This document shows positions 1 through 64,000 of a DNA stretch of 64,000 bases, piece after piece. Source of the DNA: Medicago truncatula (taxonomy: Eukaryota > Streptophyta > Magnoliopsida > Fabales > Fabaceae); NCBI RefSeq assembly GCF_003473485.1, contig NC_053043.1:18602001-18666000 (forward strand), written 5' to 3'. Within the stretch, counting starts at the first letter, position 1, and every line of letters begins with the position of its first letter. The position numbers were made by a program, and so were the translations under genes. The notes below the pieces were generated by a model. The model was not told the origin of the DNA and did no database searches. It saw only the letters and a program-made list of their open reading frames with translations.

Positions 1-324
1 GATTCATTTTTAAATTGTTGATTACTGATTAATGATCAATAGCAATTCATCTAGTAATGCTTACAACATCTTGGACTTACATGTACTATTTTATCGTTGG
101 CATCTTTAACATGCAAACAGAGTCGTTGATATCATGTGATAGTCTTAAGTGTGACTCTTTGTGAGGTTTACACTTAATACAAGGTAGGATAAAATTAGAT
201 CAAGTGTATTCTAGTGAATCTGATGAATTGATGATACTATGAGGACTGAACTTTTGATGTCGTGGGGTGTTACTCACAACACTTTTGATGCTATAGTGTT
301 AACTTCACCAGAAAAGTCATTTTC
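1..324. other. AT-rich non-coding stretch
   Basis: No gene is visible. Just before position 325 a short palindromic motif (AAAGTCATTTTCATGACTT, about 313-331) recurs in similar form near 20660-20680, inside intron 3 of the second synthase-like gene, so part of this stretch may be a dispersed repeat. Confidence 0.4.
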
Positions 325-553
325 ATGACTTCACCACAGAATTTTCCTTTTAATAATTCTTCTTTTATCACTATTACACTTACAAAAATGGCAGCACATC
401 AACTTTTGTTTGATGGACCATCATTTGATTTGGGAATTGAAGAAGACACACAGAACTTGTCACTTCTTATTGTGGAAGACACATTAGATAAAGAGGTGGA
501 AAGTGACCAAGATCAAGAAGAAGTAATTTCCCAAATTGACAATGGGATCAAAT

Positions 554-594
<41 letters not shown>

Positions 595-734
595 AGTCAT
601 CAAATGAAATTGAAGGCGAGTCTAATGCAAGGAAGGAGAAATATGGTTTAGATTTGAAAGTTGTTAAACCCTATGATATAAGGTTTCTGAATCACAAGAT
701 TGTTTTGGATTTGAATAAATTTCCGGAAGATTGA
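325..734 (+). other. Unidentified ORF interrupted by a poly(A) run
   Basis: An open frame from 325 carries an acidic stretch (IEEDTQNLSLLIVEDTLDKE) and then runs through 36 consecutive A residues, which gives an artificial poly-Lys tract. A second frame from the same run continues to a stop at 734 with plausible-looking sequence (KVVKPYDIRFLNHKIVLDLN). I recognise no domain. It may be a decayed retroposed or transposon-derived coding fragment in which the homopolymer has shifted the frame. It is probably not an active gene. Confidence 0.2.
556..591 (+). repeat. Poly(A) tract, about 36 nt
   Basis: An uninterrupted A homopolymer lies within open frames. Its length is prone to slippage and sequencing error, so the reading frame across it cannot be trusted. 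Confidence 0.9.
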
Positions 735-1325
735 TTGGATTTTGGATTTGAAAGTGAAGAATTTAATGAAGAGGTTCATTGGTGGATGAAGATTTTTTGT
801 AGACTTTTCATAATAGATGTGATTGAAAATAATTAAAAGCAAGGAAAATTAAGAATAAATTACCTTGGTTGTTTCTTTTCTATCTTTGATTAATCATTCA
901 TAATTTGGTACTACATGGAATTGAATGAATTGTCTTTTCTTCTATATAATTTTATATGTCGATGTTGTTAATGATGTGTGCTCTTTTTTCAAGTGAGTCA
1001 CTATTATTTTATTAAGGCGAATTAGCTACATCTAGATTAAACACAATACATCAAACAAATAGAAAAGTCAATTCATTGTTCACAAAAACACAAAACATAA
1101 AATCAATATCAAGATCATTCTCTCATCTTTCACCTTTCATAAACAAAACTTGATCACTTTGCAACAAGGCAAAAATATTACCATACCTAAATAAGAAAAA
1201 GTCCATCGGAAAATTACCATACTCGATCACTTTGCAACAAGGCAAAAATATTAGTATAGAATAAAAAGTTCATACCTTACTCAACATTGTTTAAGTATTC
1301 CAAAGTTCCACGGGCCAAGTCCCAA
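735..1325. other. Non-coding, with a short direct duplication
   Basis: No coding region is visible. A motif beginning GATCACTTTGCAACAAGGCA occurs at 1152-1180 and again at 1225-1253, 73 bp apart, which suggests a small local tandem duplication. The segment lies downstream of the minus-strand mariner remnant and may include its 3' flank. Confidence 0.5.
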
Positions 1326-2540
1326 TCACAATTTAGTTGGGTGGTAGTTTGTCTTGGATAAAAAATGCATCTTTTTGCATATGAGGAGCTTTGTAATCAT
1401 TATTTCATGTACCTTCATTATCTCAATTATGCTGGATTGGAGTGATAGAAATTTTTTCTTTGAATCTATATTAGAAAATGTGTCAAAGGCTTTTTGCAAA
1501 ACCTCCATAAGCTCATTGACTCTCTTAGTCACTTCCATTTGTTGCAATGATTGAATAACACTAAAATACCACAAGTCCAAAACAGTTAATCTAGGAGAAT
1601 TAGGTGGTTGACATGTCAGACGAATATCAAACCAACCTTCACAAGCCGCTCTACAAAATTCCTCGTTGTCTACACGTATATGACACGATGCATTTTCTTG
1701 TTGTATGTAAATTGTTGAGGCAAAATCCCTAATTAATTTTAAAGATAACAAACCTTAATAATTAAGGAATTAATGGACTTTGATTAATCGGTTTATCATG
1801 ATCATCTGATACACTTCTTTAATCGGTTTTGTAACAAGTGTTCCCGATGATCTATTGACACTTGACCTTATTGCAGGTACTTCATGAACTAGGGGTAACA
1901 TGCCAATTTTTTCATGAAAACATCTCTTTACCATCATCATCAAATCTAAGTCGAGCCATTGCGACTAAAAACATGACCTTAGTAATGTAGTTTTTGTTTT
2001 TGCACAGACGATGTGGGTCAACCTCATCTAATAAAAGGTAATCATTCTTGGTTTTGTTTTTGTTTTTGTCATTTTGAACCATTTTTAATCTATATGGACA
2101 AGATTATACATTGACTTAAATTGTGGATCATGAGAAAGTCTACTTTCCTCAAGCATGGACAAGAAAAATCTAAGACGACCTTTCATATTGTTTTCATTCA
2201 AGTGTGGCTTTAATATACTTAATGTCGTCGCAAAATCCCTTATTCTTGTATTCAACAATATATTCTTGTTAACACCTATGTCATGTCCTAGTGCTCTATA
2301 CATACTGTTCGTATTTAATGGCACATCACATACTTTTTCAATATCAATCTCAAATATTTTTTCGACGACAATCTTTCGTTCTTTTATGGCGAGCATCTCC
2401 GTTTTGACGTATTTGTTTTGAAATCCGATAAATGGAATCTTTAGAGACCACATAAGTTAAAGCCAGCCTTACCACATTACCACGTTTGAGCTTGCCATCA
2501 TGACTTTCACTTAACAATATTTGAGCAACAGTCTCTTGTT
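1326..2540 (-). pseudogene. Plant mariner-like transposase, degenerate
   Basis: Two minus-strand fragments together look like a plant mariner (Soymar-type) transposase. The upstream fragment (2540 to 2085) has the N-terminal DNA-binding region (DGKLKRGN), a helix-turn-helix-like stretch, a KPHLNENNMKGRLRF motif and the beginning of the first catalytic block (NLVHID). The downstream fragment (1751 to 1326) has IQQENASCH, where active plant elements usually have an Asp after QQ, and CQPPNSPRLTVLDL. The segment between them (about 1752-2084) is broken by stops and frameshifts. Substitutions at expected catalytic positions and the frame breaks mean the protein is dead. Clear terminal inverted repeats were not found. 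Confidence 0.75.
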
Positions 2541-2546
2541 CCGTAT

Positions 2547-2674
2547 CAGAGCCGCCCCTAGGGCATAGGCCGGAAGTGCGACGGCCTAGAGCCCATGGCA
2601 GTAGGGGGCCTTTTTTTTTTAAGGTTATGGCCTAAGCCGTCGCACTTCCGACCTATACTCTAGGGCCGGCCTTG
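2547..2674. repeat. 128-bp foldback element
   Basis: The two ends are inverted copies. The arm at 2551-2586 includes GGAAGTGCGACGGC, and the arm at 2635-2670 carries its complement. The outer parts (GCCGCCCCTAGGGCATA against GCCGGCCCTAGAGTATA read inward) also pair. The 48-bp centre holds a T-run. It sits beside the N-terminal end of the mariner remnant. It is likely a non-autonomous inverted-repeat element; no clear target-site duplication was found, so the superfamily is unknown. Confidence 0.6.
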
Positions 2675-3161
2675 ATTTTGAGTTATGTTACTTTCTTGTA
2701 TAAAGTGAAGCCGTGCAGTGACAAAACTTAAATCATGAAATCTGAGTCTATGATATAACAGGGTAGTAATAGTGATAAAACTTAAAAATATAAAACATGA
2801 AATCTTATAAGATTATCACGATAGTAATATCAATACAAAACACCATAAGAGCTGCATTTGGATTAAAGTGTAGTAAAAAAAAATACAAACCTAACATGTG
2901 AAAAAATCTAAAAAAGATTAACAGGGTAGACGGTAATAATAACAAAACAAAACACTATAAGAACTTCTTTATGATTTGAACAAACAAAGAAATGTATCAA
3001 CCAAAAATTACTATTGCAATACCTGCTGTAACTGCTCCGAGAGTACCGGTTAACATTTCTCTATATTAATTTATCTTTTTTCAATTCATTTAATTTATGT
3101 TTTCCAAACCATTAATAAAATATATTTTTGTAAAATAACTCATTGTTACTCCTTTCCATAC
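2675..3161. other. AT-rich flank left of the copia element
   Basis: No gene or clear repeat is visible. The last five bases (CATAC, 3157-3161) form the left half of the copia target-site duplication. Confidence 0.5.
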
Positions 3162-3491
3162 TGTTGAGTTACAAAAATATTGAAACAGAAGAGAGAAAAG
3201 TGAAGAAAAAGTATGAAGCAAAGAATAGTATTTTGCATAGAATGAAAGTTAGTTACAGAGATTCCTTATATAGGTTGTTATTGCATGTACACTCAATACT
3301 AATGTGTACTGGCTGTATTACATCATAGCTCAACATCCCTATAATCTAGGAGGTTAGTTATTCCTAGTAACTAACTCAAACTAGTTCAGGGTTTTCTGTA
3401 ACTTGTGGCACAAGCAACTGAGATGCATTGTGTTCCTGTTGTTGATCTTCCAATAACAGTGTTTCTATCTTCTTTGTATTATATTTCAACA
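3162..3491 (-). repeat. 3' LTR of the copia element
   Basis: The 330-bp LTR has TG...CA ends and is nearly identical to 9473-9802. The differences seen are at an A/G, a T/A, a G/A and a G/T position. It contains a TATATAGG-like box around 3268 in plus orientation. Confidence 0.93.
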
Positions 3492-5492
3492 TCCTCCCAC
3501 AAGCTTGACCATGATAAATATTTATCATTCCAAGCTTGGATACGAATTGATTGAACTTTGGAGGTGCTAAAGGCTTTGTTAAAAAATCTGCTAGCTGTTC
3601 ATGTGTTGAGATAGGAAGAAGTCTAAGCATTCCCTTTTTAATTTTCTCTCTAACCAAATGGCAGTCTATTTCCAAATGCTTTGTTCTCTCATGAAAAATT
3701 GGATTTGAAGCAATATGAATTGCACTTTGACTGTCACAATACAAAACAGGTTGCTTGTTGCAATTGATCTTCAAGTCTTTTAAGATATAGAGTAACCACT
3801 GAAGCTCACATGTGGCAGTGGAGAGAGCTCTGTATTCAGCTTCTGAAGAAGATCTTGAAATGGTTACTTGCTTTTTAGCTTTCCAAGATATAAGTGAAGA
3901 GCCTAAAAAGAAACAGAATCCAGCTGTTGATCTTCTGGAATCCACACAACCAGCCCAATCTGCATCAACATATCCAAGTATTTGAGCTTCTGAACTTCTA
4001 GGGAAGAAAAGACCAAGACCAAGATTATTCTTAAGATATCTCAATGTTCTACAAGCAGCTTTGTAGTGTTTAATAGTTGGAGAATTCAAAAACTGACTCA
4101 GTTGTTGAGTAGCTAAAGAAATGTCTGGTCTAGTGGTGTTTAGATACAGCAATCTACCAATGAGCCTCCTGTAGCAAGACACATCTTCAAAGGGTGCACT
4201 GGTGTCTTGATGCAGTTTAATAGAAGTATCCAAAGGTGTAGATGCAGGTTTAGAACCTGAGAGACCAGAAGAGTCAAGTAAATCCAGACAATATTTTCTT
4301 TGGGATACTGTAATTCCTGCTTTAGAGTTCCAAACCCAAGAAATATTTAAGGATACCTAAATCCTTAATTTTGAATTGAGCATCAAGAATAGACTTGATT
4401 CTTTGGAATTCAGTGAGAGAGATACCAGCCAATATAATGTCATCAACATATACTAAGAGTGCTGTAAAATCATTATTATGTTGAAGGGTAAATAGGGAGT
4501 AATCAGCTGTGGACTGTGAGTAACCTTCATGAAGTAGTAAAGTAGTCAGTTTTTTCATACCATTTCCTGCTTGCTTGTTTCAAGTCATAAAGACTTTTGA
4601 GCAATTTACATACTTTGCCAGGAAAACTTGAAACACCTTCTGGTATACTCATGAATACATCTTCTTGCAAATCTCCATGAAGAAATGCATTATTCACATC
4701 AAGTTGATGTAAATGCCAATTATGAATAGAAGCAACAGCTAGAAGAGTTCTAATAGTTGTGAGCTTAGCAACAGGAGAGAAAGTGTCAAAGAAATCCAGA
4801 CCCTCAATCTGATTGTACCCTTTAGCAACTAGTCTGGCTTTGTACCTTTCAATAGAGCCATCAGCCTTGTGTTTCACTTTATACACCTATTTACTCCCAA
4901 TTGGCTTTATATTAGGTGGCAAATCCACAATGGACCAGGTACCATTATCAGTTAAGGCCTTTAACTCAGCATTCATAGCTTGTAACCAGTGTTCAAACTG
5001 ACATGCCTCTTTATAGGTTTTGGGCTCAGTACTTTGTGTAATGGAAATAGAAAAAACTTTATGTGATGGGGAAAGATGATCAAAGGAGTGAAAATGATTA
5101 ATGTGATAAGAAATACCTAAATTGATTGATTTTGGCAATGAGGTGGAAGAGTTATTGCAGATGTAATCTTTCAAATAGCTGGGAGCAGATTTAACTCTAG
5201 TAGACTTATGAATAACAGGTAAAGTAGGAGAAGGAATGATAGTAGGAGGAGGAGTAGGTTGGTCATTAAGAGAATTTGAAGTGTGAGTGGAAGGAGAATC
5301 TGACACAGTTTCAGAGGGAGAAGATATATCAATGATAGGGTCATGATCAGAATCTTGAGCTATATGTGTATGGTATTCCCATGAAACAGTTGAAGGGTTA
5401 TGTTTATAGGGAAAAATGCACTCATGATGTGTCACATTTCTGGAAACAAAGATCTCTTTGGAATGAGTATCAAGAAGGATGACCCCTTTCAT
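3376..5492 (-). pseudogene. Copia reverse transcriptase and RNase H region
   Basis: Three consecutive minus-strand open frames make up the second half of pol. The frame at 5492-4887 covers the integrase C-terminus and the start of RT, ending PIGSK. The frame at 4886-4527 has [11 protein letters not shown] and [14 protein letters not shown] motifs carrying a catalytic Asp. The frame at 4558-4322 has YVDDI, the RT active site. RNase H follows (4233-3376) with YVDADWAGC, SSSEAEYRAL and YCDSQSAI. An in-frame stop where copia RT usually has Trp (about 4887), a frameshift near 4530-4558 and a stop near 4320 break the polyprotein. The last frame runs into the LTR. The domains are otherwise well preserved. 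Confidence 0.9.
3492..3500 (-). other. Polypurine tract
   Basis: GTGGGAGGA on the minus strand lies directly upstream of the 3' LTR, the expected place for plus-strand DNA priming. Confidence 0.75.
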
Positions 5493-5546
5493 ACCACTCT
5501 TATATCCAAGAAAAACACACTTCCTTGCTCTAGAAGAAAGTTTTAT

Positions 5547-6102
5547 TCAGCTGGACTGAAGAGTTGATGCATAAGCTAAAGAACCAAAAACTTTTAATTG
5601 ATGTAAATCAGCATTTTTATTATGTAATAAGAAATAAGGAGTTTTGTTATTTAAAATGGGACTAGGAACTCTATTCATGATAAAAACAGCATGAATAGCA
5701 GCATAGGACCAAAAAGTTTTGGGTAAATGAGATTGAAAAAGAAGAGCTCTAGTAATGTTCAAAATGTGCTGATGATTTCTTTCCACCCTTGCATTCTGCT
5801 GAGGTGTCTCAACACAACTAGTTTGATGCAAAATACCTTTAGATGCATAAAATTGAGGCATGTTAAATTCAAGACCATTGTCACTTCTGACAATTTTAAC
5901 ATGACAATCATGTTGATTTTCAATTAAAGTGATGAAATCAATGACATGTTGTCTGGTTTCACCTTTTGATTTCATCAAAGTTAACCAAGTAAATCTACTG
6001 AAATCATCAACAGCAGTTAAAAAAATAAGAATGATTATGAATAGAAGAAATTGAAATAGGGCCCCAAATATCAAAATGTATTAATTCAAAAGGCTTAGTA
6101 GC
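5547..6102 (-). pseudogene. Copia integrase core, 3' part
   Basis: Minus-strand sequence encodes the DDE integrase core: a first Asp in LTAVDDFSRFTW, a second in VRSDNGLEF, and the Glu in QQNARVERNHQH. At 6102 the frame is interrupted by the solo LTR inserted between 6103 and 7690; upstream integrase sequence resumes at 7691. A single-base slip in a T-run around 6020-6030 also shifts frame just before the first Asp block. The reading resumes as HFDIWGPIS directly after the insertion point. Confidence 0.88.
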
Positions 6103-7690
6103 TGTCATACCCCAATTTTTGATCTAAGGCCCCACTGACACATGTCACTTGACTCTGATCGATCTCTGATTTTTCAGTAAAAAAATTCGGCAGGGAGGTA
6201 TTTTAAAATACCTCATTTTTTTGATTTCGAGTCGGACCCTCCTTTCTCTTTTTTATTTTCTTTCCATCTTTTATTAATTTTAATTTTAAGATAAGTTACT
6301 TTTTTTATATTTAATAATTTTTATTTTCCATCTTTTAATTTTATTTTTCTTTACATAATTTAGTTTAATTTGTTTTTATTTTTATTTCGTATTAGATTTT
6401 TTTTATTTTTATTTTATTTCTTTTTAATTAATTAGTGTCCAAAAAATTAAAGTGTCAATAGGTCCAAAAATAAAATGCCCAAGGTCTAAAAAAAATTTCA
6501 AATCAAAGTGTCAACTTTAACATTCCTTTTTCAAAATTCACATAATTGTCCATCATTTCCATTAAACCAATTTTCCTTTTTTCATCAAACTCCTCACCTA
6601 GAGCCCTCATTCCACACAATTTCACACACCAAAAGTTCTCTTGAGTTGTCAAAGAACTTTTCTCTCTTCTCCCTCTTTAGCTTGTGTTGACGAGCTATTC
6701 TTTTCTTCTCCCTCTTTTTTCTGTCCCTTCGGAAAAGTCCCTTCGGTTGTCAATTTCTTTTATTTTCTTGCATTTTATTTCTTTTTAGCATTTTTGCATT
6801 TTTTTTTATTTCTATTTAGCATTTTAATTATTGTTATTTATTTTCCAGCAATTAGAATGTATTTAGGTCCAATGTAAATATAAATGAGAAAAGTGTGTGG
6901 GTGTGTGTGTCATTTTATTTCTTTACCGCCTTAGATATATCCAAAAATGCAAAAAAATTAGATTAGGGATTTTGTGGTGATCCAACGTCACTACAAAAAT
7001 CCACGCGCTTTTATTTTTATTGCTCCGTTAGTTTAATTTTTATTTAATATTCCAAAAAAAACAACAAAAAACATGCAAATAATCTAAATCACAAAAATAT
7101 TTTCATAATAAACCTTGATTCCAAAATCAGGTGATCCTTTTTTATTTTTTTTCTTAATCAAACTTTCAATCAATTTAATCATACCTTGAGTCCATTTTCT
7201 TTTAAATTAAAAAATACAAACCAATTCTCATTTGCCACTTGGCTTTTCAATTTAAAACCTTTTTTTCAAAATTAATAAAAAATCACTCAACCAATCAAAC
7301 GTCATTTTCTACCCCGAACTACGAGGTTTTAATCCCTCACGGGTACGTAGGCAGAGGACCATGTCCTTCCAAATCAATAAAAATGTAGATAAATTAGGTC
7401 TCACTTTCTTCTTTTCTTTTAATCATCACATTAACTTTTTTTTTCAAAAGCAAGCAAGTTATAGCACATTAATTAAATAAAATCAAGAGGTTCTCGTAGA
7501 GTACTACGAATATTTAGGGTGCTAACACCTTCCCTAAATATAACCAACCCCCGAACTCAAAATCTTTTCAAAATGGGGTAGTTTGAACTTTTTTCCCCTT
7601 TTCTTAATAAAATTAAATGTTCAGTCGTGAAATAAATTAGTGAGTCAAAAGCTAATCAAATAGCCTTGATCTCCAAAAAATGACGCGACA
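6103..7690 (+). mobile_element. Solo LTR, Ogre/Tat-like Ty3-gypsy
   Basis: A 1588-bp segment begins TGTCATACCCCAA and ends GCGACA, flanked on both sides by the perfect 5-bp duplication GTAGC (6098-6102 and 7691-7695). It holds no coding sequence. Two internal motifs are familiar from Ogre/Tat LTRs of legumes: a GGGTACGTAGGCAG block near 7340 and a GGGTGCTAACACCTTCCCTA block near 7520. A single LTR with a duplication and no internal region is the product of recombination between the two LTRs of a former full element. It is nested in the copia integrase, so it is younger than that element. Assignment to Ogre is from recall of the motifs. Confidence 0.88.
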
Positions 7691-9420
7691 GTAGCTTTAT
7701 TACAACTTTCAGGGAAGGGTAATTTCCTATGTTTAGCAAAATGGCATACATCACAAGTGGCTTTTGAATCTACATGAACAAAAGGAAACTGAGATTGTAA
7801 AGACTTCATTCTAGAAAATGAAAGATGTCCTAATCTGAAATGCCAGAGAGCACTGTCAGGTAGAGGAACATAGCTAGGAATAGTCTTGCTGGCCCAACAA
7901 GTCAGCTTATTTGAAAGATTCAGATAGTATAACTCTTCCCTCTTATCACCAGAACCACTCATCTTCTTGGTTTTCTTGTCCTGAATAAGACACTGGAAAG
8001 CATCAAAAATCACAATACAATTTAAAGAATTGGTTAATTTTGACACAGAAATGAGATTAAAATGAAATTCAGGGACATAAAGTACATCATGAATGATGAA
8101 ATCATCAGAAAATTTAATGGTTCCAGATTGTTTAGCTATAGTAAAATGACCTATAGGTAATTTTATGTGAGTAGGAATGATTTCATTGTAAGAATGAAAC
8201 CATTTCAGATTGCCACAAATATGATCACTGGCTCCTGAATCTATGATCCAATAGCTAAGAGTAAAATTATGACAAGTTAAAGACGAACAAAAACTTGTAC
8301 CTTGCCTGTCAGTTGGTGAATGACCAATATACATAGAAGAAGAAACCTGATTGGAGGCATGAGCAGTCTTTGAACCTTGATTAAGAGATGAACTTTGAAG
8401 TAAAGACATTAACTTTTCATAGAGATCATGTGTGATAACTGGAGAATCAGCTTTATTGTCAACACATGAAGGAGGTTTATCATCATTAGCAACTTCCTCC
8501 TTTGCAATATGGTTAGCAGATGAAGAAGAACCAAAATTCTTCTGAAGATGTGGTGGAATGCCATGTTTCTTCCAACAAGTTTCCAAAGTGTGATTACTTC
8601 TTCCACAGAAAGTACACACACGTGATCCATTCTTGGAATTGGATCCTTGATATTTACCAGAAGAGTTTCCTTTGAACTTTCTGGAATCAGCATAGTTAAT
8701 CAAAACAGAGTCTTCACTAGGTGAAGTGAAATTGCCTTGTCTTTCATGTTGTAAAACCATAGAAAATATTTTGTTCATGGGGGGTAAAGGATCCATTAAC
8801 AGAATCTGAGATTTCACCATAGCAAAATTCTCATTCAATCTAGTAAGAAACCTTATTGCATACAGCAAAGTTTGATTTTGTCTAGCATTACGCATGAATT
8901 CACAAGAACAACGGATTCTACATACACAATTGGGAACTGGCATGTAGATCTCAAGTTCTTCCCATAAAATCTTCAATTCAGAGTAAAAAATAGTTACAGT
9001 TTTGGATTCTTGTTGCAGTGCATAGATTTCTTGCATAAGTTCAGAAATTCTTACCAAATCACCTTGAGAAAATCGTTCCTTTAGATCATTCCAAACATCA
9101 CACGCATTTTCCATGAAAATTATAGATTGTGCAATTGAAGAAGATACAGAATTGACAATCCATGACTGAACTAAATTGTTGCAACGATTCCAAGGACGAA
9201 ACAGAGGATCAAAATCATCAACGATAGGTTTGATTGTTCCATCAACAAATTCATACTTCATTTTACCTCCCAATGCTCTTCGCATCGAACGAGCCCAGGA
9301 GTGATAATTCGAACCATCCAAAACTGGAGAAACCGTAACAGAAAAAGGACCATTGCTTGGATGAACAAAGAAAGGACTAGATTGATCGGTGAGAACGTCG
9401 TTGTTGTTACGAGGCGCCAT
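7691..9420 (-). pseudogene. Copia gag, protease and start of integrase
   Basis: The minus-strand frame opens with ATG at 9420, shortly after the primer binding site. Residues 1-240 form the gag capsid region (LDGSNYHSWARSMRRAL near 34-50). A zinc knuckle CX2CX4HX4C follows at residues 269-282 (CTFCGRSNHTLETC). The aspartic protease motif DSGASDH is at residues 394-400. The frame ends in the integrase zinc region (HFRLGH, then CDVCHFAKHRKLPF), where the solo LTR cuts it. The last residues of the raw frame come from the inserted LTR. Gag and protease look intact in frame. Confidence 0.9.
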
Positions 9421-9460
9421 TGATGGAGCTTGAAAAAGCTTGCGGAAAAGGAATCAAAAA

Positions 9461-9472
9461 GCTCTGATACCA
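9461..9472 (-). other. Primer binding site (initiator tRNA-Met)
   Basis: TGGTATCAGAGC on the minus strand directly abuts the 5' LTR. This is the standard plant copia primer site, complementary to the 3' end of initiator tRNA-Met. Confidence 0.93.
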
Positions 9473-9802
9473 TGTTGAGTTACAAGAATATTGAAACAGA
9501 AGAGAGAAAAGTGAAGAAAAAGTATGAAGCAAAGAATAGTATTATGCATAGAATGAAAGTTAGTTACAGAGATTCCTTATATAGGTTGTTATTGCATGTA
9601 CACTCAATACTAATGTGTACTGGCTGTATTACATCATAGCTCAACATCCCTATAATCTAGGAGGTTAGTTATTCCTAGTAACTAACTCAAACTAGTTCAG
9701 GGTTTTCTATAACTTGTGGCACAAGCAACTGAGATGCATTGTGTTCCTGTTGTTGATCTTCCAATAACATTGTTTCTATCTTCTTTGTATTATATTTCAA
9801 CA
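9473..9802 (-). repeat. 5' LTR of the copia element
   Basis: The 330-bp LTR carries TG...CA ends and would drive transcription leftward. It is followed by CATAT, which matches four of five bases of CATAC on the other side. Confidence 0.93.
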
Positions 9803-10350
9803 CATATAAAATAATTACATTTTTTAATATATGTGAAATTTCTAAAATGACATATAATTTAAAACAGAGTAAGTAATTTGGTGTATTGCATTTTTTTCCC
9901 ATTTTAAAATGAATTGTAAAGTCACGTTAGTTAAAGCTTGTAGAATGCCATACATCGTGGAAGACTTTGAAATGTTAATGACCAAGTTGCTTGTTTAATC
10001 AAATTGGTTTTGTATATACTTTTTGATCAAATTAGCCATGAAGACTTGGATTGTTTAATCAAACAGACATTGAGATCTTGTCAGTCGGTTCTGTATATAT
10101 ACTTTTTTTTTAAAACAATTTGCTATTCATTGCATTGATCGAATAAGTTAATAAATTGTTTTTATTTAATTTATTCTGTAATAATTATACTCTTAATTGC
10201 GTTGTTTTTCGTGTTTAACTTTTGCTAATAATGTGTAATGGTTGGGATTGTGGATTGTTATTGTGTTTATAGAGAGCTGTGTGTCGTGATATGAAATGTG
10301 TCGTGCTTTGAGTCTTGCTTTAACTAACGTGAGTAGTTAAAGTTATATTA
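9803..10350. other. AT-rich intergenic sequence
   Basis: No gene is visible. There are two loosely similar stretches (around 10000-10030 and 10055-10100, TTGTTTAATCAAA followed by TATATACTTTTT), which suggest a small old duplication. Confidence 0.45.
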
Positions 10351-10609
10351 CTTCCTCCGTCCCGTAATAGATGACTTATTTGAAAATGTGTAATTTTGAC
10401 GTAACTTATTTTGACCATATTTTTCTACTAATATACAAAGATCAATAATATCATATAAGATGTCGTTAGATTTGTCTCGATAAGTATTTTCAAAATATCA
10501 AATTTTCATAATTTTTTCTCATATATTATTCAAGATATTTAAGCTCGAAATTATGCATTGACATACGTAATAAGGTCAACTATATCAAGTATTAAATGGA
10601 CGGAGGGAG
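10351..10609. mobile_element. Stowaway-like MITE
   Basis: The ends are CTTCCTCCGTCC and GGACGGAGGGAG, the usual terminal inverted repeats of Stowaway (Tc1/mariner-derived) MITEs. TA precedes the left end; the right flank is CA, consistent with a mutated TA target duplication. The length of about 259 bp is normal. It is non-coding. Confidence 0.85.
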
Positions 10610-10969
10610 CACAAATTTTAGTTAAACTAGGAGTAGAATTTGACGCTTCTGAAATAAATAAAAATAAAAGAAGGATAGATACCTTTTTAATGTTAATAAT
10701 AATATTTTGTTGTAATGTTTTTCAAATTTTTTATTTTTTATGTAATTAAACATGTCAAGTGAGATGGAGGAAGAGATTGGTTGTTTGGGAGGGAGAACTT
10801 AGTCGTGAAGTTGTTAGGGGTTCATCCCCATACCGAGGGTCTTGATTTCTGGTATTGAAAGTAAAGCTCAGATGGAGTGTTCATATTAAGATTAGTCTAT
10901 GAATACCTCTTTTTGATTTATCTCGGAACGAGTAGCAAAGCGGTTGAGTTACCCTCCATTCTGGCTTTG

Positions 10970-11510
10970 GTCTTGAAGAGTTGGGCTCCCTCCAAAATTC
11001 AAGTATTCTCGAGACAGTTGTTCCTCGATAGGATCTGACTGGAGTAAATCTTGTCAGACGTAGAGTGTTAACATCAAGCGGCTTACTTGTGTGCCTTTTC
11101 AATGAGGAGTCTGAATCTCTTAATCATCTTTTTGTGACTTGTGGGATTGCATCAAGTGTTTGGTATATGATTTTTAGATGGTTAGGTTTGGAGGTTGTCC
11201 TTCCAAGTGTTGTATTTTTCCTAGGAGAGAGAAATTTAGGTGTGGCTTCTTGTTAATCTAGCATTCAGTGGTGTGGTGCATCTTGTCTGTTCGCAATGAT
11301 CTGGTGTTCTCTTGCAGGACAATAGATGTAGGGCAGTTCTTTGAAAAAATACAATATACCTCTTGGTACTTGTTTTCTGGGACGCATTCTGGTCATTATT
11401 GTTCTCATTATGAGTGGGTTGTGGAGCCGTAGTGTGTTGGGGAGGGGGTGTGTTTAGATGCCTTTGAGTTGGTAGCTTGGGCTTTGTTTTGAGTGGCCAC
11501 ATAAGCTTAT
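10970..11510 (+). pseudogene. LINE 3' fragment with zinc-binding (zf-RVT) domain
   Basis: Conceptual plus-strand frames contain PSKIQVFSRQLFLDRI, then NLVRRRVLTSSG, then EESESLNHLFVTCG and VWYMIFRWLGL. Together these resemble the zf-RVT region at the C-terminus of plant L1-type reverse transcriptases. A further frame (VVWCILSVRNDLVFS, KIQYTSWYF) continues the usual LINE tail. Frameshifts and stops separate the blocks, so it is a dead, 5'-truncated copy. Confidence 0.7.
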
Positions 11511-11524
11511 ATTGACATAAATGT

Positions 11525-11655
11525 AAGATATAGTTTTTTTTTTTTTTTTTTTTTTTTTATAAACTAGGAGAGTGTAAACAACATCAACAGATGTCATCGA
11601 CATCCCAACTAGGTTGGCACGACGAGATACCTCCATCCTATACCGATACACTCAT
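11525..11655 (-). mobile_element. 3' end of a retroposon with poly(A)
   Basis: On the minus strand a GGATGGAGGTATCTC...CTAGTTGGGATGTCGATGAC type sequence runs into a run of about 28 A (plus-strand T-run at about 11531-11558). This layout is typical of a non-LTR retroposon 3' end. It abuts the LINE fragment of opposite orientation. The source family was not identified. Confidence 0.5.
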
Positions 11656-12179
11656 GAAAAATTTAACGGCATTATAACGTTTTAAAACTAAAGGAAAATT
11701 TAACAATGTGGAATATTATGATAGTTGAATGAATTTGGATTTGTTGTAGTAACGCAGTCTTAACATTTAATTTAGATTAATGGTCGAGATTGTTCAATTA
11801 TGTTAAAACTGAAGTATAATCCGAATCTTTTGATCTAATATCAACGATTATGATAAATTAAATCGTGAAACTTTGTACTTTTCTATCGTAAAAAATCCAT
11901 GTGGATAGTTTGAGTTGTGGAGTTAAAGATTGTAGTGTTAAAGAGGTTGAGAGTTTGAACCTCACGGTCTTTTTTTTTTTTTTTGGTGGCTGTGGGTTCG
12001 ATTCCCGGACCTTACATATAGTATGCATAGTCCAATAAGCTTACGAGGACTGAACCTCACACTCTAACATATTACTAACAATATTATCATTGACCCTTTT
12101 AAAAAAAAAAATGTTTTGAAAATTAATAATCAAATTAAAAAAAATAGATATACGACCGCAAAAATAATTTTTGTTTTAC
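11656..12179. other. Upstream region of the first synthase-like gene
   Basis: Non-coding. Around 11987-12005 there is a GGGTTCGATTCCCGG motif, like the B box of a tRNA-derived SINE, next to a T-run (11971-11985), so a SINE fragment is possible. Confidence 0.35.
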
Positions 12180-12188
12180 TATATATAA
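12180..12188 (+). promoter_or_regulatory. Probable TATA box
   Basis: TATATATAA lies about 63 bp upstream of the start codon at 12251, a normal distance for a plant core promoter with a short 5' UTR. It was judged by motif and position only. Confidence 0.5.
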
Positions 12189-12250
12189 TAGTAGAGGCTA
12201 TAGCACATGACTACAAGAACATAGCTTAAAATCTTCCTTTCTGCACCAAA

Positions 12251-15200
12251 ATGGCACTAACCTCAAGCTTGGTACTAGCAGCTTTAGTTGCTCTCACAGT
12301 TCAAGTCTTCTACTTTTCACCCATAGATCCAGTTTCTCTTGAAATACCATTTTCTGTATCTTCAACCAAAAACAACCAATTACAGGTGAAAACTTAAGCA
12401 ATACTTGTTATATGATCTAGTTATAACTAGTCTACAAAATAATTTATATTTAACTATATTTATCATGTATAAGATATTTAATTATATTATTTCTTAATAG
12501 AGTGTGATTAAACTTGGAGAAGGATTTCTGAAACAACCAGAAGATGTTTGTGTTGATAAAGATGGTGTTCTATATACAGCTACAAGAGATGGTTGGATTA
12601 AAAGAATGGTTAGGAATGAAAATTGGGAGAATTGGAAGCATATAGATAGCTCTTCTTTGCTTGGAATCACTACATCTAAAGATGGTGGTCTCATTGTTTG
12701 TGATACTACCTTGGTAAATAATTCTTGCTTGGATTTAATTAATTTATTGAATTCCAATAAGCATAGATACGTGACATGGTATATTGTAAGTGATAGAGTG
12801 GTCTTGCTGCAACGATTTATTGAGATTCAGACCTTGTCGATTTGATTTGTAAAATAAAAAAATTAACACATAATTATATTTTGCAGGGTTTACTAAAGGT
12901 TACAGAAGATGGTTTCAGTGTTATCCTTTCACAAGTAAATGGTTCTCAATTAATGTAAGTTTTAGACAAATAATTCATTATGAGTATATTGCTTTTCTGT
13001 TTTGTTTAGTTCATCCATGCTTAGATTAAGTAATACAAATGATTTTTTTTTTTTTAAGCAGTAATAAATGATTTTAACACATCACTTTTTGTGTCTAAAA
13101 TTTTAAGAATAGGGTATATGATCCTCACTTATATGTTCTGTCCAATATATTCTTCTTTTTTGACAGTCCACCCAATATATTCTATTAAAGCTTTTTACCG
13201 TAACTCCAACTTCAGCATGGCATATATTCCCAAGAAACTTTCAGATCAATTGTCATCCTTATCAACCAATCATAGTTTTCAATCTGGACTCATAACCACA
13301 ATTATAACTAATGATCGCTACATTATTTGAGTGATTAAAAGTAATTACATGGTGGAATAATTTGGAAGACTTTTTAATTAAATAAAATATATATACTATT
13401 GAGAAAAGTAATAAACATAATCTGAGAAAAATAAAATATATATTCTAAAACTTTTTCTTGAATAATTTTTTTTTTTTTTACATATATATCAAATAAATAA
13501 AACACACTAACACACTTTTATGCCACTTTGTTATTGTAGTTTCTAAAACATATATATAAAATCTTTACATTTTTTTTTAGGGATCTATAAATATTTACAT
13601 GGTCCCTTCAGAAACCAATATTGACATGGTGAAAAATATAAGCAAATAATGGCGTATAAATTAAATCAATATTCTGTACCAAAAAAAATAAATTAAATCA
13701 ATATTCTCTGACTACATAATGATCGTAAAGGCAAATGTTATATGAACAACCAAAAAGGTTGTCCACACCGTCTCTTTCTACCATTTGCTATACAAATCCA
13801 GTTTTTTAATCATTTTTAATTATGTTGGTTGCGTGCCAGGCTTAATTGTTTCACATGAAAGTTACAGTGTGAAAAAGGTTGTAGGTTTTTAGTTGTCAAT
13901 ATAACACTCCTCGACCGTAAAATAGGGAAGACATGCAACTGGGTGTACAAGTAAGAGAAATGATATTTGTACATCCATTTTATGATAACTTTTGTATAAC
14001 ATTCTCTCTCATACTCACATTATCTTCTTATTCTCTCTCTTCCTTTTTCTCTCTCTATTGTTTTTGACCAATAAAAAAGGAGAAAAGGTAGATTATCACA
14101 AAAGTTATTACTAAAAGGTTGTTCAAATATCATTACTCTACAAGTAAACGTAGGAGGAGCACACTCAGGTCACGTGGAAACTGACTCTTGCTAAAAGAAC
14201 TATGGCTAGATTTGACATCATAATAATTAATAGATATTATAATTGATAAACAAAAATATTTCTAATAGTTTTGACATCATCCAATTTTGTCATTTCAAAT
14301 CTTTTGAGAATTTAAAAAAAAAAAAAGCTTTGTTAACAATAAAAATTAAGCAACATGTATATCTAGAGTGAAAATTAAGAAGGAAAATTATTGGTAAATG
14401 TAAAGAAATTTAATATGGATTTTGATTTCAATTTTGTCCTCTGCTTCAAATTTAATATTTTTATGCAAACATAGATGAAGGCCATAGATTTAAAGATGAA
14501 AAGGTCATAAGAAAATAAAACAATGAATTTGAAGCTTGAAAAATCATATGTAAATGAACTAAAATGAAAAAATTGAAATGAAAAAAAAAAGGATAAAAGA
14601 CCAAATTGTTAGCTGAAATTAAGTTAAGGGATTAAAAGTGTAATTTAGCCTTAATATTTTCTCCCTTCTTTAGATATTTAAAAATAATAATAATAATATA
14701 GTAAGGGTTACTTGACTTTTCTAATGAGTTATTTGAAGCAGATTTGCAGATGATATAATAGAAGCATCAGATGGAAATATATATTTCAGTGTACCAAGTA
14801 CCAAATTTGGTTTACACAATTGGTATCTAGATGTGCTTGAGGCAAGACCACATGGACAACTTTTAAGGTACAATCCATTGTCAAATGAAACCGTTATTGT
14901 CCTTGATCATTTGGCCTTTGCCAATGGTGTTGCACTCTCCAAAGATGAAGATTATCTTGTGGTTTGTGAAACTTGGAAGTAAGTGCTTTCTTAATTAAAT
15001 AATAACTATATTAGTTTCATATTGGTACACTTTTATATTGTATTGACAATTTTTATCTTGTTTGATTTGTTTTTCATGAATCAGATTTAGGTGTCTAAAA
15101 CATTGGTTAAAAGGAATTAATAAAGGTAAAACAGAAATCTTTATTGAAAACCTTCCAGCTGGACCTGATAATATTAATCTTGCTCCTGATGGCTCATTCT

Positions 15201-15282
15201 GGATTGCTTTAATTCAGGTAACATATACATGTACTACAATGAAATTTAATATATATATTCTTTTAGTTTTATGAAAGATTTA

Positions 15283-15318
<36 letters not shown>

Positions 15319-16050
15319 TCTAGTGAGTTCAAATTAATTTATAAATTAAAATTTATAAATAATATAATATATAGGGTTAAATAATTAAATGGTCCCCCTA
15401 AATATACCAACATTTGATTTTAGTCCCTCTAAAATATTCCTTTGGTTTTTGGTCCCTCCAAAATTTTCCATCTGTAAAATTAGTCTCTACTTTTTAGTAA
15501 AATCGTTGAATAAACGACAAAAATTAAAAATAGAATACATGAAATCAAATTATACAGGCACGTCTTCAATTTCAAATGTGTCAGTCACGGTGCTATATTG
15601 ATTAATATTGAAATATACATTGGTTATGCCTAATAGGTACTCCTTTGACCATAATTATACCCAAAAGTATGTTAAAGATGACCAAATACATAAATTTTGT
15701 TTGACCTACTTTTGTTTATAATTGAAGTTAGAACGAATACATAATTTTTTAGAAGTTATAATTAATTGATATTGCAGGTGACTTCTGAAAGGATGGGGTT
15801 TGTGCACACCTCTAAAGTATCCAAACACTTGGTAGCTTTATTTCCAAGGCTAGTTAACATGATTAATAGTGTAACTAAATCTGCAATGGTGGTGAAAGTG
15901 ACAACTGAAGGCAATATTATAAAAAAGTTTGGTGATAATGATGGGAAGAAAATCACTTTTGTAACTTCAGCTGTTGAGTTTGAGGACAATCTTTACTTAG
16001 GTAGTCTTAATACTGATTTTGTTGGGAAATTTCCACTGCAAAATGCATAG
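12251..16050 (+). CDS. Strictosidine-synthase-like protein, copy 1
   Basis: Six exons join in frame: 12251-12385, 12501-12713, 12887-12954, 14742-14978, 15085-15217 and 15778-16050. All introns are GT-AG, giving 352 aa. The N-terminus is a hydrophobic signal or anchor (VLAALVALTVQVFYFSP), so the protein enters the secretory system. The rest is a six-bladed-propeller strictosidine-synthase-like domain: EDVCVDKDGVLYTATRDGWI in exon 2, FADDIIEASDGNIYFS and NETVIVLDHLAFANGVALS in exon 4, GPDNINLAPDGSFWIAL in exon 5. Length fits the plant family. Plant members outside alkaloid-producing lineages generally lack strictosidine synthase activity, so the substrate is unknown; a hydrolase or lactonase-like role is only a guess. 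Intron 3 (1787 bp) holds a MITE. A paralogue lies 2.7 kb downstream. Confidence 0.88.
13955..14138. mobile_element. MULE-type MITE (family 1, copy 1)
   Basis: A 184-bp element in intron 3 of the first synthase-like gene. Its ends are GAGAAATGATATTTG and the inverted GAGTAATGATATTTG. A perfect 9-bp duplication TACAAGTAA flanks it (13946-13954 and 14139-14147). Nine-bp duplications are the mark of Mutator-like transposition. Related copies are at 16552-16736 and 37476-37555. Confidence 0.9.
15288..15318. repeat. (AT)n microsatellite
   Basis: About 15 AT repeats in intron 5 of the first synthase-like gene. Confidence 0.9.
15374..15490. repeat. Partial GGGTTAA...GTCCC repeat
   Basis: It starts GGGTTAAATAATTAAATGGT and contains several TTAGTCCCT or GGTCCCTCC units, resembling the end of the long-TIR element at 55163-56034. 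No inverted partner was found in the same intron, so it appears to be a truncated copy. Confidence 0.5.
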
Positions 16051-16280
16051 AACTAGTGAAGTAGTTCAACTTTAAGATTGAATAAGGGGTGCATCTCTTT
16101 GCTTGTATGAGAAAAAACATCTTATTAGTTTTTAATGTATGATTTAGACCAAAATCATTTATAGGAATGTATTTTATGTTAATTTGTGCTTGTCATTGAT
16201 ATGAATAATAATACATACGATATTAGCAGTGGAGTTATGCTCGCAACACTATTTTAAACACTCTCTGATACTCATTCTCT

Positions 16281-17137
16281 TAGTACATGTTTGGTTTCGC
16301 GTTTTCACCGATCAAACGCACGTTTCAACCTTTTTGATGTGGTTTTATCTTGTGTGATCTTGTTTGGATGTCAACTCTGAAATTGATTCTCTTGTTTAAA
16401 AGTGATTCTGGCAAAAGCTAGGAATCGGAGCTTTTCAGAATCGATTCTACCTTTTTTGTGGTTGAGATTTACAAGATTTGTTTTATTCCTTCATTGCCCT
16501 TTTCTTGTTGGTTGATGTTTACTGCAAACACCATTTACAACATTCATTGTAGAGAAATGATATTTGAACAACTATTTTTTGACAACTTTTGCAACAACTT
16601 TCCCTCTCTTACTCACATTGTCCTTCTACTTTCTCTCTCTACTTCTTTGATTTTTGTGTCATTACCTAAATTTCTTTGTATTATTTGGTTGTCTAATAGG
16701 TTGTCACAAGAAAATGTTGTTCAAATAACATTGCCCTTAATTGTATTGCTTCTTTGTTCCGACCCCTCTCATTCTCGTCTACACCTTGTCTACACCGTTC
16801 ATTTTCTCTTCTAATATACAACCCGGCCCACGGGAGGCAATGGTTTCAAAATCAAATAAAATATACATTTTATTAGGGATTAAAATAAACATACATTTTA
16901 ACTTTTATCAAAATTATAAATAATATATATCAATACCCATTTTGGTAATTATGCATTCAAAATCAATTTTGATTTAAATTATCCAAACAACATCACTTTA
17001 TAAGAATCATTTTTACATTGATGTATCCAAACATAAATCAATTAACATTTAAATCACTTTTAACCAAAATCAATTATATCAAAATCAATTTTATCAAAAT
17101 CAATTCTCTCCACCGCTGAACCAAACGCACGCTTATT
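16281..17137. repeat. Probable inverted-repeat element in intergenic DNA
   Basis: The left end carries GTTTGGTTTCGCG and the right end, read inward, carries GTTTGGTTCAGCGG followed by AATTGATTTTGAT repeats. The interior is non-coding and hosts a younger MITE (16552-16736). Ends and target duplication are not exact, so the boundaries are approximate. Confidence 0.4.
16552..16736. mobile_element. MULE-type MITE (family 1, copy 2)
   Basis: A 185-bp element. Its ends GAGAAATGATATTTGAACAAC and the inverted GGGCAATGTTATTTGAACAAC match over most of their length. Flanks TTCATTGTA (16543-16551) and TTAATTGTA (16737-16745) are a 9-bp duplication with one mismatch. Confidence 0.85.
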
Positions 17138-17356
17138 GGTTTAAAACATTGTAGGTCTTCACTTTGAAAATTGAACCCACATAAAATAGTGGGACATACA
17201 TTGATTTTATCCAATAAAAGAGTGAGTGATAGTGAGAGTGTTAAAAAGTGAGTGTTGCTAGCATTCCTCATTAGTAGTGATAAAAATGAGATTGATTATC
17301 AATCTGATTCGCTAGTGTGACACCTTTTATCCTAAAGATATCACCTTTGTAGGACC

Positions 17357-17978
17357 TAGGGGTGTTCAAATCCAAACCGATCCAAAATAAAACCGCAAAC
17401 CGATCCAAAAAAACCGAAAACCGCAAAAAACCGAATATTTTTGGATGTGTTTGGATGTTGTTTTGGCAAAACCGCTATAATTGGTTCGGATCACCTTTTC
17501 AAAACCGAACCAAACCGAACCGAACCGCAAAAGTAGATTTTAATTCTTATTTATTATTTTATTAGTATTATATATTGCATTAATTTTTTTTGAAGAAACA
17601 TATATTGCATTAATTTAATCTAGATTATTACTACATCATCTATTTCAAATATAATCAATCATTTTCATTGTGTAAAGTTAATTTTTTTAATACATTTCTT
17701 GTCAAAAAAAACTTTTTTAATACATTTGTGTTATATTTTGTATCAAACTTATTATTTTTCTATGCATGTGTCATATTACTTAAAATAAAAAAAAATTAAA
17801 TGTTGTACTTTGGATGTCCAAAAACCGATCCAAAATAAACCGCATATATTTGGATCGGATCGGATCGGATTTTTTTTGAATAATCATCCAAACCGAACCG
17901 AACCGCGCATGATTTTTATTTTGGATCGGTTCACTTTTCCTCTCAAAACCGATCCAAACCGGACCGCGAACACCCCTA
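17357..17978. mobile_element. hAT-type MITE with AACCGA-rich subterminal repeats
   Basis: A 622-bp element with TAGGGGTGTTC ends in inverted orientation and a perfect 8-bp duplication GTAGGACC (17349-17356 and 17979-17986). This is typical of hAT transposons. Many copies of AACCGA and GATCCAAA lie within 180 bp of each end (17380-17530, 17820-17965), the layout expected of transposase binding sites. No coding sequence. Confidence 0.93.
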
Positions 17979-17986
17979 GTAGGACC

Positions 17987-18726
17987 GACACTTCTGATTG
18001 AAGGTGTGTCCCGGTGTGTGACACTGACACATGTGATTACATTGAATTATATTATTTTCTCAAAATTTTATCGGTGTCGCATGTTGGTGTATGTGTCTTG
18101 TGTCCGATGTCTCTGTCCGTACTTAATAGGATATCACAAAGATTTGTATCACAAGTAAATGTGATTTGGCTTAATTTATTATATTTGGAATAGACTATCA
18201 ATCGGATGCACTATTAATTGGAGATGAAATTTTAGTATTTGGTAAAGTTCTAAGAAAATTGAGATGAATACCTCCTAATCCACAACAACATTCCTTACAA
18301 TATCTTTGCATGCTCTCCTTTTGTAAATATGCTAATCTTTGCATCCAGTCGCGTGGACCACATTTAAAATAAGCTCATTGCTCATTAAAATTGACATTGG
18401 GAGAAAATTGAATTTGAGATCTTGAAAAAGGGCACACTCCAATATTACAAGTCAACAACACCAGACCGACACAAGTGGGTTATTCATCGTCTCACCTAAC
18501 ACTCTTTAGAGTAGTTAAGGAACGGACGATGGAGGAACAAAGTTCCTTTCTTGGCGTAATTATTTGAAGCAAAATGAAATCACGGTTGAGAGCTATTAGC
18601 CGAACCCTCGGATAACTTTTCAGTCCAGAAAAGGAAACAGATGTCAACACATACCTAAATCAAAACAGTTCCATAAAAATGTGATAATAAAATTCCACTA
18701 TATGCAAAGCACACAGCTTGTAAAGC
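17987..18726. other. Upstream region of the second synthase-like gene
   Basis: No coding sequence is seen. The sequence is not obviously similar to the upstream region of the first gene copy, so promoter control of the two paralogues may differ. Confidence 0.4.
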
Positions 18727-21700
18727 ATGGCTTCCAATATAACCAATCCTCCTTCCACCCTTGGTAAATATTGTGTCACACTGACCTCAAGCTTGGTGCT
18801 AGCATCTTTAGTTGCTCTCACAGTTCAAGTCTTCTACTTCTCACCGATAGATCCAGTTATACTAGAAATTCCTTCTTCTGCATCTTCACCTTCTTCAACC
18901 AAAAACAACCAATTACAGGTGAATATTTTATCAATATTTGCCACATTTTCAAAATAATATGTATTTAATTATCTATTAATGTTTCCATAACATAACAGAA
19001 TGTGATTAAACTCGGAGAAGGATTTCTGAAACAACCAGAAGATGTTTGTGTTGATAAAAATGGTGTTCTATATACAGCTACAAGAGATGGTTGGATTAAA
19101 AGAATGGTTAGGAATGAAAATTGGGAGAATTGGAAGCATATAGATAGCTCTTCTTTGCTTGGAATCACTACATCTAAAGATGGTGGTCTCATTGTGTGTG
19201 ATGCTTCCGAGGTAAATATATATTCCTGTAATACTTGGCCAAGAAGTTTGTTAAGAAAATTATGAGCTAATTATAGGTCCAAGATAAAATTTTGCATGAG
19301 AAATAACACATAATTTATATTTTGCAGGGTTTACTCAAGGTTACAGAAGATGGTTTCAGTGTTATCCTTTCACAAGTGAATGGTTCTCAATTAATGTGAG
19401 TTTTAAACAAATAATTCATAAGAAGATTGATTTTCTATTTTGTTCTGGTCTTTTGTTTGTTGCACTGCATATGTAAAATTTGTAAGATTTTGAGTGTTAC
19501 AAGAAAGGTCTCTAACTGCACATGACGCGGCCGCGCAATATTACAGTTGCATGTAGTTGTCTGCAACATGCGGTCACAACTGCCATGTGAAAGTAAATCA
19601 CAGCAAAAATTCCATAACAACATTTCATCCTAGTAGGTGCAATGGCTGCATCAGTTTTCTACAGGCCGTAACATATTATGTAGTTCTGGTGCAAATTATT
19701 TTTATATCCTCTTTTTTCTTTAATATTTTAAAGTGATACAAAGTTGAAAATGAATTGTACATGATATCATAGAGAGAAAATAGGATATAGCATACGAGTG
19801 CAAGATGATAATAGCATAGTCAGATAAAATTAGGCACGTACAAGCTGTGAAAGAATCTTGCCTTTTTTTGGACCACTGAGTTGTAATGACTATGAACGAT
19901 CAAAGATAAGATTACTCTCATTTTAGATTTAGATAGATGCGTACAAGACTACTACTCCCAATGTTTTGTTTCCTTTTCCATCTAGTGGACCATGTCAACC
20001 ACACGTTTAAACTATACAATCTTTAAGACAAGTAATTACCTATTTTACCAATAGATAAAATATCAATTAGGTTGGTTTGGCCGAAAGGGTTATACTTTCA
20101 TAATGTTAGCGAACTAAAGTAGACGTATCCTTGTTTAGTGTCTAACGCGCCTCAAATTGACTATTCTTCTTTAGTGAGATTTCTTTTTTAAAAGAGATCT
20201 TATTTAAGGAAACCGTCAAAAGTCAAAACAGTCTTGATTTCGTATATGTCCATAAGATCATGAATATTTTAAGGGGGCTTCTACGGTGGAGTCAGGAAAC
20301 TGAATTTTTTGAAAAAGTTATTTTGTTTAGCTAATAGTATAACTGTTAATGTCATGTCAACTAGTGTCGTGCTGGTGGACCACTATAAGACTGAACTTTA
20401 CTTTATTATAAATCAATCATCATACAAAATATTAATGGAAATTTCAATCTTAGTGCACAAATGAGAATCTATGTGTTGAAGGCGAAAAGCAGTATGGAGG
20501 AGGATGTGATAATTTTTTAGAATTTTCGTATTCTGTTTGTTTTCCGAGGAAATTGAAAAACATTAGTTTATAAAGATTTAATTTTTAGGATTTCTAAGAA
20601 AAGGAGGGTTTTGTTAATTGAAGGATTGAAACCTTGTGAAAATCGATTTAACTTCATCAAAAAAGTCATTCTCATGACTTCACTATAAAATTTTCCATAT
20701 TTTAAACATGTCTAAAACGTTACTCACTTTGGTCCTTCTCCTAGTGTATGTTCATTAAGGAAGCCTACTATGGTCACAAATACACTGCCAATTGGTCCAT
20801 ATATATACTATTCACTATTAATTTTCTTGAAAATATGCACTAGCTATTAAATTCATAAGTCACATCTGAGATTTTTCTTATGATCGGACCAGGTTTGCCG
20901 ATGATGTAATAGAAGCATCAGATGGAAATATATACTTCAGTGTTGGTAGTAACAAATTTGGTTTACACGATTGGTATTTGGATTTGCTAGAGGCAAGACC
21001 TCATGGACAACTTTTAAAGTATAATCCCACGTTAAATGAGACAGTTATTGTCATTGATAATTTGACATTTGCAAATGGTGTTGCACTGTCCAAGGATGAA
21101 GATTATGTTGTGGTGTGCGAAACTTGGAAGTAAGTAAATTTCTTGATTAGATTTTGCTCTTCTCTCTGTAGGGGTTTCAAAATGCACAAAATTTTCATTA
21201 AAACTTACTATTTTTGACTATTAAACAATGTCTTTAATGACATTCTTTAGCATATTAAAGCAAAATATGCATACATTATTTAAATATTACCTTATATACT
21301 TAAGTTGTCTTGAAATATAGAGTTTATAAAGATTGGCAGAGTGGAGGGTAACTTGATAGTGGTAACACAATCTAAGATGGGTTATACCTAAAATTTGGTC
21401 ATTGGAGATACTTGCCCAGTCTTGAAACATGACATATTGATTATTTTATTTTTTCTTAACCAGATTTAGGTGTGTGAGGCATTGGCTAAAAGGAATTAAC
21501 AATGGCAAAACAGATATCTTTATTGAAAACCTCCCTGGTGGACCTGACAATATCAATCTTGCTCCTGATGGCTCATTTTGGATCGCTTTGGTGCAAGTAA
21601 TACTACTATGAACTTATTTTTATTGGGGACTATCTTCCTTTTTAACTTTTATTTTTATTTAATATTTAGATTTTGGTTGGTTATACTAACTTTTTTTTTT

Positions 21701-22059
21701 TTGAAGAAAGTTGGTTATACTACCTATAGTGTCTCCAATGAATGACGTTGATTTATTTTTCGTAAATATTATTGATGCTGCAGTTAACTTCTAAAAGGCT
21801 GGGGTTTGTGCACACCTCTATAGTATGCAAACACTTGTTAGCTTCATTTCCAAGGCTAATTAATCTGATCAATAGTGCAACAAAATCAGCTATGGTGCTA
21901 AATGTTGGAACTGAAGGCAATATTATCAGAAAGTTTGGTGATAATGAAGGTAAGGTGATAAGTTTTGTAACTTCAGCTGTGGAGTTTGAGGACCATCTTT
22001 ACCTAGGAAGTCTTAATTCTGACTTTGTTGGAAAATTGCCACTGCCAAGTGCAGAGTGA
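18727..22059 (+). CDS. Strictosidine-synthase-like protein, copy 2
   Basis: Six exons with GT-AG introns: 18727-18918, 18999-19211, 19328-19395, 20893-21129, 21464-21596 and 21784-22059, giving 372 aa. Exon lengths 2 to 5 (213, 68, 237, 133) are identical to copy 1, so the two arose by tandem duplication. The protein has a 19-residue N-terminal extension absent from copy 1, then the same hydrophobic anchor (LVLASLVALTVQVFYFSP). Conserved propeller blocks include EDVCVDKNGVLYTATRDGWI, FADDVIEASDGNIYFS and GPDNINLAPDGSFWIALVQ. Exon 2 is nearly identical to copy 1, while exon 6 is clearly more diverged. Function beyond the family is unknown; no reason to think it makes strictosidine. Confidence 0.88.
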
Positions 22060-22393
22060 TGTTCAGATCTTACTGAATAAAGAGTGTGTATCATCCTATG
22101 TGTTTTGATATGCCGGGTTTAGACAAAGCACATCTAGTAAAATACTATCCATATTATGTAAATTTGCGTCTTTCATTGATCTGAGTAAAAACTATCCATA
22201 TTATTTAAATTTGTGTCTTTCATTGATCTGAAGAATGATAAAGGCAAATTTAGTAATCAGAAACATAAGACAGACAATCAGTAAGATGCACTATCACTTG
22301 TGTGAAAGATGAAACTAGAGTATTTCTCAAATGACCCAAAGTTGGCACTTCATAGTGTAACTACTCAAGACCATAGTACGTACAAGAATCATT

Positions 22394-25300
22394 CTACTGT
22401 ATCCTCGTCTTCTTTTCTACTCTTGATGAGTGTTTCTTTGTGTCACTTGATCGATCTCTTTTCTCTTTCTTACTATTTACAAATTCAGCAAAGGATGGTA
22501 TTGGCGGTAAGTTTGTATTAAAAGAACTTTCTATTGGTATATCACATGGGATTGTTTCTGTTATAGCATTTTCTGAGAGCTCATTGCCAGTTTCTTCATT
22601 TGCACAAGGATCTGAAGCAGGTAGTGGCGTGAGAGGATGCTCGGCTTCAAAGAAGACACTCGGTGATGAGGAAGCATCAATTTCACTAAGTCGGTTCATC
22701 AGATCGACAGAACTTGTAGTTTTCAACCACCTGATAGTACTTGCAACTTTGGAATAATAGAATGATTTGCCAGTCTTGCCATATTTCTTGTAGCATTCAT
22801 CTTCGAGAAGAGATGCCGAGGTCTCCGTTTCAATCCTGAATAAATATTTTAAATTAGGAAAAGAAATACGGAAACAGCTCACACCCTAACTGCAATTGCT
22901 GCTTCAAATTGTTCAGGGGTGGGGAAACAAGATAATAAACAAGGTACTTGGAACTTGAGAGCATGTGCTTTAGTTGTGAAATTGTTTAGTCATGGTACTA
23001 TGGTGAAATATTTAGGTTTTTTATTTGAATAGTTCACCTATGGACTAAAAAGAGTAACAAAACTCTTAATTAATTTGATCCACTGACGATTAGGGTGTTC
23101 CTATATTAATCCTGATGACTTTTATTACCAAACTAAAATCCTTCAAAAATTAAAGTGTCGTCATACTAGTCCTTTAAAAAAAAAAATCCATAAAGTTACC
23201 GCATATTCGTTTAAGGATCCAACAGCCAAATTTGCTATGGACACACATGGATATGTGTGAACAAACAAACACTTATTCTCTCAAAGATACACAGTTGTCA
23301 ACAAATTCATCTATGTGGAGTGGAGGATTAAAGTCGTGATAAAAATGGACAAATGTCTGTGACAATTCTGTATCTTTGTGGGACTTATTTGCTGAAAAAT
23401 TATTCAGAGACTAATTTATTGAAAAATCTTTAGCGGTCTAATGTGACAACAATTTAATCTTTAGAGGATTGCGATCTTTGAACAAGATGCTGCATGTCTA
23501 ATACATTGCCCACTTCTTATAGCAAGTAGATGATAAGAAACTTCAATTGGGTGGTTTTCCTGTTGTGGCAGAGTGAGGTGTCATATGAAAGAACTCAAAC
23601 TAGTAAGAAAGATGTTTACATACTTAAAGTCGTCAATCCGTTGCTGAGCCTCTTTTAAAGCATTTTGTAATCTCTGCCTGCTTGCCTCTCGCAATGCATC
23701 AGAAATAGCATTCTTGTCAACTTTGTTTCTCTGTTAATCATATTTGATACGTGAGTATGAGATAGAAAGATAGGGGAGGTGTAACAATTTCTGCTGTGTT
23801 CATCTTAACAGTACTCAGCTAAGAATATATAATTAAGAGACTTGAAAATAAACTATTATACATTTCCAATTCCAGATTGCTAATCACAAAAAGTTCTGTT
23901 ATGGAGCCAGTCAAAAGCTCTCTAACCATGGGAAATAGAACTAGGCATAGAGCAAATTAGAGAATATACTTTTTTCAACAGTGGGTATAATGCTTAAAAA
24001 AACAAACCTGTTTATTAGTGCTCTCGCTTTGATAGTACTTCTCTTCTGCCCTCTGTAACAAATCAAGCTTTTCATTTACTCCCAGTCTGGATTGAACCTT
24101 TGACCGGGCTAGATTGCTGACAGCCTCATTACCGTCTGACAAAAAAAAATTCATTCACATAAATGAATAATCTACTAACCACTACATCACCTAAACAGTA
24201 AAACAAATGCAACTGAAATAAATTTGGTACCACCATCTATGTCGGAAATATCTTCCTCTGACCCACTTGCTTCCTCATCTCGATTCCAGAATTCAGATAA
24301 CTGTCCTCCATCAATTGCATCAGTGGAACTGAAAAAAAGGACAGTGGTGGATATACAAGAGATCTAGGCATTATTTAATTGTGGATTAATTAGTGTAGCA
24401 TAAGGAAATCACCACCAAGCCAACTACAAGTTCAGCACACTATCTTGTTGGCAGAAACTACCTTTTTAATTTTTTTTAATTTCCTCCTCTATCTTTTTCT
24501 CTCGCAGTTCTCTTTCTTTAGGACTAGACATGAGAGGCCAGAAGGCAAAATCACAGGGTAGGTGCTACAAAATCCGATGCTAATGGCATGGTCAGTCGGT
24601 CATACACATCCAAAGACAACACGGAAGTAATATATAAATCCTATCATAGCCATATTATACTATTTGATATGTCAGATATACTAACAAACCCAATCATCAT
24701 CTTCCAGTGGTACCAGTCATTACTATAATTTATTACAAAACACAACTGAAGATCATGTATTCCGAATATGTTTTTCGGTTTATCAACTTTAAGTTAAATT
24801 CTTAATGCATGAAGGTCTTTTACCTGGTAATGAAAACTCGAGAACCACCTCTCTGACGTAGAGAACAAGCAGCTGTGAGATCCTCCAAATTTCTGGCAAC
24901 TAAGTTTGGGTGTCTACAGGAGTCACATGTTTTTCCACATAATGATGTTGTTACCTGTTTGGAACAAAGTAAAGTATCTACTTGAGTCAATATGAATCAC
25001 ACCACATAATACCGGGTTGGGATCCTCTCCATTTCCTAAATGGAGAGGATCCCAACTCCATAATACCTAGTTCTGTATATTTCTTTACCTGCTCCCCAAA
25101 ACTCTCAAGAATTATTTTCCTACGACATCCAGATCCTTCACAATATTCAACCATCTACATGTTTTACATAAAGATTACATTACTTAAATGCATAATGGCA
25201 TTGTGCGTAGATACCATGTCAAAAGAAGCATGCAAGGATTTAGATGTTACCTGATTGAAAGCAGTCAGGGACATTCTGGTTGATTCTTCTTGTGAACTTG

Positions 25301-28300
25301 ATGATTGTGACTTCTTGTTACCTGAGTTGCGTAATATAAATTCCTGAAATAGATTATAGTAAGAGAAAACAAGTCTGATAACAAAACAAGATCAAAGCAT
25401 CAAGTTAAATAAGTCCACCATTCTTCTGCGATCATCTACTCCATAGTACAACAGACTTGTAGAGGGCAATTGATCACGACCAGCTCTGCCGGACTCTTGA
25501 TAGAATGCTTCCATTGACTTTGGAATATTGAAGTGGCACACAATTCTCACATCCTTTCTATCGATGCCCTGTAATTTGATCTTAATTTATTAATCGCTAA
25601 TCACATGAATATAAAAAGATTATAGCATTAAAACTTCATATAGAAGTTTCAATCAAATTTATAGTAAACAGCCACTCACCATCCTGAATGAACACCAAAG
25701 GTTCGGTAACTGAATGCAACAGAAACGCTCCATGCAGAGTATAGAAAGAAAAGAAATAAATACATTACAATCTCAAATAATTCATCAATCATTGGCATCA
25801 GAATAAAATCAGAAGATGTGCATATACTTATAACTTTTATACATTTGTGCTGATTCGCTACTCTCGCTTTTATTAATCTCGCTTGGGTCTATAATGTATC
25901 GATAGATCAGATTCACTGTAATACTCATACTCCATTAAATAATGATAGAGGTGCCATACTCTCTTATATGTTGCCATAAAGTGAATTATAAATAGCCTGA
26001 AATAGTGTTCACAATAGTGCTCCTATGCTTTCAGCAGGGGTAGTTGTCCATGCTATCCCTGTAGCATTGCGATTTCTTAATGGTGTGCCAGTGGTGCAAG
26101 CTATCTGCACCATCTGGTGAGGAATGCCACATTTCCTTCTACATACACTTGTATAAAAACGCAATGACAAAAAAGCATAAAACACAATCATGCACAATTT
26201 AATGCAGTACATCCAAACATGCTAACAACCACAGATGATAAAAGTCAAAATAAAATTACAAGATCATGTCTCAAGATTGTGATCTTGATCGTAGAATCAG
26301 TCTACAGTCAAAGTAAAATTACAAGGTAAATGTCCATGAGAACCAATGTTTTTAGCATCACGATCTAAATCATGGGAGCATACAATCCTACAATTTTTCA
26401 TGTTGTAGTCATGATCACATCTCAGTGGAATCAGTGTATGATCACCAGTCTTGATTGTTAAATCACAGGATATGTGATCTCAGATGATCCCAAAAGGGCC
26501 AGAATTAAGTCTCCTTTTGCAACCCAGTTTGAAAGCACTTCAATTTTCCCCTAATTCCCAACCTAACTTCCCTTACCCCTCAGCCTCACTAGCTCTTTAT
26601 GCCTCCTCCCTCTCTTTTCTCTTTCTAGAACTGTGACCACCTATGATTAAGATCAGTGATCCTACACTGATTTCGCCGAGATGAAATCTTACCTATGATC
26701 CAGCATGGAAAGCAAAAGAAAAATTGTAGGGAATCATGAGCTTACAACAATGTGAAAAATTCATGTCCTCATATGAGCACTGTGCATAAAATTAAAGTTT
26801 AAATATGCGTAAAAATTAATAAAAAAATACATTTATGAGATTAAGTATTCAGACAATTTACATCACCGAAGAATTCGGGGAGGGGTAGAATTGGCTATAT
26901 GAAAAACTTTCTTCAAAAGAAACCACTTCGATTATTCAATTAAATCAGTCAACCACTTTCGTGAAAAGTGTTCCTCTTGAACAGCAAGAAAATACAGTAA
27001 AAAAGCTGGACATTAGTGGACAACAAACTCAATGGCATTCAAGAGTACATGCAAGGGTGGTGGTCCAAATGTCTTCTTGCAAGTGACTACTGCAGGCTAC
27101 ACTCACAGAATTCTACCTCGATGAGACAATCTAGGTAACTTCAACTGTTAACAGTGATGTTCATCGAGTGTTCACTTATGAGGGCAGATTACAATATTTG
27201 ACATTTCCATTGATTCAGTCGAAGAGAAAATCTAAGTCAAGTACGTTAACGATGTTGGTCACATTCTCCCTTAGTTTTGATTATTTTGAAATGAAACTAC
27301 TAGTACTAAGATTACGTCACTGCACCAGGGAAAATTTTGTATAATAGTATTAGAAAGTTAACCATGTCACTTAACACAAATCATAACGAAAAAACATACC
27401 CAAAAGCAACAGTGGCAACAACAACTTTTGTTTTTGAAGATATCCAATCATGTAGCACAGAAGTTCGCATTTTATTATTCAGTCCTGCATGATAAGCTGA
27501 AAAAACCGGAAAATTATGAATATTAAATCAAGGGAGGGGTCAAATTGTAGGATTGAAGGGGAAGCTTCTCACACATGGTTTCTTTTTTTTTTTTTAAGTT
27601 TTTCTTAATATTACATGTATTATTACGTGTATTAGTTGCTCACAATATTTGATAATATTGTTCTTAATGCCCCTCAATTTCTTGTCACATATTTTTTATA
27701 TATTCATTGTACACAGTACATTTTTTGTGGTTAGAAAAGTATGACTTATCATCTTGTTCCCTACTTTAAAAAATTTAGTCTTTACTTCTTTATCAAGATT
27801 CAAGCTTTTGTTGCGTATAAATTTATTTTATTTCATTTTGTTCTTTTCTCTTGTATCTTACGTGCCTCTCTTCTTCTCATTCTTATTTTGCCTCAATTTC
27901 TAACATATTATCCTTCATGAATAGTTGAATGATTTGTACCTACTTAGAGAATTCCCTAGTGATAAAATGAGGAAATCATCAATGTTTTCAAACTATGATC
28001 ACCTGTACAGAACTATTATAGTGTAAATTTATAGCATATTATGTTTATAGTATTAGTGTATTATAATGCAACAGATTTACATATATGCATATGTTCAAGG
28101 TCCCTTTAGTTGCAATAAATCATTTTGCAAAGGCATTAAAATACATTAAAATATTACCAGCACAAGAAATGCCTCTTTGGGATAGATGAGCTGACAAGTC
28201 ATCACACATGGAACGTTCAAGGCAGTAAATTATCGCACAAACATCGCCCATAGATTTGAGTCTATCAGATAAATCAGAATAAGAATCGTCCAATAGATCT

Positions 28301-31300
28301 TTGTACCTAACTGTATAATGAAAACATCAAGTCAGATTTGATTGAATTTATTAATAAAAGCATGCCTGCGTCTCATGCAAAATTAACATATAAAGCAATT
28401 CACCAATTAAACTTATTGAGTAACTGGAATGCTCAAAATAGCCCTAAATTTACTGCATTGGAATCGGACGGATTGCTTCAAATATGTTTCATTTGCATCT
28501 TATCTATTTTCATGCAAATGTTGTTTTTTTTTTTCAATACAGAAATTAGCTTGTAAGTTTTTTGCTTTCTTCTATCCTCTCGTTGATAGCATTGTTGTCA
28601 CCAAATTTAAGTTACATTTACGTAATGACTGGATTGATTCATTATTCATGTGCCAGCCACATTACATTTGATAGAGAACAGTGATGGTTTCCCATTACTA
28701 ACATGGAAATGATGACCTACAGGCAGGGAGAAACTGGAATCTAAATTGATTTATAGATGTGAATCAAACACCAAGCAGGATTGACTGACCTTCATAATAT
28801 ATATTAGGACGATTAAAAGAAGTCTTCAGTATTAATGCATTTTGCATGTGCAATGATTCCACTACATCCTTCTGAACCCTGAAGAAAATAAATAACCAAG
28901 AAATTAAAGTGACGATGTGATTCTCGTTTTTCACACCTCAGGCCAAGAGAAAAAATAAAGAAAATGAAAGAGAATGCCTGCTTCAAAAATCCTACTCAGA
29001 ATGTGCAATGATCAATGTGATACACAGAGCATACTCTTTGAATTTGAATATTATAAAGCCATATTATCATAAAACAATATGACAGACCCGTAATATAAAA
29101 GCAATCCTATCAGGATAGAATATACACACACAACAGACACAACTACATACATACCACCAATAGGTGAATAGAAATTTCAGAAATCTACAACAATTGGAAG
29201 ATTATTATTCAGAAGAATAGATAGAAATGCATAAACATAGGATTTCATATGAAATTTGTTCAATCACAAATGTTTTTTTTTTTGACATGGTTCATGCACA
29301 AAAATAAATAGCAAAAAAAACATAATTATATAAAAGAAAGTAAATTAAGAAAACTCACTTAGGAACAGCGGTAGCGGTTAGAGCTAATATTGGTACATCT
29401 GGTAGGTGGCTTCTCAGAGTTGAAAGCTTACGGTAGGTAGGTCTGTTCCCAAACACAAAAAGAAAAGGGAATAGAACATCATCAGAATAAACTCCAACCA
29501 AAACTGTATCATCATAGGAAAGCTTGAGCTTTAAGATTAGTTACTTCAAGAGCAGCACCTAACATGGACAAGTGCAAAACTCTGGCATGTGTGATTGAAC
29601 TTGTTTACATTTTTAAATTTAATAATGAAAGATTGAGATGAGAACAACATTATATCAAAATCACCTAAAAATAACAAAAAGCAAACTGATTGGTATCAGT
29701 GTTCTGTTTTAAATCTGGATGACCTGTCAACTCCATAATGGCCCAAAAAAATCTAATGACTAATCAATCCCCAATAGATTACCGCACATCATATTCCTCA
29801 CTCTTGCACATCGTTATTAATATCATATTCATCGCATCCTAAGAAATTACATCAAGAAAAATTCAAATGGATAGTAGCATAATGAATAAAAATACCTGAA
29901 ATCATGACCCCAGGAAGAGATGCAATGTGCCTGAAAATTATGAATAAGTTAAATTATCAAAGATGGTCATAAAATTCCAAAACAAATTTGAAATAGTCTT
30001 TCCGGCTAGACCTCATCAATGGCAATGAGACTTAGCAACCCCCTGGAATGAATCTTTGTCAGCTTTGACATAAACCCTGGGGTTGCTATCAACTCTGGAG
30101 TAACATATAGCAGCCTTGTAGACGGTTTTCCAGAACCAAGGTCCTCGTGAATCTTAAACATAAAACAGAAAACTCAGTTTCCTAAATTAATAACACAACA
30201 ACTAAAAAATTGGCTACACATTCATATAAGCGAAGGGGTAAATTCTAGAATGGAAGGTCAGTAGCCCAATAATGAGTGAGGTTCAGGGATAAGATATCCA
30301 AGAATTCTAGCAGTTTCATTGTGAGCCCATAAATTTACTAGAGACATTATTCTTGTATATTCACAAAAATCCAAACTTCAATATAAAACCCAAGATCTGA
30401 GCAAAGAGTAGTAGACTAAGATTATGTATTTATTATACTAAGTTTCCATTACACAATTGTATACGTAGATACATCATTTACAGTACAATATCAGCAGTAT
30501 TCTAATAATCCACCTTATCTTTTGCTTTTGCTGTTTTAGTTGAGGAGAGAAACTCTGCAGCAATTCCTTTCTCCTTTAGTGCCATCACTTGGTTTTCCTA
30601 ACTTGTAGGGAAAAAGAACCATATGAACCAAAACAAACTATTAACTCATAAATTCAGCATGTCTGAAAAACCAGTAAACTGATTAAATGAAAAAGATGCT
30701 TACCATTAAGGCTGACAGCACTCAGCAGAATAAAAGTCAGAAATCACAACCAGTATCCTCGTATGCAAACCCGAGTGAATTATCAGACAACATTTAGCTC
30801 AGTATAAAATACAAACTCCCAAAAAATTGATGAAAATTATTCACCTATTAAAGGACAAACTACAAGCACGATTCCTTCTTTTGCCAATGCAGGGATCTGA
30901 TAACACATTGACTTGCCTCCTCCTGTTGGCATAAGACAAAAACAATCTCTTCCTGTAACCACAGAAAAAGAGCAAAGTTAACCCAAAATTAACGAAAATT
31001 CCAACTTTAATCACCATCATTCAAGCAATTACGTTATGTTTGAATTGACTTATTTGAGCTTATCTACAGACATAAACACTCGTGAGTTTGAGAGAGCTTA
31101 TGAAAATAGCTTATGACATATTCGTAAGTTATTTTCAGCTTATTTACAGAATCCCTCCGAAATAGCTTATGAAAACAACTATACTACTTTATCTTTTGTT
31201 TGTGCTATAAGCTATGAAGCACATACATGACATCGACACCCGTAGTAATTTAACAAAATGACATGACTGAAAGTAATCACATCACATGTGTCCGTGTTAG

Positions 31301-31705
31301 ACACAGACACTACACACACCTTCGATTAGAAGTGTGGATGCTACTTTATCCAAACAGAACCATAGTAATTAACCCACTTCTATTTTCCTAATGCAAAGAA
31401 AAAACACATTTATGATTTAACTACATTTTCTAATACCTCATTTACTACTAATTACTACTAAATATGAAGAAAAATACCAAATTTCAATTTTGATAGAAAA
31501 TTCAATTGAACATATAAAGAAAAATGCGAATTGGACCTGAAAGCACAGCTTGAATAGCTTCCAATTGCAAACCCCTAAAATCAGGATACCCAAAATGCCA
31601 TCTAAGAACCTTCACAAGCGATTCCTTGCTACACAATTCCAATTTCTTCTTGTTCCCGCTGGTTTCGATCAACGGTAACGGCGATTTCTTCACATTCTTC
31701 TGCAT
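22394..31705 (-). CDS. RECQL3: RecQ-family DNA helicase, RECQL3 type
   Basis: Nineteen minus-strand exons join in frame to 727 aa, close to the roughly 710 aa I recall for plant RECQL3: 31705-31537, 30952-30845, 30711-30704, 30597-30514, 30152-30012, 29930-29896, 29442-29359, 28878-28790, 28310-28158, 27496-27400, 25683-25680, 25568-25419, 25343-25251, 25154-25089, 24954-24824, 24328-24234, 24135-24008, 23730-23624 and 22835-22394. Visible motifs: Walker A PTGGGKS (65-71), DEAH (169-172), LALTATA (motif III), QESGRAGRD (348-356, motif VI), then the RecQ zinc-binding region with Cys 410, 415, 433, 437 and 440. It would unwind DNA 3'-5' in the nucleus in recombination and repair. The ATG at 31705 precedes QKNVKKSPL; an in-frame open stretch upstream lies in the presumed 5' UTR. 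Two exons are only 8 and 4 nt. Confidence 0.92.
25680..25683 (-). other. 4-nt microexon of the RecQ helicase gene
   Basis: Minus strand TTCATTCAG/GATG/GTGAGTGG. Exon 10 ends TTTGG and exon 12 begins GGCATCGAT. Joining them directly shifts frame; adding GATG gives the conserved Phe-Gly-Met-Gly-Ile-Asp of RecQ helicases. Upstream intron 1716 nt, downstream intron 111 nt. Confidence 0.8.
30704..30711 (-). other. 8-nt microexon of the RecQ helicase gene
   Basis: Minus strand GCTGTCAG/CCTTAATG/GTAAGC. It joins exon 2 (ending ATAG) to exon 4 (starting GAAAACC) to give Ile-Ala-Leu-Met-Glu-Asn-Gln-Val, the conserved helicase motif Ia region. Without it the frame is lost. Flanking introns are 133 and 106 nt. 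Confidence 0.82.
31020..31340. repeat. Degenerate palindromic repeat in RecQ intron 1
   Basis: Several direct and inverted copies of AGCTTATGAAAA and GAGCTTAT occur here, a pattern I recall from a common legume foldback MITE. Ends are not preserved. Confidence 0.4.
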
Positions 31706-33475
31706 TTCGATTCTTACCTGTGAAATCGAACGTTGATTAACGAATTCGTAAATTGAAGAATTGAGAATCGAAAGAGGAATTGAAAGTGCGAACCTTTCGA
31801 TGATCGATTGTTTCGCGTTTGGAGCAATGGATACTGAGAGCAAAGCGTTCGCGGGTTTTTTGCTTGGAAGTTAAGAGTTATGAAAGAATGTGAGCTAACT
31901 TGCTAACTACACCCCGAAAATTGCTACCTACACCCCCCCCTTTCGGACGAACCACTAAAACTCAAACACACAAGTGTGTGAGGGGTTCAAACTCGAGTGA
32001 AGTTGTTCAACATAATAATATGGCAATGTCGGTTTTAGTTTAACACACTCATTCTTTAATAGTGTTTTATTTACAAAAAAAGTCAATGGTTTAAAAATTG
32101 AATTAAAGTCAGATTGAAGTCGAGTTAAAACAACAAAAATCAATAAGTTTATACTACTAAATGTTTTATAAATAATTTTTTTTTCTTTCCAATTTTATGA
32201 TATCGATTTTATATATCGATTTCAAACCATTGGGACATAAAAAATTGTACCTGTGGATGTAAGGACATAAAATTTACGATGGGAATGCCGAAAATTAATT
32301 TAACGGGTTTTCACATGAATTAAACAAATATTTTGTAAAAACAGTGCATTAATATTGGTATTTTAAAAATACTCAAAGTTTTAAAAGGAGAAAAAAAAAA
32401 ACTAATTTAACAACTAATTACTAACATTTGTCGTTAAAAAACATGTGTTTTCCATCTGAGGTTGACCAGCATTCTCTCAATGAACTTGCTGTAGTACTAG
32501 GAATAGGTTCATGGAATCATGTATGTCAGTTATTAAAATCAAAGCCAGATTGTTAAAATCAAAGCCATAAAAAATTGTTGATTGCCTGGTAATCATTCAT
32601 TAGTTACTGTTATAAATAATTAAGTGTAATCGGATCATCTTGAGTTGAATAATAGAAATTCACTCCACATTGTACTTCATCTCTCTTTTTGATCTTCACC
32701 ATTTCTTCTTCTTGTTTCCAATGCAAACATACTACATCAACACCATCTGTGATTAAATTCAGTTACACTCATTCAAAATGAAACCAATTTCTAGAAAATC
32801 GCGCCATTCAGACATCTGTCAATTCATTTTTTCAACCACAACTTTTCTGACTAAAAATAAATCACAGTAAGGTGGAGATACTCTGGAAGTGCCAAAGACC
32901 TTAACTAGGGTGGTCTCCTACAAAAAAATATTCTCACTCCATGTTGGAACTCTAACATGGTTTTCCTCTTCAAGAATACAAAACCACCCTCTTCATCAAA
33001 CCAAAACCACAAGGCAGCTCCCTTCTTCACTAACCGGGATGTCATGATGGTTTGGTTTGGTGAGGTGGGGAAAGAGAGGCGGAAGAAGGATATGAATGCA
33101 TGGGTTGACTACTCTCGAGGAAGGCCACTGTATAAGCACCCTAGAATATAATATTTATTTGACATCATAAGAAGCATTACATATTTTTAGAACCTTGTTA
33201 TCTTATACAATTATGTCTTGCTGTAAAAAACAAAACAAAACTATGTCCTGTTTTTCTGAGAACTACCATTCCATTTTATCGACGCAAGTCATGGTAGCCG
33301 CCAATTTCTCATTTACTTGTTTATTAACCAGGTCACCATTTATTCTCCGGGGATAGTTATATTGAATGAGTAGATCTACAACACCCCTTGAAAACATTCA
33401 ACTCAAATCTACAATGGGTGAAACATAGCATTTCATATCACACCATAGAGCATTAGTACTGAATACATTCCACCC
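31706..33475. other. Intergenic region between helicase and isomerase genes
   Basis: The first roughly 150 bp are the helicase 5' UTR and promoter side. A C-run at 31932-31941, AT-rich tracts and a short open frame at 32957-33151 (plus strand, no recognisable domain) follow. The part near 33475 is the isomerase 3' UTR. I see no convincing gene. Confidence 0.45.
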
Positions 33476-36400
33476 TTAACCTGTTTTCTGTACGAAAGCT
33501 TTTATGTCAAAAGCATCGCCAGCAGGCGTCTTTGTAATGACACCCTACACAAAGAACAAATAATGGTCAGAGGACAAAGAGCAAATGAACCTAATACTAA
33601 CCATGCAAGAGACAGAAGAGGTAAGACATACCTTCTCAGTGATGATCCCAGATATTAGATTAGCAGGTGTAACATCAAAAGCCGGATTCCACACAGATAT
33701 TCCTGAGGCAGCAACCTGCTCTCCAAGTCCTCCACGCATGTTCAACAACTCCTTGGGAGATCTCTCTTCAATGACAATTTGTTGTCCAGAAGAAAGTGAT
33801 AGATCGATGGAAGTCAAGGGGGCAGCCACAAAAAAAGGTACATTATGAAACTTGGCGCATAAGGCAACACTATAGGTTCCAATTTTGTTTGCTGTGTCAC
33901 CTGCAATGCCAATTAAAAGAAAATAAATCTAACGATAGCTTTTATGGTTTAGAAAACACGTGATTATGGTTCACTTTCATTTCAACACAAAGTACCATTT
34001 GATGCGACACGATCTGCGCCAACAACAACAGCATCCACACGCCCTGCTTGCATTAATGCAGCTGCAGCAGAATCTGCAATAAGAGTTGCTGGTATTTTGT
34101 CATGTACCAACTCATAGGCAGTAAGTCTGGATCCCTGCGATTAAGCATTATGATATGTAAGCATCAACCCAAAACAATTTTAATCTGTTGTTAGTTTCAC
34201 AGGAAGCAGTTCATGGAGAAGTGATTCTCAAGATACATGCAGGTAAAAAGCTACATTAAAGAGATGTGTTCCCAAAACTACTTCAGGGTTCAGGTAATCA
34301 ATTCCATCATCATCTTTAATCCCTCTAACCAGCCGGAAAAAATTATTACTATTATTATTATTATTACGTGATCTCTAACTGGCATGATCATCACGGCATA
34401 CATTCTCTGACTCAGTTAATGGAATCTAGTTTACAGGATTCAAAACAAATTCTTTCCTATTCTGATTTAAACGAACCATGATACCAATTGAATTGAAGTA
34501 TATCTGAAATTTGAATGCTCTTATACAGAAAATGCATTTCATATTTTGAAACTTGAAATTTGAAGATGGAACATAAACGAAAAGATTAAAACACACATAT
34601 CACATTGTTGAAGGGGAAACTTTAATGTGCATCTTCTCGCAAAAGAGAATCGAGTATTACTATATTTTGAAAAATGCACTCACTTGATTGAAGGGGCGTG
34701 TTTCTGTGCAGTAAGCCCTTTCTAAAACTCCCCCGCTGTAAAGTGCACGAATTACACCAAGAGCAGTACCATATCCAGCTGTAGCTAAACTGAGTAACAA
34801 ATCAAACACAAATGCATGTGAGTACTGAGTACAACTAGACACCTTATCAATTTGTCGATCAAATGAAGCAGAAAAAAACGATATTTATGTTTAAACTTTA
34901 TTGTATTATAATAATAAGTGATGGAATTGTAGCAGGCACCTTCCAGTATTGCAATGGGTCAAAACAGAAAGCTTCAGTTTTTCTGTTTGGTTTTGAATAA
35001 AACTAGCTCCATAAGTTCCAATTGCTCTGTTTGATGCAACATCATCCTCAAGCATTATTTCAGCAGCCTCTAGATATGCCTAGAAAATAATTCAACAGAT
35101 TCAGGTTTGATCAGCTATATAAAAAATAAGAGTAAAAAGAGTACAAAATTTCCCTTGTTTATACAAGAATTCGTCATTATAAATCTATAATAAATCTCAG
35201 AAGCACCTGAAACACGCCCTTGGCCTCTGAAGTGGTAGCAGCAGCCTTAGATATGATTTCTTTGAGTTTGGTCGCAGCGTCTGATAAGTTCACCGCGGTT
35301 GGCCGACTAGAAGAGCATGAAGATAGAAAATAAAACTTAAACTCATGCTTGAAAAGAACTTCATGACAACAACCTCAACTTCTTAAAGAGGAACTTCAAC
35401 TTCTTAAAGAGGAACTTCAACATGCCAAATGCTATTTATTTATCAGGCAACGACGTGACTAGGATCGTCCACAATAAGTAGATTGATATCTTGGTAAAAC
35501 AGGTAATGGAAAAAAATACCTCGAGACAAGATAGTCCAACTTCTTCTGCAGGAAGTAAACAGCATCATCAGTAGAACCATTAAAATCATCTAAATTGGAC
35601 ACCTCCACAGCCAGCGAAAGTGCCGCTGCAATAGCAATAGCAGGTGCTCCCCGGACCACCATATCTCGTATAGCATTCCTGAGAAGGTCATAATATAGAG
35701 ATATTAGTGTACGCTCATACACTAATCAAAAATACAAAACAGATAATAATCAGACTTGATAGACTTTCTTTTCTCGTCAATTTCTACTTCAATAACAAGG
35801 GTTCAAAATCCCATACTGCATCACGTCCGGCGGACACAACATATCATTTCAAAAATGGACCGAAAAGTGCATCATCAATAAACGATTAACAACCATGGTT
35901 CCAATTTAAATCCTTGATAGAAACATTACAATTGACCACTCAAGAAAATTATCTAGACCTAATTTGGATTAGCTTTTAGCTAAGGAAAGCTTCTAAATTA
36001 AAATAAAATTATGGTTCTCATCAATTAATAGTTAAAGATGTATACTCAACTCTTCTACTATTTTTATTTGGTAGAGGAAAAGTGTAAATAGCTTGACTCC
36101 GAACGAATCACAAGGCAGCCAAAAGAACCCAGTCAGGCTAGCTATCAGAGTTTAAAAAAAGGTATATGTAACTGCAATCTGAGCCAGGACATGACAGTTT
36201 TAAATGTGGCTGATACCGCAATTGAGGTATCGGAGATCCCAGTTGACCGTAACTCTCCATAATACCAAGGATCACGACCCAAGCGCGACCTTTTTTTTTT
36301 TTTTTTTTAAAACTTGGTATCTAGCCAAGGACTGACTAATCTTGAGACGTCCAATCCCACCATCCATTTGCGGGGCCATTTAAAGTGAAAACAAAACTCT

Positions 36401-36548
36401 GTATGGACTGGCCCACCAAAAGTGGCAGCCGGGGGGGATCGACCTTGAGAACTTGAGAGGAGTAGACTCCAAAATCTCAAGCCAACTCCACTCAGTGGTT
36501 TAACCGCGGCCCTGTTTAAAACCCTATTGGCTATAAAATAATCAAACT

Positions 36549-36579
<31 letters not shown>

Positions 36580-36940
36580 ACCATTATCAAATTATGAGTC
36601 ATTGTTATAACTTTACATACTAAAATCCAAATTTCAAGACTTCACACAAAGCATAACAAGAGCTAATAAAAATCACAGAAAATTTCACCCTTTGATTTAA
36701 ACTAAACTATGTTACTAACCAGCCATCATTAGAATCACGAATTTCCAAGTAAACGCTTTCTAAAGGAAGCTTTGTCTGCACAAAAACAAGTATTATCAGC
36801 AATAACAAAAAAAAAAATGAATGAAATTGAAAGGTGAAGTTAAGAGGAAAAATGAGAACCTGATCGAGAAGCTGAAGAGACCCACGGTTGTAGCGAATTG
36901 CTTGAAGCATGTTGGTAGCGTTGGAATCAGATGATGCCAT
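33476..36940 (-). CDS. MTNA: Methylthioribose-1-phosphate isomerase
   Basis: Nine minus-strand exons, all GT-AG, give 372 aa: 36940-36860, 36775-36720, 35678-35520, 35306-35207, 35079-34940, 34789-34684, 34134-33996, 33900-33632 and 33544-33476. The enzyme converts 5-methylthioribose-1-phosphate to the ribulose form in the methionine salvage cycle, which recycles the by-product of ethylene, polyamine and nicotianamine synthesis. Family signatures: [20 protein letters not shown], the catalytic Cys in LTHCNTG (about residue 175), [16 protein letters not shown], and the catalytic Asp in VVVGADR (about residue 255) followed by [12 protein letters not shown]. Length matches the plant enzyme. The start gives [18 protein letters not shown]. 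No signal peptide, so cytosolic (or nuclear). Intron 2 (about 1 kb) holds a SINE. Confidence 0.95.
35371..35414. repeat. Two-copy tandem repeat in MTNA intron 3
   Basis: CTTCTTAAAGAGGAACTTCAA is repeated twice in direct tandem, period 21 bp. Confidence 0.8.
36291..36514 (-). mobile_element. tRNA-derived SINE in MTNA intron 2
   Basis: On the minus strand the sequence begins near CAGGGCCGCGGTTAAACC, has a box B-like GGTCGATCCCC in the first 90 nt, and ends after about 220 nt in a run of 18 A (plus-strand T-run 36291-36308). This is the structure of a plant SINE with a pol III promoter. Its target duplication was not resolved. Confidence 0.6.
36549..36575. repeat. (TA)n microsatellite
   Basis: About 13 TA repeats in MTNA intron 2. 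Confidence 0.85.
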
Positions 36941-37475
36941 AGAGAGAGTATCGGGAGAGTGGCGTGCGTGCAAATTGCAATGAAGCTGGAATGATGCGGA
37001 GAAAAATAGTAATTTTCCTTCCTTAATGTTTTTCTGTTAAGTAGATATATCAAAGAAAAATATTTACACTTACGTGTCAAGCTTTCCACTCTTGTTACAC
37101 ATATAACACATATAAAAATTTTATTGTGCTATTACGTATAAATTATGAACATTAATTTTTATAAAATTTTGTGTGTCAGATTTTTATATTAATTTATTTA
37201 AAAAATAAACTAAAGTTTGTGCGAATTTTATCTACGAGGTATGGGTATTCAACCAAATTTCAAGGTGTTGGAAAATTTACCAATAAAATTATGCTTTATT
37301 TAAAACTATATGATCTTGATCGGGTGCTTAAAGATCTTCTGATTGCATGTAGTATGTGATTTTACTGAATATGAATTCAAATGATGTTTAGTTTTTATTC
37401 TCTGTATGAATTGGTGGTATGTGGTGAAACGAATAAGTGATAAGTGATTAGGATTTATTGTTTGGATTTGTAAAA
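36941..37475. other. MTNA promoter side and intergenic sequence
   Basis: Holds the 5' UTR and promoter of the minus-strand isomerase gene. No further gene is recognised. Confidence 0.4.
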
Positions 37476-37555
37476 GAGAAATGATATTTGTACAACTATT
37501 TTTTGACAATTTTTGTGCAACTCTCTCATACTTGTATTGTGTTCCTGTTCTCTCA
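37476..37555. mobile_element. MULE-type MITE (family 1), truncated copy
   Basis: It begins GAGAAATGATATTTGTACAA like the two complete copies (13955, 16552) and remains similar to about 37555, where unrelated retroelement-like sequence takes over. The other end is missing. Confidence 0.7.
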
Positions 37556-39145
37556 TAAACGAAATTGACAAGTACACCAAATCATAAATAGTAAAGTAGT
37601 ATATTGTATCATTCTCCACAGGGATTGTCGTTCAACTCAATAATTAGCAAAACTTATTTTAAAAGTGAGAAGTAATAGAAGATGAATAGAATTGTATGGT
37701 TGAATTGCCATGCTCAATGCAAGATTAAGTTTTTGTGATTCAGATGATTAACAACAATTAGGTTTCCTTGAATTCCCCCATTCGTCTTTAATTGGAATTT
37801 ATCTTTTAAGAAATAAAACAACTTATTTTTTTGTCAGATTTCGTCCTTGTAATTTTTTTTTGTTTTGGAGTACCCCCTAGGCCAGCTGACTGTGTATTTT
37901 CGCTGATATGGCCCGCTGACTGTATAATTATTTTTATTTTTTATTATGCACACGTGGCATTTGTGATTCTTTTTAAAAAAAAAACGGAAAAAAATTCTTA
38001 CAAATTAAAAAAATTCAGAAAAAATTTATAAAAATGAAAAAAATCTGAAGAAATACCGGAAAAATTAAAAAAAATCTCATAAAATGAAAAATAACGAAAA
38101 AATATGGAAAAATTAATAAGTATCAAAATTTTCCAAAAAATTATTTTAAAAAAAATCTTAATTAAGTTCCTGAAAAATTCTAAAAAAGATCAAGTTCCTG
38201 AAAAAAAAATTGATTTTTTTTTTAAATTTTGAAATATATTTTCTTATTATTTTAAAAAAATTCGAAACAGTTTAAGTTCCTGAAATTTTTATAAGAAGTG
38301 TTATTTTTTATTAGAATTTTTATAAAAAAAAGGAAAAATTCAGGAATTTAAAATATTTCAGGAACTTAATTCATATTTTTTTTTTATAATTTTTTCGACA
38401 ATTTCGATATATATTAATCTTTTCCATTTTTTTTTAATTTTTACAGATTTTTTTTCATTAATTTTTTTAGAATTGTTTCATTATTTTTCATTTTACCTGA
38501 TTTTTTCTAATCATTTTTATTAATTTTTTCAGAATTGTTTCATTTTTGCGGTATTTTTTCAGCATTTGTTTTCATTTTTATTAATTTTTTTCATTTTTTT
38601 AAAATATTTTAATTATTTTTTAAAAAAAATCACAAATGCCACGTGTACACAATAAAAAATTATATAGTCAGCGCGCCACGTCATCAGAAAACGGTGACTC
38701 AGTGTGCCACATCAGCGAAAATGCACAGTCAGCTGGCCTAAGGGGTATTCCAAAACAAAAAAAAAAATTACAAAGGGGATAAAAGCCTATTAACCCTAAA
38801 AAGAATAAGCCGAAAGAAAACTTTATTAATAAATTTCAACAAATAAGAAGGGGTTTATCGTGGAACCCTAATAAAGAGGTTTAGTTGCTCATGGCAATAG
38901 ACATCATAACAAAACAAAAGAAAAATATACCCTAGACAGAATAAAAGGAGGAGGAATTCCGCCTTGAATCTGATGCTTGACCCTTGCTTTGAACGGTCAA
39001 TGTTTATGAATGAAGAAAATTGTGGGCAAGGGTCTCTATTTATAGCATTAAGTTACTTAGGGATTAAGAGAAGAAAAATGGAATTTATCCGCTGCCAGGC
39101 GCATGGTCGGCTGGGGTAGCATGGAATGTTGTCCCAGGCGCATGG
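37556..39145. mobile_element. Unclassified retroelement-like fragment
   Basis: The outer parts (37556-37830 and 38800-39145) contain CCACAGGGATTGTCG, a TATTTATAGCATTAAG promoter-like box and two copies of CAGGCGCATGG (about 39095 and 39135). A related-looking stretch occurs at 58030-58940 (TACCCTAGA, GGTATTTATAGGGAAAG). The sequence is split by a large inverted repeat (37846-38799). It resembles a terminal part of an LTR element, but I could not define ends. Confidence 0.4.
37846..38799. mobile_element. Long-TIR MITE, about 1-kb hairpin
   Basis: The outer 140 bp on each side are inverted copies: left TACCCCCTAGGCCAGCTGAC, right (complement) TACCCCTTAGGCCAGCTGAC. The inner arms also pair (ACACGTGGCATTTGTGATT). 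The left arm lacks about 30 nt present in the right. The right end is CTATTAACCCT, like the MITEs at 49675 and 61448, which points to a MULE-type MITE; the left end has decayed. The centre is extremely T/A rich with many complementary runs, so almost the whole kilobase could fold back on itself. No coding. Confidence 0.7.
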
Positions 39146-40964
39146 TGTAACAACGCGAATAATATAATTATTCAAGAAATAGATGCTACGTCTTCACATC
39201 AAAATTAAAACAACATGGACATATAAAAAAATTCTCAACAGTCGCAGCGGATATAAAACATACATCTCCAAAGTATACATGTCATGAGATCAAAATACAT
39301 CATCATATAAATTCTTCAAGTCCCAACATATGGGTAAAATCTCAATAATAAATAAATTCAACGAAGACATAAATACCAACGTTCTAATCAGAGCCTAATC
39401 TAAGACTCCAAGAACCGATAACGGAGATTAACTCCCGCTATCCAAGCAATCACCAAAAGCAAAATACTCCTGCACTCTGTCTACCCATTCATACAAACAG
39501 GTAGGCGGTTAAAACCACTGGGGGTAAGCTTCACATCAATCATAATCAACATAATCAAACATAAGCATTCAAGGATTTCATGCATAACACATATACATAC
39601 CCATCCCTCCTAGAATACTAACATCACATGATTATTATCCCCCATTCCATGCACCTCAAGCTATCACATTACTAACATAGCATAGCAAGCATATTCAATC
39701 TCTAAACGAGTCATCGACATAAGCTCGTCATTTATCAACATCAATCAATGAAAGGATTACTCACCTTATTCTTCACTTAGCATACTTAACTCAATAAGTA
39801 CAATTATCATTCCAAAGTTATAAACAAGTAATTATCATTATCAAAGGAATCACCAAAACATATATGTATATACACATATACAATTCTCACCTCATCACTA
39901 TTACCAAAACATTTATCATTAAGTAGATTCATCAAGTGTATAAGCACAAGTAAGCAAGATATGTAATTAGAGCATAGATCATTTATTTACAACCATCAAC
40001 AAAATCCACCAATGTATATATACACAATCCACATATATCACATCATTCAACAATTTCACCAATGCACAAATTCATCAAGTCACATATTCAATTATGACAC
40101 AATTCATCAACCAATCAATCCAAATGTCACAAGTATGTATTCATCAAACACACTTATCATCAAACAATCACCATTCACATGTAAACAATTAAGACTCATG
40201 ACAATTATGATATGCGCCTATTCCCGACACATATATGCATGTGGTACCAAATCACCTCAAGGTCGTCACCCATGATGCAACAAAAACATCATATGTAAGA
40301 TTTCACACTCGTCTTACATTATCACCGAAGTAAAAGAGTAACCCTCTTTTACAACATCAAGACTCAACATGAGTATGATGCATGGACATACAAGCAAAGA
40401 CTCGACAATGCAAAATCACCTCATAATATTCAACAACAATATAAAGGATAACCTCAAATTATATTGATCACCTCAACAACAATTGCATTATCAAGTATTT
40501 ACGTCCACACAATCAATCAAGTCATAAATCAATTAAGAGTCATCACCACATCATCATCAATCATTTAACATATATGCAATCACCAACTCATCGTCATCAC
40601 TTAACATATATGCATTCACCGACAATATCACAATCAATTAACATATATGTATTCATCAAGAATATCACAATCAATCAACATATATGCATTAATCAACATC
40701 AACTATATCATATAGTTCAACAACTCCATATAATTTCTCACAATTCAAGTAAAGGAGAAAATACAACACATTATGATAATCATCATATTCAACACATGTA
40801 AAACATTCACATATCTTCATATAATCATATAAAGCTATTCACGAAAGATTTATAAGGTAATTGGCTTTAAAGAACCATTTTCGACAAAGTCCGTATCAAG
40901 TGGCAAAAACGGCAACATTGATATTTTTCAAAGCAAAGTAATTTGTTCAAGTTTGAAAACTCAC

Positions 40965-41068
40965 AAATCAATCTTAATCAATCATGTAGTCATGAGCTTA
41001 AGCCAGTTACAAATCAATCTTAATCAATCATGTAGTCATGAGCTTAAGCTCATGTAGTCATGAGCTTA
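40965..41068. repeat. Short tandem duplications beside the nested element
   Basis: AATCAATCATGTAGTCATGAGCTTAAG-type units are repeated about 44 bp apart, then a shorter CATGTAGTCATGAGCTTAA unit follows once more, directly left of the 41069 insertion. Confidence 0.8.
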
Positions 41069-41885
41069 ATCCTAATATTCTCTCTCTTGATGAAGAACAA
41101 AAAATAGGTTGAAATTTTAGTTTTGTATTTTTGTGAATGTTGGATAAAATACAATAATAAAATTTGAAGAATGGTGGAAATAGACAGAAATGATAACCAA
41201 ACAAGTTCCCAATCCAAGGAAGATGTTTAATTTGGTAGAGGATCGCCACAAGAAACGTGGTTTCTTGATAAGATCAATACATGGTTCAATCCAGAACCAA
41301 AAAGAAGCAAAGCTTCACAACACACAAAGTGTATTTTTTTATCAAAATTCTACATGTCCCTTCATTATTTTCGCCCCCTTTATATAGGAAATAGGCTTGG
41401 ATGCTGAAATGCTTACAATCATAACATAATTAGTGTTATAACTCCTAGGTGGCTAGTTATTACAAAAAAGGTTACAATTTAATTGGATCTTTAAAGTTGG
41501 TGGCTGATCAATGCATGAGAAGGTTACATATTCATTTGCACATTGATTTGTGAATGCTTATTATGGCTAGACGTTACATTTCCACAAACACCACCTTTAA
41601 TTCTTCAGCTAACATACTTTAACCACGTCTTCTACTTACAGCTCATTCTGCACCATTAAATATTCCGAATTTGCTCTTGACTCAAACAGATGAAATGTAG
41701 AGAATTTTGTAAGCTTTCCAACGAGTTAAAGATCACCTCAAACGGACATCCAGAGCTCCAGATATAGCCAAAACAAGACAGACATATCATGACCTACGAA
41801 AATAAGACTTTGAACCCAAAATTAATTTGGTTCTTTTATTCCACAATGACTTTATTATTCTTTTCAAGAGAGAGAATATTAGGAT
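41069..41885. mobile_element. 817-bp element with perfect 22-bp inverted ends
   Basis: The left end begins ATCCTAATATTCTCTCTCTT and the right end is its exact inverted copy over 22 bp (41864-41885). The interior is non-coding, with a TTTATATAGG box near 41382. It interrupts the long LTR. No target-site duplication is apparent outside the 22 bp, so the superfamily is open. Confidence 0.6.
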
Positions 41886-42243
41886 CACATCAAAAGGTTA
41901 GCCTAAGTTCGTATGAGAAAATCCCAAGTTCACATATTCCACATTCCCACCCGAAAATCAAGTTTGACATGATTAAGACATTAAACCAACTTTAGAAGCC
42001 TTACCTAAGTCCACATGGACTGTAGACCAAGCTTGTAACCCGATTTAGTTCAGCAAAGTTCATTTCCGACAAAATCCAAAATTATCAAAAGTTAAAGTTT
42101 CAACCCAAATAGAAAATCCCAAGTTTGAATAAGTTAATCATGTTCCAGTAGGTTTAGGAGTACAAACAGAGATTAAACAAGTTGAAAGAAGTATTTTACA
42201 AAGCTTGGATTGATCCCCGAATGCCCGGAACGAAAATCAAAAG

Positions 42244-42412
42244 TTGCTGAAACTGGGCTCGTTCGCTTAAGCGTCCATCTGTTCGCTTAAGCGACTAAGC
42301 TCCATAAGCTTACAGTAGCTGTTCGCTTACCGATCGCTTATCGTTCGGTTAAGCAACCAAGTTCTAGAAACTTTCTATGGCTGTTCGCTTACCGTTCGCT
42401 TAAGTGAACAGT
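42244..42412. repeat. CGCTTAAGCG palindrome cluster
   Basis: TTCGCTTAAGCG and close variants (TTCGCTTACCG, TTCGCTTAAGTG) occur about seven times within 170 bp, inside the long LTR. The solo LTR at 51657 has an analogous stretch of CTCGCCATAGCGAG units. Confidence 0.75.
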
Positions 42413-43380
42413 CATCAGTTCCACAGAAAAACTTTCAGGTTCCAACCCTTTTTCACCCAAAATCCCCAATTTTGATCGCCCAACGCCTAAATATGTTTCC
42501 AAAGATTGTTTACATGTTTTAGAACTTAAAAGGGCTTTCAAAAACGTATTAAACATGTAAACAAATTCCATTCTAACATGATTCACCAAATCAACCCATT
42601 TCACAAAACTAACAACAACAACTAAATTCACATCACAAACCCATGATTATGAACACCAAGCTATGAATCATCAACAACAGTATCTCATGACGACAACAAC
42701 ATCAATTAAACATGAATCTCACCACATTTCAACAACAACATAACACAATTTAACAATTAGAGCACAATTTACAATATACCCATTTTCACATATTATGAAC
42801 ATGCAATTTCATCTACAGCAATTTAATTATCACCAAATTCATGTACTCAAACATATCATCATAACAAGAGCACGAATTTCGACAATTAAGTGAAAAATAA
42901 TCACTCATTCAAATAAGCACTTATGCATAGAATTAGGGAAGAAATTAAACTAAGAGATTATGATTGAAATCTAACCCCCTTACCTCAATAAGCAATAATC
43001 CTAGCAAAAACTTCAATTTAGCTCCTAGAATCTCTATCACCTCTTGGTTCTTCAAACTTTCTCCCTTCTAACCCTTTAGCTCCTTCTCTTGAACTTTCTC
43101 TCTCTACCTCTCTCAAATTTTTATGAAATGAATGAAAACCTATTTCTCTCTAAAGACTAGAACTTATATAGGCTCCTCTCAAATGGGCTTAACCCTTAAT
43201 GCTTTAGTGGCTCAACTCACTCATTAACTAATTCAAAAATGTTTCTACTCACTTAACGGTAAAATAATAACAACGATCATTTACCGGCTCAAAATAATTA
43301 CCACACTAGTAACTTAGTAAAATAATGGTTCTCACTTGAAACACTACAAAATAATGGTGATTTTCCTAGTACTCCACCGG

Positions 43381-43704
43381 TGAGGGACTTAATTGAACCC
43401 TCATCATAGAATCCACCAACAAAATATATTGCAAAACAAAATATTATATTTTAAGGCCAAATCAATATAGAACTATAACTTGTAAACTCCCTAGTATAAT
43501 TGAAAGTTAGCGATTTATAGAGTTTATTCGAGTTCATAGGAATTTATCAAAAAGAGAATTTATATATCAATTAACCTCATAGGAATTTATCAAAAAGAGA
43601 ATTTATATATATTAACCTGTTTAGTAACCTAAAATTGTAAATTAATAATAAGCATTTAAATGATAACTCGAGAGGTTGACAACCTTGGTTATTGATAACA
43701 TTTA
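43381..43704. other. AT-rich sequence, with a small direct duplication
   Basis: CATAGGAATTTATCAAAAAG occurs twice (about 43535 and 43579), a short tandem duplication. No gene. Confidence 0.5.
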
Positions 43705-44008
43705 GGCTAAACTGCACTTTTCGTCCCCTATGTTTTAAAATGTTGCAATTTTGGTCCCCTATTAAAAAAATAGCAATTTTGGCCCCTTTCATCCAAAAAT
43801 TGCTGAGAAGACGCCACGTGTCCCAAAAAAGGGGCCATAATTGCAACTTTTTGTAAAGATAAGGGGTCAAAAAGCATATTTCCCTAATGTTATGAGGTCA
43901 AAAAAGCATATTTCCCTAAACATAGGGGGTCACTTTTGCCATTTTTTTTAATAGGGGGCCAAAATCGCAACATTTTGAAACTTAGAGGGCGAAAAGTGAA
44001 GTTTAGCC
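43705..44008. mobile_element. MULE-type MITE upstream of the first Gly-rich gene
   Basis: A 304-bp element whose ends GGCTAAACTGCACTTTTCG and GGCTAAACTTCACTTTTCG are inverted. A perfect 9-bp duplication TAACATTTA flanks it (43696-43704 and 44009-44017). Non-coding. It ends about 320 bp upstream of the start codon at 44332. Confidence 0.92.
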
Positions 44009-44266
44009 TAACATTTATTATGTTTCTACATATTGCTATAGCCTCTAACTATTTTTAAGATTAAAGAAATTATCAAACATCCTAATCCTAACCACTTATT
44101 AGTTGTCATTGTGTAAATAACATTCTTACCTCATTTGATAAACATGTCCCAATTTAACTCTTGAATGGATTAATGGATGTTTATGACTTATTATCCTCAC
44201 AATAAGCCAAATGGTATGTATGATATTATTTTATTTGTCTTTTATATATATTTTGTCCAATGATCA

Positions 44267-44276
44267 CTATAAGTAA
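44267..44276 (+). promoter_or_regulatory. Putative TATA region of Gly-rich gene 1
   Basis: CTATAAGTAA occupies the same place relative to the ATG as CTATAAATAG in the three sister genes; this copy has a base change in the core. Confidence 0.45.
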
Positions 44277-44331
44277 CACACGGTCATATTCATATTTCAC
44301 TACAATATACTCTTAATTGAATTAATCAAGG

Positions 44332-44714
44332 ATGAAAACCAAACATTTAATCTTTGAACTCTTTATTTGTACACTAATGTTTATCTCTGTTGTAGAAATT
44401 GAGCAATCTAAAAATGGGAAACAGTGTATGTATGTGTATATTAATTGAATGCACAAATTTTCCTTATTTTATTGTACTTAATAATAAAAAGTGTTTGTTA
44501 ATTTGCAGTTGGGGCAACAAAAGACGTCATATCAAAAGTTGAGACAGTTCCATGGAAACCATGGGGGGGAGGATGGATAAACTATGGAGAAAAAGGTGGT
44601 GCAGGAAGAAAAAATGGTGAACAAGGTTCAGGAGGAAATCGTGGTGGAAAAAGTTCACAAGGTGGGGGTGAACAAAAAGGAGGTAGCGAAAATGGAGGGA
44701 ATGAGGAACCATAA
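44332..44714 (+). CDS. Small secreted Gly-rich protein 1 (NodGRP-like)
   Basis: Two exons, 44332-44425 and 44509-44714, GT-AG intron of 83 bp, giving 99 aa. Exon 1 encodes a signal peptide starting MKTKHLIFELFICTLMFISV. Exon 2 encodes a short Trp-containing stretch (PWKPWGGGW) and a Gly, Lys, Glu, Asn-rich tail (GGNRGGKSSQGGGEQKGG). This exon plan, with a conserved signal exon followed by a Gly-rich exon, is that of the nodule-specific glycine-rich proteins of Medicago, which are expressed in root nodules and enter the secretory route. The family call is by resemblance. It is the most diverged of the four tandem copies and lies outside the large duplicated blocks. Confidence 0.72.
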
Positions 44715-45479
44715 TGAAAACCAGATGTATGCATGTGTGTACTGTATCCAAGATAATATTTAAAATAAAATCATGGACTTTATTTTACCCTATGTCTAAT
44801 TTTTAATTGGAGGAACATCTTTCTTTAAGTTAATATGCATTTCATCGATACCCTTGGACTGTATCACTTATATTATCAAAGTTAAATGGACATGAAATAC
44901 CATGCTTTCATGTTGTATGATTTTGTTTAACATTATCTATTAATGTCAATTACTAGTTATGCCATGTTATATAACTCAATTATATCGAGCGAGTTGTAGA
45001 CAATGAAAGTGATAAAAATAGAAGAAAGGGGGTTGAATTTTTTTTTTAGGGAAAGAAAGGGGGCTGAATTGTGTTGGTTATTTTTAAAAAATCTTTTCTA
45101 TCTTAAAATAGATCAGAGGATAGGAAGAAAAAAAAAGCAACAAAGATAGAGAGAAAAATAAAAACGTATATTTATTCTGGTTCACCCCACAACTAGGAAT
45201 TATGTCATGTCCCCTCACATTTGAGATATTTTTTCACCATATAATCAATATAATTTATTCAAAATTAATTAGACACCATATCTAATATTTTTTGCCTCTC
45301 CTTGAGGACTTCCTTCAATCCAACATGATCAGAGTTTACAAAAAATTGATGTTTGTTTAAACTTCATACTCAAAGAGAGATAAACTAATTTAAGCTTAAT
45401 ACAAATGATTTTAAAACACTTAAGAAATTCTAAGATGAAAGTTTATAGGAATTTATCTAAGTGTTTTTGCACTAGAAAC
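44715..45479. other. 3' flank of Gly-rich gene 1
   Basis: The first 280 bp show similarity to the 3' flanks of the sister genes (CCTTGGACTGTATCACTTATA, compare 48471, 56523 and 61827). The rest is non-coding. Confidence 0.5.
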
Positions 45480-46533
45480 TTGATCAGGGTTTTGACACTT
45501 TCAAGGTTACAACTTGAAAGCTGGAGGGGAATAAACCCTGACCTCTGAGAGAGTAAGGCACCACATGTACAAACCCATGTGATCACTAGGTGAAACTCAA
45601 GAAATGCTAGGAAATAAAACCCTAGGAACTCATCACGTAAATAAAAGACGTAAATCCAATATCTGAATAAATCTTGACCATTAATTTATTCAAACAAAAA
45701 TAGAGGAGATTTGAAGAATTCTAACCGCCACTCACATTCTATAATCAAAATAGGTTACTCCTAAACTCTTGCTTTGTGCAAACAAACCAAATTACAATCA
45801 CCCCTACCTTTTATTTTATTGTATTGTTTTAATTTACTGTTTTTTTTTTCTTCCAAATAAGTAACTTGAATTGCCTAGTTGAAACGTCAATCCCTATAAA
45901 TATGATACTCTACTTACACTTCACTACTTGATAAACAATTTTGTACACTTGTCTAAATTCAACAATTGGTTATCCTTATGGATATATTTTTTTACTCCTA
46001 AGTAGTAGCTTCATGATATGTTGCCTACGTGTGGGTAGTATTTCCTTTTGCATACTACACTGGAACATGTCTTTGAGTCAGTGCATGATGTCATGTTGGA
46101 CTAATCTTACCTAATCTTATTTTGAGATTACATACATTATCTTTGATATTGTTGTATATTGGACATGACCATTTATCCACATGTATCAATTCGTTATAAA
46201 TATTTTTATTTTTTAAAATACTTACGCTGGTTTTATTTGAAGGATATGGTAATATTGATATATTCTGCTCGTAGTGTCGTGTTTTTAAAAAAAAAAATCG
46301 CACTGTTAAAAATCGGGGTGTTACAAAATTTCTGTCAAAACTAAATTATTAATGAAGTTAAATTTTTTGCAACCCCTAACTTAGGGTCTTGGATCCGCCA
46401 TTGTCCATGACTTGATATCTCACATCCATAATAGTCTTCATGCACTACTATTATTCCACGTCGCACTAAAACTTGACTATAAATACTTTTAGAATAATGC
46501 TCTTATATCTTATGATTAAGTCATACTTAACGC

Positions 46534-46817
46534 CATAGTTTTAAAACTCGGCTCGATCATCGACTCGGAAGGGGTACTGGATCATTGGGTCACTGGTCGA
46601 ACCACTGAGTCGCAGGTCGAACCACATGAAAGAATCGGATGACTCGATTATCACCCGGTCTCCATAAATAAGATGACTCGGGCTATACAAAAAAACATAA
46701 CACTAATAAATGTTTGAAAAAATCACCAGATAAATTAAGATAATTTCTCAAATTTGTTCTTTAAATTCAAGTCCATCTACTTTGATATTATTATATGATC
46801 AAACACATAAATTAATT

Positions 46818-46885
<68 letters not shown>

Positions 46886-47433
46886 GAGTATAGTAAATTT
46901 GAAACACTTTGAAAAAAAAAGAAACGTTCATTTATACAATATATTATGAAGATAAAATAAAAAATAAAAAGAAAATACATGTTTCTTTTTTTTCTTCTAA
47001 GAAAGACAAAATACAAGTTATTAAAAAAAATGACAAAATACAAATTATGCAAAAAAAAAGACAAAATACAAGTTTGAATGTGAATGGAAATGGTGTAGTT
47101 TTAGTATATGGTATTTTGAAATAAAATATAATCAATATGAATCAACAATTTATCACAACAAACAGAAGTGGTGCAGTGGTTCTTAGTACCTTTGTGATCC
47201 CCAGCTGCACCAGTTTTCAAATTTTTTTGATATATTAAACAATTGTTCATTAAAAAACCGATCAGCTCATTAAACCGTCGGTTCGCCGGTTTTAACCGAG
47301 TTTGTCCGGTTCATACCGGTTCGCACCGGTTTAAATGCATGACCGATCCAATATATCAACCGAACCGGTTACCCCTCCGGTTCACGGTCGGACTGGTTCG
47401 ACCGGCCGGTCCGGTCCGGTTTTCAAAACTATG
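46534..47433. mobile_element. hAT-type element upstream of Gly-rich gene 2
   Basis: A 900-bp element with ends CATAGTTTT(A/G)AAA in inverted orientation and a perfect 8-bp duplication CTTAACGC (46526-46533 and 47434-47441). Sister blocks have a single CTTAACGC (about 54565 and 60460), that is, the empty site. The last 170 bp is rich in CCGGTTC units and the first 150 bp in GACTCG/TCGAACC units. It contains a long TA repeat. No transposase. Confidence 0.93.
46819..46882. repeat. (TA)n microsatellite, about 31 units
   Basis: An uninterrupted TA repeat inside the hAT element, potentially cruciform-forming and length-variable. Confidence 0.95.
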
Positions 47434-47599
47434 CTTAACGCTCAATTAAAAAGACTAACTATACTAGGGACTTTATAACACTTTAATATAAACATAATAA
47501 AGAAATTATTTATACTATAAATAAATAGTCATTATACTTTGCTAATCTTAAACATAAAAACATTAGCCTCTTACACTAACACATACGAATATATAACTA

Positions 47600-47848
47600 T
47601 AAGTCATAATCTCCCTAATATAATCAAGAGCTACATGTTCCAATTTAACCCTTAAATGGATCAATAGGTGTTGATGACTTAATATCCTCAAAATAAGACA
47701 AATTATATCATATTATCTTTTTCATTGAATATATATAATCTAATCAAAATCTTTTAATTAATGTTTTACGTATCATGTCCGATAATCACTATAAATAGTT
47801 GATGGTTGTATTCATATTTAACTACAATCTAATCTTAGTTGATCAAGG
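47600..47848 (+). promoter_or_regulatory. Conserved promoter of Gly-rich gene 2
   Basis: Nearly the same sequence precedes genes 3 and 4: a TACATGTTCCAATTTAACCC block about 215 bp before the ATG, then ATTATCTTTTTCATTGAATA, then the TATA box CTATAAATAG (47789-47798) 50 bp before the ATG, and a CTACAAT leader. Conservation along with the coding part suggests shared expression, but the duplications are young enough that this may be descent alone. Confidence 0.6.
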
Positions 47849-48257
47849 ATGAACACAAAGTCTATTATCTTTGTCTCCTTTATTTGTGAACTTATTTTTA
47901 TCTCTGTTGTGACAATTGAGCCATCCAAAGATGAGAAAGAATGTATATAAAACATAAATAAACACACATAATTTCTTCCTTCTTTTATCATATTTAATAA
48001 AAAATGTTTGTTACTATGCAGTTTGTGAAATAGAAGAATTCAAATTAAAAGTTTCATGGAGACCCCCGGGTGGAAGTTGGACAAGCCATGGAGTAAAAGG
48101 AAAGGGTGGTAAAGGAGGATCAAAAGGTGGATCAGGCACAGGAGGAAATGGTAGTGAAGGAGGTGCACAAGGTGGAGGTGAACAAATCGAAGGTGGAAAC
48201 GATAAAGAAAGTGAACTTGATGGAGGAGGAGGAGGAGGAGATCAAATAATAAAATAG
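47849..48257 (+). CDS. Small secreted Gly-rich protein 2 (NodGRP-like)
   Basis: Exons 47849-47942 and 48022-48257, intron 79 bp, 109 aa. The signal peptide starts MNTKSIIFVSFICELIFISV. The mature part begins with an EIEEFKLKVSW segment, then PPGGSWTSHGVKGKGGKGG and alternating Gly with Lys, Glu and Ser. Compared with gene 4, two extra bases near 48240 shift the frame so translation stops at 48255-48257; sequence corresponding to the longer gene 4 tail (GWGYLKNWEG and beyond) follows out of frame. So this copy encodes a shorter product, or gene 4 represents the older form. Family assignment as in gene 1. Confidence 0.72.
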
Positions 48258-48811
48258 GTTGGGGATATTTGAAAAATTGGGAAGGTTACAGTGGTGACAT
48301 AAGTAGCAAAAGTGAACGAAATCAAGGGCCTTCATGAAATCCAGATGAATGAATGTGTCTATTCCTTTCTATTAAGTATGTAAAATAAAACCATAAACTC
48401 TCTTTTATTCCTTGTCTAGTCTATAATATGATGAACATCATTATCTAAATTAGTTTCTTTTACCATTGTCCTTGGATTGTACCACTTATATTATCAAATC
48501 TAAATGGATAAGAAATACCATTAAATTTTTAGAAAGCAAAAAGTGACTTTCAAGACCCAAGCATAATTTTTACTCTCAAGTTTATTTTGCCAAATCATTT
48601 TTTACATGCATTCAAATATAACAATTTTATTTTAAAGTAACTTTAGCACTATCGAAACAAACACACTAACAATTCAAAAAACTAAACAAACTTTAAGAGC
48701 TCTAAAGAAAGAGAGATATGACGTGCAATGTCGGATGGATATTATAACTTGTATATATTTATGAACTTGCAATCAGAATTAATTTGATTGTGTGATTAAG
48801 TTTATGGCTGA

Positions 48812-48931
48812 GGATAACCCACTTGGGTTGGCCTAGTGATAATTGGCTTGGGAGTTGAAAGTGGTTCCTAGGTCTCAGATTCGATTCTCTCCAGTACCAA
48901 TTTGAATGAGTTAATTTATCTTTTTCAAAAA
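48812..48931 (+). mobile_element. SINE with 14-bp target duplication
   Basis: A 120-bp insertion carrying a box A-like GGTTGGCCTAGTGAT and a box B-like CAGATTCGATTCTC, ending in an A-run. It is flanked by a perfect 14-bp duplication AAGTTTATGGCTGA (48798-48811 and 48932-48945). Block B has only one AAGTTTATGGCTTA at the same place (about 57478), the empty site. This is L1-mediated retroposition. Confidence 0.9.
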
Positions 48932-49290
48932 AAGTTTATGGCTGACAATGAATCAAGGGGTTCAAAGGGTATATACTAAAAAAGTTCATATGCATGTTTT
49001 GTATGTAGGATGAAACCAAGAAACATTATTTCAAGTGATTCAGAGTCCATATACATATTAAAAAAATCATATATGTCCTCAAACTAGCTTATGGTCAATG
49101 ATATTATACATTTTATCTAGCAGCTATATCTTTTTTTCCTGATATCATTTATCAATGACATTTTATTAACCATTACCGATATATGATTGTTTCCCTAAAA
49201 ACATGATAAGTGTTTAATAAAAAAATAAATTACACATTATTTTAATTTGATCTTGAATATCATTATTGATTTGATGAAAATTAATGGATA

Positions 49291-49674
49291 TTTATTTAGT
49301 CTTGCCCTTAAAACAAAACCACACAATATGCATATTCTCAAGTTGGAGAAAATAGACATGGACATAATTATGTGTGGAAAGGTGTATATGTTCTTGTCCA
49401 TAATTATGTTCTAGCAAATTCTAACAAAAATTGGTGTATTCAAGAAAAATCCATCAACAAAAGCACATGATTGTAATAATCATGTGTTCGACAATTGAAT
49501 TTCTTCTCTCTTTACTTTCTTTTTATTAAATTCCTAATTTCCACAAAATCCCTTTTGTTTGATTAGAGTGTGTGATACTGCTTTGTAATATGTCAAGAGT
49601 TTTTTTTTTTAATAAAATTAATTGATTTGTGATCGTTACCCTTATCACCATTCCGTTAGTTGAGATTACGAATT
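49291..49674. other. AT-rich spacer
   Basis: No gene or repeat identified. Confidence 0.4.
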
Positions 49675-49935
49675 AGGTTAATGGTGTTTTATCCCCCTGT
49701 AATATAGGTCATTTTTGGTTTCCCCCCCTGTAATTTTTTTTTTTTGAATACCCCCTAATAGGTCATAAAAAAAACGACTTTATTTTTTTTTTTAGAATTT
49801 TTTCGTTTTTTTATGACCTATTAGGGGGGTATTCCAAATAAAAAATATTTTACAGGGGGTCAATCAAAAAAAATATTTTACAGGGGGAAAAACAAAAAAT
49901 GACCTATATTACAGAGGGTAAAACACCATTAACCC
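49675..49935. mobile_element. MULE-type MITE (family 2, copy 1)
   Basis: A 261-bp element with long inverted ends (AGGTTAATGGTGTTTTA against GGGTTAATGGTGTTTTA) and a 9-bp duplication with one mismatch, TTACGAATT (49666-49674) and TTATGAATT (49936-49944). Its two halves are complementary through most of their length, with CCCCCTGTAATATAGGTCAT and CCTAATAGGTCAT units. Close relative at 61448-61736. Confidence 0.9.
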
Positions 49936-50920
49936 TTATGAATTTAAAGATTGAAGAAACAGATAAAGGGAAGGAAGAGGGGAGAGAGAGAGGAAAAAGA
50001 TAAGTGTGATTAAGTGTATAATAAGATATATGAACTCAATTAATCTAATAGCTCTTAATTTTATTCATGGTGGTCCACCGGTGAGGGACTTAACTCTTCC
50101 TATTTTATTCATGGTGCTTCCGAATTGGGCCTTGGAAAGTCCGAAGCAGTTGAGGGAGTTAGGTAGTAACTTAATAGAAGTATCTTGGGGGACATGCCTT
50201 TATTGACAAGGGCCTCATCGTACTCGTTGTCTTTGGACTTCACAAAGTCATACCAGGCTTCAAATGTCCATATGAGATTTTGGAAGATCATGTTCCAATG
50301 GTTTTCTGCCTTCTGGTTTGGTGGTGTCCGGACCTTTATGGGTGCATATGAGCAAGGGAATTTCTGATTTTAGTTAGTTTGATTGTTAATGACATCATTT
50401 TCTTATTTGCGAGATGATCAATTCTGAAGGGGTTAAGAATATAAATTATTTGAACTCATGGGTCATGGTCTTTGACTTTGAAAGGCCCTCGTCAAGTGTC
50501 TTTTTTTTCCTTCGCTTGGTGCCTAGACCTTGATTTGGTCCGGACATGAAGGTAAAGGTTGACTCCTTTTCTACAACTTGTCATCAACTTTTGTTGTCTA
50601 GTGTGTTTCTGTCTGTGCTTTCTTGCCAAGACATATGTCATACAACTTGGTCGTGATTTTTCGAGGCACACTTCCTTTTGTAGAATTTATCACTATTGGA
50701 TTGGATCCTTTTGGCCTCTTGCTAGATAAGTCGTTGGAACTTTGCCTTTTCATATGGCTTCATAGAGCCTATTTAAATGGCTTATGCAATTATTTTTGCA
50801 GTTTCCTACATTTTCTCTTGCTCTCTTGGCTTTGTGATGATCATCACAAGAATTCATCTTCGTGTTTGCTTTCTTCTTCGCTCCCTAATGTCATTCTGCA
50901 CCAAAGTCTTCGCTCCCTAA
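49936..50920. other. Spacer of unknown origin
   Basis: Less AT-rich than its surroundings, with only short open frames that give no recognisable domain. CCACCGGTGAGGGACTTAA (about 50067) also occurs at 43375, at the right edge of the long LTR, so part of this stretch is probably old retroelement sequence. Confidence 0.35.
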
Positions 50921-51656
50921 TGTCTTGGAACTTGGGAATAGAAGTCATCCCTCTATAAAGTCATCCCTCTTGAATATTCATTCTTCATCATCTCAAGGAC
51001 CACATAAATCTTCGGATGTCTTGCTTTGCCTGATTTGCTTGCTTTCTGCATTAATTACAATAAGAACACCCTGAAATTGCTATGTTTCGGGAAGAATAGA
51101 ATTACAAACTCAAATATAGAAAACAATTCAAATGTCCCGAAATCATAGGCAATTGATCTAATACTCCTATGATTTACTAGTAAAACCTATTTAAATAGAC
51201 TGAAAAACATGCTAAGAGTAAACGTAAGATGACCTATATATCATTAATGAACTTCTAAGATTCATAGAAGAGGGAACCTTTATGACCATTGAGAATTTAG
51301 GAAACCCTAATTTAAGTATTTTTTTAATTACCTCCGTGAGAGTAAGAACCCCACGTACCTCTACGCGTGAAGGTGCATCTCCATACAGTATTGTCGACCC
51401 TAAGCTTTGACATGCGTAGTCACTCTGTTGTAAGGGTACAACTTGACAGAGTGAGGGGAATAAACCCATACTTCTTAGAGAGTAAGGCCCCACGTCTACA
51501 AACCGATGTGATCAATATCTGAAACTCAACATATGCTTTGAAATCAAACCCAACGAACTCATCACTTAAATAAAAGACGTAAATCCAATATATGAATAAT
51601 GATTTACCATTAATTTATTCAAACAAATGAATAGAAGGGATTTGAAGAATCCCAAC

Positions 51657-53801
51657 TGTAACACCCTCTTTGATTATTTAATTATTTTGTTGAGTTTAGA
51701 GTCTATTAAGATGATTTATATGATTTATGTGATTGATGTGATTTACATGATTATGTGATGTGCGTTATTTTATTTGAGAGTTCTTATTTTGTTATTTAAT
51801 AAAATAAGATTTGAAAATAAAATAAATATTGAGATGAGGGGTTGTTTTGAGAATTTAGAGAGTTTTATGGGAAAAAGAGGAAATAAGATAAAATAGATGG
51901 GAATAGATAAATAGGAGAATAATAGGTTAGAAAAGTTTTCACGTACAACCACTTTTGGAGAAAAGGGAGAACAAGAGGAGAAGAGAACCAAGAGAGAAGC
52001 TGCGATCGATTTGTTAAGGTAAGGGTGAGACTAACGTTCAATTTTCTTAAGTCTATAATTCTGATGATTAGATTTAGCAAGTTGTAGGATTAGTTTTTGA
52101 AAGTTGAAAATTAGGGTTAAGAGTGATAATTGAGGATTAGATGATGGAAACTTGTAGAATTGATGTAGAAAGTGTGTACAGACCTTAGATAATCCATATG
52201 GTGATGTTTAGAATCAGTTTTAAGCTTTGAACCATGAGATTAGGTGGATTTTCGTAAAAATCTGCATTCTGCCCGAGCTGAGATTCATCGCTCGCCTCGC
52301 AAGCAATTCCCTTCGCCCCGCGATCTTCACCTTGTGGCTCGCCATAGCGAGCAGATCACTCGCCATAGCGAGTTGATCAGTGAGTCAATCTAATTTTGTG
52401 ATTTAACCTTTTGGGTCGAACTTTAGATGATTTTGAGTGCCTGAATATGTATAAGAATGATTAGGCAAGTTTTTAGATTGAAATTGAACATGGGGAAGTT
52501 AAAAATGGGATTTTTGGGTGAAAAATGTCAAGTTCCCGAGAGCACCCAGTTCCTTGTTTGCCAAGGCGAGTAGCCTTTTTCCTGAACTCACCATAGCGAG
52601 GAGAGTGGCTCGCCTCGCGAGCTGCACTAAGACAGTCAGCCTTGTTTAGGGTTTTGCGATCTTTGTCGCACGAAATGTTATGAGTTGATCCTTGGGGTAG
52701 GAATGGAGGTTGATTTTAGTACTGTTGATGTTCTGTGAGTTTGATATAATATATTTTGATGTTGTTAGTAATGTGATACATTTGTATATGCATTATGTAA
52801 ATTAATGTAAGATGTCTAAGTTGATGTTGATTATCCTTTGATATTGTTATGTCTGGATATGTTATTGTGATGCCCATGTTGCTGTTGTCTACTGATTAAA
52901 CTGCATGAGTCGGTCTATGATGTAAGATGTCAATCCAAAGTATTGGAGTCCTAAGTTGATGATGTTCTCTAAGTTGTATAAGTTGATTGAGTCCATGCAT
53001 ACTCATTAAAGTTGGGGGCTTGATACCCTGGAGCCTTTGCTCAACACGTTGGGGGCTTGATGCCCTGGAGCCTTTGCTCAATTAAGTTGAGTGCTTGATG
53101 CCCCGAGAGTGTTTTAATGCTCAAATACGTTGAGGGCTTGATGCCCTGGATTGGTACCACATGCATGATTAAGAGGATTAAGTTGCATAGTCAAGTCGAA
53201 GTCGCATTGTTGAGTCAAGTTGTCAAGTTGAAGAGTTGTGTCCGTGAGTTGTTAAGTTGCTATAATTTAATGAAGTGTTTAATGAAGAATTATTAATTAT
53301 GATATGTTGATGTTATTTATGTTGTTAAATATAATTGATGAATTATATGCTTAATATTATTGTTTGAGAAATCTCACCCCTTCTACTTGGAAATGTTGCC
53401 CTTCGTATGGGTAACTTGCAGGTGATCGAGAATAGGTTGCTGTTAGATTGCTGTCGTGAGTGGACTATCTCTCAAGTGTGTCTTTAGGTGCTCTGATACG
53501 TAACGGGATGAAATTTTGTTGCTATTTTCTATTCCTTACGTTTACTTATGAATTTTCATGAATAAGTTGTTGATTTGACTTTTATGAGATGTTTATGATG
53601 AGGCCTTCGTGCCAAAGACTATTTCTATATGTTGAATAAATTCCGCTGCGAAATATTGAATATTATGTTATTGAATTTCGAAGGATAATTAGTTAATTAT
53701 TCCCTTTATGATTTTTAAGAAACGAAGTGTGACATTCTATTTATGTGAATTACTCTGATTATTTATATGAAATTTTTATGTTGGGACAACGGGGTGTTAT
53801 A
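51657..53801 (+). mobile_element. Solo LTR, chromovirus-like Ty3-gypsy
   Basis: A 2145-bp segment begins TGTAACACCC and ends GGGTGTTATA, flanked by the perfect 5-bp duplication CCAAC (51652-51656 and 53802-53806). Blocks A and C have the uninterrupted site. Inside: a purine-rich leader near 51960-52020, CTCGCCATAGCGAG units (52330-52380, 52590-52620), three GGGCTTGATGCCCTGGA repeats (53015-53140), and TTCCGCTGCGAAATA close to the 3' end. No gag-pol: recombination between two LTRs has removed the interior. Confidence 0.9.
53007..53145. repeat. GTTGGGGGCTTGATGCCCTGG repeat cluster
   Basis: GGGCTTGAT(A/G)CCCTGGA recurs with spacing of about 42 to 90 bp within the solo LTR, some followed by GCCTTTGCTCAA. 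Confidence 0.8.
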
Positions 53802-54759
53802 CCAACCACCACTAACATTCTACAATCAAAAGAGATTACTCCTAAACTATTGCTTTGTGCAAACTGACTAAATTGAAAAACCCCATTTTATCTTTTATTT
53901 TATTCTTTTAATTTACTGTTTTTGTTTCAGAATAAGTAACATAATTGTCTAGTTGGAATAACAATCCATGTAGATATGATACTCTACTTACAATTTACTA
54001 TTCGATAAACAATTTTGCGCACTTGCCTAAATCCGACCATCAGTCATCCTTATGGATATGTTTTTTATACTCCTAGGTAGTAGCTACTTGATATGTTGAC
54101 TAGGTCCATAAACTTTCCGTTTGTATATTGCAATGGATCATGTCTTTGAGTTAGTACATGACGTCATGTTGGACTGATCTTGCTTAACCTTATTTTGAGA
54201 TTACATTATCTTTGATGTTGTTGTATATTGGACAGGACCTTGTAGAAATATTTTTATTTTGGAAAATACTTACGCAGATTTTATTTGAAGGATATGGCGA
54301 TATTGATATATTCCGCTCATAGTCAAAAATAGACTCGCACTATTAAAAATCGAGGTGTTACAAAGTTTCAGTCAAAAATAAATTTTTAATAAAGTTAAAC
54401 TTTTTGCATCCCCTAACTTAAGGTTTTGGATCCGCCATTGACCATGACTTGATATCTCACATCCATAATAGTGTTTATGTACTATTGTTATTCCATATCA
54501 CATTAAAGCTTGACTACGAATACTTTAAGAATAATGCTCTTGTGTCTCATGATTAAGTCATACTTAACGCTCCATTAAAAAAACTAATTATTCTAGGGGC
54601 TTTATAATTTTGACAGAAACATAATAAAGAAATTTCACTACAAAAAAGAAAAACATAATAAAGAAATATTTATATTATTAATAAATAGTCATGATACATT
54701 TCTAATCTTAAACATAAAAACATTAGCCTCTTACACCAACACAAACGAATATATAACTA

Positions 54760-55013
54760 TAAGTCGTAATCTTCCTAATATAATCAAGAGTTACATGTTC
54801 CAATTTAACCCTTACATGGATCAATAGGTGTTGTGTTGATGACTTAATATCCTCATAATAAGACAAATTATATTATATTATCTTTTTCATTGAATATATA
54901 TAATTTAATCAATATCTTTTAATTCATGTTTTATGTATCATGTCTGATAATCACTATAAATAGTTGATGGTTGTATTCATATTTAACTACAATATAATCT
55001 TAGTTCATCAAGG
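54760..55013 (+). promoter_or_regulatory. Conserved promoter of Gly-rich gene 3
   Basis: Same layout as gene 2: the ACATGTTCCAATTTAACCC block, ATTATCTTTTTCATTGAATA, and TATA box CTATAAATAG at 54954-54963, 50 bp before the ATG at 55014. Confidence 0.6.
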
Positions 55014-56360
55014 ATGAAAACAAAGTCTATTATCTCATTCTTCTTTGTTTGTGCACTATATTTTATCTCTGTTATGGCAACTGAGCCATCCAAAGATGAG
55101 AAACAATGTATATAAACATAAATAAACACACATATTTTTTTTTCCTTCTTTTATTATATTTAGGGTTAATTAAGTTTTTAGTTCCTATAAATATCTGCAG
55201 TTTTGTTTTTAAGTCCCTATAAAAATAAATCACAGTTTTTAGTCCCTACAAAATTTTCCGTTAGTATTTTTAGTCCCTGTTAAATTAAAATTTGTTTAAT
55301 TATGCTTAAAATTTTAAATTTTTTAATGATTTTTTACATACTTGTTTAAAACATTATAAAAGGTTCCACCACAATAAATTAGCTCAAAATTTTATTTTTA
55401 GGTCAAAATTTTCGTTAGTTTTATCTTGAATTTTTGGCGTTTTTAAAAAATTATATTTAATTCATTACATGTTAAAAAATTCTAATTTTTTATAAAAGAG
55501 ATTACTATAATGTTCTTAACATGTCTGTTAAAAATCATTTAAAAATATAAAATTTTAAGTATAATTAAACAAATTTCAATTTAACAGGGACCAACACATA
55601 CTTTTAGTCCTTGTAAAATTAAAATTTGCTTAATTGTGCTTAAACTTTTAAATTTGTAACATATTTTTCACATACTTAATTAGAATATTATACAAAGTTC
55701 CTCCACAAAAAAGTAACTTAAAATTTTATTATTTGGTCCAAATTTTCATTAATATAATCTTGAAAATTTGGCTTTTAGAAAAATTCATATTTAATTCATT
55801 ACATGTTAAAAAACTAAAAAAATTTACAAAAAGAGTGTATTACGATGTTATGAACATGTATGTAAAAAATCTTTCAAAAATTTAGAAGTTTAAGCATAAT
55901 TAAACAAATTTTAATTTAATAGGGACTAAAAAACTGACAGAAAATTTTGTAGGGACTAAAAAGTGTGATTTATTTTTATAGGGATTAAAACCAAAACTGC
56001 AGATATTTATAGGGACCAAAAACTTAATTAACCCTTATATTTAATACAAAGTTTTTTTTTTTTTGAAGAAATTTAATACAAAGTGTTTGTTAATTTGCAG
56101 TTGGTGAAATAGAAGAATTCAAATCAAAAGTTTCATGGAATCGTGGAGCCTGGACCTGGCCAAAATATGGAGTAAAAGGAAATGGTGGTAAAGGAGGATC
56201 AAAGGGTGGATCAGGCTCAGGCGAAAATGGTGGTGAAGGAGGTGCGCAAGGTGGAGGTGGACAAATCGAAGGTGGAAAAGACAAAGGAAGTGGACTTGAT
56301 GCAAGAGGAGGAGGAAGAGGAGAAAATAATAATATTGGTTGGGGATATTTGAAAAATTAG
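55014..56360 (+). CDS. Small secreted Gly-rich protein 3 (NodGRP-like)
   Basis: Exons 55014-55107 and 56101-56360, 117 aa. The signal peptide starts MKTKSIISFFFVCALYFISV, followed by ATEPSKDEK. Exon 2 has GEIEEFKSKVSW, AWTWPKYGVKGNGGKGG and a Gly-rich tail ending GWGYLKN. The stop TAG (56358-56360) replaces the TGG of gene 4, so the last 19 residues of the longer form are lost by a point change while their DNA remains. The intron is 993 bp instead of about 80-107 bp because an 872-bp MULE-type MITE sits in it; splice sites (AAT/GTATAT and TTTGCAG/TTGG) are intact. Whether the long intron is still spliced efficiently is untested. Confidence 0.7.
55163..56034. mobile_element. Long-TIR MULE-type MITE in the intron of Gly-rich gene 3
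   Basis: An 872-bp element starts GGGTTAATTAAG and ends CTTAATTAACCC; long inverted arms hold repeated TTTTTAGTCCCTA units. A perfect 9-bp duplication TTATATTTA flanks it (55154-55162 and 56035-56043). Sister introns keep one such site (about 47985-47993 and 61014-61022). Internal sequence is also repeated, with AAAATTTGNTTAATTNTGCTTA occurring twice on one strand and inverted on the other. Non-coding. Confidence 0.95.
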
Positions 56361-57124
56361 GGAGGTTACAATTGTGACATAAGTAGCAAAAGTGAAGGGA
56401 ATCAAGAGCCTCCATGAAATCCAGATGAATGAATGTGTCTATTCATTCCCATAAAGCATGTAAAATAAAACCATAAACTCTATTTCACTCTATGTCTAGT
56501 CTATTAACTTCTTTCACCATTGTCTTGGATTGTACCACTTATGTTTCCATAAACTCTATTCCCATGAAGAAGTACCACGATTTTATGTTATATTATTTTT
56601 CTCAACTCACTTCTTTAATTTCTTATATTAAATATGTCATTTTATGTAACTCAATTGTGAATAAATTACTAGGGTCTCTATAACTCATTACAGAAAAGTC
56701 AAGAACTACAAGAAAATTCAACATGATCAATTGTTAAAATAAATACACATAAACAAAAAGATATCAAGGGACAACAATAACCAAAAGAATATTTTTGGAG
56801 CTAATATATCCAGAACCATGGCAATGTATAAAAATAAAATAATGTAAGAGCGCTCCAAAACTTTGTATATCTAAAGTAACAAAATAAATGTTTAACAACC
56901 CACTCATACTATTCGAAAAAGAGAATTTAATTTGTCGAATACTTGATTCCTGCCTAAGCACCACACTAAGTGTATCAGTGTATGTTTGAATTCAATTTTT
57001 GCAAAGCTAAAAGAGACTTTCAAGACCCAAGCATAATTTTTACGCTCAAGTTTATTTTGACAAATCACTTTTACATAAACGCATTCAAACATAATCAATT
57101 TTAGTTTAAAGTAACATTAACACT
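56361..57124. other. 3' flank of Gly-rich gene 3
   Basis: Contains the decayed remainder of the longer reading frame up to about 56417, then the 3' flank shared with gene 2. Short minus-strand open frames here (56764-57098) have no recognisable domain. Confidence 0.45.
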
Positions 57125-57283
57125 CACTACTAAAAAAAGCAAAATTAGCGAGGAAAATTAGTGACGGAAAAAATGAAATTCCTCACAAATTCCTTAATCG
57201 CAAAATTTAGTGACGGAATTAGAGAGGGATTTTATGTTTTCCCTCACTAAATATCCCTCACTAATTTTTGTTTTTTAGTAGTG
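57125..57283. mobile_element. CACTA-type MITE
   Basis: A 159-bp element with ends CACTACTAAAAAAA and TTTTTTAGTAGTG, flanked by the 3-bp duplication ACT on both sides. The interior is a foldback of GTGACGGAA and CCCTCACTAA units. Block A has the uninterrupted sequence at about 48650. A typical non-autonomous En/Spm relative. Confidence 0.92.
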
Positions 57284-57830
57284 ACTATAGAAACGAACAC
57301 ACACCAACGATTTGAGACAATGAAATATTCCTCCTCAAAAGCACACTATAATTCAAACAACTAAACAAACATCAAGAGCTCTAAAGAAAGAGAGATGTGA
57401 CATGCAATGTTTGATGGGTATTATACCTTGTATATATTTAGGAACTTGCAACCAGAATTAATTTGACTGCGTGAATAAGTTTATGGCTTACAATAAATAA
57501 AGGGGTTGAAAGGGTTTATATTAAAAAAATCAATATGAATATTGTTTGTAGGATGAAATCAAGAAACTTTGTTTCAAGTGATTCAAAGTCCATATTCATA
57601 TTTAAAAAAATCAAATATGTCCTCAAACTAACTTATGGTCAATGATATTATACATTTTATCTAGCAGTTATATCTGTTTTTCATGATATCATTTATCAAT
57701 GACATTTTATTAACCAATACTGATATATGATTGTTTCCCTAAAAACATGATATGTGTTTAATAAAAAAAAAAACAAATTACACATTATTTTAATTTAATC
57801 TTGAATATCATTTTGAGATACTTATTTTTT

Positions 57831-58940
57831 TTTTTTCTTCCGAGAATTTACATATTTTGATATTATTCTTGAGGTATCATTCATTTATTGCAGCAAATAT
57901 ATTTTGTTTTGATGCAACTACAAAATAAAATTGTTACTAAAGGATATTGATGGATAATTTATAAAGTGTATTAAACTCCAGTCAAGTAATAATATTCATA
58001 AATTTTGTACATATATGGGAATTGTGAAACTTCTACTCAACAATGTCAGTTGTAACTAGGATGTTAAACTATAGGGTCGCATTAGGATCACACTAGGATC
58101 GGTTCACTCCCCTTGGTGTTTGTTTCTCTAATTAATAACTATTTACATTCTAGGTTCAGCAGATTTTACTCAATATTAGTAATTACTACTAGAGTCAATT
58201 CGCTCTACGTATATTTCGTTTAGTTACTAATCACTTACTTCCTAAATAGGTAGATATTAATATACGAGATATAAATATCAAGATATAAGCATCAAGATAG
58301 TAATATCAATATTAGGCCCTGTCACAACCTAAGTACCTAGTCTAGGGTTTCACTTCGCCGAAATACTAATCCTAACAAAACATAATAGCGAACATAAAAT
58401 ACACTAAAATAAATGACATTAAATTAAATAATTATCCAACAAAACAAATAGAGGTTCATCTTAGAACCCTAGCCTTTAAATATCTAGCTACATATGAGAA
58501 CTATGACAAAATATACAAAAAGAAAAAAAAAACATACCCTAGAAAAGATAGGAGAAGATAGAACACCTCATTGGCTTCTAGAATCGCCTTCCTCTTGATC
58601 TGCTCTAGTTTTGAACGAGAAATTTTGAATGAGGAAGGTGGTATTTATAGGGAAAGTTTCCACCTAACTTGGGCTAAAAACATTGGCTTCTAGGGGTGAA
58701 AAAGTCACAAAATATGACTTTTTTCGCAAGTGACGGGCCGCCTATCACCTAAGGCCATGCACCTAGGGCATGTGCCTGTTAAGCTGAGGTGCCTAGCGTC
58801 GTCTGGCATGCGCCAAGAGCTTCTGTGTATTAGCTCTGGGGCGCCTAGCGCCCCTTATGGTGCGTTTGGGCGCTTCGGTGCGTTTTCTATGCTAAAATGC
58901 TTGTTTTCTTTGCCTTTTGAGGTGTTTTCTTCAATATTAG
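57831..58940. mobile_element. Retroelement-like fragment between blocks B and C
   Basis: 58030-58940 contains ACATACCCTAGAAAAGATAGG, a GGTATTTATAGGGAAAG box and several GCGCCTAGCG-type motifs (58790-58880), resembling the LTR-like fragment at 37556-39145. Ends are unclear. The part before 58030 is AT-rich spacer. Confidence 0.4.
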
Positions 58941-60624
58941 ATGTCTTGGAACTTGGGAATAGAAGTCATCCCTCTGTAAAGTCTTCTGAAGCTTCTTGAA
59001 TCTTCATTCTTCATCATCCCAAGGACCACATAAATCTTCGGATGTCTTGCTTTGCATGATTTCTTCATGAATTACATTAAGAACACCATAAAATTGCTAT
59101 GTTTTAGGAAGAATAGAATTACAGACTCAAATATAGAAAACAATTCAAATGTTCCGAAATGATAGGCAATTGATCTAATACTCCTCTGTTTTACTGGTAA
59201 AACCTATTAAAATAGGTTGAAAAACATGCTAGGAATAATGTAAGATGACCTGTAATCAATGAACTTCTAAGATTCATAGATGAGGGAACCTTTAGGACCA
59301 TTGAGAATTTAGGAAACCCAAATTTAAGTAATTTTTTAATTACCTCCATGAGAGTAAGAACCCCACATACCTCTACACGTGAAGGTGCATCTCCATACAG
59401 TATTGTCGACCCTAAGTTTTAACATGCGTAGACACTCCTTTGTAAGATTACAACTTGACAGAATGAGGGGAATAAACCCAGACTTCTGAGAGTAAGGCCC
59501 CATATGTACAAACCCATTTGATCATTATCTGAAACTCATCATATGTTATGAAATTAAACCCAACGAACTAATCACTAAAATAAAAGATGTAAATTCAATA
59601 TTTGAATAATGCTTGACCATTAATTTATTCAAACAAATGAATAGACGGGATTTGACCGCCTCTAATATTCTTCAATCAAAATAGGTTACTCCTAAACTAT
59701 TGCTTTGTGCAAACAGACTAAATTGAAAAACCCCTTTTATCTTTTATTTTATTGTTTTAATTTACTGTTTTTTGTTCCTGAATAAGTAACGTGAATTGTC
59801 TAGTTGGAATGACAATCCCTGTAGATATGATACTCTAATTATACTTTACTACTTGATAACCAATTTTGTACACTTGCCTAAATCCGACCATCAGTCATCC
59901 TTATGGATATGTTTTTCTTACTCGCAGGTAGTAGCTACTTGATTTGTTGACTAGGTCCATAGTCTTTCCTTTTCTATACTGCAATGGATCATGTCTTTGA
60001 GTTAGTACATGACGGCATGTTGGACTGATCTTGCTTAACCTTATTTTGATATTACATTATATTTGATGGAGTTGTATATTGGACAAGACCTTTTACCCAC
60101 ATGTTGGGTTGTAACTATTTCATCCACATGTATCAATTCGTTAGAAATATTTTTATTTTGGAAAATACTTACACTGATTTTATTTGAAGGATATGGTGAT
60201 ATTGATATATTCCGCTCGTAGTAAAAAATACACTCGCACAGTTAAAAATCGAGGTGTTACAAAGTTTCAGTTAAAAATAAATTATTAATAAAGTTCAACT
60301 TTCTGCATCCCCTAACTTAAGGTCTTGGATCTGCCATCTTGCATGACTTGATATCTCACATCCGTAATAGTGTTTATGTACTATTGTTATTCCACGTCAC
60401 ACTAAAGCTTGACTACGTACTTTAAGAATAATGCTCTTATGTCTCGTGATTAAGTCATACTTAACGCTCCATTAAAAAGATTAACTATTATTGGGGCTTT
60501 ATAACTTTGACATAAACATAATAAAGAAATTATTTATATTATTAATAAATAGTCATGATACATTTCTAATCTTAAACCTAAAAACATTAGCCTCTTACAC
60601 CAACACAAACTAATATAGAACTAT

Positions 60625-60877
60625 AAGTCGTAATCTCCTTAATATAATCAAGAGTTACATGTTCCAATTTAACCCTTACATGGATCAATAGGTGTTGTGT
60701 TGATGACTTCATATCCTCATAATAAGACAAATTATATTATATTATCTTTTTCATTGAATATATATAATTTAATCAATATCTTTTAATTCATGTTTTATGT
60801 ATCATGTCTGATAATCACTATAAATAGTTGATGGTTGTATTCATATTTAACTACAATATAATCTTAGTTTCTCAAGG
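60625..60877 (+). promoter_or_regulatory. Conserved promoter of Gly-rich gene 4
   Basis: Same blocks as genes 2 and 3, with TATA box CTATAAATAG at 60818-60827, 50 bp before the ATG at 60878. Confidence 0.6.
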
Positions 60878-61395
60878 ATGAAAATAAAGTCTATTATCTC
60901 ATTCTCCTTTATTTGTGCACTAGTTTTTATCTCTGGTGTGGCAACTGAGTCATCCAAAGATGAGAAACAATGTATATAAACATAAATAGACACATTTTTT
61001 TTTTTCCTTCTTTTATTATATTTATTACAAAGTTTATTTTTTAAAAAAATTTAATACAAAGTATTTGTTAATTTGCAGTTGGTGAAATAGAAGAATTCAA
61101 ATCAAAAGTTTCATGGAAACTTGGAGCCTGGACCTGGCCAAAATATGTAGTAAAAGGAAAGGGTGGTAAAGGAGGATCAAAAGGTGGATCAGGCACAGGA
61201 GGAAATGGCGGTGAAGGAGGTGCACAAGGTGGAGGTAGAAAAATCAGAGGTGGAAGTGACAAAGAAAGTGGACTTGATGCAAGAGGAGGAGGAGGAGGAG
61301 AAAATAATAAAATAGGTTGGGGATATTTGAAAAATTGGGAAGGTTACAGTGGTGACATAAGTAGCAAAAGTGAAGGGAATCAAGGGCCTTCATGA
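60878..61395 (+). CDS. Small secreted Gly-rich protein 4 (NodGRP-like), longest copy
   Basis: Exons 60878-60971 and 61079-61395, intron 107 bp, 136 aa. The signal peptide starts MKIKSIISFSFICALVFISG. Exon 2: GEIEEFKSKVSW, AWTWPKYVVKGKGGKGG, a Gly-rich middle, then a distinct Trp/Tyr-containing C-terminus (IGWGYLKNWEGYSGDISSK, ending GNQGPS). The C-terminal tail is present as DNA in copies 2 and 3 but lost from their proteins by a frameshift or a stop, so this copy may show the ancestral full length. Family assignment by exon plan and composition, as for gene 1. Confidence 0.74.
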
Positions 61396-61447
61396 AATCC
61401 AGATGAATGAACGTGTCTATTCCTTTCCATTAAGTATGTAAAATAAA

Positions 61448-61736
61448 GGGTTAATAGGTCTTTACCCCCCTGTAATATAAGTCATTTCCGGTTTTTTACC
61501 TTGTAAAATTATTTTTTTTATTTACCCCCTGTAATTTTTTTTTTGTTTTGATTTACCCCCCTAATAGGCCAAACAAAAACCAATTTTTTTTTTCAAGAAA
61601 TAATTTCGTTTTTGTTTGGCCTATTAGGGGGTAAATCAAAACAAAAAAAATTACAAGGGGGTAAATCAAAAAAATAATTTTACTGGGGAAAACCCGGAAA
61701 TAACATATATTACAGGGGATAAAGACCTATTAACCC
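61448..61736. mobile_element. MULE-type MITE (family 2, copy 2)
   Basis: A 289-bp element with ends GGGTTAATAGGTCTTTA in inverted orientation and a perfect 9-bp duplication TAAAATAAA (61439-61447 and 61737-61745). It lies 52 bp after the stop codon of gene 4, so probably in its 3' UTR or polyadenylation region. Sister genes keep the empty site. The halves pair over most of their length (CCTAATAGGCCAAACAAAAA and its complement). Confidence 0.93.
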
Positions 61737-62076
61737 TAAAATAAAACCATAAACTCTTTTTTATTCCTTGTCTAGTCTATAATATGATGAACATCTTTAT
61801 CTAAATTAGTTTCTTTCACCATTGTCCTTGGATTGTACCACTTATATTATCAAAGCTAAATGGATAAAAAGTATCACGATTTCATGTTATATTATTTTTC
61901 TCAACTCACTTTTAATTTTTTTTTATATTTTTTTAAACAAATTAGAATGGAATATATTGCTCAAAAGAGAAGAATTTCACCCCGCACAAGATGTGCTAAA
62001 GTGGTGAAGCATCCAAAATCTGTTACATAGATCAAGCACAAAAGAAAAGTGCCACCACCAAACAAAACATACACAA

Positions 62077-62600
62077 TTACATGACACCAATACAAAGTAG
62101 TGGGAGTCTCCACCAGTCATGAAAACTAAAAGTTAAAGGAACAAAGTTCGACGATAGCCATAAAAAAGAAGTCCGTTTCACCTTGTCGAAAATACTATGA
62201 GGATCGATTACCATATTTTTGAAGATACAATTGTTTCTATCCTTCCATATTACCCAAATAGAAGCAAGCCAGATAACCTTTAAGTAAGAGTATAATGCTC
62301 GCAGCAAGCTCGCCAAATGAGTAAATTACGTATAATGATCTTTGATATGCCCTAGACAAACAAATGAAATTCCAAGCCAATGAAATATTAGGAGCCAAAC
62401 CTGCCGAAAAACATTGCATCCAAGAAATAGATGATTTGCCGTCTCGATACTACCACACCCTCCACCACACAAATTATTATGTGGTTGGAGAACAAATTGT
62501 CTCACAAAATTAACTCTTGTCGGAATTCTATTTCGAAGAAGACGCCATGCAAAAAATGGAAACTTTAGCCGGAATAAGTTTATGCCAGACATCGTTGTAG
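62077..62600 (-). pseudogene. LINE fragment with zf-RVT domain
   Basis: Minus-strand frames give KFPFFAWRLLRNRIPTRVNF, then NNLCGGGCGSIETANHLFLG and a tail with VIWLASIWVIWKDRNNCIF, the usual zinc-binding C-terminal region of plant non-LTR reverse transcriptases. At least one stop and a frameshift lie around 62320, so it is non-functional. The upstream catalytic domain is absent. Confidence 0.8.
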
Positions 62601-62601
62601 T

Positions 62602-62760
62602 TGTAACACTCCGTTTTCCCAACTTAAAAATTTCACATATAATCACATATAAATCAGAGTATTTTCAACGTAAACGGAATGTTACACTACTTTTCATAAA
62701 ATCATAAACTGAATAAATAACTATTTATCCTTCAAATTCAACAACATACCAATTATCAGC
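62602..62760 (+). mobile_element. Gypsy LTR end fragment
   Basis: Begins TGTAACACTCCGTTTTCCC, similar to the start of the solo LTR at 51657, directly abutting the LINE fragment. Similarity fades after about 150 bp; the right side is undefined. Confidence 0.4.
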
Positions 62761-62977
62761 TTAGTAGGATTGTATATGACAGTTAGGATAAATGTCTGAA
62801 AACCGAATAAGACCTGGGAGGTATAAAAGGAAGGCAAAGGCGAAGATTCTTCAATATTCAGAAAATGATTCTTCAATATTCAAAATATTTCAAGACCAAG
62901 AAGGAGTACCTTAATATTGTTGGACACGCAGTTATATGATACCTTGCTTTGGTAGTAGAAAAATGATCAGTTGTTCT

Positions 62978-63050
62978 TGTGAACTTAGCTCAGTTGGTAA
63001 TAACAGTGTATAATATCTGCAAGGTCTGAGGTTCGAAAAAGTGACCAGTT
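62978..63050 (+). mobile_element. SINE fragment with tRNA-like head
   Basis: GAACTTAGCTCAGTTGGTAA is a box A-like tRNA motif, followed 35 nt later by a box B-like GAGGTTCGAAA. The order and spacing are those of the tRNA-derived head of a common legume SINE. It does not fold into a proper tRNA and lacks a discriminable anticodon arm. Confidence 0.6.
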
Positions 63051-63849
63051 TTAAAATATCTTAAGGGGGATTTCGGACCTTGTTGGAAGGACGGATATAA
63101 AAAGAAAGAGTGTTAGGATATTAAAGTTGGATATTTCAAATTGTTGATATTTAAGTAGGATCGATTTCATATGATGATTTTATTACTAGAAACTTTACCT
63201 TTTTAGTGTAATTTTTTCAGCCTCTTTGTTTCTCCTATATTATATTTTTGAATAAGTGTTTTTCCTATATTAATTATATTACTTGAAGCTATTTATTCTG
63301 ATTTTTTATTTGCAAAAATAACTACACTGTTATGAAATTAATCAAAAGTATTGTAAGATATTGTACAATGTAGAAGAGTAGAGAGAAAGGATAAAGAGAG
63401 AACAAAGAGAATGATGTATTACTTCTCAAGTGAATCTTTACATTACATTATAGGTCATATTTATAGGACACAAATAGGTGAATGAATACGCATTTTACAA
63501 TCCACTTACTAGTGGGAGTTATAAGTATGTGGAAGGTTAAAAGTTGAACATCCACTACTTGATATATTCATAACATACACTAGATTATAGCATGTTTTCT
63601 CACTTTGACTTTTGAAACCTGTTTAATACTATTTTTAATTTGCTTATTTTAGTTCTTCTTTTAACATGAATGTAATCAGATATGAAGGCTAAGAAGGAAT
63701 TCGAGAACACAACCTGATGATTTTATTTGGTAATAAAATAAAGTTAATAATTTAAATTGGCGTATTTTTCACAGTTGTGTCAAAGCATAGTACTAAATAT
63801 ATCTTGCAAGTAAAAATATAGCCAATTTTTTACTTATATAAGAAATTCT
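63051..63849. other. AT-rich spacer, possibly Helitron body
   Basis: No coding sequence is recognised. If the motif at 63850-63883 is a Helitron 3' end, part of this spacer belongs to that element; the 5' end was not found. Confidence 0.35.
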
Positions 63850-63883
63850 ATAAAACTCGTGCATCGCACGTGTTACAGTCTAG
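63850..63883 (+). mobile_element. Probable Helitron 3' terminus
   Basis: A short hairpin (CGTGC-ATC-GCACG, 63858-63870) is followed 9 nt later by CTAG (63880-63883) and then T, which fits the Helitron 3' end: hairpin, then CTRR, inserted before T. It lies 80 bp upstream of the start codon at 63963. Confidence 0.6.
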
Positions 63884-63962
63884 TTATAATATAAACTCTT
63901 ATTCTATTTTCTTATCAGCCTCAAAAATTAGGGTTTTCATTTTGTGTTCGGCACGCCTCAAA

Positions 63963-64000
63963 ATGGGAGCATTTGAAGAGTTGCCGGAAGAGTGCTTCGT
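63963..64000 (+). CDS. 5' end of a possible F-box gene, cut by window edge
   Basis: ATG at 63963 opens a frame reading MGAFEELPEECFV to the last base. LPEECF soon after the start resembles the opening of plant F-box domains (PP2-type). With only 12 complete codons the call is tentative. The bases before the ATG (TTAGGGTTTTCATTTTG) look like a plausible 5' UTR. Confidence 0.4.
   Translation, partial: MGAFEELPEECF

Follow-up and report, generated by a model that had tools for sequence, protein, structure and literature searches.

How the reading frame of a RecQ-type DNA-repair helicase gene is carried from exon 10 to exon 12 is the question raised by this locus of Medicago truncatula. The gene is complete on the minus strand within the window (the whole stretch of 64,000 nt that was analysed), where 19 coding exons were assembled from 31705 to 22394, and all 18 introns between them are bounded by GT-AG. 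Pfam domains DEAD, Helicase_C and RecQ_Zn_bind were identified in the 727-aa product, whose top match among solved structures is the ATP-dependent DNA helicase Q5, with FGMGVD where the Medicago gene has FGMGID. The original prediction held that a 4-nt exon, GATG, at 25683-25680, is needed between exons 10 and 12, that its use in RNA was inferred, that exons this small are extremely rare and that the published model of the gene may be wrong. An even smaller exon, of a single nucleotide, has reportedly been found in Arabidopsis.

We examined the sequence at the join. Read along the minus strand, the order is TTTTGG/gtatgt, then ag/GATG/gtgagt, then ag/GGCATCGAT, the 4-nt exon being immediately preceded by cattcag (Table 1). 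Exon 10 leaves the frame in phase 2 and exon 12 takes it up in phase 0, so that an intervening exon with a length of 1 modulo 3 is required. When GATG was included, the coding sequence stayed open for 727 aa and Phe-Gly-Met-Gly-Ile-Asp was kept, while joining exon 10 directly to exon 12 led to a stop after 329 codons. The coordinates given for the microexon proved exact, and its numbering as exon 11, between exons 10 and 12, holds once an 8-nt exon 3 is included. In the genome to which the window belongs (429,922,655 bases in 42 contigs), a search with the DNA around the microexon gave a single match.

Table 1. Features of the RecQ helicase gene at the microexon joins (window coordinates)
Feature	Position	Strand	Remarks
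RecQ helicase Q-like 3 gene, whole coding span	22394..31705	-	2,184 nt including the stop; 727 aa
Exon 3, 8-nt microexon CCTTAATG	30704..30711	-	phase 1; codes for part of Ala and for Leu-Met in PLIALMENQ
Exon 10	27400..27496	-	ends TTTTGG, two codon bases left over; donor gtatgt
GTAT, 4 nt added to exon 10 by the +4 donor (GTAT/gt)	27396..27399	-	in-frame FGYGID without the microexon
Intron upstream of the GATG microexon	25684..27399	-	1,716 nt; GT-AG
Exon 11, microexon GATG	25680..25683	-	4 nt; phase 2; supplies the last base of a Gly codon and the Met324 codon of FGMGID
Intron downstream of the GATG microexon	25569..25679	-	111 nt; GT-AG
Exon 12	25419..25568	-	begins GGCATCGAT, GGC ATC GAT; phase 0

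We then asked how often such a motif would arise by chance, by shuffling the 1,831-nt span that separates exon 10 from exon 12 (2000 dinucleotide shuffles). By itself, the AG-NATG-GT core is no rarity (274 of the 2000 shuffles), and the longer patterns were found less often: AGGATGGT in 62, YAG-NATG-GTRAG in 3 and CAGGATGGTGAG in none. The span holds 115 candidate exons, that is, stretches of 1-60 nt between AG and GT with a frame-restoring length, and the frame stays open with 51 of them; given these figures and the frequency of the core, an open frame alone is weak evidence for GATG. Splice-site strength was evaluated with a model built on 16 donors and 16 acceptors taken from other introns of the same gene. 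Results showed that GATG ranks first among the 115 candidates, with a score of 16.29 against 12.41 for the runner-up, and that, among the six 4-nt candidates, no other has two good sites, the remaining five scoring at most 5.21. Two points are less favourable to GATG: the normal donor of exon 10 is the weakest of the gene's 18 donors in this model, and the 40 nt before GATG have a T content of 0.40, where the gene's introns average 0.46, so that no special T-rich tract was seen in that stretch.

Comparison with database proteins showed that the assembled 727-aa product is identical to P0001, named 'ATP-dependent DNA helicase Q-like 3 isoform X2' [Medicago truncatula], which implies that M. truncatula database models already contain the GATG exon. 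FGMGID is present in two full-length records of this species (P0001 and P0002) and in a shorter isoform (P0007). The suspicion that the published Medicago model may be wrong was therefore not borne out, and none of the M. truncatula records seen needs correction at this exon. A further record, P0004, whose source carries the label 'lgn', has a 657-codon frame derived from two contigs, neither longer than 2,173 nt; in the window this frame extends over 8,515 bases (30908 to 22394), so the source of P0004 was spliced. An intron-less copy of the gene, were it that source, would in turn go back to spliced RNA. This record, known here by its protein, contains both FGMGID and PLIALMENQ and has the same exon 10-11-12 join.

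Microexons of this kind have been catalogued in plants. The main text of Yu et al. 2022 (PMC8831610) describes as Cluster 5 a conserved plant microexon of 4 nt and phase 2 in RECQ3, e.g. AT4G35740.1. The Medicago GATG is like it in size (4 nt), in phase (2), in lying in a RECQ3-type gene and in being coding, internal and flanked by GT-AG, and no difference was found in the features given in that main text. As to the gene, the product is identical to the Q-like 3 isoform X2 record and carries RecQ domains; as to the flanks, which may be GT-AG or GC-AG in the cluster, those of GATG are among them. GATG is almost certainly a genuine 4-nt coding microexon of a RecQ3-type DNA helicase gene and the Medicago copy of the conserved Cluster 5. 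Here, this reading is based on the sequence, the frame, splice-site strength, identity to a database protein and the protein of a transcript-sized contig; what PMC8831610 contributes, in its main text, is a cluster in RECQ3 genes that was built on exons found by RNA-seq. The use of GATG in RNA, for which the original prediction had claimed an indirect basis, is strengthened by the join in the P0004 protein and by this RNA-seq-based cluster, and GATG is probably included in most transcripts of M. truncatula.

The exon is therefore correctly read but already known, being both published and present in database models. With its conservation among plants in print and the exon contained in the gene's own models, it is an ordinary case. 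The word Medicago occurs 0 times in the main texts of PMC8831610 and PMC12409088. According to the first of these main texts, moss shares 35 of the 45 clusters, Selaginella 5 that moss lacks, 4 are specific to flowering plants (4, 12, 39 and 43) and one, Cluster 10, is shared with an alga; by elimination, Cluster 5 belongs to the moss or the Selaginella group. The same source counts, for each species, between 105 and 454 exons of 1-15 nt, down to 1 nt, and for 132 plant genomes a later database paper gives a total of 20,224 (PMC12409088). With such counts per species, the description 'extremely rare' should be toned down. Other tiny plant exons, such as the 1-nt microexon of APC11 and the 9-nt microexon of potato invertase, differ from it in gene and size (PMC8831610, main text).

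In the proposed sequence of events, the spliceosome would take out the 1,716-nt intron before GATG and the 111-nt intron after it, both GT-AG, to give an mRNA reading GCT TTT GG/G ATG/GGC ATC GAT. Ala-Phe-Gly-Met-Gly-Ile-Asp would thus be kept in the C-terminal helicase domain. The short downstream intron would probably tend to leave first; introns that adjoin microexons, and in particular those on the upstream side, are reported to be spliced late, once transcription is over, more often than others (PMC8831610, main text).

To see the join in other plants, we aligned database relatives and read the residues at this position. A first search had 7,993 matches, of which the best 120 were listed; a second, with the Tyr form as query and hence favouring Tyr records, had 315, of which again the best 120 were listed. 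Pooling both gave 175 distinct listed records, which are not independent, as sister species, and also the several isoforms of a single gene, were counted separately. FG-M-G is common to 133 of these 175 relatives. Among the 120 records listed in the first search, GMG was found in 86, GYG in 10, GLG in 2 and RMG in 1, and the remaining 21 were longer, shorter or distorted. We separated the contig-only ('lgn') records, a label that we read as denoting assemblies of public sequencing runs, from the rest of the 175. All 18 contig-only records carry GMG, while the other 157 comprise 115 with GMG, 18 with GYG (Lotus japonicus, Trifolium repens and Sorghum bicolor included), 2 with GLG and 22 distorted. 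Phe-Gly-Met-Gly is thus missing from 42 of 157 records on one side and from 0 of 18 on the other (Fisher P = 0.008). These 42 records, from other plants, bear out the expectation that predictors often skip or distort such an exon, and the locus is a clean example of a known trap, that of exons too small for usual annotation. In other plants, the RECQ3 records with Tyr (18), Leu (2) or a distorted join (22) among the 157 listed are probably wrong at this position. The two Leu records, with FGLGID at the microexon position, are P0028 (Prosopis cineraria) and P0117 (Sesamum indicum).

The Tyr records call attention to the donor of exon 10. When the donor GTATGT is shifted by 4 nt, GTAT replaces GATG at the same length and the full 727-aa frame is open. 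We counted 38 open donor/acceptor combinations within 60 nt of exons 10 and 12, GC donors included, and FG-x-GID is kept only when the +4 GT donor is paired with the unshifted acceptor; frame repair by the other nearby sites was rejected. One alternative is that GTATGT acts as a tandem donor, at which the plant chooses, in some species or tissues, between the GATG microexon (Met) and the 4-nt extension of exon 10 (Tyr). Were it true, the gene would give two helicases of the same length, one residue apart in a conserved helicase motif, and Tyr in the 18 records from other plants would reflect real isoforms rather than annotation errors; we consider such a choice very unlikely. Very improbable, too, is the outright alternative that the microexon is skipped and exon 10 is spliced from a donor 4 nt downstream (TTTTGGGTAT/gt), which yields FGYGID at the same length. 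The two forms would differ in cDNA, with GGGATGGGC for inclusion of GATG and GGGTATGGGC for the +4 donor without the microexon. The site for such skipping exists in the window, with the 727-aa frame open, and GYG occurs in 18 of the 157 listed records not tagged contig-only. However, the +4 donor scores -1.1, compared with 3.65 for the normal exon 10 donor, and Met is found in all three M. truncatula records seen (P0001, P0002 and P0007). Also, Tyr is seen in 0 of the 18 contig-only records despite the Tyr query, although for Tyr alone the contrast with the 18 of 157 is not significant (Fisher P = 0.22). A read aligner that laid GATG over GTAT could be expected to yield such models, and wrong extension of a neighbouring exon is an error class named in PMC8831610, whose main text lists it together with skipping and frameshift with truncation. 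The Tyr models of other species probably arise from this +4 site, and a Tyr at this place in FGYGID may point to a missed 4-nt exon.

Moving the acceptor by +11 nt fits the form AFG-KDV, as in P0013 and P0016, and moving the donor by -11 nt fits AT-GID, as in P0029 and P0120, these combinations having been listed on the Medicago sequence and not on the genomes behind the four records. We infer that the odd forms at the join are annotation errors and not isoforms. Finally, that another frame-restoring exon of the intron is used and GATG is a chance match, as the 51 open frames among 115 candidates and the core in 274 of 2000 shuffles might suggest, is the least credible alternative, with next to no probability, and was rejected on the first rank of GATG by splice-site score, the identity of the product to the named record P0001 and the agreement of the join in P0002, P0004 and P0007.

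Besides GATG, the gene contains a second microexon, the 8-nt exon 3 (CCTTAATG, 30711-30704). Omitting it from the coding sequence led to a stop after 112 codons, and of the 9 length-compatible candidates in its intron span it is the only one that does not exceed 15 nt. The main text of PMC8831610 gives, for the same gene as Cluster 5, a Cluster 18 microexon of 8 nt and phase 1 in RECQ3, to which exon 3 is alike in size, phase and gene; the match to Cluster 18 concerns exon 3 and not the GATG exon of the original prediction. Seven of the 175 listed relatives, one of them the M. truncatula isoform P0007, start shortly after exon 3, with MALKEKG or a very similar sequence, and these starts perhaps come from models or transcripts without it.

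Two minor observations concern other parts of the locus. At the end of exon 16 (24233-24231, minus strand) the RecQ helicase gene has a tandem donor, ATG/gtg/gta, whose first site is used in P0001 (DIDDGNE) and whose site 3 nt further on is used in P0002, P0004, P0005 and P0007 (DIDGDGNE), so that one Gly is optional. Just upstream of the RecQ gene, at about 34134-33632 (minus strand), lies a gene of the same orientation, two exons of which match the IF-2B family; RecQ and IF-2B domains are both listed for the 1,103-aa record P0008 of Sesbania bispinosa, which looks like a predictor-made fusion of two adjoining genes.
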